This document shows positions 1-50,745 of a stretch of DNA of 50,745 nt, one piece after another. The notes under the pieces were generated by a model. The model had not been told where the DNA came from, did no database searches, and worked only from the letters and a program-made list of their open reading frames with translations. Each line of letters opens with the position of its first letter. The stretch's first letter is position 1. The translations under genes and the position numbers were made by a program. The stretch comes from an uncultured Clostridia bacterium (GTDB lineage: Bacteria; Bacillota; Clostridia; Christensenellales; Borkfalkiaceae): NCBI GenBank assembly GCA_947625595.1, contig CANQOX010000003.1, forward strand, positions 1-50,745, given 5' to 3'.

Positions 1-820
1 ACGAAGTCCGTAGGTTTATGAGATGTTTCGCTTCGCTCTGAATGACGCGTCGAACCCTCGCTGCCCCTTTCAGGGGAGAATTTTGCACTTCTGCCAAAGA
101 TTGATAATCTTTGGCGCAAAATTCTCTTTGCATTTGCCCATGTGTTTCGGGCAAATGCTGACCGAGGGCGGGATGCTACCCGCCCGAGACAGTGGCGAAC
201 GCAGTGAGCCAAAGGGGTTTTTGAAACCCCTCTATCACTCACTTCGTTCGTGACATCTCCCCTATGAGGGGCGACGAGGGAAAAGCGGTGACCCACCCCC
301 CTACCCCCCTCCCATGGAGGGGGTAAGAGCGGGGCGAGCAAAGAAATGTTCGAAACATTTCCACCCACGGCGCGTTGCGGGGTCCCCCGCCTAAGCCACA
401 GGGATCCCAAAAAATATTGCAAAGCAAGATTTTTTGGGAAAAGGAGCGACCTGCGTTCAAAGCAACGGTTTTGCGTTCACGCAAAACCGCGCAAACTGCG
501 CAGTGTCGCGACGCGGTACCCAACGGGAACCTTAATGTCTTTTAGGACACGAAAGTGCGTGGGGTGATAGGGTAGTGGAATGCACAACGTTGACCCCTCG
601 AACGATTTGTTTTGCGAAGCAAAAGAAATCGTTCGAAACATTCTAAATCCCTTGCCTTAGGCGGAATTCACTTCCGCCGTGGGCGACCCAATTTGGTACC
701 CTACGGGAACCTTATTGTCTTTCAAGGTACGAGAGTTCGTGGGGTGATAGGGTAGTGGAATGCACAAAGTGGACCCCTCGAACGATTTGTTTTCGCAGAA
801 AACAAATCGTTCGAAACATT
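1..820. repeat. Mosaic intergenic repeat region; includes two ~140-bp direct repeats offset by 180 bp (about 510-645 and 690-825), each ending in a long inverted repeat
   Basis: 'gtggggtgatagggtagtggaatgcacaa.g.tg.acccctcgaacgatttgttttg/c' occurs at ~560-615 and ~740-795. 778-814 is a perfect 17-bp stem with a 3-nt loop. No plausible ORFs. Confidence 0.75.
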
Positions 821-1461
821 CACCACACAAATTTCGCCCTTGCGGCTTCGCCGTTGTCGATGAGAATGTCCTGCGCCGTCATCGATTTGTTGACGACGGC
901 CACGAAGTACACCCACTCGGCGATCTCCTCGGGCGAAGCCCACTTTTTGAGCGGGGTCTCGTCCATGATCTGCTCCCAGAGGGACGCGTCCTCCATCACA
1001 TGGGCGTTGAGCTCCGTCGTCACCCCCCCGGGGGAGATGCTGTTGGCCGTGCCTCCCCATTCGGCGGCGCGGAGGGCGACGTTCTTCATATACGCCACAA
1101 CGCCTCCCTTGCTCGCGGCATAGGAAGGGAATTCTGCCCCCGTCCGCGCGCTCGACGAGGCGATGAAGACGATACTCTTCGGCTTATAGATGAGATAATT
1201 TTCGGTCACGCGAATGGTCCCTTCGAGGTTCACTTCGATGTCCCGCCCGCTCTCCTGCACGCCCGCATTGTTGACGAGGACGTCGGGGGCGAAGGCGGGA
1301 AGGGGGCCCTCCGCTATGTCGGCGATGACGTGCGTGTAGTGTTCGTGTTCAAGGGCCGCGGGAAGCACGTCCACGCCCATCACCTCGTGCCCGAGGCTCA
1401 AAAAGCGTTTGGCCGCCGCCAGCCCGATGCCCTTACTTGTTCCCGTGATCAGAATTTTCAT
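820..1461 (-). CDS. SDR-family NAD(P)-dependent oxidoreductase
   Basis: Translation MKILITGTSKGIGLAAAKRF... with TGxxxGIG, NNAG, and S-Y-ASK motifs (SYAASKGG); overlaps the upstream gene by 29 nt. Confidence 0.88.
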   Translation of the reverse strand: MKILITGTSKGIGLAAAKRFLSLGHEVMGVDVLPAALEHEHYTHVIADIAEGPLPAFAPDVLVNNAGVQESGRDIEVNLEGTIRVTENYLIYKPKSIVFIASSSARTGAEFPSYAASKGGVVAYMKNVALRAAEWGGTANSISPGGVTTELNAHVMEDASLWEQIMDETPLKKWASPEEIAEWVYFVAVVNKSMTAQDILIDNGEAARAKFVW

Positions 1462-2242
1462 GGTTATCCTCCGCAGTATGCTTGTCCTCCGCGGTGAGTT
1501 TGTTCTCCGCGAGCAGTTTGAGATAATCCTTCCCGACGCCCTTCTCCGCCCAGCGCTTGCAGACGCGGTAGCCAATGGGGGAGAAGACCGCCTCGATGAG
1601 GAGCTCTGCGACCATTCCCGTCGCGGCGCAGGTGACGCACTGCAGGAGGGTCCAGCCGAAGAAGAAATGACTGACGATGAGGGCAAAGACGAGATTGTCG
1701 GCAAATTGCCCGATCGCCGTCGAGACGTACGTCCTGCACGCATAGGCGAGGAATCCGTCGGGGTTCTTCTTGAAGATCTTCCCGATGAAGTAGTTCGAGA
1801 AGTTGTTGATGAAGGCCGAGACAATGAAGGCGGCCGCGCTCCCGAGGAGCACATACCACGTCCCGCCGAAGGTGGAGTCGAGGGCCGAATTGACGACCGC
1901 CTCTTCCCCGAAATCATAGAACGCGCCCCATGTCCCCGGGATGAGGGAGGCGAGGTAGAGGAGCAGGCACATCACGAGGTTGAGGAAGGCGGCGAAGACG
2001 GAGAGCGTCGTCGCGGCCTTGGGCCCGAACCGCTTGGTGAGCATGTCCATACATAAAAAAGACACCCACGAGACCGTGATCCCGCAGTCGAGCGCGAGCC
2101 AGCCGACGGGAATGTCGATGCTCTTGTTCGCGAGAAGATTCATTGCGAACACGCTCAAGAGGAAGACGGCGAAGGTGATGGGGGGGACGGAGGAGAGAAG
2201 CAGTTTTGTCTCCTGAAAAAAGTTTTGAATTGTGCGCTTCAT
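1433..2242 (-). CDS. VUT/YhhQ-family (COG1738-like) membrane transporter, probable queuosine-precursor transporter
   Basis: Multi-TM protein MKRTIQNFFQETKLLLSSVPPITFAVFLLSVFAMNLLANKSI..., family-like motifs; preceded by an AAGGAGGC RBS and a preQ1-I-like leader. Confidence 0.75.
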   Translation of the reverse strand: MKRTIQNFFQETKLLLSSVPPITFAVFLLSVFAMNLLANKSIDIPVGWLALDCGITVSWVSFLCMDMLTKRFGPKAATTLSVFAAFLNLVMCLLLYLASLIPGTWGAFYDFGEEAVVNSALDSTFGGTWYVLLGSAAAFIVSAFINNFSNYFIGKIFKKNPDGFLAYACRTYVSTAIGQFADNLVFALIVSHFFFGWTLLQCVTCAATGMVAELLIEAVFSPIGYRVCKRWAEKGVGKDYLKLLAENKLTAEDKHTAEDNHENSDHGNK

Positions 2243-2249
2243 GGCGAAG

Positions 2250-2290
2250 CCTCCTTGTTTTTTTCGGATGGTTTTGCAAGGAACATCCAC
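2250..2290 (-). promoter_or_regulatory. preQ1 class I riboswitch-like leader (RBS-sequestering type)
   Basis: Minus-strand GGATG-TTCCTTGCAAAAC-CATCC-GAAAAAAACAAGGAGG: P1 stem GGATG/CATCC, loop CCTTG can pair with tail CAAGG (pseudoknot), A-rich tail, SD overlapped by the tail. Confidence 0.75.
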
Positions 2291-2297
2291 TCGTTGC

Positions 2298-2326
2298 ATT
2301 ATACAACCTTTTTTCGGCAAAGTAAA
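2298..2326 (-). promoter_or_regulatory. Sigma70-type promoter for the VUT-SDR operon
   Basis: Minus strand TTTACT-17 nt-TATAAT just upstream of the riboswitch-like leader. Confidence 0.7.
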
Positions 2327-2392
2327 GCGATTTTCGGCCGAAAACCCAAATGCGCCGCGCCGCCGCTCTCCGCGGCGGCGCGGCGCCCGCAT

Positions 2393-3049
2393 TCAGACCC
2401 GCGTGTCCCGCCGCGCGAGCACTTCGCCCGTCTCGCTGTCGAGGAGGAGGGAGAGCGTCTCGCCGTCCTTGTCGACGATCCCGACGTAGTAATAATTTTT
2501 GTCCCGCCGCAGGAGGCGCACATGGAACTCGCCGAGAAAGACGGTGTCCGTCATGCGGTCGATCCTGTCCTTTTCGGCCGCGATCGCCCTGTCGAGGGCC
2601 TCCGTGCAGGAGAGCGTCTTGTCGTTTTTGACGGAGGTCGCCGTCACTTCGCGCGTTTCCCCGCCCCATACGACGCGCATGGAGACCGTCTCTTCGGGAA
2701 AACTTGTGACGCTCTCCGAGAAGAAGTAATCCCCGAAGGCGTTGCGGAAGGAGGCCTCCCCGCCCTGTTCGCCCGTTTCCGTCACAAAGTAGACCTCATA
2801 GGCGTCGGCCTTCTCGGCGGGGACGAGGGAGATCTCCACGAGGTCGGATCTCGGGCAGGCCACGCCGTCGGCCGCATAGGGGTATTCGCGCGACACGCAG
2901 GAGAGGGTCACGGTGAATTCGTCGGTCTCCGCCCTGAAGATGTCCGAGCGCAGTTCGGAGATGTGCGCGGTGTAGTCATAGGACTTTCCGCAGGCGGAGA
3001 GGGGGAGCAGAAGGAGCAGGAAGAAAATGGGAAGAATATGTCTTTTCAT
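2393..3049 (-). CDS. Hypothetical lipoprotein
   Basis: MKRHILPIFFLLLLLPLSACGKS lipobox signal peptide; no further domain recognised. Confidence 0.7.
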   Translation of the reverse strand: MKRHILPIFFLLLLLPLSACGKSYDYTAHISELRSDIFRAETDEFTVTLSCVSREYPYAADGVACPRSDLVEISLVPAEKADAYEVYFVTETGEQGGEASFRNAFGDYFFSESVTSFPEETVSMRVVWGGETREVTATSVKNDKTLSCTEALDRAIAAEKDRIDRMTDTVFLGEFHVRLLRRDKNYYYVGIVDKDGETLSLLLDSETGEVLARRDTRV

Positions 3050-3102
3050 GCTATATAGGTATGAAAAGTGGAGAAAGTTCATGACTTTTTGCGGGCGAAC
3101 GG

Positions 3103-3131
3103 TTGCAATTTTTCGGCATGTATGATAGAAT
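3103..3131 (+). promoter_or_regulatory. Putative promoter for the 3165-guaB-guaA-phosphatase run
   Basis: TTGCAA-17-TAGAAT. Confidence 0.5.
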
Positions 3132-3164
3132 AAAAAAAATTATAAATTCAAATCGGAAAAAGTC

Positions 3165-5223
<2,059 letters not shown>

Positions 5224-5229
5224 ACCTTC

Positions 5230-5254
5230 AAACGCCCGCACGTCACGGGCGTTT
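5230..5254 (+). terminator. Intergenic hairpin between guaB and guaA (processing or attenuator candidate)
   Basis: AAACGCCCG-CACGTCA-CGGGCGTTT; little following T-tract. Confidence 0.4.
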
Positions 5255-5276
5255 ATGAATTCTCAAAGAGGAAAAT

Positions 5277-6809
5277 ATGCAGCATCAGAGGATCCTTGTG
5301 CTCGACTTCGGCGGGCAATACAACCAACTCATCGCAAGGCGGGTGCGCGATCTCGGCGTCTTTTGCGATCTGAAACCTTTCACCATGACGGCCGAGGAGA
5401 TCGCCGCTTATGCGCCCGTCGGCATCATCTTTACGGGCGGGCCGAATAGTGTCTATGAGCAGGACGCGCCCCGTCCCGATGCGGGCGTCTTCGGCCTCGG
5501 GATCCCCATTCTCGGCATCTGCTACGGCTGTCAGCTCATCGCCGACATGCTCGGCGGGAGCGCCGAGAAGGCGGCGGCGGGCGAATACGGGAAGAAGGAG
5601 CTCGTCCTCCTTTCGGACAGTCCTCTCCTCGAGGGCGTCCCCCAAAGAAGCGTCTGCTGGATGAGCCACACGGACAGCGTCCTTCGCCTGCCCGCGGGCT
5701 TTGTTCCCCTCGCCGCGACGGACGCCTGTCCCGCCGCCGTCTATGGGAACGCGGAGAGAAAGATCTACGGCGTGCAGTTTCACCCCGAGGTCGTCCATTC
5801 CGAATACGGGAATGCCCTTTTGCGCAATTTCCTCTACAACATCTGCGGCGCGAGGGGGGACTGGACCATGCACGGCTTCACAGAGGAGTGCGTCGCCGCG
5901 CTCAAGGAGAAAGTCGGCGGGCGGAAGGTCCTCTGCGCGATGTCGGGCGGGGTCGATTCGGCCGTCGCCGCAACGCTCGTCTACAGGGCGGCGGGGGACC
6001 TCACCTGCGTCTTCGTCGACCACGGCCTGCACAGGGAGGGGGAGCCCGAGGAAGTCATGCGCGTCTTCCGCGACGGGCTGGGCATGAAGCTCATCAGAGT
6101 GGACGCGCGGGAGCGCTTTCTCCGCGCCCTCAAGGGGGTCACCGACCCCGAGAAGAAGCGCAAGATCATCGGCAAACTCTTCATCGAGGTCTTCGAGGAG
6201 GAGGCGAAGAAGGTCGGCGCGGTCGATTTTCTCGTGCAGGGGACCATCTATCCCGACGTCGTCGAGAGCGGCACGGGTAAGGGCGCGGTCATCAAATCCC
6301 ACCACAATGTCGGCGGGCTTCCCGACGCCGTCGATTTCAAGGAGATCGTCGAGCCTCTGCGGGAGCTCTTCAAGGACGAGGTGCGGAGGGTCGGGACGGA
6401 GCTCGGCCTTCCCGATGAGATCGTCTGGCGGCAACCCTGCCCGGGGCCCGCGCTCGCCATCCGCATCATGGGCGAAGTGACAGAGGAGGGGCTGAAGACT
6501 GTCCGCGCCGCCGACGCGATCTTCCGCGAGGAGATCGTGAAAGCGGGACTGGAGAGGGAGATCTGGCAGTACTTTGCCGTCCTCACCGACAGCAGGACGG
6601 TGGGCGTGCAGGGGGATTTCAGGACGTATGAGAACGTCATCGCCCTCCGCGCGATCACGAGCGTGGACGCCATGACGGCGGACTGGGCGAAAATTCCCTT
6701 CGCCGTCCTCGAGAGGATCTCCGCACGCATCACGGGCGAAGTCCCGCACGCCAACCGCGTCGTCTATGACATCACCTCCAAACCGCCCGCAACCATCGAA
6801 TGGGAGTGA
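5277..6809 (+). CDS. guaA: GMP synthase (glutamine-hydrolysing)
   Basis: GATase motif GICYGCQ, ATP-PPase SGGVDSAV, C-terminal [27 protein letters not shown]. Confidence 0.97.
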
Positions 6810-6813
6810 GACC

Positions 6814-7500
6814 ATGACCTACATTCTCTCCGACGTCCACGGCGAATATGAACTGCTCCTGCGCCTCTTGGAGAAGATCGGATTTTCAGACGGCGACACG
6901 CTCATCTCCTGCGGGGACATGATCGAGAAGGGGAAAGACTCCGTCCGCACGGCGCGTCTGTTCTTTTCCCTGAAACATTCCGTCCTCCTCGCGGGGAACC
7001 ACGAGTACGCCTTTCTCAAATACTATTGGGCCCTCATGCGGCAGACCGACGACTACGACGGCGTCCTGCGGCAGTTGCAGGCCTACTTTCCCCATGACGG
7101 GGACCTCCTCGACTGGGACACGGTGGACAGCTTCGAGGCCCTTCCTTACTTCTATGAGACGGAGACATACATCTGCGTCCATGCGGGCGTGCCGCTCGAC
7201 GGGGCGGGGCGCATTCTGCCCCTTGACAAGGCCTCCCCCGAACAGCTCGTCTATGACCGCGTCTTCAAGGACCCGAATGTGCTCCCCGTCGGGGGCAAAT
7301 GCGTCTTCTTCGGGCACACGCCCACCGAAAATCTCGGTCTCCCGCCCCGCATCACGCCCTATCTCCGCGCGGGGGCGAGAGGGGAGAGGGTGAGCGAATA
7401 CATCAAGGTCCACCTCGACACGGGGACCTATTTCAGCGGCGTCCTCGGCTGTTTCCGCACGGACGACTGCCGTATTTTTCACGTTTCAGACAGAGCATGA
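6814..7500 (+). CDS. Calcineurin-like metallophosphoesterase (PPP/ApaH-like)
   Basis: SDVHGEYE, CGDMIEKG, LAGNHEY, FFGHTPT motifs. Confidence 0.88.
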   Translation: MTYILSDVHGEYELLLRLLEKIGFSDGDTLISCGDMIEKGKDSVRTARLFFSLKHSVLLAGNHEYAFLKYYWALMRQTDDYDGVLRQLQAYFPHDGDLLDWDTVDSFEALPYFYETETYICVHAGVPLDGAGRILPLDKASPEQLVYDRVFKDPNVLPVGGKCVFFGHTPTENLGLPPRITPYLRAGARGERVSEYIKVHLDTGTYFSGVLGCFRTDDCRIFHVSDRA

Positions 7501-7521
7501 CGGGGTTTTCCCGTCTTTTTT
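7499..7521 (+). terminator. Intrinsic terminator
   Basis: GACGGG-GTTTT-CCCGTC-TTTTTT overlapping the preceding stop codon. Confidence 0.85.
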
Positions 7522-8548
7522 ATTCCCCGAAAAACCGACGGTTGAAGGCGACGGAGGGGTGATCGGGGGCGAGCTCCTCCGCCCGTTTGTGACAGAAAAG
7601 CGCCCTCTCCCTCTCCCCGAGCCGCCAATAGCAGACGACGAGTTGCAGGAGGGGGGTCAAAGTCCTGCACTGCGGCTCTTCGAAGTCCCCCTCGGCCGTG
7701 TGGTCGCGGCAGGTGCGGGCGGCCTCATACCAGAAGGCGGCCTCCCTGTATCGCTTTTGCGAGAGGAAGAGCCTCCCGATCGCGCACAGCACGAAGGCGC
7801 GCGGTTCGCCGAAGAGGAAACTTGCAAAGAGCGCCTGCATCGCCTTCTCTCCCTCTCCCATTTCCTCATAACAGCGGGAGAGGACTTCGCAGGCGGCGAT
7901 CTTGTTGACATACCACCCGTCTCCGCGGAGCATTTTTTCGAGGACGGCGGCGGCCTCGGTGTACAGCCCGTGATAGGAAAGCTCCCTGCCGTAGTAGAAG
8001 AGATCGCGCGGGGAGAGGGGCTCTTCTCCCGCCCATTTCAGGTAGATGTCGAGGTTGCGCCTGCCCCGCGGCTTTCCGCTCGGGAGGTGCCTGACCTCCA
8101 AGGGGAAGCGGAGAACTTTGCCGCGCGGCGCGATCGCCTCATGCACGCGGCCCGCGAAGCGAAAATTTGCCTCCCGCCGCACAAATCTCTCCCGCTCATA
8201 GCGAAGGTTCCCCGACAGATAGGGGCAGAACACCATGTCGGGCTTTTCCTCCCCGAGAAAGTCGCGCAGGGGAGCGAACTTTGCCCCCTCGACGACGTCG
8301 TCGGCGTCTAACCAGAGGAGGTAGTCCCCCGCGCCGTGCGAAAACGCTTCATTCCGCGCCCGCGAAAAGTCATCCGTCCACGGGAGGGAGAAGACCTTGT
8401 CCGTGTACTTTCCCGCGATCTCCTTCGTCCCGTCCCTCGAGCCTGTGTCGACGATGACGAGCTCGTCATACAGGCCCTTCGCGCTGTCGAGACAGCGGGA
8501 GAGGACCTCCTCCTCGTCCCGCACGATCATGCAAAGAGAGATGAGCAT
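7520..8548 (-). CDS. Glycosyltransferase family 2 with C-terminal TPR-like region (SunS-like)
   Basis: MLISLCMIVRDEEEVLSRCLDSAKGLYDELVIVDTGSRDGT...LWLDADD; helical repeats after it. Confidence 0.85.
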   Translation of the reverse strand: MLISLCMIVRDEEEVLSRCLDSAKGLYDELVIVDTGSRDGTKEIAGKYTDKVFSLPWTDDFSRARNEAFSHGAGDYLLWLDADDVVEGAKFAPLRDFLGEEKPDMVFCPYLSGNLRYERERFVRREANFRFAGRVHEAIAPRGKVLRFPLEVRHLPSGKPRGRRNLDIYLKWAGEEPLSPRDLFYYGRELSYHGLYTEAAAVLEKMLRGDGWYVNKIAACEVLSRCYEEMGEGEKAMQALFASFLFGEPRAFVLCAIGRLFLSQKRYREAAFWYEAARTCRDHTAEGDFEEPQCRTLTPLLQLVVCYWRLGERERALFCHKRAEELAPDHPSVAFNRRFFGE

Positions 8549-8674
8549 GTGCCGATTTTCCTCCCGAAATGAGGGTTTTGCCCCCCTACAGCGTATGAAG
8601 TCGGACCCCCGCCCCGCCACAGTCGTCCCTTTGTTCGCTTTCTCTCGAGAATTACAAAAAAATTTTGTAAGAAT

Positions 8675-8716
8675 TAGTAAAATACTATTGACAGGGGTAA
8701 GCCGAAGGGGTATAAT
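8675..8716 (+). promoter_or_regulatory. Consensus sigma70 promoter with abutting palindromic operator candidate
   Basis: TAGTA-AAA-TACTA (8675-8687) directly followed by TTGACA (8688-8693), 17 nt, TATAAT (8711-8716). A second palindrome TTACAAAA-AAA-TTTTGTAA is at 8652-8670. Confidence 0.8.
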
Positions 8717-8744
8717 AGAGATACAGACACGATAGGAGAAAACT

Positions 8745-9290
8745 ATGTTTGGAAAGAAAAAGAAGAAGGAAACAGAGGAGGAGCGCAGCCAGCGCATCGC
8801 GCTGACGGCGGAGAAGCTCCGCTCGCAGATCGCCGCGATCGGCAATCAGAAGAATGTTCTTCTCTCCAAGGTCATGGAGGCGAGGCAGAAGGGGCTCCCC
8901 GCGCAGGAGGAGCAGGCGCGCACGCTCCTGAAGCGGTCGATGGCCGCGGAGAAGCGGGCCAATGCCATGCTCATGACCCTCGAACTTGCCGTCCAGTCAC
9001 GCGACCTCGCCGAACTCAACAAGCAGTTCCTCGAGGCCATCGGCTCCCTGTCCACGGACATCACGGCCGCCGCGTCGAAGACGGACACCAAGCGGGCGGA
9101 GAAGGAGTACATGAAGGCGATGTACGCCTCTTCCAAACAGACGGCCGCCCTCGATGAGATGCTCGCCGTGGGGGACTACGGCGCCGTCCTTGCGGAGGGG
9201 GCGGACAGTTACTCCGAATTTGACGACGAGATCGACGCCATGTTAAGAAGCGCCGAGGCCTCGCCGACCTACCGCAAGACAACCATTTAA
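8745..9290 (+). CDS. Small helical protein, ESCRT-III/Snf7-like (tentative)
   Basis: Basic N-terminus MFGKKKKKE, long coiled-coil helices, acidic C-terminal helix FDDEIDAMLRSAE; adjacent to Vps4-like ATPases. Confidence 0.5.
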   Translation: MFGKKKKKETEEERSQRIALTAEKLRSQIAAIGNQKNVLLSKVMEARQKGLPAQEEQARTLLKRSMAAEKRANAMLMTLELAVQSRDLAELNKQFLEAIGSLSTDITAAASKTDTKRAEKEYMKAMYASSKQTAALDEMLAVGDYGAVLAEGADSYSEFDDEIDAMLRSAEASPTYRKTTI

Positions 9291-9303
9291 CGGAGGATAG
9301 ATC

Positions 9304-11913
9304 ATGTCGTTTCGGACTTTCAAGAAGGAACTCAAGCGCAAACAGGAGGAGGAACGCACGCTCGCCGCGCTCAAGAACGCCGAGGCCGCGCTCACCCGCC
9401 GCAGAGACGAGTACGCACAGAGGGCCAAGGAGGCGTTGAAGGCGGGCAACAAGTCGCAGTACGCGACCTATGTCGCCCTGTTGAAGAACGCCATGTTTAA
9501 CCTTGCGCAGGCGCAGGACATGACGGCCAATTTCATCATCGCCCGCGACCTTCGCGAGATGCAGACGCTCAACCAGAAATTTATCCGCGCCATCAACAGT
9601 GTCATGAAGGACGTGTACAAAACGAGCAGATCCATCAATGTACAGGCCTCGCAGGACATCTTTTTGAAGGCGCTTGCCAAACAGCAATATGTCTCGACGG
9701 AGCTCAAATCCCTCCTCGAGGAGAACAGCGTCGCCTTTTCGAGCAGCGTCACCACGCTCACGGACATCAGCGATGAAGAGGTAAAGGGCATCCTTGAGGC
9801 CGAGATCAAGCGGGACGGAAACGATCTCGATGACACGCTCAAAAAGCTCGAGGAGGAGTTTTCGGTAGCTCCTGCCTCGAAGGTGACCGCCCGCCCATTG
9901 ATTGAGGCCGAAGGGGGGGTACCCTTCGCGCCTCCGTCCGCGCCCGCTCGCGCTCCCGCGCCCGAGGCCGCGCCCGCCTCGCCTTTGCCCGCATCTTCCG
10001 CGCCCGCATCTTCCGTTCCCGCGCCCGACGCGCCCTCTGCGCCCGCCGCACCGTCGGAGGAGAAGGGACGCACCTTTGACGTCGACAACATCGCCTTCCG
10101 TCCCACCCGCCTCAAAGACTACGTCGGCCAGCCGAACGCCGTGGCGACGGTGAGCGACCCCATCAAGAAGGCCCGCCTCACGGGCAAACCGCTTCCGCAC
10201 ATTCTCATCTGCGGCTCCTACGGGCAGGGCAAGACCACCCTCGCCAAGATCATTGCCAACGAGATGGACGGGAGGTTCATCACGCTCACCGCGGGCATCA
10301 AGTACCGTGAAATGCTCAAGACCCTCCGCGAGACCAAGCCCAATGACATCATCTTCATCGACGAAGTGCACAAGCTCGCCACCGAAGTCATCGAGACCCT
10401 TCTCTATCCCGCCATGGAGGACTTTGAGATCCACTACACCGAGACGAAGGGGGGCAAGGTCCTTCCGAAGAGCGAGAAGATCGCACCCTTCACCCTCATC
10501 GGCGCGACGACGGAATCGGGCAAACTGCTTAAACCCTTTTACAGCAAATTCCCCATCAATGTCACGTTGGTGGACTACGACATCGACACCATCGCGGGCA
10601 TCGTGAAGAATTCCTTCCGCGTCTCGCACATCGGGATCTCCGACGAGCTCGCGCGGCTCGTCGCGGGCCGCAGCCGCCTCTCTCCCCGTCAGGCCAACGC
10701 CTACGTCAACGGGATCGGGGCCCTCGCCATCGTGCGCGAGGCAGAGCGGCGCCACCTCCCCGACGGGTCTCTCCGCAGTGAGAAGACGGTGGAGGAGCTG
10801 GGCATCACCATTCAGAAACAGGACGTGCTCGACTATTTTGACCGCCTCGGGATCGACGAACTCGGCCTCAAGGAGGAGGAGCGGAAGATCCTTCGCGTCA
10901 TCATCGAGATGTACGGCGGCGGCCCCGTCGGGCAGGAGAACATCGCGAAGGCCCTCAACATGGCCACCAACCGCATCGATCAGGAGTACGAGCCTCTGCT
11001 CGTCAAGCTCGGCTTCATCAACGTCCGCCCGCAGGGCAGATTCGTGACCGACGCCGCCTACCGCTATCTCGGCTACCCGCTCGATGCGCGCGGGGACAGG
11101 GAGGGGACCCCTCCCGACAGCGCGAAGAGCGCAGAGGCCGACGGCGCGGACGCGGGAAACGGGGGAGGGACGTTTGCGAACGCCCCCGCGCCCGAGGAGG
11201 ACGATCTGCCCGTCATGGAGTGCGCGGTCGGACCCTTTGACGCCGACCTTGCGCCCAAGATCGAGGCCCTCTTTGAGGGGGAGGGAACGCCCACCGCAAG
11301 CGCCCTCGGCGAGCTCTTTTCGCCCGTCGATAAGGAGTACGAATCGACGGCGAAGAACAAGTGCATCCTGCGCGTCTCCAACGGGCGGGAGCTCTACTGC
11401 GATTCGGCCCTCGAGCGGAGGTTTCTGAAATTGCTCTTCGAGAGGGGCTTCATCACCGACGCCCTCTCCGAGTCCCTCGAGCTCGACTATTCCTCGCGGA
11501 GGATGTCGGGGAAGAAGTACTATCCCGACTTTGTCCTCAAACTTCACGACGGCAGGATCGCCGTGGTGGAGATGAAGAATCTCTCCTCCATGGGGTATCA
11601 TCTGAACATTGACAAATACGACTGCCTCTCGGCCTACTGCGCCGAGAACGGCTACCTGTATGCGGAGATCGCGCGGGACGACAGCACGAAAAAATATGTG
11701 AGCGCGGCGCAGATCAGGGCCCTTCCGACGGACGAGCGCCTCTCCGCCTTCGTCCACGGCAGGATCGACGAGAGCGGCATGTGTAGCGGCGACGACCTCA
11801 AGGCCTTCGGCTATGATGTGCGCAGTCTCATGTCCCTGCTCTTCAACGACAGGACGCTCAAGAACATCGATCGCACGGGCGCCGACCCCAAGATCGTCAG
11901 CGCGGACGAGTGA
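9304..11913 (+). CDS. Fusion protein: N-terminal Snf7-like helical domain, RuvB-type AAA+ ATPase with winged helix, C-terminal PD-(D/E)XK-like nuclease
   Basis: Coiled coil 9304-9870; Walker A GSYGQGKTTL, Walker B IIFIDEVHKL, IGATTESGKLLKPF, GGGPVGQENIAKAL...EPLLVKLGFINVRPQGRFVTDAAYRYLG (RuvB-like wHTH); SALERRFLKLL...YYPDFVLK...AVVEMKN (nuclease motifs). Confidence 0.8.
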   Translation: MSFRTFKKELKRKQEEERTLAALKNAEAALTRRRDEYAQRAKEALKAGNKSQYATYVALLKNAMFNLAQAQDMTANFIIARDLREMQTLNQKFIRAINSVMKDVYKTSRSINVQASQDIFLKALAKQQYVSTELKSLLEENSVAFSSSVTTLTDISDEEVKGILEAEIKRDGNDLDDTLKKLEEEFSVAPASKVTARPLIEAEGGVPFAPPSAPARAPAPEAAPASPLPASSAPASSVPAPDAPSAPAAPSEEKGRTFDVDNIAFRPTRLKDYVGQPNAVATVSDPIKKARLTGKPLPHILICGSYGQGKTTLAKIIANEMDGRFITLTAGIKYREMLKTLRETKPNDIIFIDEVHKLATEVIETLLYPAMEDFEIHYTETKGGKVLPKSEKIAPFTLIGATTESGKLLKPFYSKFPINVTLVDYDIDTIAGIVKNSFRVSHIGISDELARLVAGRSRLSPRQANAYVNGIGALAIVREAERRHLPDGSLRSEKTVEELGITIQKQDVLDYFDRLGIDELGLKEEERKILRVIIEMYGGGPVGQENIAKALNMATNRIDQEYEPLLVKLGFINVRPQGRFVTDAAYRYLGYPLDARGDREGTPPDSAKSAEADGADAGNGGGTFANAPAPEEDDLPVMECAVGPFDADLAPKIEALFEGEGTPTASALGELFSPVDKEYESTAKNKCILRVSNGRELYCDSALERRFLKLLFERGFITDALSESLELDYSSRRMSGKKYYPDFVLKLHDGRIAVVEMKNLSSMGYHLNIDKYDCLSAYCAENGYLYAEIARDDSTKKYVSAAQIRALPTDERLSAFVHGRIDESGMCSGDDLKAFGYDVRSLMSLLFNDRTLKNIDRTGADPKIVSADE

Positions 11914-11930
11914 CCGCGCAGGGAGGAAGT

Positions 11931-13073
11931 ATGGACTTTTCCAGAGATTATCTGCACGGAAGGTTTCAGAGGAGCTACGAGGAGGCCCTCTCCGCCAAGC
12001 GGGGAAACGACCTCGCGCGGGCCAAGCGGCTCTTCCTCGAGGCGGCCGACTACATGGAGCGGCTGGCAGAGTGCGAAGGGGAGGAGAGGGAGACCTGCCT
12101 CGCCAACGCCCAGCGCATCCGCAGGATCGCCGCCGCGATCGTCCCGTCGCCCTATGGGAACACCGTGGACACGCCTATCTCCATGGATCCCTCCGCGCCG
12201 CAGAGCCTCTATCCCATCGGCACGGCGGGGGAGAAGGCGGCGCCCGCGAGAGGGGAGCCCATTCCCACGGGCATGGAGCAGTACTTCACCTTCTTCCGCC
12301 CCGATGAATTGGAGGGCTTCGAGAGCGTCATCGGCCTCGAGGAGGCCAAAGCGGCCGTCGAGGACTACGTCATCAATCCCATCCGCTATCCCGAGGCGTA
12401 CAGCTACAATTTCCTCGACAACAAGGCCATTCTGCTCGAAGGCCCCCCGGGGACGGGCAAGACGACCTTTGCCAAGGCCGTCGCAAAGGAGGTGGACCAG
12501 CCCTTTGCCCTCGTCAACGTCTCCGCCCTCGTCAACTGCCTCGTCGGCGAGACGGGCAAGAACATCGACAAGGTCTTCGCCTTCCTCCGCGCCTACGCAG
12601 AGAAGAACGACTGCGGCATCACCGTCTTCTTTGACGAACTCGACGAGATCGGCAAGGCGCGCGGCAGTGATGACAAGACGTCCGAGGCCGCCGTTCCCGC
12701 CCTCCTCCGCAACCTCGACGGCGTGGCGAAGAACAAGCGTTTCCTGATCCTCGCCAATACCAACCGCAAGGATCTCTTCGACAGCGCGCTCGCCGAGCGC
12801 TTCCGCAAGCTCATCTATATCCCTCTTCCCGATGCAGACCTCCGCGAGAAGCTCTTCGCGGCCAAACTTTCGGACGTGGAGGAGAGATTCATGGGCGAAC
12901 TCGACCTGAAAGAGGCGGCGGCACGGTCGGAGGGGCTGAGCGGCAGGGACATCACCTTCATCTGCGACGATTTCAAGTATCTCCTCGCCAAGGTCAAGGC
13001 GGGCCTCGCCGAAGGGACGCCCATGGAGGCCCTCCTCGGCCTCATTCAGAAGCGAATGGATTCCAAAAAGTAA
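11931..13073 (+). CDS. Classic AAA ATPase, Vps4-like, with MIT-like N-terminal helices
   Basis: Helical N-term (RSYEEALSAKRGNDLARAKRLFLEAADYMERLA...); GPPGTGKTTFAKAVA; TVFFDELDEIG; LDGVAKNKRFLILANTNR; SALAERFRKLIYIPLPDADLR; SEGLSGRDI. Confidence 0.82.
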   Translation: MDFSRDYLHGRFQRSYEEALSAKRGNDLARAKRLFLEAADYMERLAECEGEERETCLANAQRIRRIAAAIVPSPYGNTVDTPISMDPSAPQSLYPIGTAGEKAAPARGEPIPTGMEQYFTFFRPDELEGFESVIGLEEAKAAVEDYVINPIRYPEAYSYNFLDNKAILLEGPPGTGKTTFAKAVAKEVDQPFALVNVSALVNCLVGETGKNIDKVFAFLRAYAEKNDCGITVFFDELDEIGKARGSDDKTSEAAVPALLRNLDGVAKNKRFLILANTNRKDLFDSALAERFRKLIYIPLPDADLREKLFAAKLSDVEERFMGELDLKEAAARSEGLSGRDITFICDDFKYLLAKVKAGLAEGTPMEALLGLIQKRMDSKK

Positions 13074-13129
13074 AAGGAGCGTTTCCACACTGGTTTCAAA
13101 AAAATTTTTTTCAGAAAAGATAGAAAAAG

Positions 13130-13173
13130 TTGTATTTTACAAATTGACATAGGTCATTGAATAGTGTTATAAT
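13130..13173 (+). promoter_or_regulatory. Internal promoter of the cluster with palindromic operator candidate
   Basis: TTGTA-TTT-TACAA (13130-13142), then TTGACA (13144-13149), 18 nt, TATAAT (13168-13173), upstream of the XRE gene. Confidence 0.75.
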
Positions 13174-13192
13174 TTGAACAAAAGGAGAAAGC

Positions 13193-13516
13193 ATGAACAG
13201 ACAAAAAGATTGTAGCGGGATCGCAACGCGGCTCAAACTGCTTCGCGTCGAAGCAGGTCTCACACAGGCGGATATCGCTGCGAAGCTCGGGATCTCCCAG
13301 CAGATGTACAGCAAGCTGGAAAATACGGACACCCCGCTCGATTCGGGCAGGCTCAAGATGCTCTGCGAACTGTACGGCGTCTCTGCCGACTACATTCTCG
13401 ACATTCCCACGCCTCCGCAGAAGCAGGAGATCCAGCAGACGGCATTTGTGGACAGCCAGATCGACGACATCGTCGAGAAAGTGCTCTCCCGTATCAACAA
13501 GACGAGCGATCATTGA
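13193..13516 (+). CDS. XRE-family (Cro/CI-type) HTH regulator
   Basis: IATRLKLLRVEAGLTQADIAAKLGISQQMYSKLENTDTPLDSGRLKMLCELYGVSADYILDI. Confidence 0.92.
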   Translation: MNRQKDCSGIATRLKLLRVEAGLTQADIAAKLGISQQMYSKLENTDTPLDSGRLKMLCELYGVSADYILDIPTPPQKQEIQQTAFVDSQIDDIVEKVLSRINKTSDH

Positions 13517-13529
13517 GGCGGTGAAAGGT

Positions 13530-14615
13530 ATGGTTTTCTGTAAAAATTGCGGAAAGGAATATGACGAAGGGAGGGAGTCCTGCTGTCCCGCATGCGGTGC
13601 GCCCATCTCTTATTCGCAGAATGCGGGCGCGGGCGACAGGGGCGCGGAGACCGACTTTGTGAAGTTTGCCGACCTCATGGACGATGATACGCTCTTCTAC
13701 GCCGCCGTCTGCCGCAAGGAGGGGATCGCCGTCGCGAAGGACCTTTCGCAGGCGAAGGAGCTCTTCCACCTGCTTGCCCTGCGCGGAAGCTGTGACGGCA
13801 TGTACCAGTATGCCTGCATGTGCCTCGAAGATAAATTCAGCGAGCAGGCGGGCGTGCGTTGGCTCAAGGCCGCGGCCGAGAAGGGGCACCTCTCGAGCAG
13901 GCTCAAGCTCATGGAGCTTGCGGGCGAGGGCCGCGTGTCCGTCTCGGGCGGACTGTCGCAGGGGGAGGCGTTCACCGTGACGGAGGGCGCCCCCGCGTCG
14001 GGGGCCTCGGAGGGAGAAAAGAGCTTCCGCGACCTCGTCGAGAGGGGACTTCCCAACGTGACCGCCGTCTTCAGCGGACACGGGAGCGTGTGCAGTACGG
14101 GGGCGGGCTTCATGCTCCGCGGCGGCCTTGTCGTCACGAACGCCCACGTCGTCGGGGAGACGCCTTCGTCGGTGAGCGTCCGCTTTGAGCCCGCGCTCGA
14201 CCCCAAGACCTATGAGATGCAGGTCGTCGGCCTCTTCCCCGAGTACGACATCGCCATTCTTGCCTTCAAGGGCGTGGCAAAGGAACGCTTTGCCGAGCGG
14301 CAGGGTTTGCTCCTTCGGACGGGTCCCGTCTCCTACGGCGAGCAGGTCTACACCGTGGGCAATCCCCTCGGGCTGGGCCTGAGCGTCTCGCGGGGGATCG
14401 TTTCCTGCCCTGTGCGGGAGACGGAGTATGCCAAATCCGTCCGCGACGTCGTCCAGACGGACATCACGGCCAACCACGGCAATTCGGGCGGCGCACTTCT
14501 CGACGGCGAGAACCGCGTCATCGGAATGGTCACTTTCATGCCGAGCGCGGCGGAGGGGGGCATCGCCATGTGCGTTCCCTCCAAATACATCGTCGAAGCT
14601 CTCAATAAAATGTAA
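13530..14615 (+). CDS. Zinc-ribbon / Sel1-like / trypsin-like (S1/DegP-type) serine protease
   Basis: CKNCGKEYDEGRESCCPACG; Sel1-like helices; catalytic motifs TNAHVVG, EYDIAIL, NHGNSGGALL. Confidence 0.85.
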   Translation: MVFCKNCGKEYDEGRESCCPACGAPISYSQNAGAGDRGAETDFVKFADLMDDDTLFYAAVCRKEGIAVAKDLSQAKELFHLLALRGSCDGMYQYACMCLEDKFSEQAGVRWLKAAAEKGHLSSRLKLMELAGEGRVSVSGGLSQGEAFTVTEGAPASGASEGEKSFRDLVERGLPNVTAVFSGHGSVCSTGAGFMLRGGLVVTNAHVVGETPSSVSVRFEPALDPKTYEMQVVGLFPEYDIAILAFKGVAKERFAERQGLLLRTGPVSYGEQVYTVGNPLGLGLSVSRGIVSCPVRETEYAKSVRDVVQTDITANHGNSGGALLDGENRVIGMVTFMPSAAEGGIAMCVPSKYIVEALNKM

Positions 14616-14634
14616 AAACAAAAGGAGATAGATT

Positions 14635-15486
14635 ATGGGTATTTTTTCTCACAAGACAAAACAGATCGTCATTTCGATCGATCCCGTGTATTGCATCCGT
14701 TCGATCCCGCTCGATAACATCGCCTACAATGCGACGGTCATCGTCGAGACGGGCTGCGTCGGCATCTACGTCGTCAACGGAAGAAAGAGTTCGACGTTCA
14801 GGCCCGGCACTGCGTACATGATCAACGATAAGAAGGACCGCGATATCCGCAGTATGGTCCTGATCGGGGCGAACGTCAACAAGGAGTTCGAGGTGTGCAG
14901 CGGCATCGGCGGCATTCCCTACCATGACGACGAACTCGGCATGGACGCCAAGGTCGGCATCAGCGCGGACATGAAAGTACATATCGTCAACCCGTGGGAT
15001 TTTTACGTCGCTTTGGGGAACAGGGACGTCACCGAAAAGGACGTCAACGACTATCTGCGCGGGCAGTGCGCCACCGTCCTTCAGGCCGAGCTTGCCAAAC
15101 GGCTCCAATACTGTACATATGAGGACATCAGCACACAGGCTACAAAGATGGCCCAAAAGGCCGAAGAGCAGTTGCAGAAGATCTTTTTGGAAAAGGGCGT
15201 CGAGCTTGTGAAAGGCTCTCTTGTCCTCGGAAACTTCTATTTTGACGAGGACTATCTGGAATACCGCAGGCGCGTGCAGACCGCGCGGGGGGAGGCCGCG
15301 ATCGCGAAGGACGAACAGGCCGCCAAGCGCGAGAAGGACATGGCCGACCTCGAGGCGTTGAGCCGCGCCAAGGAGATCTTCGGCAGAAAGCCCGACGCGG
15401 CTCCCGCCGACAGGAAGTGCCCGCTCTGCGGCATGACAGTCCCTGCGGGCGCGTCTGTCTGCCCCAACTGCGGCAAGAAAATGTAA
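14635..15486 (+). CDS. SPFH/Band-7-like protein with C-terminal zinc ribbon (YdjI/virion-core-like)
   Basis: Long beta-rich N-terminal half, helical segment ARGEAAIAKDEQAAKREKD, C-term CPLCGMTVPAGASVCPNCGKKM. Confidence 0.65.
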   Translation: MGIFSHKTKQIVISIDPVYCIRSIPLDNIAYNATVIVETGCVGIYVVNGRKSSTFRPGTAYMINDKKDRDIRSMVLIGANVNKEFEVCSGIGGIPYHDDELGMDAKVGISADMKVHIVNPWDFYVALGNRDVTEKDVNDYLRGQCATVLQAELAKRLQYCTYEDISTQATKMAQKAEEQLQKIFLEKGVELVKGSLVLGNFYFDEDYLEYRRRVQTARGEAAIAKDEQAAKREKDMADLEALSRAKEIFGRKPDAAPADRKCPLCGMTVPAGASVCPNCGKKM

Positions 15487-15510
15487 GGAAAAACGGAGGA
15501 GAATAAAGCC

Positions 15511-16974
15511 ATGGGACGGAAACAACTTCAAATTAACAAAGGGATGATCGGAGATATCGTCAGTGCGTTCAATGACATGATCGAGACTTGCAGAGATCCG
15601 GCCGTTTTGGATAAGCTGAAACCGCTTGCCAAAAGGGCAGAGGAACTTCCCGTTTCGGATTCCAAAAAAATGGTCGATATTGATGAAGAACTTCTTAGCT
15701 GTGTTAAGGAGCTGCAAGCTGCGATCGGAGAAGGAAATATTCACATGGGACAATTCCTCATCGAGAAGATCTCCGATCTTTTCAAGAAGCATACCCAAGC
15801 TTGCCCGCCGAGTTACGAGCATCTCTCAAAATCTGCACGGAAACTCCAAATAAAGAAAGATAAACAGGCTCGTAAGGCTAGTAAGAGGAGAGCGCGCCTC
15901 ATAGATAAAGGAAGCATCGATGAACTGAAGCGCGAGATCAAAACACTTGAAGACGAGAACAAAAAGGCGGAGGAGAGGTGTGATATCCTAAAAAAACAGC
16001 TGAGAAGTGCGACCACCAAGTCGGAATTCGAGCAGGTGAAATCGCAGCTGAGGACTGAGGAGTATCTCATCGCTTCCAATGAGGAGTCGATACAGGCCTT
16101 GTACCAAGCGATCGAGCGCAAGTCTACGCAAGAGATTCTCGAAAAACAGGGGAAAACAGTCAAAAAAGCCAAAGAGGCCGCACCTTACAATGACGAGGAA
16201 CTTGTCACACAAGAGAAAAAACTGGAACGGGAGAGGGAACATGCGGCGCAGAGCCAAAGTGTCGTCGACAGTATCATGGACAATACGATCAAGAGAAGGA
16301 ACGCCCGCGGAGAGACAGACGCATCCCCCGTTGATTCGGCCGAAGAGACGTGGACCAACCCCTACGCGGGAAAGCAGAATCCCTATGGTCCCTCCGCGCC
16401 GCAGCGCGGCAGGGTGGAGGACTACTTCGAGGACGTCGATGAGCAGGTCGGCCTCCTGAAGGGCACGGTCAGGGAGATCGAGAGGGAGATCGGCAAGAAG
16501 GAGGGCAAGCTCCGCGAACTCAGCGAAGAGATCAGGGGACTTCTCCAAAAGCGCAGGGAGGCTTCGGCCGCAGAATGCGTCGTCCTCGACGGCACGATCG
16601 ACAGCAAATACAGCGCGTATTCCACCGTCAAGCTCGGCATCGACCGCCTCAACCAGGAGCGGGCGAAATACTCCATGGAGCTGAACATCGTCGAGCAGAT
16701 CAAGGATATCCGCGACGCCGCAGAGAGGAACGAGAGGATCGCGGAGATGTCGGGAGGACGCTTCCTCGACATCGGTGCGCTCGCGCTCGCCGTCAGTGAG
16801 GACACCGCCCGCAAGAACGAGATCATCGCCGAAGCGAGGGACGCCGTCGCCGTTGCGAACGCCACGTCCATCGACAGCAGGACCTTTGCCGAGACGGGCG
16901 TTACATACGATACAGGCGTCAAGGATGAGGACAAGTACGCAGGAATGGAAAGGGAATTCGGACTTCGCTCATAA
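15511..16974 (+). CDS. Large two-part coiled-coil protein (possibly ESCRT-III/PspA-like)
   Basis: Two long alpha-helical segments joined by a Pro/Asn-rich linker (WTNPYAGKQNPYGPSAPQ). Confidence 0.55.
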   Translation: MGRKQLQINKGMIGDIVSAFNDMIETCRDPAVLDKLKPLAKRAEELPVSDSKKMVDIDEELLSCVKELQAAIGEGNIHMGQFLIEKISDLFKKHTQACPPSYEHLSKSARKLQIKKDKQARKASKRRARLIDKGSIDELKREIKTLEDENKKAEERCDILKKQLRSATTKSEFEQVKSQLRTEEYLIASNEESIQALYQAIERKSTQEILEKQGKTVKKAKEAAPYNDEELVTQEKKLEREREHAAQSQSVVDSIMDNTIKRRNARGETDASPVDSAEETWTNPYAGKQNPYGPSAPQRGRVEDYFEDVDEQVGLLKGTVREIEREIGKKEGKLRELSEEIRGLLQKRREASAAECVVLDGTIDSKYSAYSTVKLGIDRLNQERAKYSMELNIVEQIKDIRDAAERNERIAEMSGGRFLDIGALALAVSEDTARKNEIIAEARDAVAVANATSIDSRTFAETGVTYDTGVKDEDKYAGMEREFGLRS

Positions 16975-16986
16975 GGCAGGTGCAGA

Positions 16987-18138
16987 ATGGATTACGAATA
17001 TTGTATGAAGGTCGTCGCGGCGAACAAGGAGAACCTCCGCAAAGCGGAGGCGATGGGGAACGAGGCGGCCATGCGCAGCTATGCGGAGAGCATTTCCCGA
17101 AACCTGCGCAAGGCGGCGGGCTTTGCTCCCGCCCTCGCCGATGAACTTTTGGCCGAGGCCGCAAAATACGACAGCTACGTCGACCGCTATCTCGCCGCGC
17201 CGTCCGAGAAGAGGACGCCCGTGCGCCAGAACGGCTTTGAGAACGCACCGAAGCGCGCGCCCGCGCCTTCCTCCGCGGCAAGAAGAGAGGCGGAGAGCGA
17301 GCGGGAACAGAGCGACGGAGAGGGGTACGACTTCGGGGCGGCGGAGCTCATTTCCTCCAAGACGAAGATCACCTTTGACGACATCGTCGGCATGGAGGAC
17401 GTCAAGGAGGAGATCCGCAAGACGCTCATCAACCCCCTGAACCACCCCGAGGCCTACGCCAAACACAACCTCTCCGCGGGCGGCTATACCCTCCTTTGGG
17501 GTCCTCCCGGGACGGGAAAGACGACCTTTGCCCGCGCCGTCGCCAGCCAGATCGGCGTGCCCTTCTTCAAGGTGGACAGCTCCGAACTCGTCAACAAATA
17601 CCTCGGCGAGACGGCCAAGGAGATCAGGAAGGTCTTCACGAGCGTGAGACAGTACGCTGCGGACAACGACACGCCCGTCGTGCTCTTCATCGACGAGATC
17701 GACGCCTTCGCGCGGAAGCGGGAGTCGGGCGAAACGGCCGCGGGCGCGGCTGTGCCCGCCCTCTTGCAGGAGTTGCAGGGCTTCGACACGAGCAGTAAAA
17801 ACATCATCGTCATTGCCGCAACGAACGTCAAGGAGACCCTCGACAGCGGCGTGATCAGCCGTTTCAAGTGCATTCATGTGCCCCTGCCCGACTTTGCCGC
17901 AAGGCGCGCGCTCATCGAGCTCAAACTTCGGGACGCCTACCGCGTCGACGAAGCCGACATCGCGCAGATCGATCTGGACGATATCGCCCGCCGCACAGAA
18001 GGCTTGAGCGGCAGGGACATCACCAAGGCCGTGGAATCCCTCGTGCATGACATCATCATGCGCGACGAAGGGGAGGCGGCGATCGACGAGCCGTTGAGCG
18101 ACAGGCTCATGCGCTATCTCTCCCAATATCTGGCATAA
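16987..18138 (+). CDS. Classic AAA ATPase, Vps4/katanin-like, with N-terminal helical domain
   Basis: DDIVGMEDVKEEIRKTLINPL; GPPGTGKTTFARAVA; pore loop VNKYLGE; VVLFIDEIDAF; ISRFKCIHVPLPD; TEGLSGRDI. No HExxH protease domain. Confidence 0.85.
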   Translation: MDYEYCMKVVAANKENLRKAEAMGNEAAMRSYAESISRNLRKAAGFAPALADELLAEAAKYDSYVDRYLAAPSEKRTPVRQNGFENAPKRAPAPSSAARREAESEREQSDGEGYDFGAAELISSKTKITFDDIVGMEDVKEEIRKTLINPLNHPEAYAKHNLSAGGYTLLWGPPGTGKTTFARAVASQIGVPFFKVDSSELVNKYLGETAKEIRKVFTSVRQYAADNDTPVVLFIDEIDAFARKRESGETAAGAAVPALLQELQGFDTSSKNIIVIAATNVKETLDSGVISRFKCIHVPLPDFAARRALIELKLRDAYRVDEADIAQIDLDDIARRTEGLSGRDITKAVESLVHDIIMRDEGEAAIDEPLSDRLMRYLSQYLA

Positions 18139-18199
18139 GCCCCGCCCCGCACGGGTAAATTTACAAACCAATTTATCGTCTTTAATATCATCTTCAAAG

Positions 18200-18222
18200 C
18201 TCCCCCTCGGGGGAGTTTTTTT
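18200..18222 (+). terminator. Strong intrinsic terminator closing the ESCRT-like cluster
   Basis: CTCCCC-CTCG-GGGGAG followed by TTTTTTT. Confidence 0.85.
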
Positions 18223-18348
18223 GTGCGCAAGAAGGGGGAACGCGCGGCCCCGCGGGACGGACAGAAAGGGTCCGTGCGCGTTTCTGCACATTTCTGCGCA
18301 TTCATTGTCGAATTCCCCCCATAATATGTTTACTTTTCAAGTTTTCAA

Positions 18349-18391
18349 ACATTTATTGACAGAATCACAACGGAATGATATGATAAATGTG
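18349..18391 (+). promoter_or_regulatory. Promoter/operator of the rhamnoside ABC transporter operon
   Basis: TTGACA (18356) -17- TATGAT (18379), flanked by inverted repeat ACATTTAT/ATAAATGT; shares a 17-nt identity with the rhaB promoter. Confidence 0.75.
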
Positions 18392-18477
18392 TAAAAGAAT
18401 CTTTTTCAAAAGGAAAAAAAGAAGCAAAAAGAACGAAAATTGAGCTTTTTTAACAGCGGTTCGCCGCACGGGAGACC

Positions 18478-20688
18478 ATGAAGCAACTATCCTCAACAGG
18501 TAAAAAATTTTTGATCGGGGCGATCGCGGCGGCGATTCTTTTTGTTGCCTGCGTCGTCATGTTTTCTGTTTCGATCGTCATCGCGAACCAGAAGACCGAC
18601 CTCGGGCTGGACATCTCGGGCTACAACGTCGTGAAGATGGCCACAAATGCCGAGGGCGACCGCATCGCGGGGACGCAGAGCGGCGAGATCTTCGCCTTCA
18701 ACGAAGAGGGCGAGATGCTCTGGAACGTCGGCAAGCTCCGCGAGTGCGCCACCTATGACATCGTCGCAAGGGACGGCAAAGTGTACGCCGTCTACGCCGA
18801 CGGGACCATCGCCGTCTTCTCGGAGGGGGACGCCAAGGCCTATGCTTCCGCCCAAGCGGAGCGCGAAGCGCAGAGGGCCACCCTCACTGCCGCCCTCGCC
18901 GCAGAGATCTCTGCGGAGGAAGGGGAGGCTGAGTCCGAGGAAGTCCCTTCCGAGGAGGTGACGGAAACGGTCCCCGAAACGCCTTCGATCGAGGTGATGC
19001 TCGCCCTGCTCGACGCGGAGGAGAAGGATTTCATCGAAAACTGCACGCTCTACAAGGTCGGATATTCGATCTCGGGCAACGTCTCTAATACGCAGCTCCT
19101 TGTCGGAAGCGGCGAGTTTTATCTGCGCGCAAAGTGTCAGGACAGCGCCAACCGTAACTACATCTTCCGCTTTGCGGAGCGTAGCGGCGGGGAGGGGAGC
19201 GCGCCCGAGCTCGTGCTTTCCCCCAGTTCTTTCTCCCTCGGCGGCATGGCGCTCTTCGGCGGACAGCTGTACTACGCCTATCGCGGGCAGTTGCGTATGG
19301 GGGGGGAGAAAGTTCTCCTACTGGATGAAGATATCCTCGCCCTCTCTGCGGACGAGGAGGGGCTCTCCATGATCACGGCGGGCGGGAAACTCGTCGTCTA
19401 TGATGTGGAGCGCGGCGAGATCTCCTTTGAAGGCGCTCTTTCCGAGCAGCTCGATCCCCTGTACATCTTCTCTACGGGGGAAAATTTCCTTGCAAAGATC
19501 AAAAACGGCGGCGTGGCCCTCATCGACGTGAGCGAACGGGGCGTGACGCTCTCTCTGCCCACGGGGAATGACGCAAACTTCATTCTCTGGAGCGATGATT
19601 GTTTCATGCTTCGCGACGCTTCCGACGTCAACCACCCCGTCACACTCTTCTATTCCGTGGATCACGCGCATACCGCGGCGCTCTTTTCCGTCCTGCAGTG
19701 GGTCTTCCTCGCAGTCGGGATCCTTGCGCTCGCCGCTGCGGTGATCCTTTTTCTGTGCATCTCAAAGGAATTCAGACAGAAGCTGAAGGAGGGGACGATC
19801 GCCTTCTTCAAGGCGGTCTGGCGGGACCGCGCCATCTATCTCGCTCTGCTCATTCCGTTCGCCCTACTTATAACATTCTATTATATCCCCATCATTCTCG
19901 GCTTCTCCATCTCCTTCATGGACTATGTCCCGGGGGAGAGGGCCGTCTTTGAGGGCATCAAGTATTTCAAAATGGTCGTCGGAAGCGTGGAGTTCTGGCA
20001 AAGCGTGGGGACCATGCTCCTCTTCCTCCTCGCCGATATCGCCAAAGCGCTCATTCCGCCCTTCATCATCGCAGAGCTTCTCATCATCTGCAAATTGAAA
20101 AATTTCTCGCTTTGGATCAGGATCCTGCTCTTCCTCCCCGGCATTCTCCCCGGGGTGGCGGCGACGCTCGTTTGGCAACAGGGCGTCTTCGGCTCCTCGA
20201 CGAACAGCCTTGTCAACGCCTTCATCAAACTCTTTGCCCCGACGTTCACGGGCCTCAACTGGATCTACAATCCCTCCTTCGGCGTCAGGGTGCTCACGAT
20301 CATCTGTTTCGGGTTCCCGTGGGTGGGGAGCTATCTCATCTTCTTCGGGGCGCTGCAGGGGATCAATACTTCGATCTTTGAGGCGGCAAAGCTCGACGGC
20401 TGCCCGTGGCTGACGCGCGTTTTCTGCATCGATATCCCGCTCATCGTCTCCCAGATCAAATACGTCATCATCACGACGTTCATCGCCTCCGTGCAGAACT
20501 ACGGCACACTGTACATTCTCTATGGCACGGGCGCGGGGGATACTTTGAGGACGCCCGCACTCATGATGTACAGCGAGATCATGTCGGGGAACTACAACAT
20601 CGCAAGCGTCATGGGTGTGTTCCTGTTCCTCTTCCTCGCCGTCGTCACGGTGCTCAACTTCCGCTCGCAAAAGGAGCAGATCGAGTGA
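18478..20688 (+). CDS. ABC sugar transporter permease (MalF-like) with large N-terminal extracytoplasmic beta-propeller-like domain
   Basis: TM near the N-terminus, ~370-aa repeat-like beta domain, then TMs and EAA motif EAAKLDGCPWLTRVFCIDIPLI. Confidence 0.85.
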   Translation: MKQLSSTGKKFLIGAIAAAILFVACVVMFSVSIVIANQKTDLGLDISGYNVVKMATNAEGDRIAGTQSGEIFAFNEEGEMLWNVGKLRECATYDIVARDGKVYAVYADGTIAVFSEGDAKAYASAQAEREAQRATLTAALAAEISAEEGEAESEEVPSEEVTETVPETPSIEVMLALLDAEEKDFIENCTLYKVGYSISGNVSNTQLLVGSGEFYLRAKCQDSANRNYIFRFAERSGGEGSAPELVLSPSSFSLGGMALFGGQLYYAYRGQLRMGGEKVLLLDEDILALSADEEGLSMITAGGKLVVYDVERGEISFEGALSEQLDPLYIFSTGENFLAKIKNGGVALIDVSERGVTLSLPTGNDANFILWSDDCFMLRDASDVNHPVTLFYSVDHAHTAALFSVLQWVFLAVGILALAAAVILFLCISKEFRQKLKEGTIAFFKAVWRDRAIYLALLIPFALLITFYYIPIILGFSISFMDYVPGERAVFEGIKYFKMVVGSVEFWQSVGTMLLFLLADIAKALIPPFIIAELLIICKLKNFSLWIRILLFLPGILPGVAATLVWQQGVFGSSTNSLVNAFIKLFAPTFTGLNWIYNPSFGVRVLTIICFGFPWVGSYLIFFGALQGINTSIFEAAKLDGCPWLTRVFCIDIPLIVSQIKYVIITTFIASVQNYGTLYILYGTGAGDTLRTPALMMYSEIMSGNYNIASVMGVFLFLFLAVVTVLNFRSQKEQIE

Positions 20689-20698
20689 GGTGGAAAGG

Positions 20699-21571
20699 AT
20701 GACAAAGAACGAAAAACAGACAAAGGGTCTTCGGATCCGCATCAAGGGGACGGAAGGCGTCATCGTGCAGACGATCGTCGTGCTTCTGCTCGTTCTGACG
20801 CTCCTGCTCTGCATGGTGCCCGTGTTCGTCACGATCGTCATGTCCCTCAAGGACCAGCAGGACATCACGAATTTCCCCATATGGACCCTCCCGCAGGAGC
20901 GGTGGGCGTTCAATAACTACGCGCAGGCCTTTCAGGTGCTCTCGTCGCCCCTGCTGTGGACCCTTCTCATGGACATCGCCGTCTCCGTCACGGTCATGCT
21001 GATGAGCTGCTATGTCGCGTTTCTCTTCCAATGGTACAAGTTCAAGGGCAAAAAGTTCCTCTTCGCGCTCTTTATCCTGCCCATGCTCGTCCCCAACGTC
21101 GTCCTTCTGTCGCCGACCTACATCGTGGCGCACGAACTCGGCATCACGGGAAATTACTTCGGCGTCATCCTGCCCTATTTGGCGGGCAATCAGATCGCCT
21201 CGGTCTTCATGCTCCGCGTCTTCATGCAGCAGCATCCCAAATCCCTCTATGAGGCCGCCCAGCTCGACGGGGCGAGCAAGTTCAGTCTCTTCGTCTATGT
21301 ATGCCTGCCGCTCTCTTTCCCCATCATGATGGTGCAGGGGATCGGCATCTTCGCGGCCATCTACAACGACTACCTCTGGCCGCAACTCATTTTTGCGTCC
21401 GACTACTCCAAGGGCACGCTCATGCCCTATCTGAAGTCGGTCGTCTCCACGCTCACGCAGGGCATCCAGTATGCGATGTACCTCGTCGCGGGCATTCCGC
21501 TCATCATCTCCACGGCGATCAGCATCAAGTTCTTCGTCTCGGGCGACTTTGCGAGCGGGCTCAAAATGTAA
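20699..21571 (+). CDS. ABC sugar transporter permease (MalG-like)
   Basis: Multi-TM, EAA motif EAAQLDGASKFSLFVYVCLPLSFPIM. Confidence 0.9.
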   Translation: MTKNEKQTKGLRIRIKGTEGVIVQTIVVLLLVLTLLLCMVPVFVTIVMSLKDQQDITNFPIWTLPQERWAFNNYAQAFQVLSSPLLWTLLMDIAVSVTVMLMSCYVAFLFQWYKFKGKKFLFALFILPMLVPNVVLLSPTYIVAHELGITGNYFGVILPYLAGNQIASVFMLRVFMQQHPKSLYEAAQLDGASKFSLFVYVCLPLSFPIMMVQGIGIFAAIYNDYLWPQLIFASDYSKGTLMPYLKSVVSTLTQGIQYAMYLVAGIPLIISTAISIKFFVSGDFASGLKM

Positions 21572-21599
21572 CAGGATCTGGAAATCAGGAGGAAATGAT

Positions 21600-23426
21600 A
21601 TGAAAAAGAAGATCATCTGCACGGCTGCGGCAACGGTTTTGAGCCTTTGCCTCTGCTTCTCCGCCGCGTGCGGCGGCGGAAAAACAAGCGGCAGCGGAGG
21701 AGGGGGCGGACAGAAGCCGTCAGGTCCGATCAAGGCCACGATCGACATGTACACCTCCGTCAACATCATCGAGTCTGAGGCGCTTCAGGCGGCGGCACAG
21801 GCCTATGAGGACTATCAGTTCGATCAGGGCAACGAGATCCATGTCCAGCTTCACAATACGGACGACCCCGACGGTCTGCGCGAGAACCTTGTCAACATGA
21901 TCTCAAACGGCGACGTCAAGGGCCCGACCGTCGCCACGATCTCCCCGCTGCCCATGTATCACGGCACGGATAAGCTCGTGGATCTCGCGGGTTATCTCGA
22001 GGAGCCCAATCCCTACAACGACGCGTACGACACGTGGAAGGATTCCCTTGAGGCGGACGCCTACCGTCCCATCCGCGCGGGCGGGTCGGTGACGACCCCC
22101 GGGGTCAGCTATTCTTCCAACTACGCCTGCATGTTCTACAACAAGAAGGCCATGAAGGCCGTGATGGGGGACGATCCCCTCGTCGATGAGACGGGAACGA
22201 TCGACACCGCAAGCCCCGATTTCAACTGGGCGTGGATGATGAAGGCGTTGCGGAAGGCACAGGAGGTCTGGAAGCCCGACGCCGACCCCGCAAAGCCCGA
22301 TGAGGTCAAGATCAACTATCCGCTCGGGATCTCCCGCAATCAGGCGGCCTGCGGACAGGACAACTTCAACCTCGTCACCATGCTGCTCAATATGTACTTT
22401 GACCAGTACTTCCGCGACTTCACCGAGGAAGTCCACTCCGTCGAGGGCGATTACAGCTATATCCCGGGGATCGACTCGGAGTGGACGTATGACGGGGAAG
22501 ACGCACAGGTCGACTACGAGACCAAGTATTCCTACAACCTCAACAGGATCATCGACGCCTATTTCAACCATTCCGAAGAGTTCGGCGCGGAGTCCGAACG
22601 GTATGCGGAAGTCCTCGAGAACCTCTGGGACCTCTTGCAATTCTCCAACCCCACGGACGCCTATCAGGACTGCTTCGATAAGTTCAACCGCACGACCATC
22701 CGCTACAGCAAGGGCGGCTTCTACGGCAACGAGGACATGAGGCTCTTCTACCTCGAGACGCTCGGGTACATCAGGACTTTCCGCGACGCACACAAGACTT
22801 CGGGTGAAAACGGCACGACCTATCCCTCCTCCGAGTGGATCGGGAGCAACCTCGGCTGGTTCCTCATGCCCGCCATGCCCTCCGAACTTCAAGGCGTCGC
22901 TGACAACCTCCGTCCCGCGGGCGGCCCGCTCGAGAACTACGGCGCACTCTCCACGGGTTCTGCGTCGATGGATGAGATCTCGGTCGACTTCCTGCGCTGG
23001 CTCACTTCTCCCCTCGGGCAGGAGCACATGACGGCAAAGTACGTCAGCCGCGACGCGCCCCAGATGATGCACCAGCTCGTCAAGGGCATCGTGCTCGATC
23101 CGAAAGTTGACTTTACGCAGGTCGCGATGCAGGTGAAAGGGGACATCGGCTTCTGCCCTTACAACATCTTTGCCATGGGCAGCGGCATGTCCACCTGCAC
23201 GGCCGAGAACAGCGCGACCAAGATCTCGGTCAGGATCGCAGAGCTCCTTTCCGATTACTTCAAAGGGGGTGACCGCAACTGGACGGGCGGCGCGGCGATG
23301 CTTGGCCACATCAGGAGCGGCTTTGCGAGCTACGCCGAGCAGTATCACCTCATCTACAACGATCCCGCGAAGGCCTCGGAGATGACCAACGGGCTCAAGA
23401 ACAACCCCTTCAGCGCCACCGATTGA
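21600..23426 (+). CDS. ABC transporter extracellular solute-binding lipoprotein
   Basis: MKKKIICTAAATVLSLCLCFSAACGGG lipobox; adjacent to the permeases; SBP-like layout. Confidence 0.85.
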   Translation: MKKKIICTAAATVLSLCLCFSAACGGGKTSGSGGGGGQKPSGPIKATIDMYTSVNIIESEALQAAAQAYEDYQFDQGNEIHVQLHNTDDPDGLRENLVNMISNGDVKGPTVATISPLPMYHGTDKLVDLAGYLEEPNPYNDAYDTWKDSLEADAYRPIRAGGSVTTPGVSYSSNYACMFYNKKAMKAVMGDDPLVDETGTIDTASPDFNWAWMMKALRKAQEVWKPDADPAKPDEVKINYPLGISRNQAACGQDNFNLVTMLLNMYFDQYFRDFTEEVHSVEGDYSYIPGIDSEWTYDGEDAQVDYETKYSYNLNRIIDAYFNHSEEFGAESERYAEVLENLWDLLQFSNPTDAYQDCFDKFNRTTIRYSKGGFYGNEDMRLFYLETLGYIRTFRDAHKTSGENGTTYPSSEWIGSNLGWFLMPAMPSELQGVADNLRPAGGPLENYGALSTGSASMDEISVDFLRWLTSPLGQEHMTAKYVSRDAPQMMHQLVKGIVLDPKVDFTQVAMQVKGDIGFCPYNIFAMGSGMSTCTAENSATKISVRIAELLSDYFKGGDRNWTGGAAMLGHIRSGFASYAEQYHLIYNDPAKASEMTNGLKNNPFSATD

Positions 23427-23446
23427 CGATTGATGACGGAGTATCC

Positions 23447-25312
23447 ATGAAAAAAATTCTGTGTTTGGCAATGAGCGTCCTCTTCCTCGCCGCGGCCGCG
23501 GGCTGCGCGGGGGGAGGGACCCTTTCGGGAGAGACGACGGTGTCCGAAGACATGCGGACGGGCTTTTTGAGCACGACGGCGACCGATGATTTCGGCCGCT
23601 CGTTCGGGGCTGCAGACGGCTACAATGACAACGTCGTGGGCATCTTTTATTTCCTTTGGCTCAATCAGGCGGCCAACACCAACACGGTGGAAAAGTACAT
23701 CGCCGACGGCCTCGCGGAGGACACCCTCACGAGCCAGGACGGCTTCGGGACCCCCAAGTTCACTTGGTGGGGGGAGCCCATGTACGGCTACTATCAGGTC
23801 GAGGACAAGTGGGTCGTCAGGAAACATGTAGAGCTGTTCATCAATGCAGGGCTGGATTTTATCTGCTTTGATACGACGAACAACAGCCACTATTCGTCGG
23901 CCGCGCGGGCCGTCCTCGACGTCCTTCTCGAATATCAGAAGCTCGGCTATGACGTCCCCAAGGCGATGTTCATGACCAACTCCGACTCCCCCGGGCGGAT
24001 CGAAGCCATCTACGGCGATTTTTACCGCCGCGATACCTATGACAGCATTTGGTTCACGGGCAACGGCGACAAGCCGTGGATCATCGGCAGTTCGCCTTCG
24101 AGCGACGCGGAGATCATGGACCGCTTCTATTTCAAGCGTTCCCAATGGCCGAATGCGCCGATCAGGGAGGACGCCTTCCCGTGGATCTCGTGGAAGTGGC
24201 CGCAGGAAACCTATTACGACGCCGAAAATAACTATGACATCGTCAGCGTCTCCGTCTCCCAGCACGTCGGGGACAGCGGCGTGTGCGATTTCTCGCTCTC
24301 GGGCGTCTGCTCGCCGCTCGTCTTTTCCACCCTCTCGCAGGGGGCGAGGCAGCGCGTCCAGTATGCGCGCCATGCCGCCACGGCGGAGGAGGCCGCGACC
24401 TATTATTACAATGCCAACTGGGGCAGGGGCTATACCCATGACACGGCGAAGAACGACGCCGACCGCGCTCTCGAGAACCACAACTTTGAGGAGCAGTGGC
24501 AGAGTGTCTATGAGCGCGACGGCATCAATCTCGTCTTTGTGACGGGTTGGAACGAGTGGATCGCCCAGCGGCAGACGGGCGACGGCGTCCTCGGCGAGGA
24601 GTACGGACGCTTCATCGACACCTTTGATATGGAATTCTCCCGCGACATCGAGATGATGAACGGGGGATATCTCGACAACTGTTACCTTCAGCTCGTCAAG
24701 AATGTGCGGCAGTACAAATCGACGGGCTCCTCCAAAACCGCCTATGCGGACGTCTCCTCCGACCTCACCATGCTCGAGAACTGGAAGGACGCGCCCGCCT
24801 ATGCCGACCTCGTCAAGGAGACGGAGGCGCGCGACCACAGGGGCGCGGGGGACAACGTTTACCGCAATTCCACGGGCAGGAACGACATCCGCGAAGTCCG
24901 CGTCGCGACGACTTCGGACAGCGTCTGCTTCCTCGTCACGACGGAGAGCGACATCACCGCAAGGGAAGCGGGGGATACCCGTTTCATGAACCTTTGGCTC
25001 GGGATCGAGGGACAGCAGGGCGGCTTCAACGGTTTGCAATACGTCATCAACCGCACTGCAAGCGGCGGCAAGGCCTCCGTTGACAGGATCGGGAACGGTT
25101 CCTTCACGAAGATCGGCGACGCCGAAGTCATCATCGACGGCAGATGTATGTTCGTGAAGGTCCCCAAGAGCCTCCTCGGCGTGAGCGGCGCCTTCGGGCT
25201 TCAGTTCAAAGTCACAGACAATCTGCAGAAGGACTTTGACATCACCGACCTCTACACCAACGGCGACTGCGCTCCCATCGGCAGGATCAATTACAGCTAT
25301 TATGCAAAGTGA
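23447..25312 (+). CDS. GH99-like/WbsX-like lipoprotein with C-terminal CBM9/DOMON-like domain
   Basis: Lipobox AAAAGC; VGIFYFLWLNQ; VTGWNEWIAQRQ; C-terminal beta domain (NDIREVRVATTSDSVCFLVTTESDITA). Confidence 0.7.
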   Translation: MKKILCLAMSVLFLAAAAGCAGGGTLSGETTVSEDMRTGFLSTTATDDFGRSFGAADGYNDNVVGIFYFLWLNQAANTNTVEKYIADGLAEDTLTSQDGFGTPKFTWWGEPMYGYYQVEDKWVVRKHVELFINAGLDFICFDTTNNSHYSSAARAVLDVLLEYQKLGYDVPKAMFMTNSDSPGRIEAIYGDFYRRDTYDSIWFTGNGDKPWIIGSSPSSDAEIMDRFYFKRSQWPNAPIREDAFPWISWKWPQETYYDAENNYDIVSVSVSQHVGDSGVCDFSLSGVCSPLVFSTLSQGARQRVQYARHAATAEEAATYYYNANWGRGYTHDTAKNDADRALENHNFEEQWQSVYERDGINLVFVTGWNEWIAQRQTGDGVLGEEYGRFIDTFDMEFSRDIEMMNGGYLDNCYLQLVKNVRQYKSTGSSKTAYADVSSDLTMLENWKDAPAYADLVKETEARDHRGAGDNVYRNSTGRNDIREVRVATTSDSVCFLVTTESDITAREAGDTRFMNLWLGIEGQQGGFNGLQYVINRTASGGKASVDRIGNGSFTKIGDAEVIIDGRCMFVKVPKSLLGVSGAFGLQFKVTDNLQKDFDITDLYTNGDCAPIGRINYSYYAK

Positions 25313-25318
25313 GGGACT

Positions 25319-27430
25319 ATGGCGGCGAAGAAAATGGCAGCGATCATGATGAGCGCCCTGTTCCTCTGTACCACGGGGTGTAATTTCGCGGGCCTCGGCG
25401 GGGGAGGCGGGAGCGGGGACGCAAAGCCCGTCCCGCCCAAGGACCCGCCCGCCATCGTCGGCCCCGAGGAGTACGTCTATGGCGAGGAGCACCTCGACCC
25501 TTACGACGCCGCGTACACCCGCTCCCTCCTCTCGATGGGGGATCAGGCGTTCACCGTTTCCCAGCTCTCGGGCCGCGACTTTTACATGCGCGAGAGGACC
25601 CCGACGGGCGGGAACAAGGAAGGAAAATACGTCGGCATCTTCTATTTCCTCTGGCAGAACGAGGAGAACGCGCTCTTCGACATCTCCAAACTCCTCGACA
25701 AGTACGGCATGGACCTGCAGAACAGCCCGCTTTGGGCGGTCGAGGGAAGCGAGAAGTATGACAAAAAAATTTCCCCGATGAAGGCTTTTCACTACTTCGA
25801 GGAACCTCTCTACGGCTACTACGCCTCCACCGATCCGTGGGTCATCAGGAAGCATCTCGAACTTTTGACCTATGCGGGCGTGGATTTCCTCTATCTCGAC
25901 TACACCAATTCCAACCGCGGCGACCCGACCCCCGCGAACATCTATCCCGCCGCGACCTACGCCCTCCTCGACGCCATTCTCGAACTGCAGAGCAAGGGCA
26001 TCGACTGTCCCAAGATCGTTCCCGTCGTCTGCAATCCCGACACGGGCGCGGCCGATGAGGACAGGGGAGGGAAGCGCAGGGCGAGCGTCGTGCAGTGGGT
26101 GTACGAAAATTACTACGCCAAGGACGGCTTCAAGTACAGGAGCTGTTGGTTCACGGCAGACAGGGAGCACGACCCCTCGGGGAAACCTCTCCTCGTCTCT
26201 TATGATCTTGAGCGGGAAGATTTTGACAGCAAGGACGCCTTTGACGCCTTCTGGATCCGCAACGTCGTCTGGCCGACGCGGGTCACGCCCGACTGCTTTG
26301 AGAACGGCTTCCCGTGGATGGATTACACCCTCCCGCAGAGGAACTACGGCGGGTTCATGAATGTCTCCGTCGCACAGCATTTGGGCGGATCATGGTCCTC
26401 GGAGGCCTACCTCTCCGCCGTCAGGGGCGGCGAATATCCCTACCGCGGCAGGGGAGCGAGCGGCTCGGCACGCTTTTCCGCCGAGGGCGCCGACCTCGAG
26501 GACGCCAACTACGGCCTCAACTTCAACGAGCAGTGGCAAAACGCCCTGTCGGCTTCGGGCAAAGAGGAACCTTGGTGCATCAACGTGACGGGCTGGAACG
26601 AGTGGATCGCGCAGAAGCTCGACCCCGCAAATTCGGGACATGCCGTCTTCGTGGACACCTTCTCCGTCGCCTTTTCCCGCGACAGCGAGATGATGCGCGA
26701 CAGGAGCGGCTACTCCGACAATTTCTATATGCAGCTCGCCGCCAATGCCGCGAAGTTCAAGGCAAAGCCCTCTTCGCGCAACTCGGATGCGGCGATGTGG
26801 CAGAAAATTTCGCTCAACATTGCGGATCTTGACGCATGGGAGCTCGTCGGAGCCAAATATCTCGCCCTTGCATCCGACGCGATCGCCCGCGACAAGGACA
26901 GCGTGGGCCACGTCTACCGCTACACGGACGATTCGGCCCGCAACGACATCGACTATCTCAAGATCGCCAATGACGACGAAAATCTCTACATTCTCGTCAG
27001 CACGAAGGAGGACGTCACCCCCCATACGGCGGGGGACGAGGGATGGATGAATCTCTACCTCTCGACGGGAAAGCGGGGTTGGCAGGGCTACAACTTCGTC
27101 ATCAACCGCAGACCTGACGGGAGCACGACTTCCATTGAGCTCCTCACCGAGGACGAAGAGGGGAAAATCGTCGCGGAGGAGCTTTCACAGCGGGCAGAAT
27201 ACGTCGTGAACGGACGCTTCATCGCCTATTCCATTCCGCTCTCGGCGCTCGGCGTCACCTCAAAGGACGTCATCGGCGTCAAGGCCTGCGACAACATCTT
27301 CGGTGTGAAGCGCACGGCCGAGAATGACGGCGTCGGCGTCTACCGCTTCGGCGACATCGAGGCCTTCTACTGCGGCGGCGACTGCGCCCCCGCGGGACGC
27401 CTGAATTACGCCTACCGAATGGGGTATTAA
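25319..27430 (+). CDS. GH99-like/WbsX-like lipoprotein, tandem paralogue of 23447-25312
   Basis: Lipobox LCTTGC; YVGIFYFLWQNEENALFD; VTGWNEWIAQKLD; same C-terminal domain layout. Confidence 0.7.
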   Translation: MAAKKMAAIMMSALFLCTTGCNFAGLGGGGGSGDAKPVPPKDPPAIVGPEEYVYGEEHLDPYDAAYTRSLLSMGDQAFTVSQLSGRDFYMRERTPTGGNKEGKYVGIFYFLWQNEENALFDISKLLDKYGMDLQNSPLWAVEGSEKYDKKISPMKAFHYFEEPLYGYYASTDPWVIRKHLELLTYAGVDFLYLDYTNSNRGDPTPANIYPAATYALLDAILELQSKGIDCPKIVPVVCNPDTGAADEDRGGKRRASVVQWVYENYYAKDGFKYRSCWFTADREHDPSGKPLLVSYDLEREDFDSKDAFDAFWIRNVVWPTRVTPDCFENGFPWMDYTLPQRNYGGFMNVSVAQHLGGSWSSEAYLSAVRGGEYPYRGRGASGSARFSAEGADLEDANYGLNFNEQWQNALSASGKEEPWCINVTGWNEWIAQKLDPANSGHAVFVDTFSVAFSRDSEMMRDRSGYSDNFYMQLAANAAKFKAKPSSRNSDAAMWQKISLNIADLDAWELVGAKYLALASDAIARDKDSVGHVYRYTDDSARNDIDYLKIANDDENLYILVSTKEDVTPHTAGDEGWMNLYLSTGKRGWQGYNFVINRRPDGSTTSIELLTEDEEGKIVAEELSQRAEYVVNGRFIAYSIPLSALGVTSKDVIGVKACDNIFGVKRTAENDGVGVYRFGDIEAFYCGGDCAPAGRLNYAYRMGY

Positions 27431-27471
27431 GATATCAGACCAAACAGAAAATTCAAGGAGGAACAAACCTT

Positions 27472-30400
27472 ATGACATTTACAAAGAAATTCAGACTTGC
27501 ATGCGCATCGCTCCTTGCGGTGTGCTGCATCGGAGCCGCAGCGGCAGGCTTCGCGCTTGCAGCCTCTCCCGTGGCGGCAGGTGCGGCCACGTCCAACGGC
27601 TGGGAGGGCGGCGGCGAACGCAGAGGGGAGGTCACCATCTTCGATCGGGCCGTCTCCGTCATCAGCGAGGTCAACATTCTCGACCTTCCGAACCGCACGG
27701 GCGTCTTCTATATGTATGAGTCGGACGGCAAGGAGTGGAGCGGATTTTCCTTCCGCAACGGCAACAGCGGCATTGGCTACTCATGGATCATGATGGAGAA
27801 CCGCGACGGCGGGCAGTACCCTCTCTCCGAGACGACCTTCCCCTGGCACTCCCTGTGTTTTGACGGGACGAACAGCCACATGATCCTTCAGGACAACCGC
27901 ATTTTCACCACATCGGCCGGCACGCTCGGCGGACTTCATGGTACGCAGAATGAAAAATTCCTCGACGGCATGGTCCCCGTGGAGATCCACATCGGCGAGG
28001 GCACGGCCAAGAGCGACCCCTCCTATGTGAAGATCGGCGGCGTCGAACTCACGAACGAGGATAACGACACGCCCATCACCCAGCCGTGGACGAGGGCGCA
28101 GGGGACGTCGAAGGAGCTCGTCTCCTCCATGTTCCCCGACGGATGCTATGTCGTCATCAACTACAACATCGGCTCCGATCCCACCCATGAATTTGCCCTG
28201 TCCGACGTCGGCAGTATCACTTCCGCCAACGCCTCCATGGACCACACCGAGACGCAGCAGTTCGGCGCTTTCAGCAAGGCGCTCACCGTCGATCTGTCCT
28301 CCGCTGCGGACGCATTTGACAGCGGCTATCAGCTCGTCGCAAAGGTCAACGGCCATGCGCTTCCCGCGGACGCCGTCACCGTCAGCGTCACCGATAAGAA
28401 CCACGCGAGCGTGACGATCCCGCAGGACAAACTCAACGCGATCGCCAAAGACCAGCTCACGAGCTCCACCTACTTCACCTTCCACGTCTCGAACGGTGAC
28501 AAGGATCATGGCTATGCGACGGTGAGCACGAAGATCCGTTTCGAGGATCCGCCCGTCTTCAAGGAGCTTGACAAGACGCTCGCCGAGAAGAAGCCCTTCA
28601 CCTACGAATTCACCTACAGCGGCGAAGAGAACCCGCTCGAGAACCTTCAGCTCTCCTACAGCATCGGTTCCGTGGCTGACACGCTCACCAAGGGCAGCGA
28701 TTTCACGGTCGAAAAGGACGCAACGGAGAACAAGTACACCATCACGATCACGCAGAGCGGCGTTGACAAGATCTTCAACGGCCACGCCACCTCGACGATC
28801 ACCATCGCGCTCGGGCCCCACGTCGTGCGCAGTTCTGTCTTCATCGACGGGCAGATCACCGAGTACGGAATTCGCTTCCGCGCGGGCATCGACTATGAGG
28901 AAAACACCCTCCACATCGATGATTTCTACGCGACGGCGACCATCAAAAAGCACAATCCCGCGACCCTCTCCTCCCGTATCTTCTACGAGAAGGCCGTGGA
29001 CGTCAGCGAGCCCATCTTTATCGAATACGGCACTCTCGATCCGAAAGTGGACTGGATGCTCATCTCCCTCATGAGCAGCCCGAAGCTCTCCGAGACCTTC
29101 TCCAATGACACGGGCGTCGCCATGGGCAACATCGTCTCCTTCATCATGTTCGGCGGCGAAAACGGCGTCAACAGGCACAATCTTCAGGGCATGCAGGGGA
29201 CCTTTGTGAACGGCAACACGACCGAGTACGGCCAGAACACCAACATGAAGAACAACGTCGTCGAGATCAGGCTCGGCGCGACCCCGCAGGAGGGCTATCT
29301 GAAGGTCAACGGCGAGCAGGTCGGCGTCCAGTTCACGAGGTGTCAGTCCGATTTCCCCGAGGGGAAGGCGTATGTCGGCCTCTTCTTCAACAACACGCTC
29401 TCCTTTGACTTCACCGTCAACACGCACGTCAATCCTGTCGTGATCGCAAGCCCTCAAAACGACGGCAAGTACACGATGGACCTCGGCAAGGCGACCGACT
29501 TCGTGCTCGACCTCGTCAACACGAGCGGCCACCTCACCCTCAAGGATGAGAGCGGCAAGGACATTCCCTCGACCCAGTACAGCTTCGAGAACGGAAAACT
29601 CACCGTCAAGGCCGAATACTTCACCTCCAAGCCCTATGTGAAGGACGGACAGATCTTCATCTGGGATACGGAGAAGCTCACGGGGACCTCCTTCAAGATG
29701 ACTTACACCAACAGCGGCATGGGCGATTCTCTCATCGCCTTCGCGACGAAGGGCGCGCTCGGGGACGTCAGCTTTGACCTCGGCGTCACGAACGTCACGG
29801 GCGTCCTGCAGAACGGCGAGACCGTCCCCGCCGACAAGTACACGGTCGAGGGCGGCAAGTTCATCGTCAAGCAGGCTGCTCTCCGCGACGAAGTCGGCGC
29901 GCAGGAATTCCTCGTCTCGGCGGACGGAAATCTCTATCCCTGCTACGTCTATGTCGACGAATTTGAAAACGGTTACGCGCTCTCGTCGGGCGCGGCGGCC
30001 ACGGACGGCACGTTTACCTTGGCAGGCGTTTCCAAGGTCACGCAGGCCAAGGCTTATGACCTCACCGCAGGCTTCAAGCTCGGCTTTGAGTTCAGCGCCA
30101 TCGAAAAATATTACGAGAGGGGAGTCAACAAGCAGGCGACCTGCATCACGATCCGTTTCTTCGATCCCATGAGCGGGAATTCCCTCGTCGTGACGATCTT
30201 TGCGAACTTCGCAGACGACAGGATCACCTCCTCCAATCAGGCCCTCTACATCGAGTATTCGCTCTATGACGGCGAGGGCACGAAGCTCGCGGGCGGGCTC
30301 GACCGTCCCATCGCACCCAACGACGGCAACAACAGCGCATCGGGCGCGCACGACTTCGAGATCTCCGAGAAGAACGGCGGACTGAATCTCGTCATCGCGG

Positions 30401-30684
30401 GCCGTCCCTACAGCATGTCCTCAAGCGTACTCTCCAACTTCAACATGAAGGCCGTCATTCTCTCGATCACGACAGAGAAGTCCACGGAAAATTCGTCTGC
30501 GAAGGCGATCATGGGCGCCAGCGTTTCGGGCGGCGGGACCGAGGCCCCGGGGACGGAGGGCGAAGCGGATAACGGCTGCGGCTCGGTCATCTTCAGCGGC
30601 TACGGCTGGACGATCGCCCTTGCGGTCATCGTGCTCGGCGCGGCAGTTGTCCTCGTCGCATGCAGAAAGAGGGAAAACAAATAA
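27472..30684 (+). CDS. Large secreted surface protein with C-terminal GCG-TM-basic anchor
   Basis: Signal peptide; beta-rich; C-term ADNGCGSVIFSGYGWTIALAVIVLGAAVVLVACRKRENK. Confidence 0.75.
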   Translation: MTFTKKFRLACASLLAVCCIGAAAAGFALAASPVAAGAATSNGWEGGGERRGEVTIFDRAVSVISEVNILDLPNRTGVFYMYESDGKEWSGFSFRNGNSGIGYSWIMMENRDGGQYPLSETTFPWHSLCFDGTNSHMILQDNRIFTTSAGTLGGLHGTQNEKFLDGMVPVEIHIGEGTAKSDPSYVKIGGVELTNEDNDTPITQPWTRAQGTSKELVSSMFPDGCYVVINYNIGSDPTHEFALSDVGSITSANASMDHTETQQFGAFSKALTVDLSSAADAFDSGYQLVAKVNGHALPADAVTVSVTDKNHASVTIPQDKLNAIAKDQLTSSTYFTFHVSNGDKDHGYATVSTKIRFEDPPVFKELDKTLAEKKPFTYEFTYSGEENPLENLQLSYSIGSVADTLTKGSDFTVEKDATENKYTITITQSGVDKIFNGHATSTITIALGPHVVRSSVFIDGQITEYGIRFRAGIDYEENTLHIDDFYATATIKKHNPATLSSRIFYEKAVDVSEPIFIEYGTLDPKVDWMLISLMSSPKLSETFSNDTGVAMGNIVSFIMFGGENGVNRHNLQGMQGTFVNGNTTEYGQNTNMKNNVVEIRLGATPQEGYLKVNGEQVGVQFTRCQSDFPEGKAYVGLFFNNTLSFDFTVNTHVNPVVIASPQNDGKYTMDLGKATDFVLDLVNTSGHLTLKDESGKDIPSTQYSFENGKLTVKAEYFTSKPYVKDGQIFIWDTEKLTGTSFKMTYTNSGMGDSLIAFATKGALGDVSFDLGVTNVTGVLQNGETVPADKYTVEGGKFIVKQAALRDEVGAQEFLVSADGNLYPCYVYVDEFENGYALSSGAAATDGTFTLAGVSKVTQAKAYDLTAGFKLGFEFSAIEKYYERGVNKQATCITIRFFDPMSGNSLVVTIFANFADDRITSSNQALYIEYSLYDGEGTKLAGGLDRPIAPNDGNNSASGAHDFEISEKNGGLNLVIAGRPYSMSSSVLSNFNMKAVILSITTEKSTENSSAKAIMGASVSGGGTEAPGTEGEADNGCGSVIFSGYGWTIALAVIVLGAAVVLVACRKRENK

Positions 30685-30709
30685 CTCCCTTCCCATTCGG
30701 GGAAGCGTC

Positions 30710-30735
30710 AGAGATCCGCCTTCGGGCGGGTCTCT
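30710..30735 (+). terminator. Hairpin (terminator or processing site) in the rhamnoside operon
   Basis: AGAGATCCGCC-TTCG-GGCGGGTCTCT. Confidence 0.55.
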
Positions 30736-30758
30736 CTCCCCTCGGACAGAGGTGATCC

Positions 30759-32549
30759 ATGAACATCATTCGAAAAATTTTCCTCTTTGCGGTGGCCTCC
30801 GTCCTCGCGCTCGGCGCATCGGCGTCGGGCTATGCCGTCTGTGCGGCGGGGACTTCTCTCACACTGCAAAAGCCCGCCCTCGAGCTTTCCCTCGGCGAAT
30901 CGGAGGAACTCATCGAGGGGAGCTCCCTCAAATGGACGAGCGCGGACGAGAGCGTCGCCACCGTTTCATCGAGCGGCATCGTGAGGGCGACGGGCGTCGG
31001 CGAGACGACGATCACGGCAGAGAATGAGAGCGGCGCGAAGGGGACCCTTCCCGTCTATGTCATCGAGAGGGAGCGGGGCTTTGAGGACAACATCCTCATC
31101 TCCGTCTTTTGGCCGCCCACGGCGGAGTACATGGACGCAGGGGAGGGGGACGAGAGATGGGAGGAGCAGTTCAAACTTCTCTCCGACGCCCACATCGACT
31201 ATCTCTGCAACGTCACGGGCAGGGACCGCCAGCAGAACATCGGTTCCGTCCCGCGGCAGGAAAACACCAAGGCCACCAATCTCAAAATGGCGCTCTACGC
31301 CCACAAGTACGGCATGCGCGTCTCCGTCGCAGATGAGAGATTTTCCTCCTTCCCGAGCATGAGCTCGCTGGAGATCCAGGAGATCATCGGCGAATACCGC
31401 AATGTCGCGGGGGTGGGCGGATACTATATCCTCGACGAGCCCTTTGACCCGATGCCCTATGCTCCCGTGCACGAGGCGATCAAACTTGCCGACGCGACGG
31501 GATACACCCACCTCAACTTTCAGCCCATTCACGCCTATGGGATCCCCGTGGGCACGCTCGACAGGGCGGCGGACGAACGCTACCGCGCCGTCCTCGGCGA
31601 ATGGCTCGGGGCGGGCGAGGCCTGCGGCTTCCCGCACGACTATCTGATGTTTGACTTTTACCCCTATACCGATGCGGGAAATGGCATGGCGCGGGACATC
31701 TACTTTGCCAACCTCGACGCTGTCCGCGAAGTCGGGCTCGAATACGGGGTCAAGACGGCGAACTATCTGCAGACGGTGAGTTCGACCCTGCAGAGCAGCG
31801 GTGCGCTCGCCTTTCGGAGCGCGACCGCCGCGGAGATCCGCTACGAGGCCATGCTCTCCCTCGCCTACGGCTGCAAACAGCTCTCCTACTTCACTTGGTT
31901 CCTCCCCACGAACCGCAACGGCGAGACCTTCACCAAGGCCATCGTCAATGCCGACGGCGTGCCCGATCCCGACTATTACGGTCCCGTGACTGCTCTCAAT
32001 GCCGAGATCCACAATTTGGGAAGGACGCTCATCGGGCTCGACGCAGAGGAGGTCTATCTGAACGGCGAGAGATGGGGCTGGCAGGAGGGGATCCCGCAGG
32101 GGACTTTGCTCTCGCCGACCGATGAAAAGAACTACACTGTCTCCCTTCTGAAGGACAGGGAGACACAAAAGGATTATTTTATGGTCGTCAACAACGACTA
32201 TACCGCCCCGCTCGAGACGGGCATCGCCATCAACAGGGAGGTCTCCTTCCTGAAGCGCATCCGTCCCGACGACGGCAAGGAGGAGGTCCTGCACCTTCAG
32301 GACGGGATCCTGTCCGTTTCCCTCGCCGCAGGGGACGGCGCACTCTTCTATCTGCCCGATGAGGGCGAGACGGAGGAGCGCCCCGCTCCCGCCGACCCTT
32401 CCCAAGAGAGCGGAAAGGGGGGCTGCGGCTCGGCCATCGGGCTCCTCGGCGGCGGTATCTCTGCGCTCATTCTCCTCTCTGCGGCGCTCCTGTGCGCCTT
32501 TCCGAGGGGAAAAGGAGCCGATCAAGGAAATTTTGAGGAAAAATTATGA
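30759..32549 (+). CDS. Secreted Big_2 (Ig-like) plus TIM-barrel glycosidase-like surface protein
   Basis: Big_2-like LKWTSADESVATVSSSGIVRATGVGETTITA; barrel-like GVGGYYILDEPFDP; C-term GCGSAI-TM. Confidence 0.65.
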   Translation: MNIIRKIFLFAVASVLALGASASGYAVCAAGTSLTLQKPALELSLGESEELIEGSSLKWTSADESVATVSSSGIVRATGVGETTITAENESGAKGTLPVYVIERERGFEDNILISVFWPPTAEYMDAGEGDERWEEQFKLLSDAHIDYLCNVTGRDRQQNIGSVPRQENTKATNLKMALYAHKYGMRVSVADERFSSFPSMSSLEIQEIIGEYRNVAGVGGYYILDEPFDPMPYAPVHEAIKLADATGYTHLNFQPIHAYGIPVGTLDRAADERYRAVLGEWLGAGEACGFPHDYLMFDFYPYTDAGNGMARDIYFANLDAVREVGLEYGVKTANYLQTVSSTLQSSGALAFRSATAAEIRYEAMLSLAYGCKQLSYFTWFLPTNRNGETFTKAIVNADGVPDPDYYGPVTALNAEIHNLGRTLIGLDAEEVYLNGERWGWQEGIPQGTLLSPTDEKNYTVSLLKDRETQKDYFMVVNNDYTAPLETGIAINREVSFLKRIRPDDGKEEVLHLQDGILSVSLAAGDGALFYLPDEGETEERPAPADPSQESGKGGCGSAIGLLGGGISALILLSAALLCAFPRGKGADQGNFEEKL

Positions 32550-35020
32550 AAAAAACCCGCTTCAAAATCTGTATGCTCATGGCAGCCGTGCTCGCGGCAG
32601 TCCTTCTCTGCGGACTTCTCCTTCTGAAGCCCGCGAGGGCGTTTGCGGCCGAGGACAGTGCGATCTCATCGCGCTGCCCAGACGGTTCCCAGAATATCTC
32701 CCTCGGGAAGCCCGTGACGGCTTCCTCCAGCTATGAGATGCCGGGAGAGGGCTGGGCGGCTTCCCTCCTGACGGACGGAAAGTTGAGCGCCACGGGTCAG
32801 ACCAACGGTTGGTCGACGAGACCGGGCGAGACGACGGACCCGAGTACCATCGCTTGGGCCACGGTCGATCTGCAGGGGGAGTACGGCGTCACCCGCATCG
32901 TGCTCTTTCCGCGCGGCGACCTCGTCAATAACTACGGGGAGAGCTTCCCCGTGAACTTCCAGCTGCAGGCGGCAACGGCGGCGGAGGGGCCTTGGACGGA
33001 CGTCTATCACGTCACGGGCTTCGCAAAGCCCAGTGAGCCCCTTCAGGTGGACGTCGAGAATGTGTCTGCGCAGTTCGTGCGCCTCTATGTGACGGGCCGC
33101 ACGGGCGTTGACAACATGACGGGCGGGGGCGGCGGCAACGACGGAAAACTCGTCCAGATCTCCGAGATGGCCGTCTTCGGCAAACTGCTCCACGCCACTG
33201 CGACTCTCGACAAGCCCGCGCTCAAGCTCAATCTCGGCGCCACTGAACAGCCCAAACTCACCGTTATGGGCATGGAGACGCCCGCGCTGCAATGGACGAG
33301 CGAGGACAGCTCCATCGCCTCCGTCTCTGCGGAGGGCGTCATCACGGCGCAGGGCATCGGGACGACGAACGTTCACGTCAGCGGCGAGGGGATCGCCGAG
33401 CAGACAGTCACCGTCACCGTCGTCGAGAAGAAGTTTGACTTCGACGAAAATATCACGATCTCCGTCTTTTGGCTCCCCACGATGACCTACCTCAACGGTG
33501 GGGAGGGGGACGAGAGATGGGATGAGCAGTTCAAGCTCCTTCAGGACGCCGACATCGATTGGCTCGCCCATGTCACAGACAACGACAACACGGGCATGCT
33601 CATCAGCTCCAAGGAGGAAAATCTCAAGGCGGCAAAGTACGCCGACAAGTACGGGATGCACCTCACTGTCGCCGATACGCGCTTCGGCAGAAATCTTCTC
33701 ACCATGTCCGATGAGGCGATCGCCTCCCTCGTCGGCGAATACCGCAACGTCCCCGGGGTGGGCGGCTACTACATTTGGGACGAACCCGCTCCCATGGAGG
33801 ATCTCACCACCTTTGCGCGGGTGTATGCGGACATGAAGAGGGCCGACCCCGACGCCTATGCCCATCTCAACTTCCTCCCGCTCATGGCTTACGGAGGGGA
33901 AGAGGCCTACCGCAACCACATCATCTCGTGGCTCGAAGCGACCGAGGCGGCGGGCGTCGAACAGGACTATATCATGTACGATTTTTACCCCTATACGGGG
34001 TTTGCCTCGGAGATGGATCGGGATAATTTCTTCTCCCACCTCAATGCGATGCGGAAGATCGGCCTCGAATATGGCGTCAAGACGGCGACCTATCTCCAGT
34101 CCAACGGCAGTGTGAATAAGCGTTCGCCCTCCCCCGCGGAGATCCGCTATCAGGCCATGACTTCCCTCGCCTATGGCTACAAACAGCTCTCCTACTTCAC
34201 ATGGTTCCTTCCCACGAACCGCGGGGAGACCTTCCACGACGCGATCGTGGACGACAACGGCATTCCCAATCCGAAGACCTACGCCGCCGTCTCAACGCTC
34301 AACAGGGAGATCCACAATCTCGGCAGGACGCTTGCAAGGCTTGACAGCATGGAAGTCTACCTCAACGGCCGCACCTACGGCAATCAGGCCGTCCTTCCCG
34401 ACAACTTTGTCTTCCAGTCCATGGACGACGTGTCGTACACCGTTTCGCTCATGAAGGACAAGGAGACGGGCCGCAACTATGTGATGCTCGTCAACAACGA
34501 CTACAATGCCGCGATGCAGGCGAACGTATTTCTGAACTACGGCATCCGCTCTTTGCAGCGGGTCAGCCCCGAGGACGGCCAACTCAAGGACGTGGAGATC
34601 CCGTCGGACGGCATTCTCGAGATCTCGCTCGAGGCGGGCGATGCCGTGCTCTTTGCCCTCCCCGAGGGAATGGACTGCACGGCCGAGCAGACGGTGGACA
34701 GGACAGAGGCCGACGCCGTCCTCACCCGCGCCGAGAGCGAAAAAAACAGCCTCTCCGAGGCCGACGCCGCCGCACTTGACGGGGCAGTTCGGGAACTCAA
34801 AGAGGCCCTTGATAACGTCTATTACACGCAGGAACACATCGACCTGCTCACCGAGAGGGTCAGGGAGATCCTCGACGGCGCGACAAAAGTAGAACAGCCG
34901 CCCGAAAAGGAGGCCCAAAAGGGCTGCGGCTGTATCGTCGGCGCGGCGGCAGGCGGGGGGATCGCCCTCGGACTGCTCCTTGCCGCCATTCTCCTTTCGG
35001 TGAGGCGCCGAAGAGACTGA
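32546..35020 (+). CDS. Secreted F5/8C-like + Big_2 + TIM-barrel glycosidase-like surface protein (paralogue of 30759-32549)
   Basis: NISLGKPVTASSSYE discoidin-like start; LQWTSEDSSIASVSAEGVITAQGIGTTNVHV; GVGGYYIWDEPAP; C-term GCGCIVG-TM-RRRRD. Confidence 0.7.
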   Translation: MKKTRFKICMLMAAVLAAVLLCGLLLLKPARAFAAEDSAISSRCPDGSQNISLGKPVTASSSYEMPGEGWAASLLTDGKLSATGQTNGWSTRPGETTDPSTIAWATVDLQGEYGVTRIVLFPRGDLVNNYGESFPVNFQLQAATAAEGPWTDVYHVTGFAKPSEPLQVDVENVSAQFVRLYVTGRTGVDNMTGGGGGNDGKLVQISEMAVFGKLLHATATLDKPALKLNLGATEQPKLTVMGMETPALQWTSEDSSIASVSAEGVITAQGIGTTNVHVSGEGIAEQTVTVTVVEKKFDFDENITISVFWLPTMTYLNGGEGDERWDEQFKLLQDADIDWLAHVTDNDNTGMLISSKEENLKAAKYADKYGMHLTVADTRFGRNLLTMSDEAIASLVGEYRNVPGVGGYYIWDEPAPMEDLTTFARVYADMKRADPDAYAHLNFLPLMAYGGEEAYRNHIISWLEATEAAGVEQDYIMYDFYPYTGFASEMDRDNFFSHLNAMRKIGLEYGVKTATYLQSNGSVNKRSPSPAEIRYQAMTSLAYGYKQLSYFTWFLPTNRGETFHDAIVDDNGIPNPKTYAAVSTLNREIHNLGRTLARLDSMEVYLNGRTYGNQAVLPDNFVFQSMDDVSYTVSLMKDKETGRNYVMLVNNDYNAAMQANVFLNYGIRSLQRVSPEDGQLKDVEIPSDGILEISLEAGDAVLFALPEGMDCTAEQTVDRTEADAVLTRAESEKNSLSEADAAALDGAVRELKEALDNVYYTQEHIDLLTERVREILDGATKVEQPPEKEAQKGCGCIVGAAAGGGIALGLLLAAILLSVRRRRD

Positions 35021-35025
35021 CGCCG

Positions 35026-35769
35026 TCAGACGACGACGGGCAATCCCTCGAGCGCGGCGCGGCGGGACTTTGACAGCTCGTCGAAGATGAGCATGTCGAA
35101 GGCGGAGAGCGGCTCCATGAGATACGTCCCCGTCTGGTCAAATTTGGACTGGTCGGCGACGAGCACGCGGAAGACAGAGTGGCGGAAGACCGTCCGCTTG
35201 ATCTCCCTCTGGTCGAGGGAACTCTCGTACGTCCCTCGGCTGTCGAGGGCGGAACAGGACGTGAGCATGAGGTCAAACTGAAATTCCGACATCAGCGTAT
35301 TTGTCCAGCTCCCTGTGATGGAGTGCCCGTGTGGGGAGACCGTTCCCCCGGGGAGGATGAGATTGATGCCACGGATGCGGGAGAGGACCGCAACGGCCTG
35401 CAGAGAATTGGTGATGACCGTCTTCTCGGAGAGGCTCATCTGCTGGGCGACGGCGAGCACGGTCGAGGAATTGTCGAGAAAGACCGTCTTGAAGTCGGTG
35501 GGGAGGTGTTCGATCGCCTTCCGCGCGATCTGCACTTTGGACTCGGCGTTCTCGGTCATGCGGACGAGAATGGAAACTTCGTCGGCCGCCTCGAGCAGGA
35601 CTGCGCCCCCGTGGCTTCTGCGAAGCAGGCCGAGGTCCTGCAGATCGATGAGATCGCGGCGGATCGTCGCCTCGCTCACATACAGCGTCTTCGCAAGTTC
35701 AGCGACCGTTGCCGAACCCTTTTTCCGCAGGATGGTGAGGATCTGTTCCTTTCTGGCGTCGTTTAACAT
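35026..35769 (-). CDS. DeoR-family transcriptional regulator
   Basis: MLNDARKEQILTILRKKGSATVAELAKTLYVSEATIRRDLIDLQDLGLLRRSHGGA. Confidence 0.95.
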   Translation of the reverse strand: MLNDARKEQILTILRKKGSATVAELAKTLYVSEATIRRDLIDLQDLGLLRRSHGGAVLLEAADEVSILVRMTENAESKVQIARKAIEHLPTDFKTVFLDNSSTVLAVAQQMSLSEKTVITNSLQAVAVLSRIRGINLILPGGTVSPHGHSITGSWTNTLMSEFQFDLMLTSCSALDSRGTYESSLDQREIKRTVFRHSVFRVLVADQSKFDQTGTYLMEPLSAFDMLIFDELSKSRRAALEGLPVVV

Positions 35770-35803
35770 CTTGTCACTTCCGTTTTTGATTGAATTTGCT
35801 CAT

Positions 35804-35832
35804 ATTGTAGCATATTTCTGAAGTTTTGTCAA
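35804..35832 (-). promoter_or_regulatory. Promoter of the DeoR regulator
   Basis: Minus strand TTGACA-17-TACAAT, divergent from rhaB. Confidence 0.75.
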
Positions 35833-35847
35833 GATTTCAAATAAATA

Positions 35848-35883
35848 TAGACAAAATTTTCACCCTATGATATGATAAATGTG
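35848..35883 (+). promoter_or_regulatory. Promoter/operator of rhaBAD
   Basis: TAGACA-17-TATGAT; ATGATATGATAAATGTG (35867-35883) identical to 18375-18391. Confidence 0.75.
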
Positions 35884-35893
35884 AGGTAAGTAC

Positions 35894-37264
35894 ATGAATG
35901 AGTATCTTGCGATCGATATCGGAGCGTCCTCGGGGAGGCACATCCTCGGCTCTTTGGGGCGCGACGGCATTCTTTCGATCGAGGAGATCTACCGTTTCCC
36001 CAATGCGCCCGTCGAGCGCAACGGTGACCTCGTCTGGGACATCGATTATCTGAAACAGCAGATCATCGCGGGTCTGAAGAGGGCGGGGGAGATGGGACGC
36101 ATTCCCGACAGCGTCGGGATCGACACATGGGCGGTGGATTACGCCCTCCTCGGCAAGAAGAACGATCTCCTCGGCCCCATTCACGCCTACCGCTCGGACA
36201 GGACCCAGCCCTTCATCTCGTCTGTGCACAGGGCAGTGTCCTTCGAGACGCTCTATGCGCGGACGGGGATCCAGTTCCAGCCCTTCAATACGATCTATCA
36301 GCTCGCTGCGGATCAGAAGAGCGGCCTGCTCAAACGGGCAGAATCCATGCTCATGCTTCCCGATTATCTTCACTTTTTCCTGACGGGAAAGATGAGCAGG
36401 GAGTACACCAATGCAACTTCCAGCGGCCTCGTAAATACAGAGAGACGCGAATGGGACAACGACATTTTATCGGCGCTCGGGTATCCCGAGAAGCTCTTCC
36501 CGCCCCTCTCCCAACCGGGGACCAAGCTTGGCTTTTTCACCGACGAGATCAGGAAGGCGGTCGGATACAACGCCCTCGTCGTCCTTCCCGCCACGCACGA
36601 CACGGCCAGCGCCGTCGTCGCTTCCCTTGCGAAGCAGGGGGCCTACCTCTCGAGCGGGACATGGTCCCTGCTCGGCGCCGTGCAGAAGACGGCGCATAAG
36701 AACGGGAAGTGCCGCTGTTTCAATTACTCCAACGAGGGCCATCTGAACGGGACATTCAGGCTTCAGAAGAACATCATGGGGCTCTGGATCGTGCAGAGGC
36801 TCAGGGAGGAAGAGGGGGGAGCTCTCTCCTTTGCCGACCTTGCCGATCTCGCCGCACGGAGCGAAGTTGACATCGATATCGACGTCAATGACCCCGTCTA
36901 CCTCGCCCCCGAGAACATGAAGCGGCAGATCGAGAAGGAGGCGGGCAGAAGCCTTTCGCTCGGCGAAGCCCTGTATGCCGCCTTCCGCGGTTTGGCGAAG
37001 TGCTACCGCAATTCCCTCACCGAGCTCTCCTCCATCACGGGCGAACAGTACAGGGAGCTCAATGTCTTCGGCGGCGGCAGCAAGAACGCGCTTCTGAACC
37101 GTCTCACCGCAGAGATCGCGAAAGTCCGCATCACGGCTGGACCGATCGAGGCGACGGCGATCGGAAATCTTCTCGTACAGATGGAGGCGATGGGCGAGCT
37201 CTCCCTGCAGAATGCGTCCGCCATCGTGGCAAAATCGTTCCAAGCGGAGGTATATACCCCATGA
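35894..37264 (+). CDS. rhaB: Rhamnulokinase
   Basis: FGGY-type MNEYLAIDIGASSGRHILG...VGIDTWAVDYALL; adjacent to rhaA/rhaD. Confidence 0.94.
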   Translation: MNEYLAIDIGASSGRHILGSLGRDGILSIEEIYRFPNAPVERNGDLVWDIDYLKQQIIAGLKRAGEMGRIPDSVGIDTWAVDYALLGKKNDLLGPIHAYRSDRTQPFISSVHRAVSFETLYARTGIQFQPFNTIYQLAADQKSGLLKRAESMLMLPDYLHFFLTGKMSREYTNATSSGLVNTERREWDNDILSALGYPEKLFPPLSQPGTKLGFFTDEIRKAVGYNALVVLPATHDTASAVVASLAKQGAYLSSGTWSLLGAVQKTAHKNGKCRCFNYSNEGHLNGTFRLQKNIMGLWIVQRLREEEGGALSFADLADLAARSEVDIDIDVNDPVYLAPENMKRQIEKEAGRSLSLGEALYAAFRGLAKCYRNSLTELSSITGEQYRELNVFGGGSKNALLNRLTAEIAKVRITAGPIEATAIGNLLVQMEAMGELSLQNASAIVAKSFQAEVYTP

Positions 37265-38496
37265 CAGATTACAGGAAAGCATATCAGGCGTTCGGCGTCG
37301 ACCCCGAATCGGCGTTTGAGACGCTCAAAAATATCCCCGTCTCCATTCACTGCTGGCAGGGCGACGACGTCCTCGGCTTTGACGGCGCGGGAAGCCTCTC
37401 GGGCGGCATTCAGACGACGGGGAATTATCTCGGCCGCGCCCGCAATTTTGAGGAGCTCAAAGCCGACATCAGGGAGGCCTTCTCTCTGATGCCGGGGAAA
37501 AAGCGGCTCAACCTTCACGCCAGCTACGCCGTCTTGGGCGCAGACAAGGGGAAGGTCGACCGCGACGGCTACACGTTCAAATATTTCATCCCGTGGGTAG
37601 AATTCGCCAAGGAGCTGGGACTCGACGGCATCGATTTCAACCCTACGTTTTTTGCCCACCCCAATATGAAGGACGGACTCACTCTCTCCTCCCCCCAAGA
37701 GAACGTCCGCTCCTTCTGGGTGGAGCACGGCAAGCGGTGCATGGAGATTGCCGCCGAGCTCGGCAAGGCCTTCCATAAGCCCTGCCTCGTCAACATCTGG
37801 ATCCCCGACGGGTTCAAGGACGTCCCCGCCGACCGTCTTGGCCCCCGTCTCCGCCTCAAGCGTTCCCTCGACGAGATCCTTGAGAATTACGACAGGGAGT
37901 GGGTCATTCCCGCCGTCGAGAGCAAGGTCTTCGGCATCGGCGTGGAGAGCTACACCGTCGGCTCCAACGAATTTTATCAGAACTACGCCGCGCAGAAGGG
38001 CATCTGCTGCCTTCTCGACAACGGCCACTATCACCCGCTCGAATATGTCTCTGACAAGATCCCCGCCCTCCTCGCCTTCTACGACAGGGTCGCCCTGCAC
38101 GTCACGAGAGGGGTCCGCTGGGACAGCGACCACGTCGTCCTTTTCGAGGACGAGCTCAAGGAGATCGCAAAGGAGATCGTCCGCAACGGCGCAACGGATA
38201 AGGTCCTCATCGGCCTCGACTACTTCGACGCCTCTATCAACCGCATCTTCGCATGGGTCACGGGCCAACGTTCCATGCAGAAAGCTCTCCTGTACGCCCT
38301 CCTTCTCCCCAATGAGGAGATGAAGAAATTGCAGGACGCGGGCGACTTTACCGCCCTCATGGACCTGCAGGAGAGGATCAAGACGCTTCCCTTCGGGGCG
38401 GCGTGGGAAGACTATCTCCGCCGCGAGGGACTTGCCGAAGATGTGCTTGCGCGCGTTCGCGACTATGAACGGACTGTGTTGAAGGAGAGAGTATGA
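37261..38496 (+). CDS. rhaA: L-rhamnose isomerase
   Basis: VSIHCWQGDDVLGFD...GGIQTTGNYLGRARN..., VALHVTRGVRWDSDHVV. Confidence 0.97.
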   Translation: MTDYRKAYQAFGVDPESAFETLKNIPVSIHCWQGDDVLGFDGAGSLSGGIQTTGNYLGRARNFEELKADIREAFSLMPGKKRLNLHASYAVLGADKGKVDRDGYTFKYFIPWVEFAKELGLDGIDFNPTFFAHPNMKDGLTLSSPQENVRSFWVEHGKRCMEIAAELGKAFHKPCLVNIWIPDGFKDVPADRLGPRLRLKRSLDEILENYDREWVIPAVESKVFGIGVESYTVGSNEFYQNYAAQKGICCLLDNGHYHPLEYVSDKIPALLAFYDRVALHVTRGVRWDSDHVVLFEDELKEIAKEIVRNGATDKVLIGLDYFDASINRIFAWVTGQRSMQKALLYALLLPNEEMKKLQDAGDFTALMDLQERIKTLPFGAAWEDYLRREGLAEDVLARVRDYERTVLKERV

Positions 38497-39305
38497 AGGA
38501 TATGCTGACTGCGCCTTTTCTGAAGGCCTTTTCCAAGACGACGAGCAACATGTACCGCCTCGGCTGGGACGAGCGGAACGGGGGGAATCTTTCCCTCCTC
38601 CTTGACGAAGAGGAGATCGCGCCCTACGTCGATCTGAACGCCGTCAAACGCCGCTTTGAGCTTGGCTTTGACGCCAAAGAACTGCACGGAAAATATTTTA
38701 TCGTCACTGGGACACAGAAATATTTCAAGAACGTGGAGGGGAACGAGGAGACCAACCTCGGGCTTTTCCGTATCTCCGAGGACGGCAGAAAGGGCGAACT
38801 CCTCTGGGGCTACCTCGACGGCGGTCGGCCCACGAGCGAGCTTCCCGCACACCTCATGAGCCACATCTCCCGCCTGCGCGTCGACCCCGAGAACAGGGTC
38901 GTCATGCACACCCACCCCACAAACCTCGTCGCCATGACCTATGTGCATGAGCTCGAGACCAGACAGTTCACCCACACCCTTTGGCAAATGTCCACAGAGT
39001 GCATCGTCGTCTTCCCCGACGGCGTCGAGGTCCTGCCTTGGATGCTCTGTGGCACCAATGAGATCGGCGAGGCAACGGCTGACCGCATGAGAAATGCCCG
39101 CGTGGTCGTTTGGTCCATGCACGGCATCTATGGCGCGGGAAAGACGCTCGACGAAGCGTTCGGGCTCGTGGAGACGGTGGAGAAGGCCGCCGCGATCTAC
39201 ATGTTGACGGCCAATCTGAACAAGATCAACACGATCAAAGATGAGGAGCTGAAAGTTCTCGCAAACTATTTCGGCGTCAAGTACCGTTCGGGCATCATCG
39301 ATTGA
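38493..39305 (+). CDS. rhaD: Rhamnulose-1-phosphate aldolase
   Basis: Class II aldolase: WDERNGGNLSLLL, VVMHTHPTNLVAMTY, WSMHGIYGAG. Confidence 0.95.
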   Translation: MKDMLTAPFLKAFSKTTSNMYRLGWDERNGGNLSLLLDEEEIAPYVDLNAVKRRFELGFDAKELHGKYFIVTGTQKYFKNVEGNEETNLGLFRISEDGRKGELLWGYLDGGRPTSELPAHLMSHISRLRVDPENRVVMHTHPTNLVAMTYVHELETRQFTHTLWQMSTECIVVFPDGVEVLPWMLCGTNEIGEATADRMRNARVVVWSMHGIYGAGKTLDEAFGLVETVEKAAAIYMLTANLNKINTIKDEELKVLANYFGVKYRSGIID

Positions 39306-39326
39306 CCCCGCTCATCGGGAAAATGT

Positions 39327-39424
39327 TCATCCTGCGGAAAATGTTCATCCTGCGGAACACGCTCATCCTGCGGAATACGCTCATCCTGCGGAATACGCTC
39401 ATCCTGCGGAATACGCTCATCCTG
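39327..39424. repeat. 18-bp tandem repeat, six phased copies (TCATCCTGCGGAATACGC)
   Basis: TCATCCTG starts at 39327, 39345, 39363, 39381, 39399 and 39417. Confidence 0.95.
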
Positions 39425-39865
39425 AGCCGTAGGCGAAGGATCTCATAGACCTACGGACTTCGTTCAGGGGATTCTTCATTCGCTCCGCTCCCTCAGAATG
39501 ACGCAGTGGCCCTCCATGGGAGGCCCCGTCTTTACCCCCTCCCGAGGAGGGGGGTAGGGGGGTGGGCAACGATTCTGAATGATGCCCACCTCAGTCACCT
39601 TCGGTGACAGCTCCTCCTTGGGAGGAGCCGAGGGAACCCCGCCCCGCACGCTCATCCTGCGGAATACGCTCATCCTGAACGCAGTGAAGGATCTCATAGA
39701 CCTACGGACTTCGTTCAGGGGATTCTTCAGTCGCTTCGCTCCTTCAGAATGAGCGCTTGCCCCCTCCCGCCCCGCACGCTCATCCTGAACGCAGTGAAGG
39801 ATCTCATAGACCCATGGACTTCGTTCAGGGGATTCTTCAGTCGCTTCGCTCCTTCAGAATGAGCG
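39417..39865. repeat. Three ~85-bp copies of a dispersed repeat (39417-39503, 39669-39755, 39779-39865) with interleaved C-rich repeats
   Basis: TCATCCTGA...GAAGGATCTCATAGACC.A.GGACTTCGTTCAGGGGATTCTTCA.TCGCT.CGCTCC.TCAGAATGA in each copy; partial reverse-oriented copy at window positions 1-50. Confidence 0.9.
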
Positions 39866-39994
39866 CTTGCCCCCTCCCGAGGAGGGGGTAGGGGGGTGGG
39901 CAACGAAGACACAAGGCAAAAATCAACAAAGGCTCTACCCGTGCGAGAGCGCGGAGAGAATAAAGGATAAGGGAAAAATTTAAGGAGGAGAATT

Positions 39995-42900
39995 ATGAAA
40001 CAGACAAAGACAAGGCGCTTTTTGCTTGTTGTGACGTTGATGCTGCTCGTGCTGACGCTCGGGCTTGGCCTCTTCTTCATGCAGCCGAAGAGCGCAAGCG
40101 CAGAAGAAGTCGCTGAACTTGTGCCGCTTGCTGATGCGGAATTGCAGCAAACGCAGGCAATCAAAGCTGGCACTGGCGGAGGCGTTTGGTGGGATGGTTT
40201 AGATCATACTCAAATGCGCCTGATGTATTATAAGGTTCAAGGTGGCGATAATGTTAAGCCTACACGTTTAACAGAAGGTGGCCAAAAAAAATATTCAAAT
40301 ACTGACAAAATCAAAATTGTCCAAGGCGGCGACGGGCAATATAAGACGCTTACAGAAAGGGCGGTGAACACTGTTGTTTGGCTCGACAATATGGGCGCTG
40401 TTAACGGTGATGAAAACGTTGGTGAGCTTTGGATCAGTTTTACTGACCCTGTATGGATCGAGGGCATTTCTGAAGTGATGATTTGCTCTGGTTTTGAAGA
40501 ATTGAACGGTCAGGGAACCCCCACAGGCGTTAAGACTACCAAAGACTATTATTTTTGGAATGCAGGTTATAAGGGCTGGCAGACGAGGATTGATGCCTCG
40601 AAAGGAATAGAAGTTACCTATACAGGTGACGGCGTTGACTTCGGCGAAAAGCTCAACCCGAGTGAATTCACTGTAAAGGCGACCCTCAAAGGTAGCGAGG
40701 AAGCTACTGAGATTGATGCTTCCGCTTGCACCTATGAGTATAATTATAACGGTCTTACCGAAGGTGGCCAAATGACTGTTACAGTAAAGTATCAGGACGC
40801 TGCCGCGAAGACCGTCAATGTCACAGTTGCTGCAACCGATGCAACTGAAGGCTTGGAAATCTTGCACGACGGAAACCATGCTTGCGACAAGGCGCATAGA
40901 ACAGATTGGGATGCAACGCAAATGAGCTTTTTCGTGTCCACGAAGGGCGAGAGTGCACCCAAACCCGATACCGCGACAAATACTACGGCTTGGTTGAACG
41001 AAACGAGCAACGTGACCGATTTCCTACTTTTCAATGGTGAAAACTATGATACGTGGAGATGGCATGTGGCATGGATCAGCTATTTTGCTAATCAAACTTC
41101 CTCGGGCGAAGAGAATGTTTATGAAATTTGGTTTTGCATAAAGCAAGGTGATGCACACGATCAAGCACATAAAGATTGGAAAAACGGAATTCAAACCGTG
41201 ACATTTAAGGCGGGCTTCCGTATTGATAATACCAATGATCCTAACAAGAAACTTGTTGTTAAAGAAGATGTCACTCTTTGGAATGCTCATGACGCAGGTT
41301 GGCAGCGTGCGGTCTCTGAAATTACTGCAAAGACGGCAGGCGATGTATCTCTCTCCTGCGATCTTGGTCAGCAGCTTTCCGCCGAAGAGCTTGCAAAGCT
41401 CACGGTGACGGGCAAGTTCATTGACGGCAGCGAGGACAAGACCATCGATAACTCCAAAGTCTCTATCGCGCTTCCCGAGACGGCGGGCGAGGGACAGGCG
41501 ACTATCACTTATCAAGGCAAGACGGCGAAAGTGAACGTCAACATGAAGGCAAAAACACTCGATCGAATCGAGGTGTCGAATACAGACGGTATCACCGCAG
41601 CGCAATGGACGCGCGCAGATTTCTCAAAAATCGTCGTAAAGGCACATTTCGTGGACGAGGAAGGCGAAGGGGTCACACTAACACCCGATCAATACACAGT
41701 CACATGTGATACATGGACAAAGACCGGCACGGTCAAAGCGACCGTCTCCTACACCTATGTTGAAGGGCAAACCAAGACCGCTGAGTTTGATGTTTCCGTT
41801 ACAGCCGAGGCGGCCCCCGAGGCGTATCTTGAAATTCTGGAAGAGGCGCACAATACAAACGCTGTATTCCCTGGGCATTACAGTTATGCCTTGTCTTACA
41901 AAGTCAATTTTGTTGGTGTAGACCTGAAAGGGTTCAACCTTGCTGCTGCCAACTACTACTTTGATAAAGTGAAGGGCATTCATCTCACTGATTATATCGA
42001 ATTTGCCTACGGCAATGAGACGAAGTCGGCGACGGAACTCTTTGCGAGTGGCGATTTGGAGCACATTGGATTTTCGGATAGTGGCAGATTGGTTATTTGC
42101 TTCAAAGATGACACTATACGCAGCAAAGTAACGCAGACCACCTTTAAGGCAGGCATGGAAATTGCGTCAAATCAAAATGCGTTTGACTTCGGTGCTCCTC
42201 AAACTACACTTGATTCAACTGCGATTTTCCTCGCCAACGCTGTTCTCAAAAAAGACTATGTGTTCTACAACGGCGGTGCAAGCGGCTGGCTCAAAGCAGT
42301 TGATACGCTCACCGCATCGTATGAGGGAACCGTTCTTCAGAACAACAATCTCAACAAAGATAACCTTACAGTCATGGCGAAGCATTTCGGCGAAGCCCAG
42401 GCGACCAAGCTTGCCAATGATGCTTACACCGTAGACTTCTCTTCCGCGGAAGTCGGCGATGCTGTTCAGGGCACTGTCACTTACCGCGGCAAGACGGCGA
42501 CCTTCACCGTCAAAGTCGAAGCTCCCACCAAGACGCTTGACCGCATCGAAGTTTCGGGCACGACCAAGTTCTCGGCGGCGCGCTTCGGCACAGCTCCCGC
42601 GCTCACGGGTCTCGTCGTAACTGCGTACTTTGAGGGCGAAGACGAGGGCGAGGTCCTTCAAGCGGGCGTAAACGGTTACACCGTCGGCGCGATGGATATG
42701 TGGGCCGCAGAGGGCGATCACAAGATCACTGTCTCCTACACCTATGGCACGACGACCAAGACCGCAGAGATCACACTTGCAATCACCGCTCCCGACGCAA
42801 CGAAGTACTTCGAAGTCCTCGAAGGCGGCTCCAACAACGGCTACATGCACAACAACACGTGGGGCAACCAGGGAGAAGGCAAGAACGGCGTGCGTTTTGA

Positions 42901-44221
42901 GTGGACGTATGCTGGCGCGGAAAGAACTTGCCTCTCCTTCAAGATCAACATCGTGGGCTTCACGGATATCATCAAACCAGAAACCAACGGTATCAACTTT
43001 GAACGTGTCACGGGCATTCACCTTGGCGAATATATCAAGTTCACCTATGATGGGCAAGTGAAGACTCTTGCACAGCTCTTGCAGGGTGAAGTCGTCAAGA
43101 GCGTTGGTATCTCCGATGGTGGGAACCTCATCATTTGGTTCCTTGACACCGATTGCTACAAGAAGGTAAAGGACGTCACCTTCCTCACGGGTTTGCAGCT
43201 TCCGAAGATCACGGGTCCTGGAACCGCCTGGGAGACGGGTGCAACGGAGGAGCAAGTCAATCAAAACATCGAGCTTGTTCCCGGGCTTGTCCTTCAACAT
43301 GACGTCTGCCTCTGGAACGCCGACGCCGCAGGTTGGCAGCTTCACGCCGACAGCATCGAGGCGACGGTCAAGGCGGGTTCAAAGTTCACCGCAGGTACCG
43401 CCGACATCAAATCGCTTCTCGAAGTCAAGGCCGTTTACGGCTCCGAAAAGAAGGCCATTACCAACTTCACCATCACAAATTACAACAAAGATACGGTTGG
43501 CAAACAGAACATCACCATCACCTATCAGGACCGCACGGCGACCCTTGAGATCACCGTGGAAGCGGCTCCCGTGACGAAGTACGACGTCACCTTCGCCCTC
43601 GGCGACCATGCCGCATCGGATGCGACCGCTCCGCTCAAGCAGACGGCTGACGAGGATGCGCAGATCACCCTTCCCGCCGCACCCAAGGCAGCCAACGGGT
43701 ACGAATTTGACGGTTGGTACGACGGCACGACGAAAGCGGGCGACGCAAATGCGAAGTACACCGTGACGAAGACTGTCACCCTTACCGCGCATTGGAAACA
43801 GGTCGCACAGCCCGCCCAAAAAGTGACGGTGACCTTCAACCTCAACGGCGCAACGGGTACGGCTCCCGCATCGCAGACGATCGACAAGGGCGCGAAGGCG
43901 ACGAAGCCCGCGACCGATCCCGTCCGCGAGGGCTACACCTTCGGCGGTTGGTACACGGATGCCAACTGCACGACGGAGTTTGACTTCAATGGTGCGGTGA
44001 ACGCAGACACGACCGTCTATGCGAAGTGGACGAAGAACACCACGCCCGACACGCCTGTCGATCCCGACAAGCCTGCCGATCCCGACAAGCCCGACGACAA
44101 GGGCGAAGCCGACAACGGCTGCGGCAGTGTCATCGGCGGCGTCGGCGTCGTCCTCGCAGTTATGGTGACGCTTGGGACCGCGCTCGCAGTGATCTTTGTG
44201 AAGCGCAAGAAGAACGACTGA
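39995..44221 (+). CDS. Very large repetitive surface protein (Ig-like repeats, two InlB-B/Listeria-Bacteroides repeats, Pro/Asp stalk, C-terminal GCG-TM-basic anchor)
   Basis: Signal peptide; repeated LDRIEVS... and LWNAxxAGWQ modules; GYEFDGWYDGT and GYTFGGWYTDANCTTEFDFN; DPDKPADPDKPDDKGEADNGCGSVIGG...KRKKND. Confidence 0.88.
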   Translation: MKQTKTRRFLLVVTLMLLVLTLGLGLFFMQPKSASAEEVAELVPLADAELQQTQAIKAGTGGGVWWDGLDHTQMRLMYYKVQGGDNVKPTRLTEGGQKKYSNTDKIKIVQGGDGQYKTLTERAVNTVVWLDNMGAVNGDENVGELWISFTDPVWIEGISEVMICSGFEELNGQGTPTGVKTTKDYYFWNAGYKGWQTRIDASKGIEVTYTGDGVDFGEKLNPSEFTVKATLKGSEEATEIDASACTYEYNYNGLTEGGQMTVTVKYQDAAAKTVNVTVAATDATEGLEILHDGNHACDKAHRTDWDATQMSFFVSTKGESAPKPDTATNTTAWLNETSNVTDFLLFNGENYDTWRWHVAWISYFANQTSSGEENVYEIWFCIKQGDAHDQAHKDWKNGIQTVTFKAGFRIDNTNDPNKKLVVKEDVTLWNAHDAGWQRAVSEITAKTAGDVSLSCDLGQQLSAEELAKLTVTGKFIDGSEDKTIDNSKVSIALPETAGEGQATITYQGKTAKVNVNMKAKTLDRIEVSNTDGITAAQWTRADFSKIVVKAHFVDEEGEGVTLTPDQYTVTCDTWTKTGTVKATVSYTYVEGQTKTAEFDVSVTAEAAPEAYLEILEEAHNTNAVFPGHYSYALSYKVNFVGVDLKGFNLAAANYYFDKVKGIHLTDYIEFAYGNETKSATELFASGDLEHIGFSDSGRLVICFKDDTIRSKVTQTTFKAGMEIASNQNAFDFGAPQTTLDSTAIFLANAVLKKDYVFYNGGASGWLKAVDTLTASYEGTVLQNNNLNKDNLTVMAKHFGEAQATKLANDAYTVDFSSAEVGDAVQGTVTYRGKTATFTVKVEAPTKTLDRIEVSGTTKFSAARFGTAPALTGLVVTAYFEGEDEGEVLQAGVNGYTVGAMDMWAAEGDHKITVSYTYGTTTKTAEITLAITAPDATKYFEVLEGGSNNGYMHNNTWGNQGEGKNGVRFEWTYAGAERTCLSFKINIVGFTDIIKPETNGINFERVTGIHLGEYIKFTYDGQVKTLAQLLQGEVVKSVGISDGGNLIIWFLDTDCYKKVKDVTFLTGLQLPKITGPGTAWETGATEEQVNQNIELVPGLVLQHDVCLWNADAAGWQLHADSIEATVKAGSKFTAGTADIKSLLEVKAVYGSEKKAITNFTITNYNKDTVGKQNITITYQDRTATLEITVEAAPVTKYDVTFALGDHAASDATAPLKQTADEDAQITLPAAPKAANGYEFDGWYDGTTKAGDANAKYTVTKTVTLTAHWKQVAQPAQKVTVTFNLNGATGTAPASQTIDKGAKATKPATDPVREGYTFGGWYTDANCTTEFDFNGAVNADTTVYAKWTKNTTPDTPVDPDKPADPDKPDDKGEADNGCGSVIGGVGVVLAVMVTLGTALAVIFVKRKKND

Positions 44222-44241
44222 TACTACCTTCCTCCGAACGA

Positions 44242-44263
44242 GGGGCGTCCGTGAGGACGCCCC
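44242..44263 (+). terminator. Hairpin downstream of the 1408-aa surface protein
   Basis: GGGGCGTCC-GTGA-GGACGCCCC; no clear T-tract. Confidence 0.5.
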
Positions 44264-44338
44264 GACTTCAGGATAATGAACCGAAAAAAATCAGCGGAAG
44301 AACACTCTTCCGCGATTTTCGGATAAGGTGACTTTTTT

Positions 44339-47290
44339 ATGAAAAATTTTCGCGACCCTCCCGCGGAGCTTCGGGCAAGACCATTTTGGTCGCTCAACGG
44401 CTCCCTCGAAGAGGGGGAATTGAAACGGCAGATCTCCGTCATGCGGGAAATGGGCTTTGGCGGAGCCTACCTTCACTCCCGCACGGGCCTTTCGACGGAA
44501 TACCTCTCCAAGGAGTGGTTCCGCCTGATGAATGTCTGCGCGGACGAGCTCGAACGGCTCGGCATGACCGCCTATCTCTATGACGAGGACCGCTATCCTT
44601 CGGGCGTCGCGGGGGGGTATGTGCCCATGCACAGCGACTTCCGCGGCAAATATCTGACCGTCCGTATCGTCTCTTCGGTCGATTATGCCGCGCAAGAGGG
44701 GGACGTCGGAGCCTTCCTCGTGCGCTTCACGGGCGAACGTCTCCGCTCCTACCGCCCCTATGCGGGCGAAAAGGGGCAGGTCGCCGTCTTTTCCGTCCGC
44801 GAGCGCGAGCCGCAGGACGTCTACAACGGCTATCCCTACTTTGACGCCCTCAAAAAGGCGGCGACGGAGGAATTTCTTCACATCACCCTCGACCGCTATG
44901 CGGAGGAGATGGGGGACCGCTTGGGCAGGAGCGTCAGGGGCGTCTTCACCGACGAGCCGAACCGCGGGGCCGTGTTCAACGGCTTTGCCCACATCGGCCC
45001 AGACGCCGAGCGCCGCGCCCCGTACACCGAAAAGCTCTTTTCGGCCTACTTCGACCGTTGGGGCGAGCGGCTGGAGGAAAAGCTCCCCGAGCTCTACTTC
45101 AGGGGCAGGGAAACCTTCTCCCGCACGGCATGGCGGTACATGGAGACGCTGACCGAACTCTTCCTCGCAAACTACGCCGAGCCGTACGCGGCTTGGTGCA
45201 GGGCGCACGGCATCGCCTTCACGGGGCACATTCTGCACGAGGACAACCTCTCTGCGATGACGACCCTGTGCGGCTCGCCCATGCGCTTTTATGAGCTCAT
45301 GGACGCCCCGGGGGTGGACAATTTGACGGCAAACAGCACCAACATCGCCGTGCCCGTCATGTGCTCCTCCGTCGCGCGGCAGTGCGGCAAGAGGAACGTC
45401 CTCTCCGAAATGTACGCCGTCATCGGTTGGCAGGCCGACTTTCAGACCTATAAGCGCATCGGCGACTGGCACGCCTTCTTCGGCGTCAACGACCGCTGCA
45501 CGCACCTCAGTATGTACACGATGGGGGGCATCGCCAAGCGCGACTACCCCGCAAGCATTCTTCATCAGAGCGAATGGTGGAGGGACTATAAACGTGTGGA
45601 GGACTACTTCGCGCGGCTCAACGTCTTCCTGTCGCAGGGCAAGCGCACGGCCGAGCTCCTTTGGGTCCACCCCGTTGAATCGGCGTGGGGCATGGGCCGC
45701 ATGGAGGGGTACGTCAACTGCTTTGTTCCCAAGGATCCCGCCTATCTCGCCCTCGAGACCGTCTATTGGAACGTCTCGAACCTCCTCGCGGAGAAGGGCA
45801 TTTCCTTTGACTTCGGCGACGAAGAGATGATGTCCCGCCTCGCCCATGTGGAGCGGCGGGGAGGAAAGACCTGCCTCCGCGTCGGCAGAGAGCGGTACGA
45901 GCGCGTCCTGCTCGCGGGCAACGTCACCCTGCGCAGATCCACCGTAAAACTGCTTCGCAGGTTCCTGCGGATGGGCGGCGAAGTCCTGCTCGTCGGAGAA
46001 TTTCCGAAGTACTGCGAGGGGAACCGTTTCCGCGCCGAAAAGCGCCTTGCGGGCCTCAAACGCATCGCGGAGGACGAACTCGCCGCGGCCATTCCGCTCC
46101 CGTTTCGGGTGGAAGGGGGACGCGCGTATACACGCCTCGCCCGCACCAACCGCAAACGCTACTTCGCCGCCGTCTCCATTGAGAGCGAGAAGAGGGACTT
46201 TGTCTTCTCGTTCGAGGGAAAGCTTGCGGCGCGGCGGTACGATCCCCGCACGGGACGGAATTTTGCCGTCGGGACAAAATTTGACGGTACCATGTCCGAG
46301 ATCCGCCTCTCGTTGGACGCGGGAGAGGAAGTTTTGCTCGCCTTGAGCGAAAATTCTGTATCCATGTCGGAGAAGATCCCCGAGACCATCGACATGGTAG
46401 GGGCAAAAATTCTCCCGAGTGAAGTTTCCTATACCTTGAAGCGGCCGAATGTCTGTGTGCTCGACCGCGCGAAATATTCCTGTAAGGGTGTCGAGGGCGA
46501 GGACGAGATCCTGCGCGTCGACGGCAGGATCAGGGCGCAGCTCGGCCTTTCCCAGCGCACGCCCGAGGCGATCCAGCCGTGGTTCAGGAAGAAGTTTTCC
46601 CTCGACCGCCCGTGCGGCGAGCGGGTCACGCTGCGTTTCCCCTTCCGCGCGGAGGTCCTTCCGCAAATGAATCTCGTCTTTGAACAGATCGCGGGCGAGG
46701 AGATCTTCCTCAACGGCGTCCGCATCGACTGCCGCCCCGCAAGGAGCGCGTGGGACAACTGCTTTGTGTGGCTTCCGCTCCCGCGCAAGGTCCTGCGGCG
46801 GGGTGAAAACGAGATCGTCGTCACCTTCCCGATGGAGGAGGACACGCCGATCGAGGCGATGTACCTCACGGGCCGTTTCGGCGTGCGGGCGGAGGGGAGC
46901 AAAGTTGCGCTCTGCCGCCTTCCCAAGACCCTTCGGCTCGGTGACATCGCCGCGCAGGGGCTGCCCTTCTACAGCGGCGAGCTCGTCTACCGCTTCCCGC
47001 TCGGGAAGGGGAGATACCGCGCGGAAGTCCCGTCGTTTGGAGGCGCACTCGTGAAGATACAGGGCAAACCGCGGGGCTTTGCGCCCTTCACGGCGGACGT
47101 CTCTGTGAAAGGCACGCTCTCTGTCTCCGTCACGGTGACGCAGAGAAACAAATTCGGCCCCCTGCACTATCGCGGGGAGAGCCGCGGCGCATTCGGTGAA
47201 TTCTGCCCCTCCGACGGGGACTTCTCCGAGGACTTCCGTCTCATCGGGCAGGGCCTCTTCGCGCCGCCCATTGTCAAAGAGATCCTATGA
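44339..47290 (+). CDS. GH106-like glycoside hydrolase (putative alpha-L-rhamnosidase), no signal peptide
   Basis: RPFWSLNGSLEEGELKRQISVMREMGFGGAYLHSRTGLSTEYLSKEWF...YLYDEDRYPSGVAGG; GVFTDEPNRGAVFNG. Confidence 0.8.
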   Translation: MKNFRDPPAELRARPFWSLNGSLEEGELKRQISVMREMGFGGAYLHSRTGLSTEYLSKEWFRLMNVCADELERLGMTAYLYDEDRYPSGVAGGYVPMHSDFRGKYLTVRIVSSVDYAAQEGDVGAFLVRFTGERLRSYRPYAGEKGQVAVFSVREREPQDVYNGYPYFDALKKAATEEFLHITLDRYAEEMGDRLGRSVRGVFTDEPNRGAVFNGFAHIGPDAERRAPYTEKLFSAYFDRWGERLEEKLPELYFRGRETFSRTAWRYMETLTELFLANYAEPYAAWCRAHGIAFTGHILHEDNLSAMTTLCGSPMRFYELMDAPGVDNLTANSTNIAVPVMCSSVARQCGKRNVLSEMYAVIGWQADFQTYKRIGDWHAFFGVNDRCTHLSMYTMGGIAKRDYPASILHQSEWWRDYKRVEDYFARLNVFLSQGKRTAELLWVHPVESAWGMGRMEGYVNCFVPKDPAYLALETVYWNVSNLLAEKGISFDFGDEEMMSRLAHVERRGGKTCLRVGRERYERVLLAGNVTLRRSTVKLLRRFLRMGGEVLLVGEFPKYCEGNRFRAEKRLAGLKRIAEDELAAAIPLPFRVEGGRAYTRLARTNRKRYFAAVSIESEKRDFVFSFEGKLAARRYDPRTGRNFAVGTKFDGTMSEIRLSLDAGEEVLLALSENSVSMSEKIPETIDMVGAKILPSEVSYTLKRPNVCVLDRAKYSCKGVEGEDEILRVDGRIRAQLGLSQRTPEAIQPWFRKKFSLDRPCGERVTLRFPFRAEVLPQMNLVFEQIAGEEIFLNGVRIDCRPARSAWDNCFVWLPLPRKVLRRGENEIVVTFPMEEDTPIEAMYLTGRFGVRAEGSKVALCRLPKTLRLGDIAAQGLPFYSGELVYRFPLGKGRYRAEVPSFGGALVKIQGKPRGFAPFTADVSVKGTLSVSVTVTQRNKFGPLHYRGESRGAFGEFCPSDGDFSEDFRLIGQGLFAPPIVKEIL

Positions 47291-48879
47291 AGACGTATCA
47301 TGTTTGGCCCGAACGCATCGTTGCGTCCTCGGGCGTAGAAAATGCTTCCCGCCTCCTTCGGCCCACGACCCTGCAGATCGGCATCGGCAGGGAGGAGACG
47401 GCCGTCCTTTCCCCGCACGGATACATCATTTTGGACTACGGGAGGGAGATCGTCGGCGGCGTCAGGGTGCTGTCCTATTTTTCGGAAAGGGGCGTGCCTG
47501 TGCGGCTGCGCTTCGGCGAATCGGTCGCCGAGGTCTGTGCCGAGATCGGCGAGAAGAACGCGACCAACGACCACGCGCTCCGCGATTTCCGCGTGGAGAT
47601 CCCGCAGCTCTCGGACGGCGTCTACGGCGACACAGGTTTCAGGTTCCTGCGCGTCGATGCGGAGGAAAAGCTCGCGCTCACCGCGCTCGTTGCGGTTGAC
47701 AGGCGATGCGATCTGCCGATCGTCGGCGGGTTCTCGTGCGATGACGCGCGCGTCAATGAGATCTATGCGACGGCGAGGGAAACTTTGCTCTGCTGCGTGC
47801 AGAACGGGTACATTTGGGACGGCGTCAAGCGCGACCGCCTCGTTTGGATCGGCGACCTGCATCCCGAGGCCCTCGGCCTCCTTGCGACGGTCGGCGGGTG
47901 CGAAAATATCAAAAATTGCCTCCGCCTTGCCGTCAGCCAGACGCCTCTCCCCGCGTGGATCAATGGCATTCCCGCCTATTCGCTCTGGTGGATCGTCAAC
48001 CTGCACGACTTCTACGCCCACACGGCCGACCGCGCCCTCCTCGAGGAGCTGTCGGACTACTTTGTGCGGCTTTTGCAGCAGATCGATCCCTTCGTCCGCG
48101 GGGATGGCACAACGGCCTTTCCCTATGACTTTCTCGACTGGCCCACCCACGGGCAAGAGGACGAACTCATGGGACAGGCGGGGCTTTTGGTGCTCGCCAT
48201 GCAGAAGGCCGTGCGCCTCTCCAAGGTCCTCTCTGTCGATACGCCCGCGGGGGATATCCTTTCCCGTGTGCGCCGCGGCAGCGGAAAGAGGAGCAAGCAG
48301 GCCGAGGCCATGCGCTGCCTCGCAGGACTGACGGAGAGGGGGGAGACGGAGAAGATCCTCCTCAAGGACGGCCCGCGCGGCATTTCCACCTTCATGAGCT
48401 ACTATATCCTCCGCGCCCTCGCCGAATGCGGCAGGGGGGAGAATGCGCTGGATTTTTTGAAAGAGTACTACGGCGGCATGCTCGACGTCGGAGCGCGGAC
48501 ATTCTGGGAGGACTTTTCCCTCGACTGGAAGGGCGGCCGCATCGACGGCCTCCCGAAAGAGGGGGAGAAGGACATTCACGGCGACTACGGAGCCTTCTGC
48601 TATCAGGGCTTCCGCCACAGTCTCTGCCACGGCTGGTCTTGCGGGCCGATCCCCTTCCTCATGCACGTCGTCCTCGGCGTCAGGATCGTCGGGGAAGGGT
48701 GTACGAAGATCGCCGTCGTGCCCGATCTCTGCGGCCTCAAACGGGTGGAGGGGAGCTATCCGACGCCCTTTGGCCCCGTGCACATCAGACACGAGATGCG
48801 GGGCGGAAAACTTTTGACCGATATCGACGCCCCCGACGGGGTGGAGATCGTGCACGAGGGCAAATCCCTGCTCTCATAG
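47287..48879 (+). CDS. GH78-like alpha-L-rhamnosidase, no signal peptide
   Basis: DYGREIVGGVRV, RFGES, DTGFRFLRVDA, NGYIWDGVKRDRLVWIGDLHPEAL, ...FCYQGFRHSLCHGWSCGPIPFL. Confidence 0.82.
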   Translation: MKTYHVWPERIVASSGVENASRLLRPTTLQIGIGREETAVLSPHGYIILDYGREIVGGVRVLSYFSERGVPVRLRFGESVAEVCAEIGEKNATNDHALRDFRVEIPQLSDGVYGDTGFRFLRVDAEEKLALTALVAVDRRCDLPIVGGFSCDDARVNEIYATARETLLCCVQNGYIWDGVKRDRLVWIGDLHPEALGLLATVGGCENIKNCLRLAVSQTPLPAWINGIPAYSLWWIVNLHDFYAHTADRALLEELSDYFVRLLQQIDPFVRGDGTTAFPYDFLDWPTHGQEDELMGQAGLLVLAMQKAVRLSKVLSVDTPAGDILSRVRRGSGKRSKQAEAMRCLAGLTERGETEKILLKDGPRGISTFMSYYILRALAECGRGENALDFLKEYYGGMLDVGARTFWEDFSLDWKGGRIDGLPKEGEKDIHGDYGAFCYQGFRHSLCHGWSCGPIPFLMHVVLGVRIVGEGCTKIAVVPDLCGLKRVEGSYPTPFGPVHIRHEMRGGKLLTDIDAPDGVEIVHEGKSLLS

Positions 48880-48903
48880 ACCCACCAAAACAGGAGATTT
48901 GAT

Positions 48904-50154
48904 ATGAAAAAAACTTTGGCCTTTGCCCTTGCGGCAATTCTGTGTCTCGGCCTCTGCGCGGCGGGCTGCAGCAGAGGGGAGGAGAGCGGCAGTACGGAGC
49001 CGCCTTCGACCGAACCGCCCGCCACGGATACCGAAAAGGAGCCGCTCATGGAGTATAAAAAATACGACCTCAAGACCTACCTCACTCCCTTCTGGGAGGG
49101 GACCGTGGTCTACAATGAGACCCTTTGGTTCGCAGGGGAAGACGACTTTTTTGCCCCGCTCATGTATGCTCCCGACGAGATCGTCTCCGTCATGAGTTAC
49201 GACCTCACCAAGACCTATCAGGAGGGGATCGACTATGTCTTTGAGAAGGGCAAAAAGGAGATCACGCTCCCCGAGGGGTCGAGCATTCCGCACATGACGT
49301 ATGAGGAATACTACTCGGGCGCCATGACGAGCATCACAGGCGGAGGGCTCTATTTCGCGGAGGGGACGGACATCTGCAGCCGTCAGGTCGCCGTCACATA
49401 CCGCCACAGCGATACGGCAACGTGGACCATGCCCCGCCTCGAGAGAGAGAAGTTCCCCAAGACCTTTGAAAAGCTCGAAAGCGGCGGTTCGCTCAATGTC
49501 GTATTTTACGGCGATTCCATCACCGTCGGCGCGAATTCGAGCAGTTACGTTGGCTACGGCCCCCAAGCGGAGAGCTACCCGCAGATGGTCCGCTCCTATA
49601 TGCAGAAACGTTACCCCTCGGCCACCGTCAATTATATCAATACGGCAGTCGGCGGGACCGATTCCAACTGGGGCAACGACGGCAAGATGAACCATCCGCT
49701 CGACAATGAGGACGGCGGCGCGCATTTTCAGACCCGTGTGCTCGACAAAGCGCCCGATCTGCTCTTCATTGCCTTCGGCATGAACGACGGCCCCTCCGTC
49801 CAGAACTATAAAACCAACATTCAGTCCATGATCACGCGCGTCCGCGCCGCTTTCCCCGACGTCGAGATCATGCTCGTCTCGGGCATGACTGCCAATATCG
49901 AGGCGGCGGGCTTCTACAATAAGGATTACGAGGCCTTCCAGAGCGCTCTCATCGAGCTGTCCGAGAGCTTCGAGAGAGTCGGCGTCGCCACCGTTCTCAA
50001 CACCGTGCGCAGCCTCGAGGGGAGAACGCTCGGGAAACGCTTCCGCGACTGGACGGGGAACAACGTCAACCACCCCAACGACTTCATGGCCCGCGTCTAT
50101 GCGCAGACCATTCTGTACACCCTCTTCGGGAAAGACTACATCGAGCACATCTGA
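48904..50154 (+). CDS. SGNH/GDSL-type hydrolase lipoprotein (putative carbohydrate esterase)
   Basis: Lipobox LCAAGC; FYGDSITVGANSS, NTAVGGTDSNWG, FIAFGMNDG, NHPNDFMARVYAQ. Confidence 0.87.
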   Translation: MKKTLAFALAAILCLGLCAAGCSRGEESGSTEPPSTEPPATDTEKEPLMEYKKYDLKTYLTPFWEGTVVYNETLWFAGEDDFFAPLMYAPDEIVSVMSYDLTKTYQEGIDYVFEKGKKEITLPEGSSIPHMTYEEYYSGAMTSITGGGLYFAEGTDICSRQVAVTYRHSDTATWTMPRLEREKFPKTFEKLESGGSLNVVFYGDSITVGANSSSYVGYGPQAESYPQMVRSYMQKRYPSATVNYINTAVGGTDSNWGNDGKMNHPLDNEDGGAHFQTRVLDKAPDLLFIAFGMNDGPSVQNYKTNIQSMITRVRAAFPDVEIMLVSGMTANIEAAGFYNKDYEAFQSALIELSESFERVGVATVLNTVRSLEGRTLGKRFRDWTGNNVNHPNDFMARVYAQTILYTLFGKDYIEHI

Positions 50155-50166
50155 GAGATCAATGAG

Positions 50167-50191
50167 AAACGTCGGGCGACCGACGTTTTTT
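50167..50191 (+). terminator. Intrinsic terminator ending the rhamnoside locus
   Basis: AAACGTCGG-GCGA-CCGACGTTTTTT. Confidence 0.85.
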
Positions 50192-50293
50192 GATGTCAAG
50201 AAAAGGGTGTCACCTCTTTTTGTCCCTTCCAATATGATGAAATAGGGCGGTTTTCCGCCCAATCCCTCAACATGGGCAAATGGAGGAAACACT

Positions 50294-50686
50294 ATGTATA
50301 TCTACAGACGCTGCCGTACTTGCGGGAATTGCCCCTGCACTTGCGGCTGCAACGGCCCGACGCAGACCTATCCCCCCGTGACTATCGTCGGTGCAACGGG
50401 TCCCACGGGCCCCACAGGGCCGCAGGGCCCTGCCACCATCACGGTCGGGCAGACGATCACGGGCGAGCCCAACACGGCGGCTTCCGTCGTCTCGACGGGC
50501 GGAGAAAACGCCGTCCTCACCTTCACCATTCCCCGCGGCGCGACGGGCGCAACGGGGGCGACGGGTGCAACGGGGCCGCAAGGCGTGCAGGGCATTCAGG
50601 GCGTGCAAGGTCCCCAAGGCCCGCAGGGCGCACAGGGCGTCGCGGGCACGGCAGGCGCGACAGGCGCAACAGAACAAGTGCTTTAA
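50294..50686 (+). CDS. Collagen-like Gly-X-Y repeat protein (exosporium/surface-like)
   Basis: Cys-rich start CRTCGNCPCTCGCNG; GATGPTGPTGPQGP...GATGATGATGPQGVQGIQGVQGPQGPQGAQG. Confidence 0.8.
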   Translation: MYIYRRCRTCGNCPCTCGCNGPTQTYPPVTIVGATGPTGPTGPQGPATITVGQTITGEPNTAASVVSTGGENAVLTFTIPRGATGATGATGATGPQGVQGIQGVQGPQGPQGAQGVAGTAGATGATEQVL

Positions 50687-50745
50687 GGGAAACATCTGAA
50701 GCGGGAAGTTATGGTAAGAAAGTTCGTGAGGCAAAAATCATGGAC

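What the first reader, a model, noticed from the sequence alone, without database searches (positions are those of the whole stretch)
8745..18138. Bacterial ESCRT-III/Vps4-like gene cluster with nuclease, protease, Band-7 and XRE components
Seen: eight co-directional genes between a consensus promoter and an intrinsic terminator. They encode two AAA ATPases with Vps4-type signatures (IYIPLPD / IHVPLPD second-region motif, SGRDI), helical N-termini resembling MIT domains, several coiled-coil proteins resembling Snf7, an SPFH-like zinc-ribbon protein, a zinc-ribbon trypsin-like protease, and a RuvB-nuclease fusion. Established: ESCRT-III polymers are remodelled by MIT-bearing Vps4 AAA ATPases, and bacterial PspA/Vipp1 belong to the ESCRT-III superfamily. 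Inference: a self-contained membrane-remodelling or conflict/stress system coupling membrane polymers to DNA processing and proteolysis. I do not recall an experimentally described system with this composition.
Basis: partly seen in the sequence, partly recalled or inferred. Interest (0 to 1): 0.95.

Follow-up and report, generated by a model that had tools for sequence, protein, structure and literature searches.

The report
Bacterial ESCRT-like cluster with swappable effectors
A bacterium carries a gene cluster that pairs proteins related to the ESCRT-III membrane-cutting machinery of archaea and eukaryotes with MIT-domain ATPases of the kind that dismantle such polymers, and related clusters link this core to exchangeable nucleases, proteases and TIR domains, which suggests an unrecognised membrane-scaffolded defence or damage-response system.

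Summary
The eight genes are real and form an insertable unit. They lie between a glycosyltransferase gene and an ABC-transporter gene that sit side by side in a relative lacking the cluster. Another genome has all eight in the same order at a different place. g1 and the N-terminus of g2 belong to a 44-member family; the g1 model finds almost only ESCRT-III-superfamily structures in the PDB, and the family profile aligns with Asgard ESCRT-III over 179 columns (96%; controls at most 1.4%). The g3 N-terminus is an MIT-type three-helix bundle, and most family members have MIM1-like tails. Corrections: the AAA domains are a separate classical-AAA lineage, not Vps4 orthologues; an MIT domain in g8 is not supported; g7 is not shown to be Snf7-like. 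New: relatives occur in about 11% of the order and keep the SPFH/ESCRT-III-like/MIT-AAA core while swapping cargo (RuvB-nuclease, trypsin-like protease, TIR-LRR/TPR, BrxL, SNF2 helicase). In relatives the RuvB-nuclease carries an MIT domain where this window has an ESCRT-III domain. A published survey confines ESCRT-III plus Vps4 to archaea and eukaryotes. Best reading: membrane-scaffolded conflict (probably anti-phage) system; function untested.

The parts
8688..8716 (+). consensus sigma-70-type promoter of unit 1 (TTGACA-N17-TATAAT)
   Evidence: 12 of 12 match
8745..9290 (+). g1: ESCRT-III-like subunit, 181 aa; basic N-terminus, alpha1/alpha2 hairpin, alpha5-like helix
   Evidence: AF2 model, Foldseek, hhalign
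9304..11913 (+). g2: ESCRT-III-like domain (1-200) + RuvB-type AAA and winged helix (266-590) + TnsA-like PD-(D/E)xK nuclease (about 690-800)
   Evidence: Pfam; N-terminus to the g1 family 99.9%; motif conservation
11910..13073 (+). g3: N-terminal MIT domain + classical AAA ATPase, intact Walker A/B; ATG start at 11931 more likely than GTG at 11910
13144..13173 (+). consensus promoter of unit 2 (TTGACA-N18-TATAAT)
   Evidence: 12 of 12 match
13193..13516 (+). g4: XRE-family HTH regulator
   Evidence: Pfam HTH_3 E=4e-14
13530..14615 (+). g5: zinc ribbon, Sel1-like region, trypsin-like serine protease with H, D and S motifs (TNAHVV, YDIAIL, GNSGG)
   Evidence: sequence
14635..15486 (+). g6: SPFH/Band_7 protein with C-terminal zinc ribbon
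15511..16974 (+). g7: helical/coiled-coil protein; residues 28-94 match the 112-aa helical subunit of related clusters; the rest is unassigned
   Evidence: hhalign 72%
16987..18138 (+). g8: classical AAA ATPase with a helical N-terminus of unproven kind
18200..18225 (+). intrinsic-terminator-like hairpin and T-run

Best explanation
This is a bacterial ESCRT-like machine used as a scaffold for toxic or repair enzymes. ESCRT-III-like subunits (g1 and the N-terminal domain of g2) polymerise at the inner face of the cell membrane, with the SPFH/zinc-ribbon protein (g6) as the likely membrane platform. MIT-AAA ATPases (g3 surely MIT-bearing, g8 by analogy) bind the polymer tails and remodel or disassemble it with ATP. 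Polymer state holds in check or releases the effectors: a RuvB-driven PD-(D/E)xK nuclease that is itself a polymer subunit (g2) and a zinc-ribbon trypsin-like protease (g5). An XRE regulator (g4) controls the second transcription unit. In relatives the same core carries TIR-LRR/TPR proteins, BrxL or an SNF2 helicase, so the most likely role is a conflict (anti-phage or membrane-breach) response. Shown here: fold relationships, MIT and MIM1-like parts, catalytic motifs, gene-cluster conservation, insertion as a unit, cargo swapping. Inferred: polymerisation, membrane location, effector control, defence role.
For: ESCRT-III fold: AF2 helices 11-48, 52-109, 115-142, 145-150, 156-172. The top 12 Foldseek hits among 350,542 PDB chains are all ESCRT-III superfamily, e.g. 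Asgard ESCRT-IIIB (probability 0.98), CHMP2A-CHMP3, CdvB, Vipp1; Snf7 follows (TMt 0.67-0.70). hmmsearch of the PDB finds CHMP2A collinear over 130 residues, E=0.008. hhalign to Asgard ESCRT-III is 96.4% over 179 columns; reversed, heptad-shuffled, unrelated-family and SerRS coiled-coil controls give at most 1.4%. MIT: 95.1% to Asgard Vps4 MIT; the g3 model's top hits are CdvC and Vps4 MIT domains, TM up to 0.76 with MITD1. MIM1-like tails in 35 of 44 members versus a shuffled mean of 4.2. Core plus swapped cargo: MIT-AAA in 30 of 32 loci, SPFH in 23, TIR in 9, trypsin-like in 9, RuvB in 9, BrxL in 4. RuvB-nucleases carry MIT N-termini in relatives and an ESCRT-III domain here. Insertion unit: empty site in G026 and a different variant at the same site in G024; all eight genes elsewhere in G060. 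The SNF2 protein is closest to DrmD/BrxH defence helicases. Some 112-aa subunits have an N-terminal TM helix.
Against: Foldseek E-values are all above 0.05 and Pfam Snf7 does not hit at all. De novo helical proteins score as well as CHMP2A in the PDB sequence search. A profile of only g1 and its L076 orthologue does not reach Asgard ESCRT-III (9%); the link runs through the wider family. The g1 tail of this window lacks the extra MIM1-like segment seen in relatives, although g2 has one. No experimental data. SPFH plus ESCRT-III also fits envelope-stress repair without any enemy.
Confidence: 0.62

Rival explanations
1. Envelope-stress and membrane-repair system, functionally like PspA/Vipp1-YdjI: the ESCRT-III-like polymer patches membrane lesions, AAA proteins recycle it, and protease and nuclease are quality-control enzymes rather than effectors against invaders.
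For: SPFH/zinc-ribbon protein beside an ESCRT-III-like protein, as in bacterial PspA-YdjI loci (PMC10936438); no PspA over the family cut-off in 101 genomes of the order, leaving a vacancy; TM helices in some 112-aa subunits.
Against: Patchy presence (about 11% of genomes), insertion at a variable site, and cargo such as TIR-LRR, nuclease and SNF2 are unusual for housekeeping repair.
Confidence: 0.22
2. DNA-mobility or recombination module: RuvB plus a TnsA-like nuclease act on replicating or invading DNA and the cluster is a transposon-like or plasmid-control element tethered to the membrane.
For: TnsA-like fold with intact PD-(D/E)xK motif; movement as a unit.
Against: No transposase or integrase among the eight genes and no terminal repeats (only an 11-bp G/C-rich repeat between the flanks); most relatives lack the RuvB-nuclease altogether.
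Confidence: 0.07
3. Coiled-coil artefact: g1 is a generic helical hairpin and the MIT-like domain a TPR-like helical bundle; the ESCRT resemblance is convergent.
For: Weak E-values, TPR repeat hits for the MIT-like profile, and the generally promiscuous nature of helical hairpins.
Against: Controls fail to match; two independent halves (ESCRT-III fold, MIT fold) plus MIM1-like tails and adjacency to AAA in 30 of 32 loci converge.
Confidence: 0.09

Closest known systems
Archaeal ESCRT/Cdv systems (ESCRT-III or CdvB plus Vps4 or CdvC; Asgard and Meth_adaptin systems with SPFH-zinc ribbon, PMC10936438)
   Same: One to three ESCRT-III-fold proteins next to an MIT-AAA ATPase; SPFH protein with zinc ribbon; MIM1-like tails
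   Different: In bacteria; AAA lineage is not Vps4; no ESCRT-I/II wH partners recognised; nuclease, protease and TIR cargo; ESCRT-III domain fused to a RuvB-nuclease
Bacterial PspA/Vipp1 (PSP) systems, including PspA next to a two-AAA protein with inactive N-terminal copy and PspA-YdjI SPFH loci (PMC11237479, PMC10936438)
   Same: ESCRT-III superfamily protein with AAA and Band-7 partners; some relatives here have an MIT + CbbX-type AAA + classical AAA protein that may be the same two-AAA type
   Different: The g1 family does not match PspA_IM30 and pairs better with Asgard ESCRT-III than with two PspA sequences (at most 4%); MIT and MIM1-like parts; effector cargo not described there
IetAS anti-phage system (AAA IetA + subtilisin IetS)
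   Same: IetA is the closest PADLOC model for g3 and g8; AAA plus serine protease theme
   Different: Trypsin-like not subtilisin; ESCRT-III-like polymer, SPFH, nuclease; scores far below the curated cut-off (125-133 of 510 bits)
DISARM/BREX helicases and BrxL
   Same: SNF2 helicase nearest DrmD/BrxH and BrxL occur in related clusters
   Different: No other DISARM/BREX core genes recognised; not present in this window

Membership tests
ESCRT-III superfamily (g1, g2N) | alpha1-alpha2 long hairpin followed by alpha3-alpha5, with structural match to known members | tested here: met
   AF2 and Foldseek, top 12 hits all ESCRT-III superfamily, though E above 0.05
ESCRT-III superfamily (g1, g2N) | sequence-profile homology to ESCRT-III (Snf7 clade) | tested here: met
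   hhalign family to Asgard ESCRT-III 96.4%, controls at most 1.4%; Pfam Snf7 itself gives no hit
ESCRT-III superfamily (g1, g2N) | polymerises and binds membranes | not testable with these tools
   needs biochemistry
ESCRT-III/Vps4 system | MIT domain at the N-terminus of the AAA partner (g3) | tested here: met
   g3 and most relatives: 95-97% profile matches, Vps4/CdvC MIT as top Foldseek hits
ESCRT-III/Vps4 system | MIT domain in g8 | tested here: inconclusive
   hhalign below 1% on a two-sequence profile
ESCRT-III/Vps4 system | MIM-type tails on ESCRT-III subunits | tested here: met
   MIM1-like spacing in 35 of 44 tails versus shuffled mean 4.2, maximum 11; binding untested
ESCRT-III/Vps4 system | AAA belongs to the Vps4 clade | tested here: not met
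   separate lineage in the tree; comparable scores to Cdc48, PAN, FtsH and CdvC models
PspA/IM30 | match to PF04012 | tested here: not met
   no PF04012 hit for g1 or in G000; hhalign to PspA at most 4%
IetAS | IetA-family AAA plus subtilisin-type IetS | tested here: not met
   below NCBIfam cut-off; protease is trypsin-like
Anti-phage defence system | protects cells from phage | not testable with these tools
   only contextual evidence

The most novel reading that the evidence does not exclude
An undescribed class of bacterial immune system in which an ESCRT-III-like polymer at the membrane, read and remodelled by MIT-AAA ATPases, is the sensor or switch that unleashes interchangeable effectors (RuvB-nuclease, trypsin-like protease, TIR, BrxL, SNF2), with effectors recruited through MIT domains or by being polymer subunits themselves.
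Probability: 0.5. Interest if true: 0.96.

Novelty: new variant of a known kind. Interest (0 to 1): 0.88.

Why it matters
[quoted passage not shown] An ESCRT-III/MIT-AAA module in bacteria would bear on where ESCRT came from. Its link to nuclease, protease and TIR cargo would make it a new way of coupling membrane state to cell-intrinsic immunity. It is directly testable with purified proteins and phage assays.

Tried and rejected
Direct homology searches of g1 (phmmer to PDB, Pfam Snf7, NCBIfam) found nothing; the weak Pfam DUF4890/PriC hits are below cut-off and look compositional. Vps4 membership of the AAA was tested by tree and rejected. g7 as tandem ESCRT-III was tested and not supported except for its N-terminal 112-aa-type domain. 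The second 199-aa subunit of relatives (E3b) reaches only 39% to ESCRT-III and 37% to the g1 family, reversed 0.2%; suggestive only. No phage or plasmid record encodes a close relative; a viral-contig search with g2 gave one weak nuclease-only match. No attachment-site repeats at the insert ends beyond an 11-bp G/C-rich match. Family search beyond the order: no hit outside it in 392 genomes sampled from the class; the phylum search with E3b was empty, but it had no positive control.
Full report
OBSERVATION. The eight genes are there, co-directional and tightly spaced (12-24 bp gaps, except 119 bp before g4). The region has two perfect sigma-70-type promoters, upstream of g1 and of g4, and a terminator-like hairpin at 18200, so the cluster is probably two transcription units: g1-g3 and g4-g8. 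Pfam confirms RuvB plus a TnsA-like nuclease in g2 (the nuclease below its cut-off, but with the motif conserved), AAA in g3 and g8, HTH in g4, trypsin-like protease in g5, Band_7 plus zinc ribbon in g6, and gives nothing useful for g1 and g7.

CONSERVATION AS A UNIT. In another genome of the genus (G060) all eight genes occur in the same order, in a different neighbourhood (L076). In G026 the flanking genes of the window (IMPDH, guaA, glycosyltransferase, then the 736-aa ABC-type protein, permease and so on) are contiguous with only 296 bp between glycosyltransferase and ABC gene: an empty site. In G024 a different version of the system sits at the same site. Homologues of g1 occur in 43 of 396 genomes of the order (36 of 329 good ones), and in no genome outside the order among 392 sampled from the class.

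ESCRT-III. g1 and the first 200 residues of g2 are homologous. An alignment of 44 members gave an AlphaFold model of g1 with mean pLDDT 80: a long hairpin (helices 11-48 and 52-109) followed by shorter helices and a confident last helix. Foldseek against the PDB returned, as its first 12 hits, only ESCRT-III superfamily structures (CHMP2A-CHMP3, Asgard ESCRT-IIIB, CdvB, CHMP1B/IST1, Vipp1); Loki CHMP4-7 and Snf7 follow. The E-values are weak (0.06 upward); the unanimity is the evidence. hmmsearch with the family profile found CHMP2A collinear over 130 residues at E=0.008, but designed helical proteins score similarly. hhalign to Asgard ESCRT-III gave 96.4% over 179 columns. The same comparison with reversed profiles, 12 heptad-block shuffles, an unrelated helical family and a SerRS coiled-coil family gave at most 1.4%. 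Leaving out all window and L076 sequences keeps 95.7%, and g1 and g2N join that reduced family at 99.2% and 99.9%. PspA does not match and no PspA reaches the family cut-off in 101 genomes of the order.

MIT AND MIM. The N-termini of g3, of most relatives' AAA proteins and of the relatives' RuvB-nucleases align as one family that matches Asgard Vps4 MIT at 95.1% (reversed 20-37%). The AlphaFold model of the g3 domain is a three-helix bundle whose best PDB hits are the archaeal CdvC MIT, Vps4 MIT domains and MITD1. g8's N-terminus is not supported (below 1%). The C-terminal tails of 35 of 44 ESCRT-III-like members carry a MIM1-like spacing (shuffled mean 4.2, maximum 11). g2 here has LDDTLKKL; g1 here lacks the extra tail.

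AAA. g3 and g8 have intact Walker motifs but form their own lineage among classical AAA domains, apart from Asgard Vps4, Cdc48, PAN and FtsH. So the system may work like ESCRT-III/Vps4 but its ATPase is not Vps4. In several relatives the MIT domain is joined to a CbbX-type AAA followed by a classical AAA. PMC11237479 mentions a bacterial PspA associated with a two-AAA protein whose N-terminal copy is inactive, which may be the same type.

CARGO. Across 32 loci the core (SPFH-zinc ribbon, 112-aa helical protein, 199-aa helical protein, ESCRT-III-like protein, MIT-AAA) is largely kept and other genes change: RuvB-nuclease (9 loci with RuvB), trypsin-like protease mostly with zinc ribbon (9), TIR-LRR or TIR-TPR with zinc ribbon (9), BrxL (4), SNF2 helicase near DrmD/BrxH (3-4). 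The nuclease motif (CDS.LE, PD, EMKN) is conserved in all complete members and the trypsin motifs are intact in g5. In relatives the RuvB-nuclease carries an MIT domain; here, in L076 and in L139 the RuvB protein carries an ESCRT-III-like domain. Both are ways to attach a DNA enzyme to the polymer, which is the strongest hint that recruitment to the polymer matters. Some 112-aa subunits begin with a TM helix (L078, L126, L132), and g7 of this window has that 112-aa-type domain at its N-terminus (72%).

MECHANISM (inferred). SPFH and TM-anchored subunits place an ESCRT-III-like polymer at the membrane; MIT-AAA proteins keep it dynamic; a breach, phage entry or another trigger changes polymer state and frees or activates nuclease and protease. 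The defence reading rests on patchiness, a shared insertion site and immune-type cargo; an envelope-repair role is the main rival.

KNOWN OR NEW. [quoted passage not shown] PMC11237479 reports bacterial PspA/Snf7-clade genes next to AAA+ genes and Vps4-like AAA in bacteria without Snf7. Full-text searches found no description of an ESCRT-III-like/MIT-AAA module with nuclease, protease or TIR cargo; subscription papers and preprints are mostly not covered.

Noticed in passing
L127:3224-7388, L083:10140-13502, L130:13345-15432: TIR-LRR and TIR-TPR proteins with an N-terminal zinc ribbon are embedded in ESCRT-III-like/MIT-AAA clusters of relatives.
   Followed up: partly
L129, L130, L131, L133: BrxL (Lon-like protease ATPase of BREX; Pfam-confirmed in L131, the others by similarity to it) follows the MIT-AAA gene, without other BREX genes being recognised.
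   Followed up: no
L084:13759-17643, L142:1715-5605, L137: An SNF2 helicase of about 1300 aa (nearest DrmD/BrxH) lies downstream of the RuvB-nuclease in three loci, in L084 and L142 with a 382-391 aa protein of unknown family between them.
   Followed up: partly
window 7523-8548 and L271-L286: The site next to the guaA-proximal glycosyltransferase holds very different genes in related genomes (including proteins of about 3000 aa), so it looks like an integration hotspot.
   Followed up: partly
L078:7290-9377, L083:13529-15601 and others: Single proteins with MIT + CbbX-type AAA + classical AAA, possibly the two-AAA PspA partner mentioned in PMC11237479.
   Followed up: partly
L078:9981-10574, L083:8860-9453 (family A6): A 199-aa helical family usually directly upstream of the g1-type gene may be a second, more divergent ESCRT-III-like subunit (39% to Asgard ESCRT-III).
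   Followed up: partly
window 18356-18384: A third strong promoter-like site (TTGACA-N17-TATGAT) precedes the downstream ABC-type gene and is also seen at the empty site in G026.
   Followed up: yes
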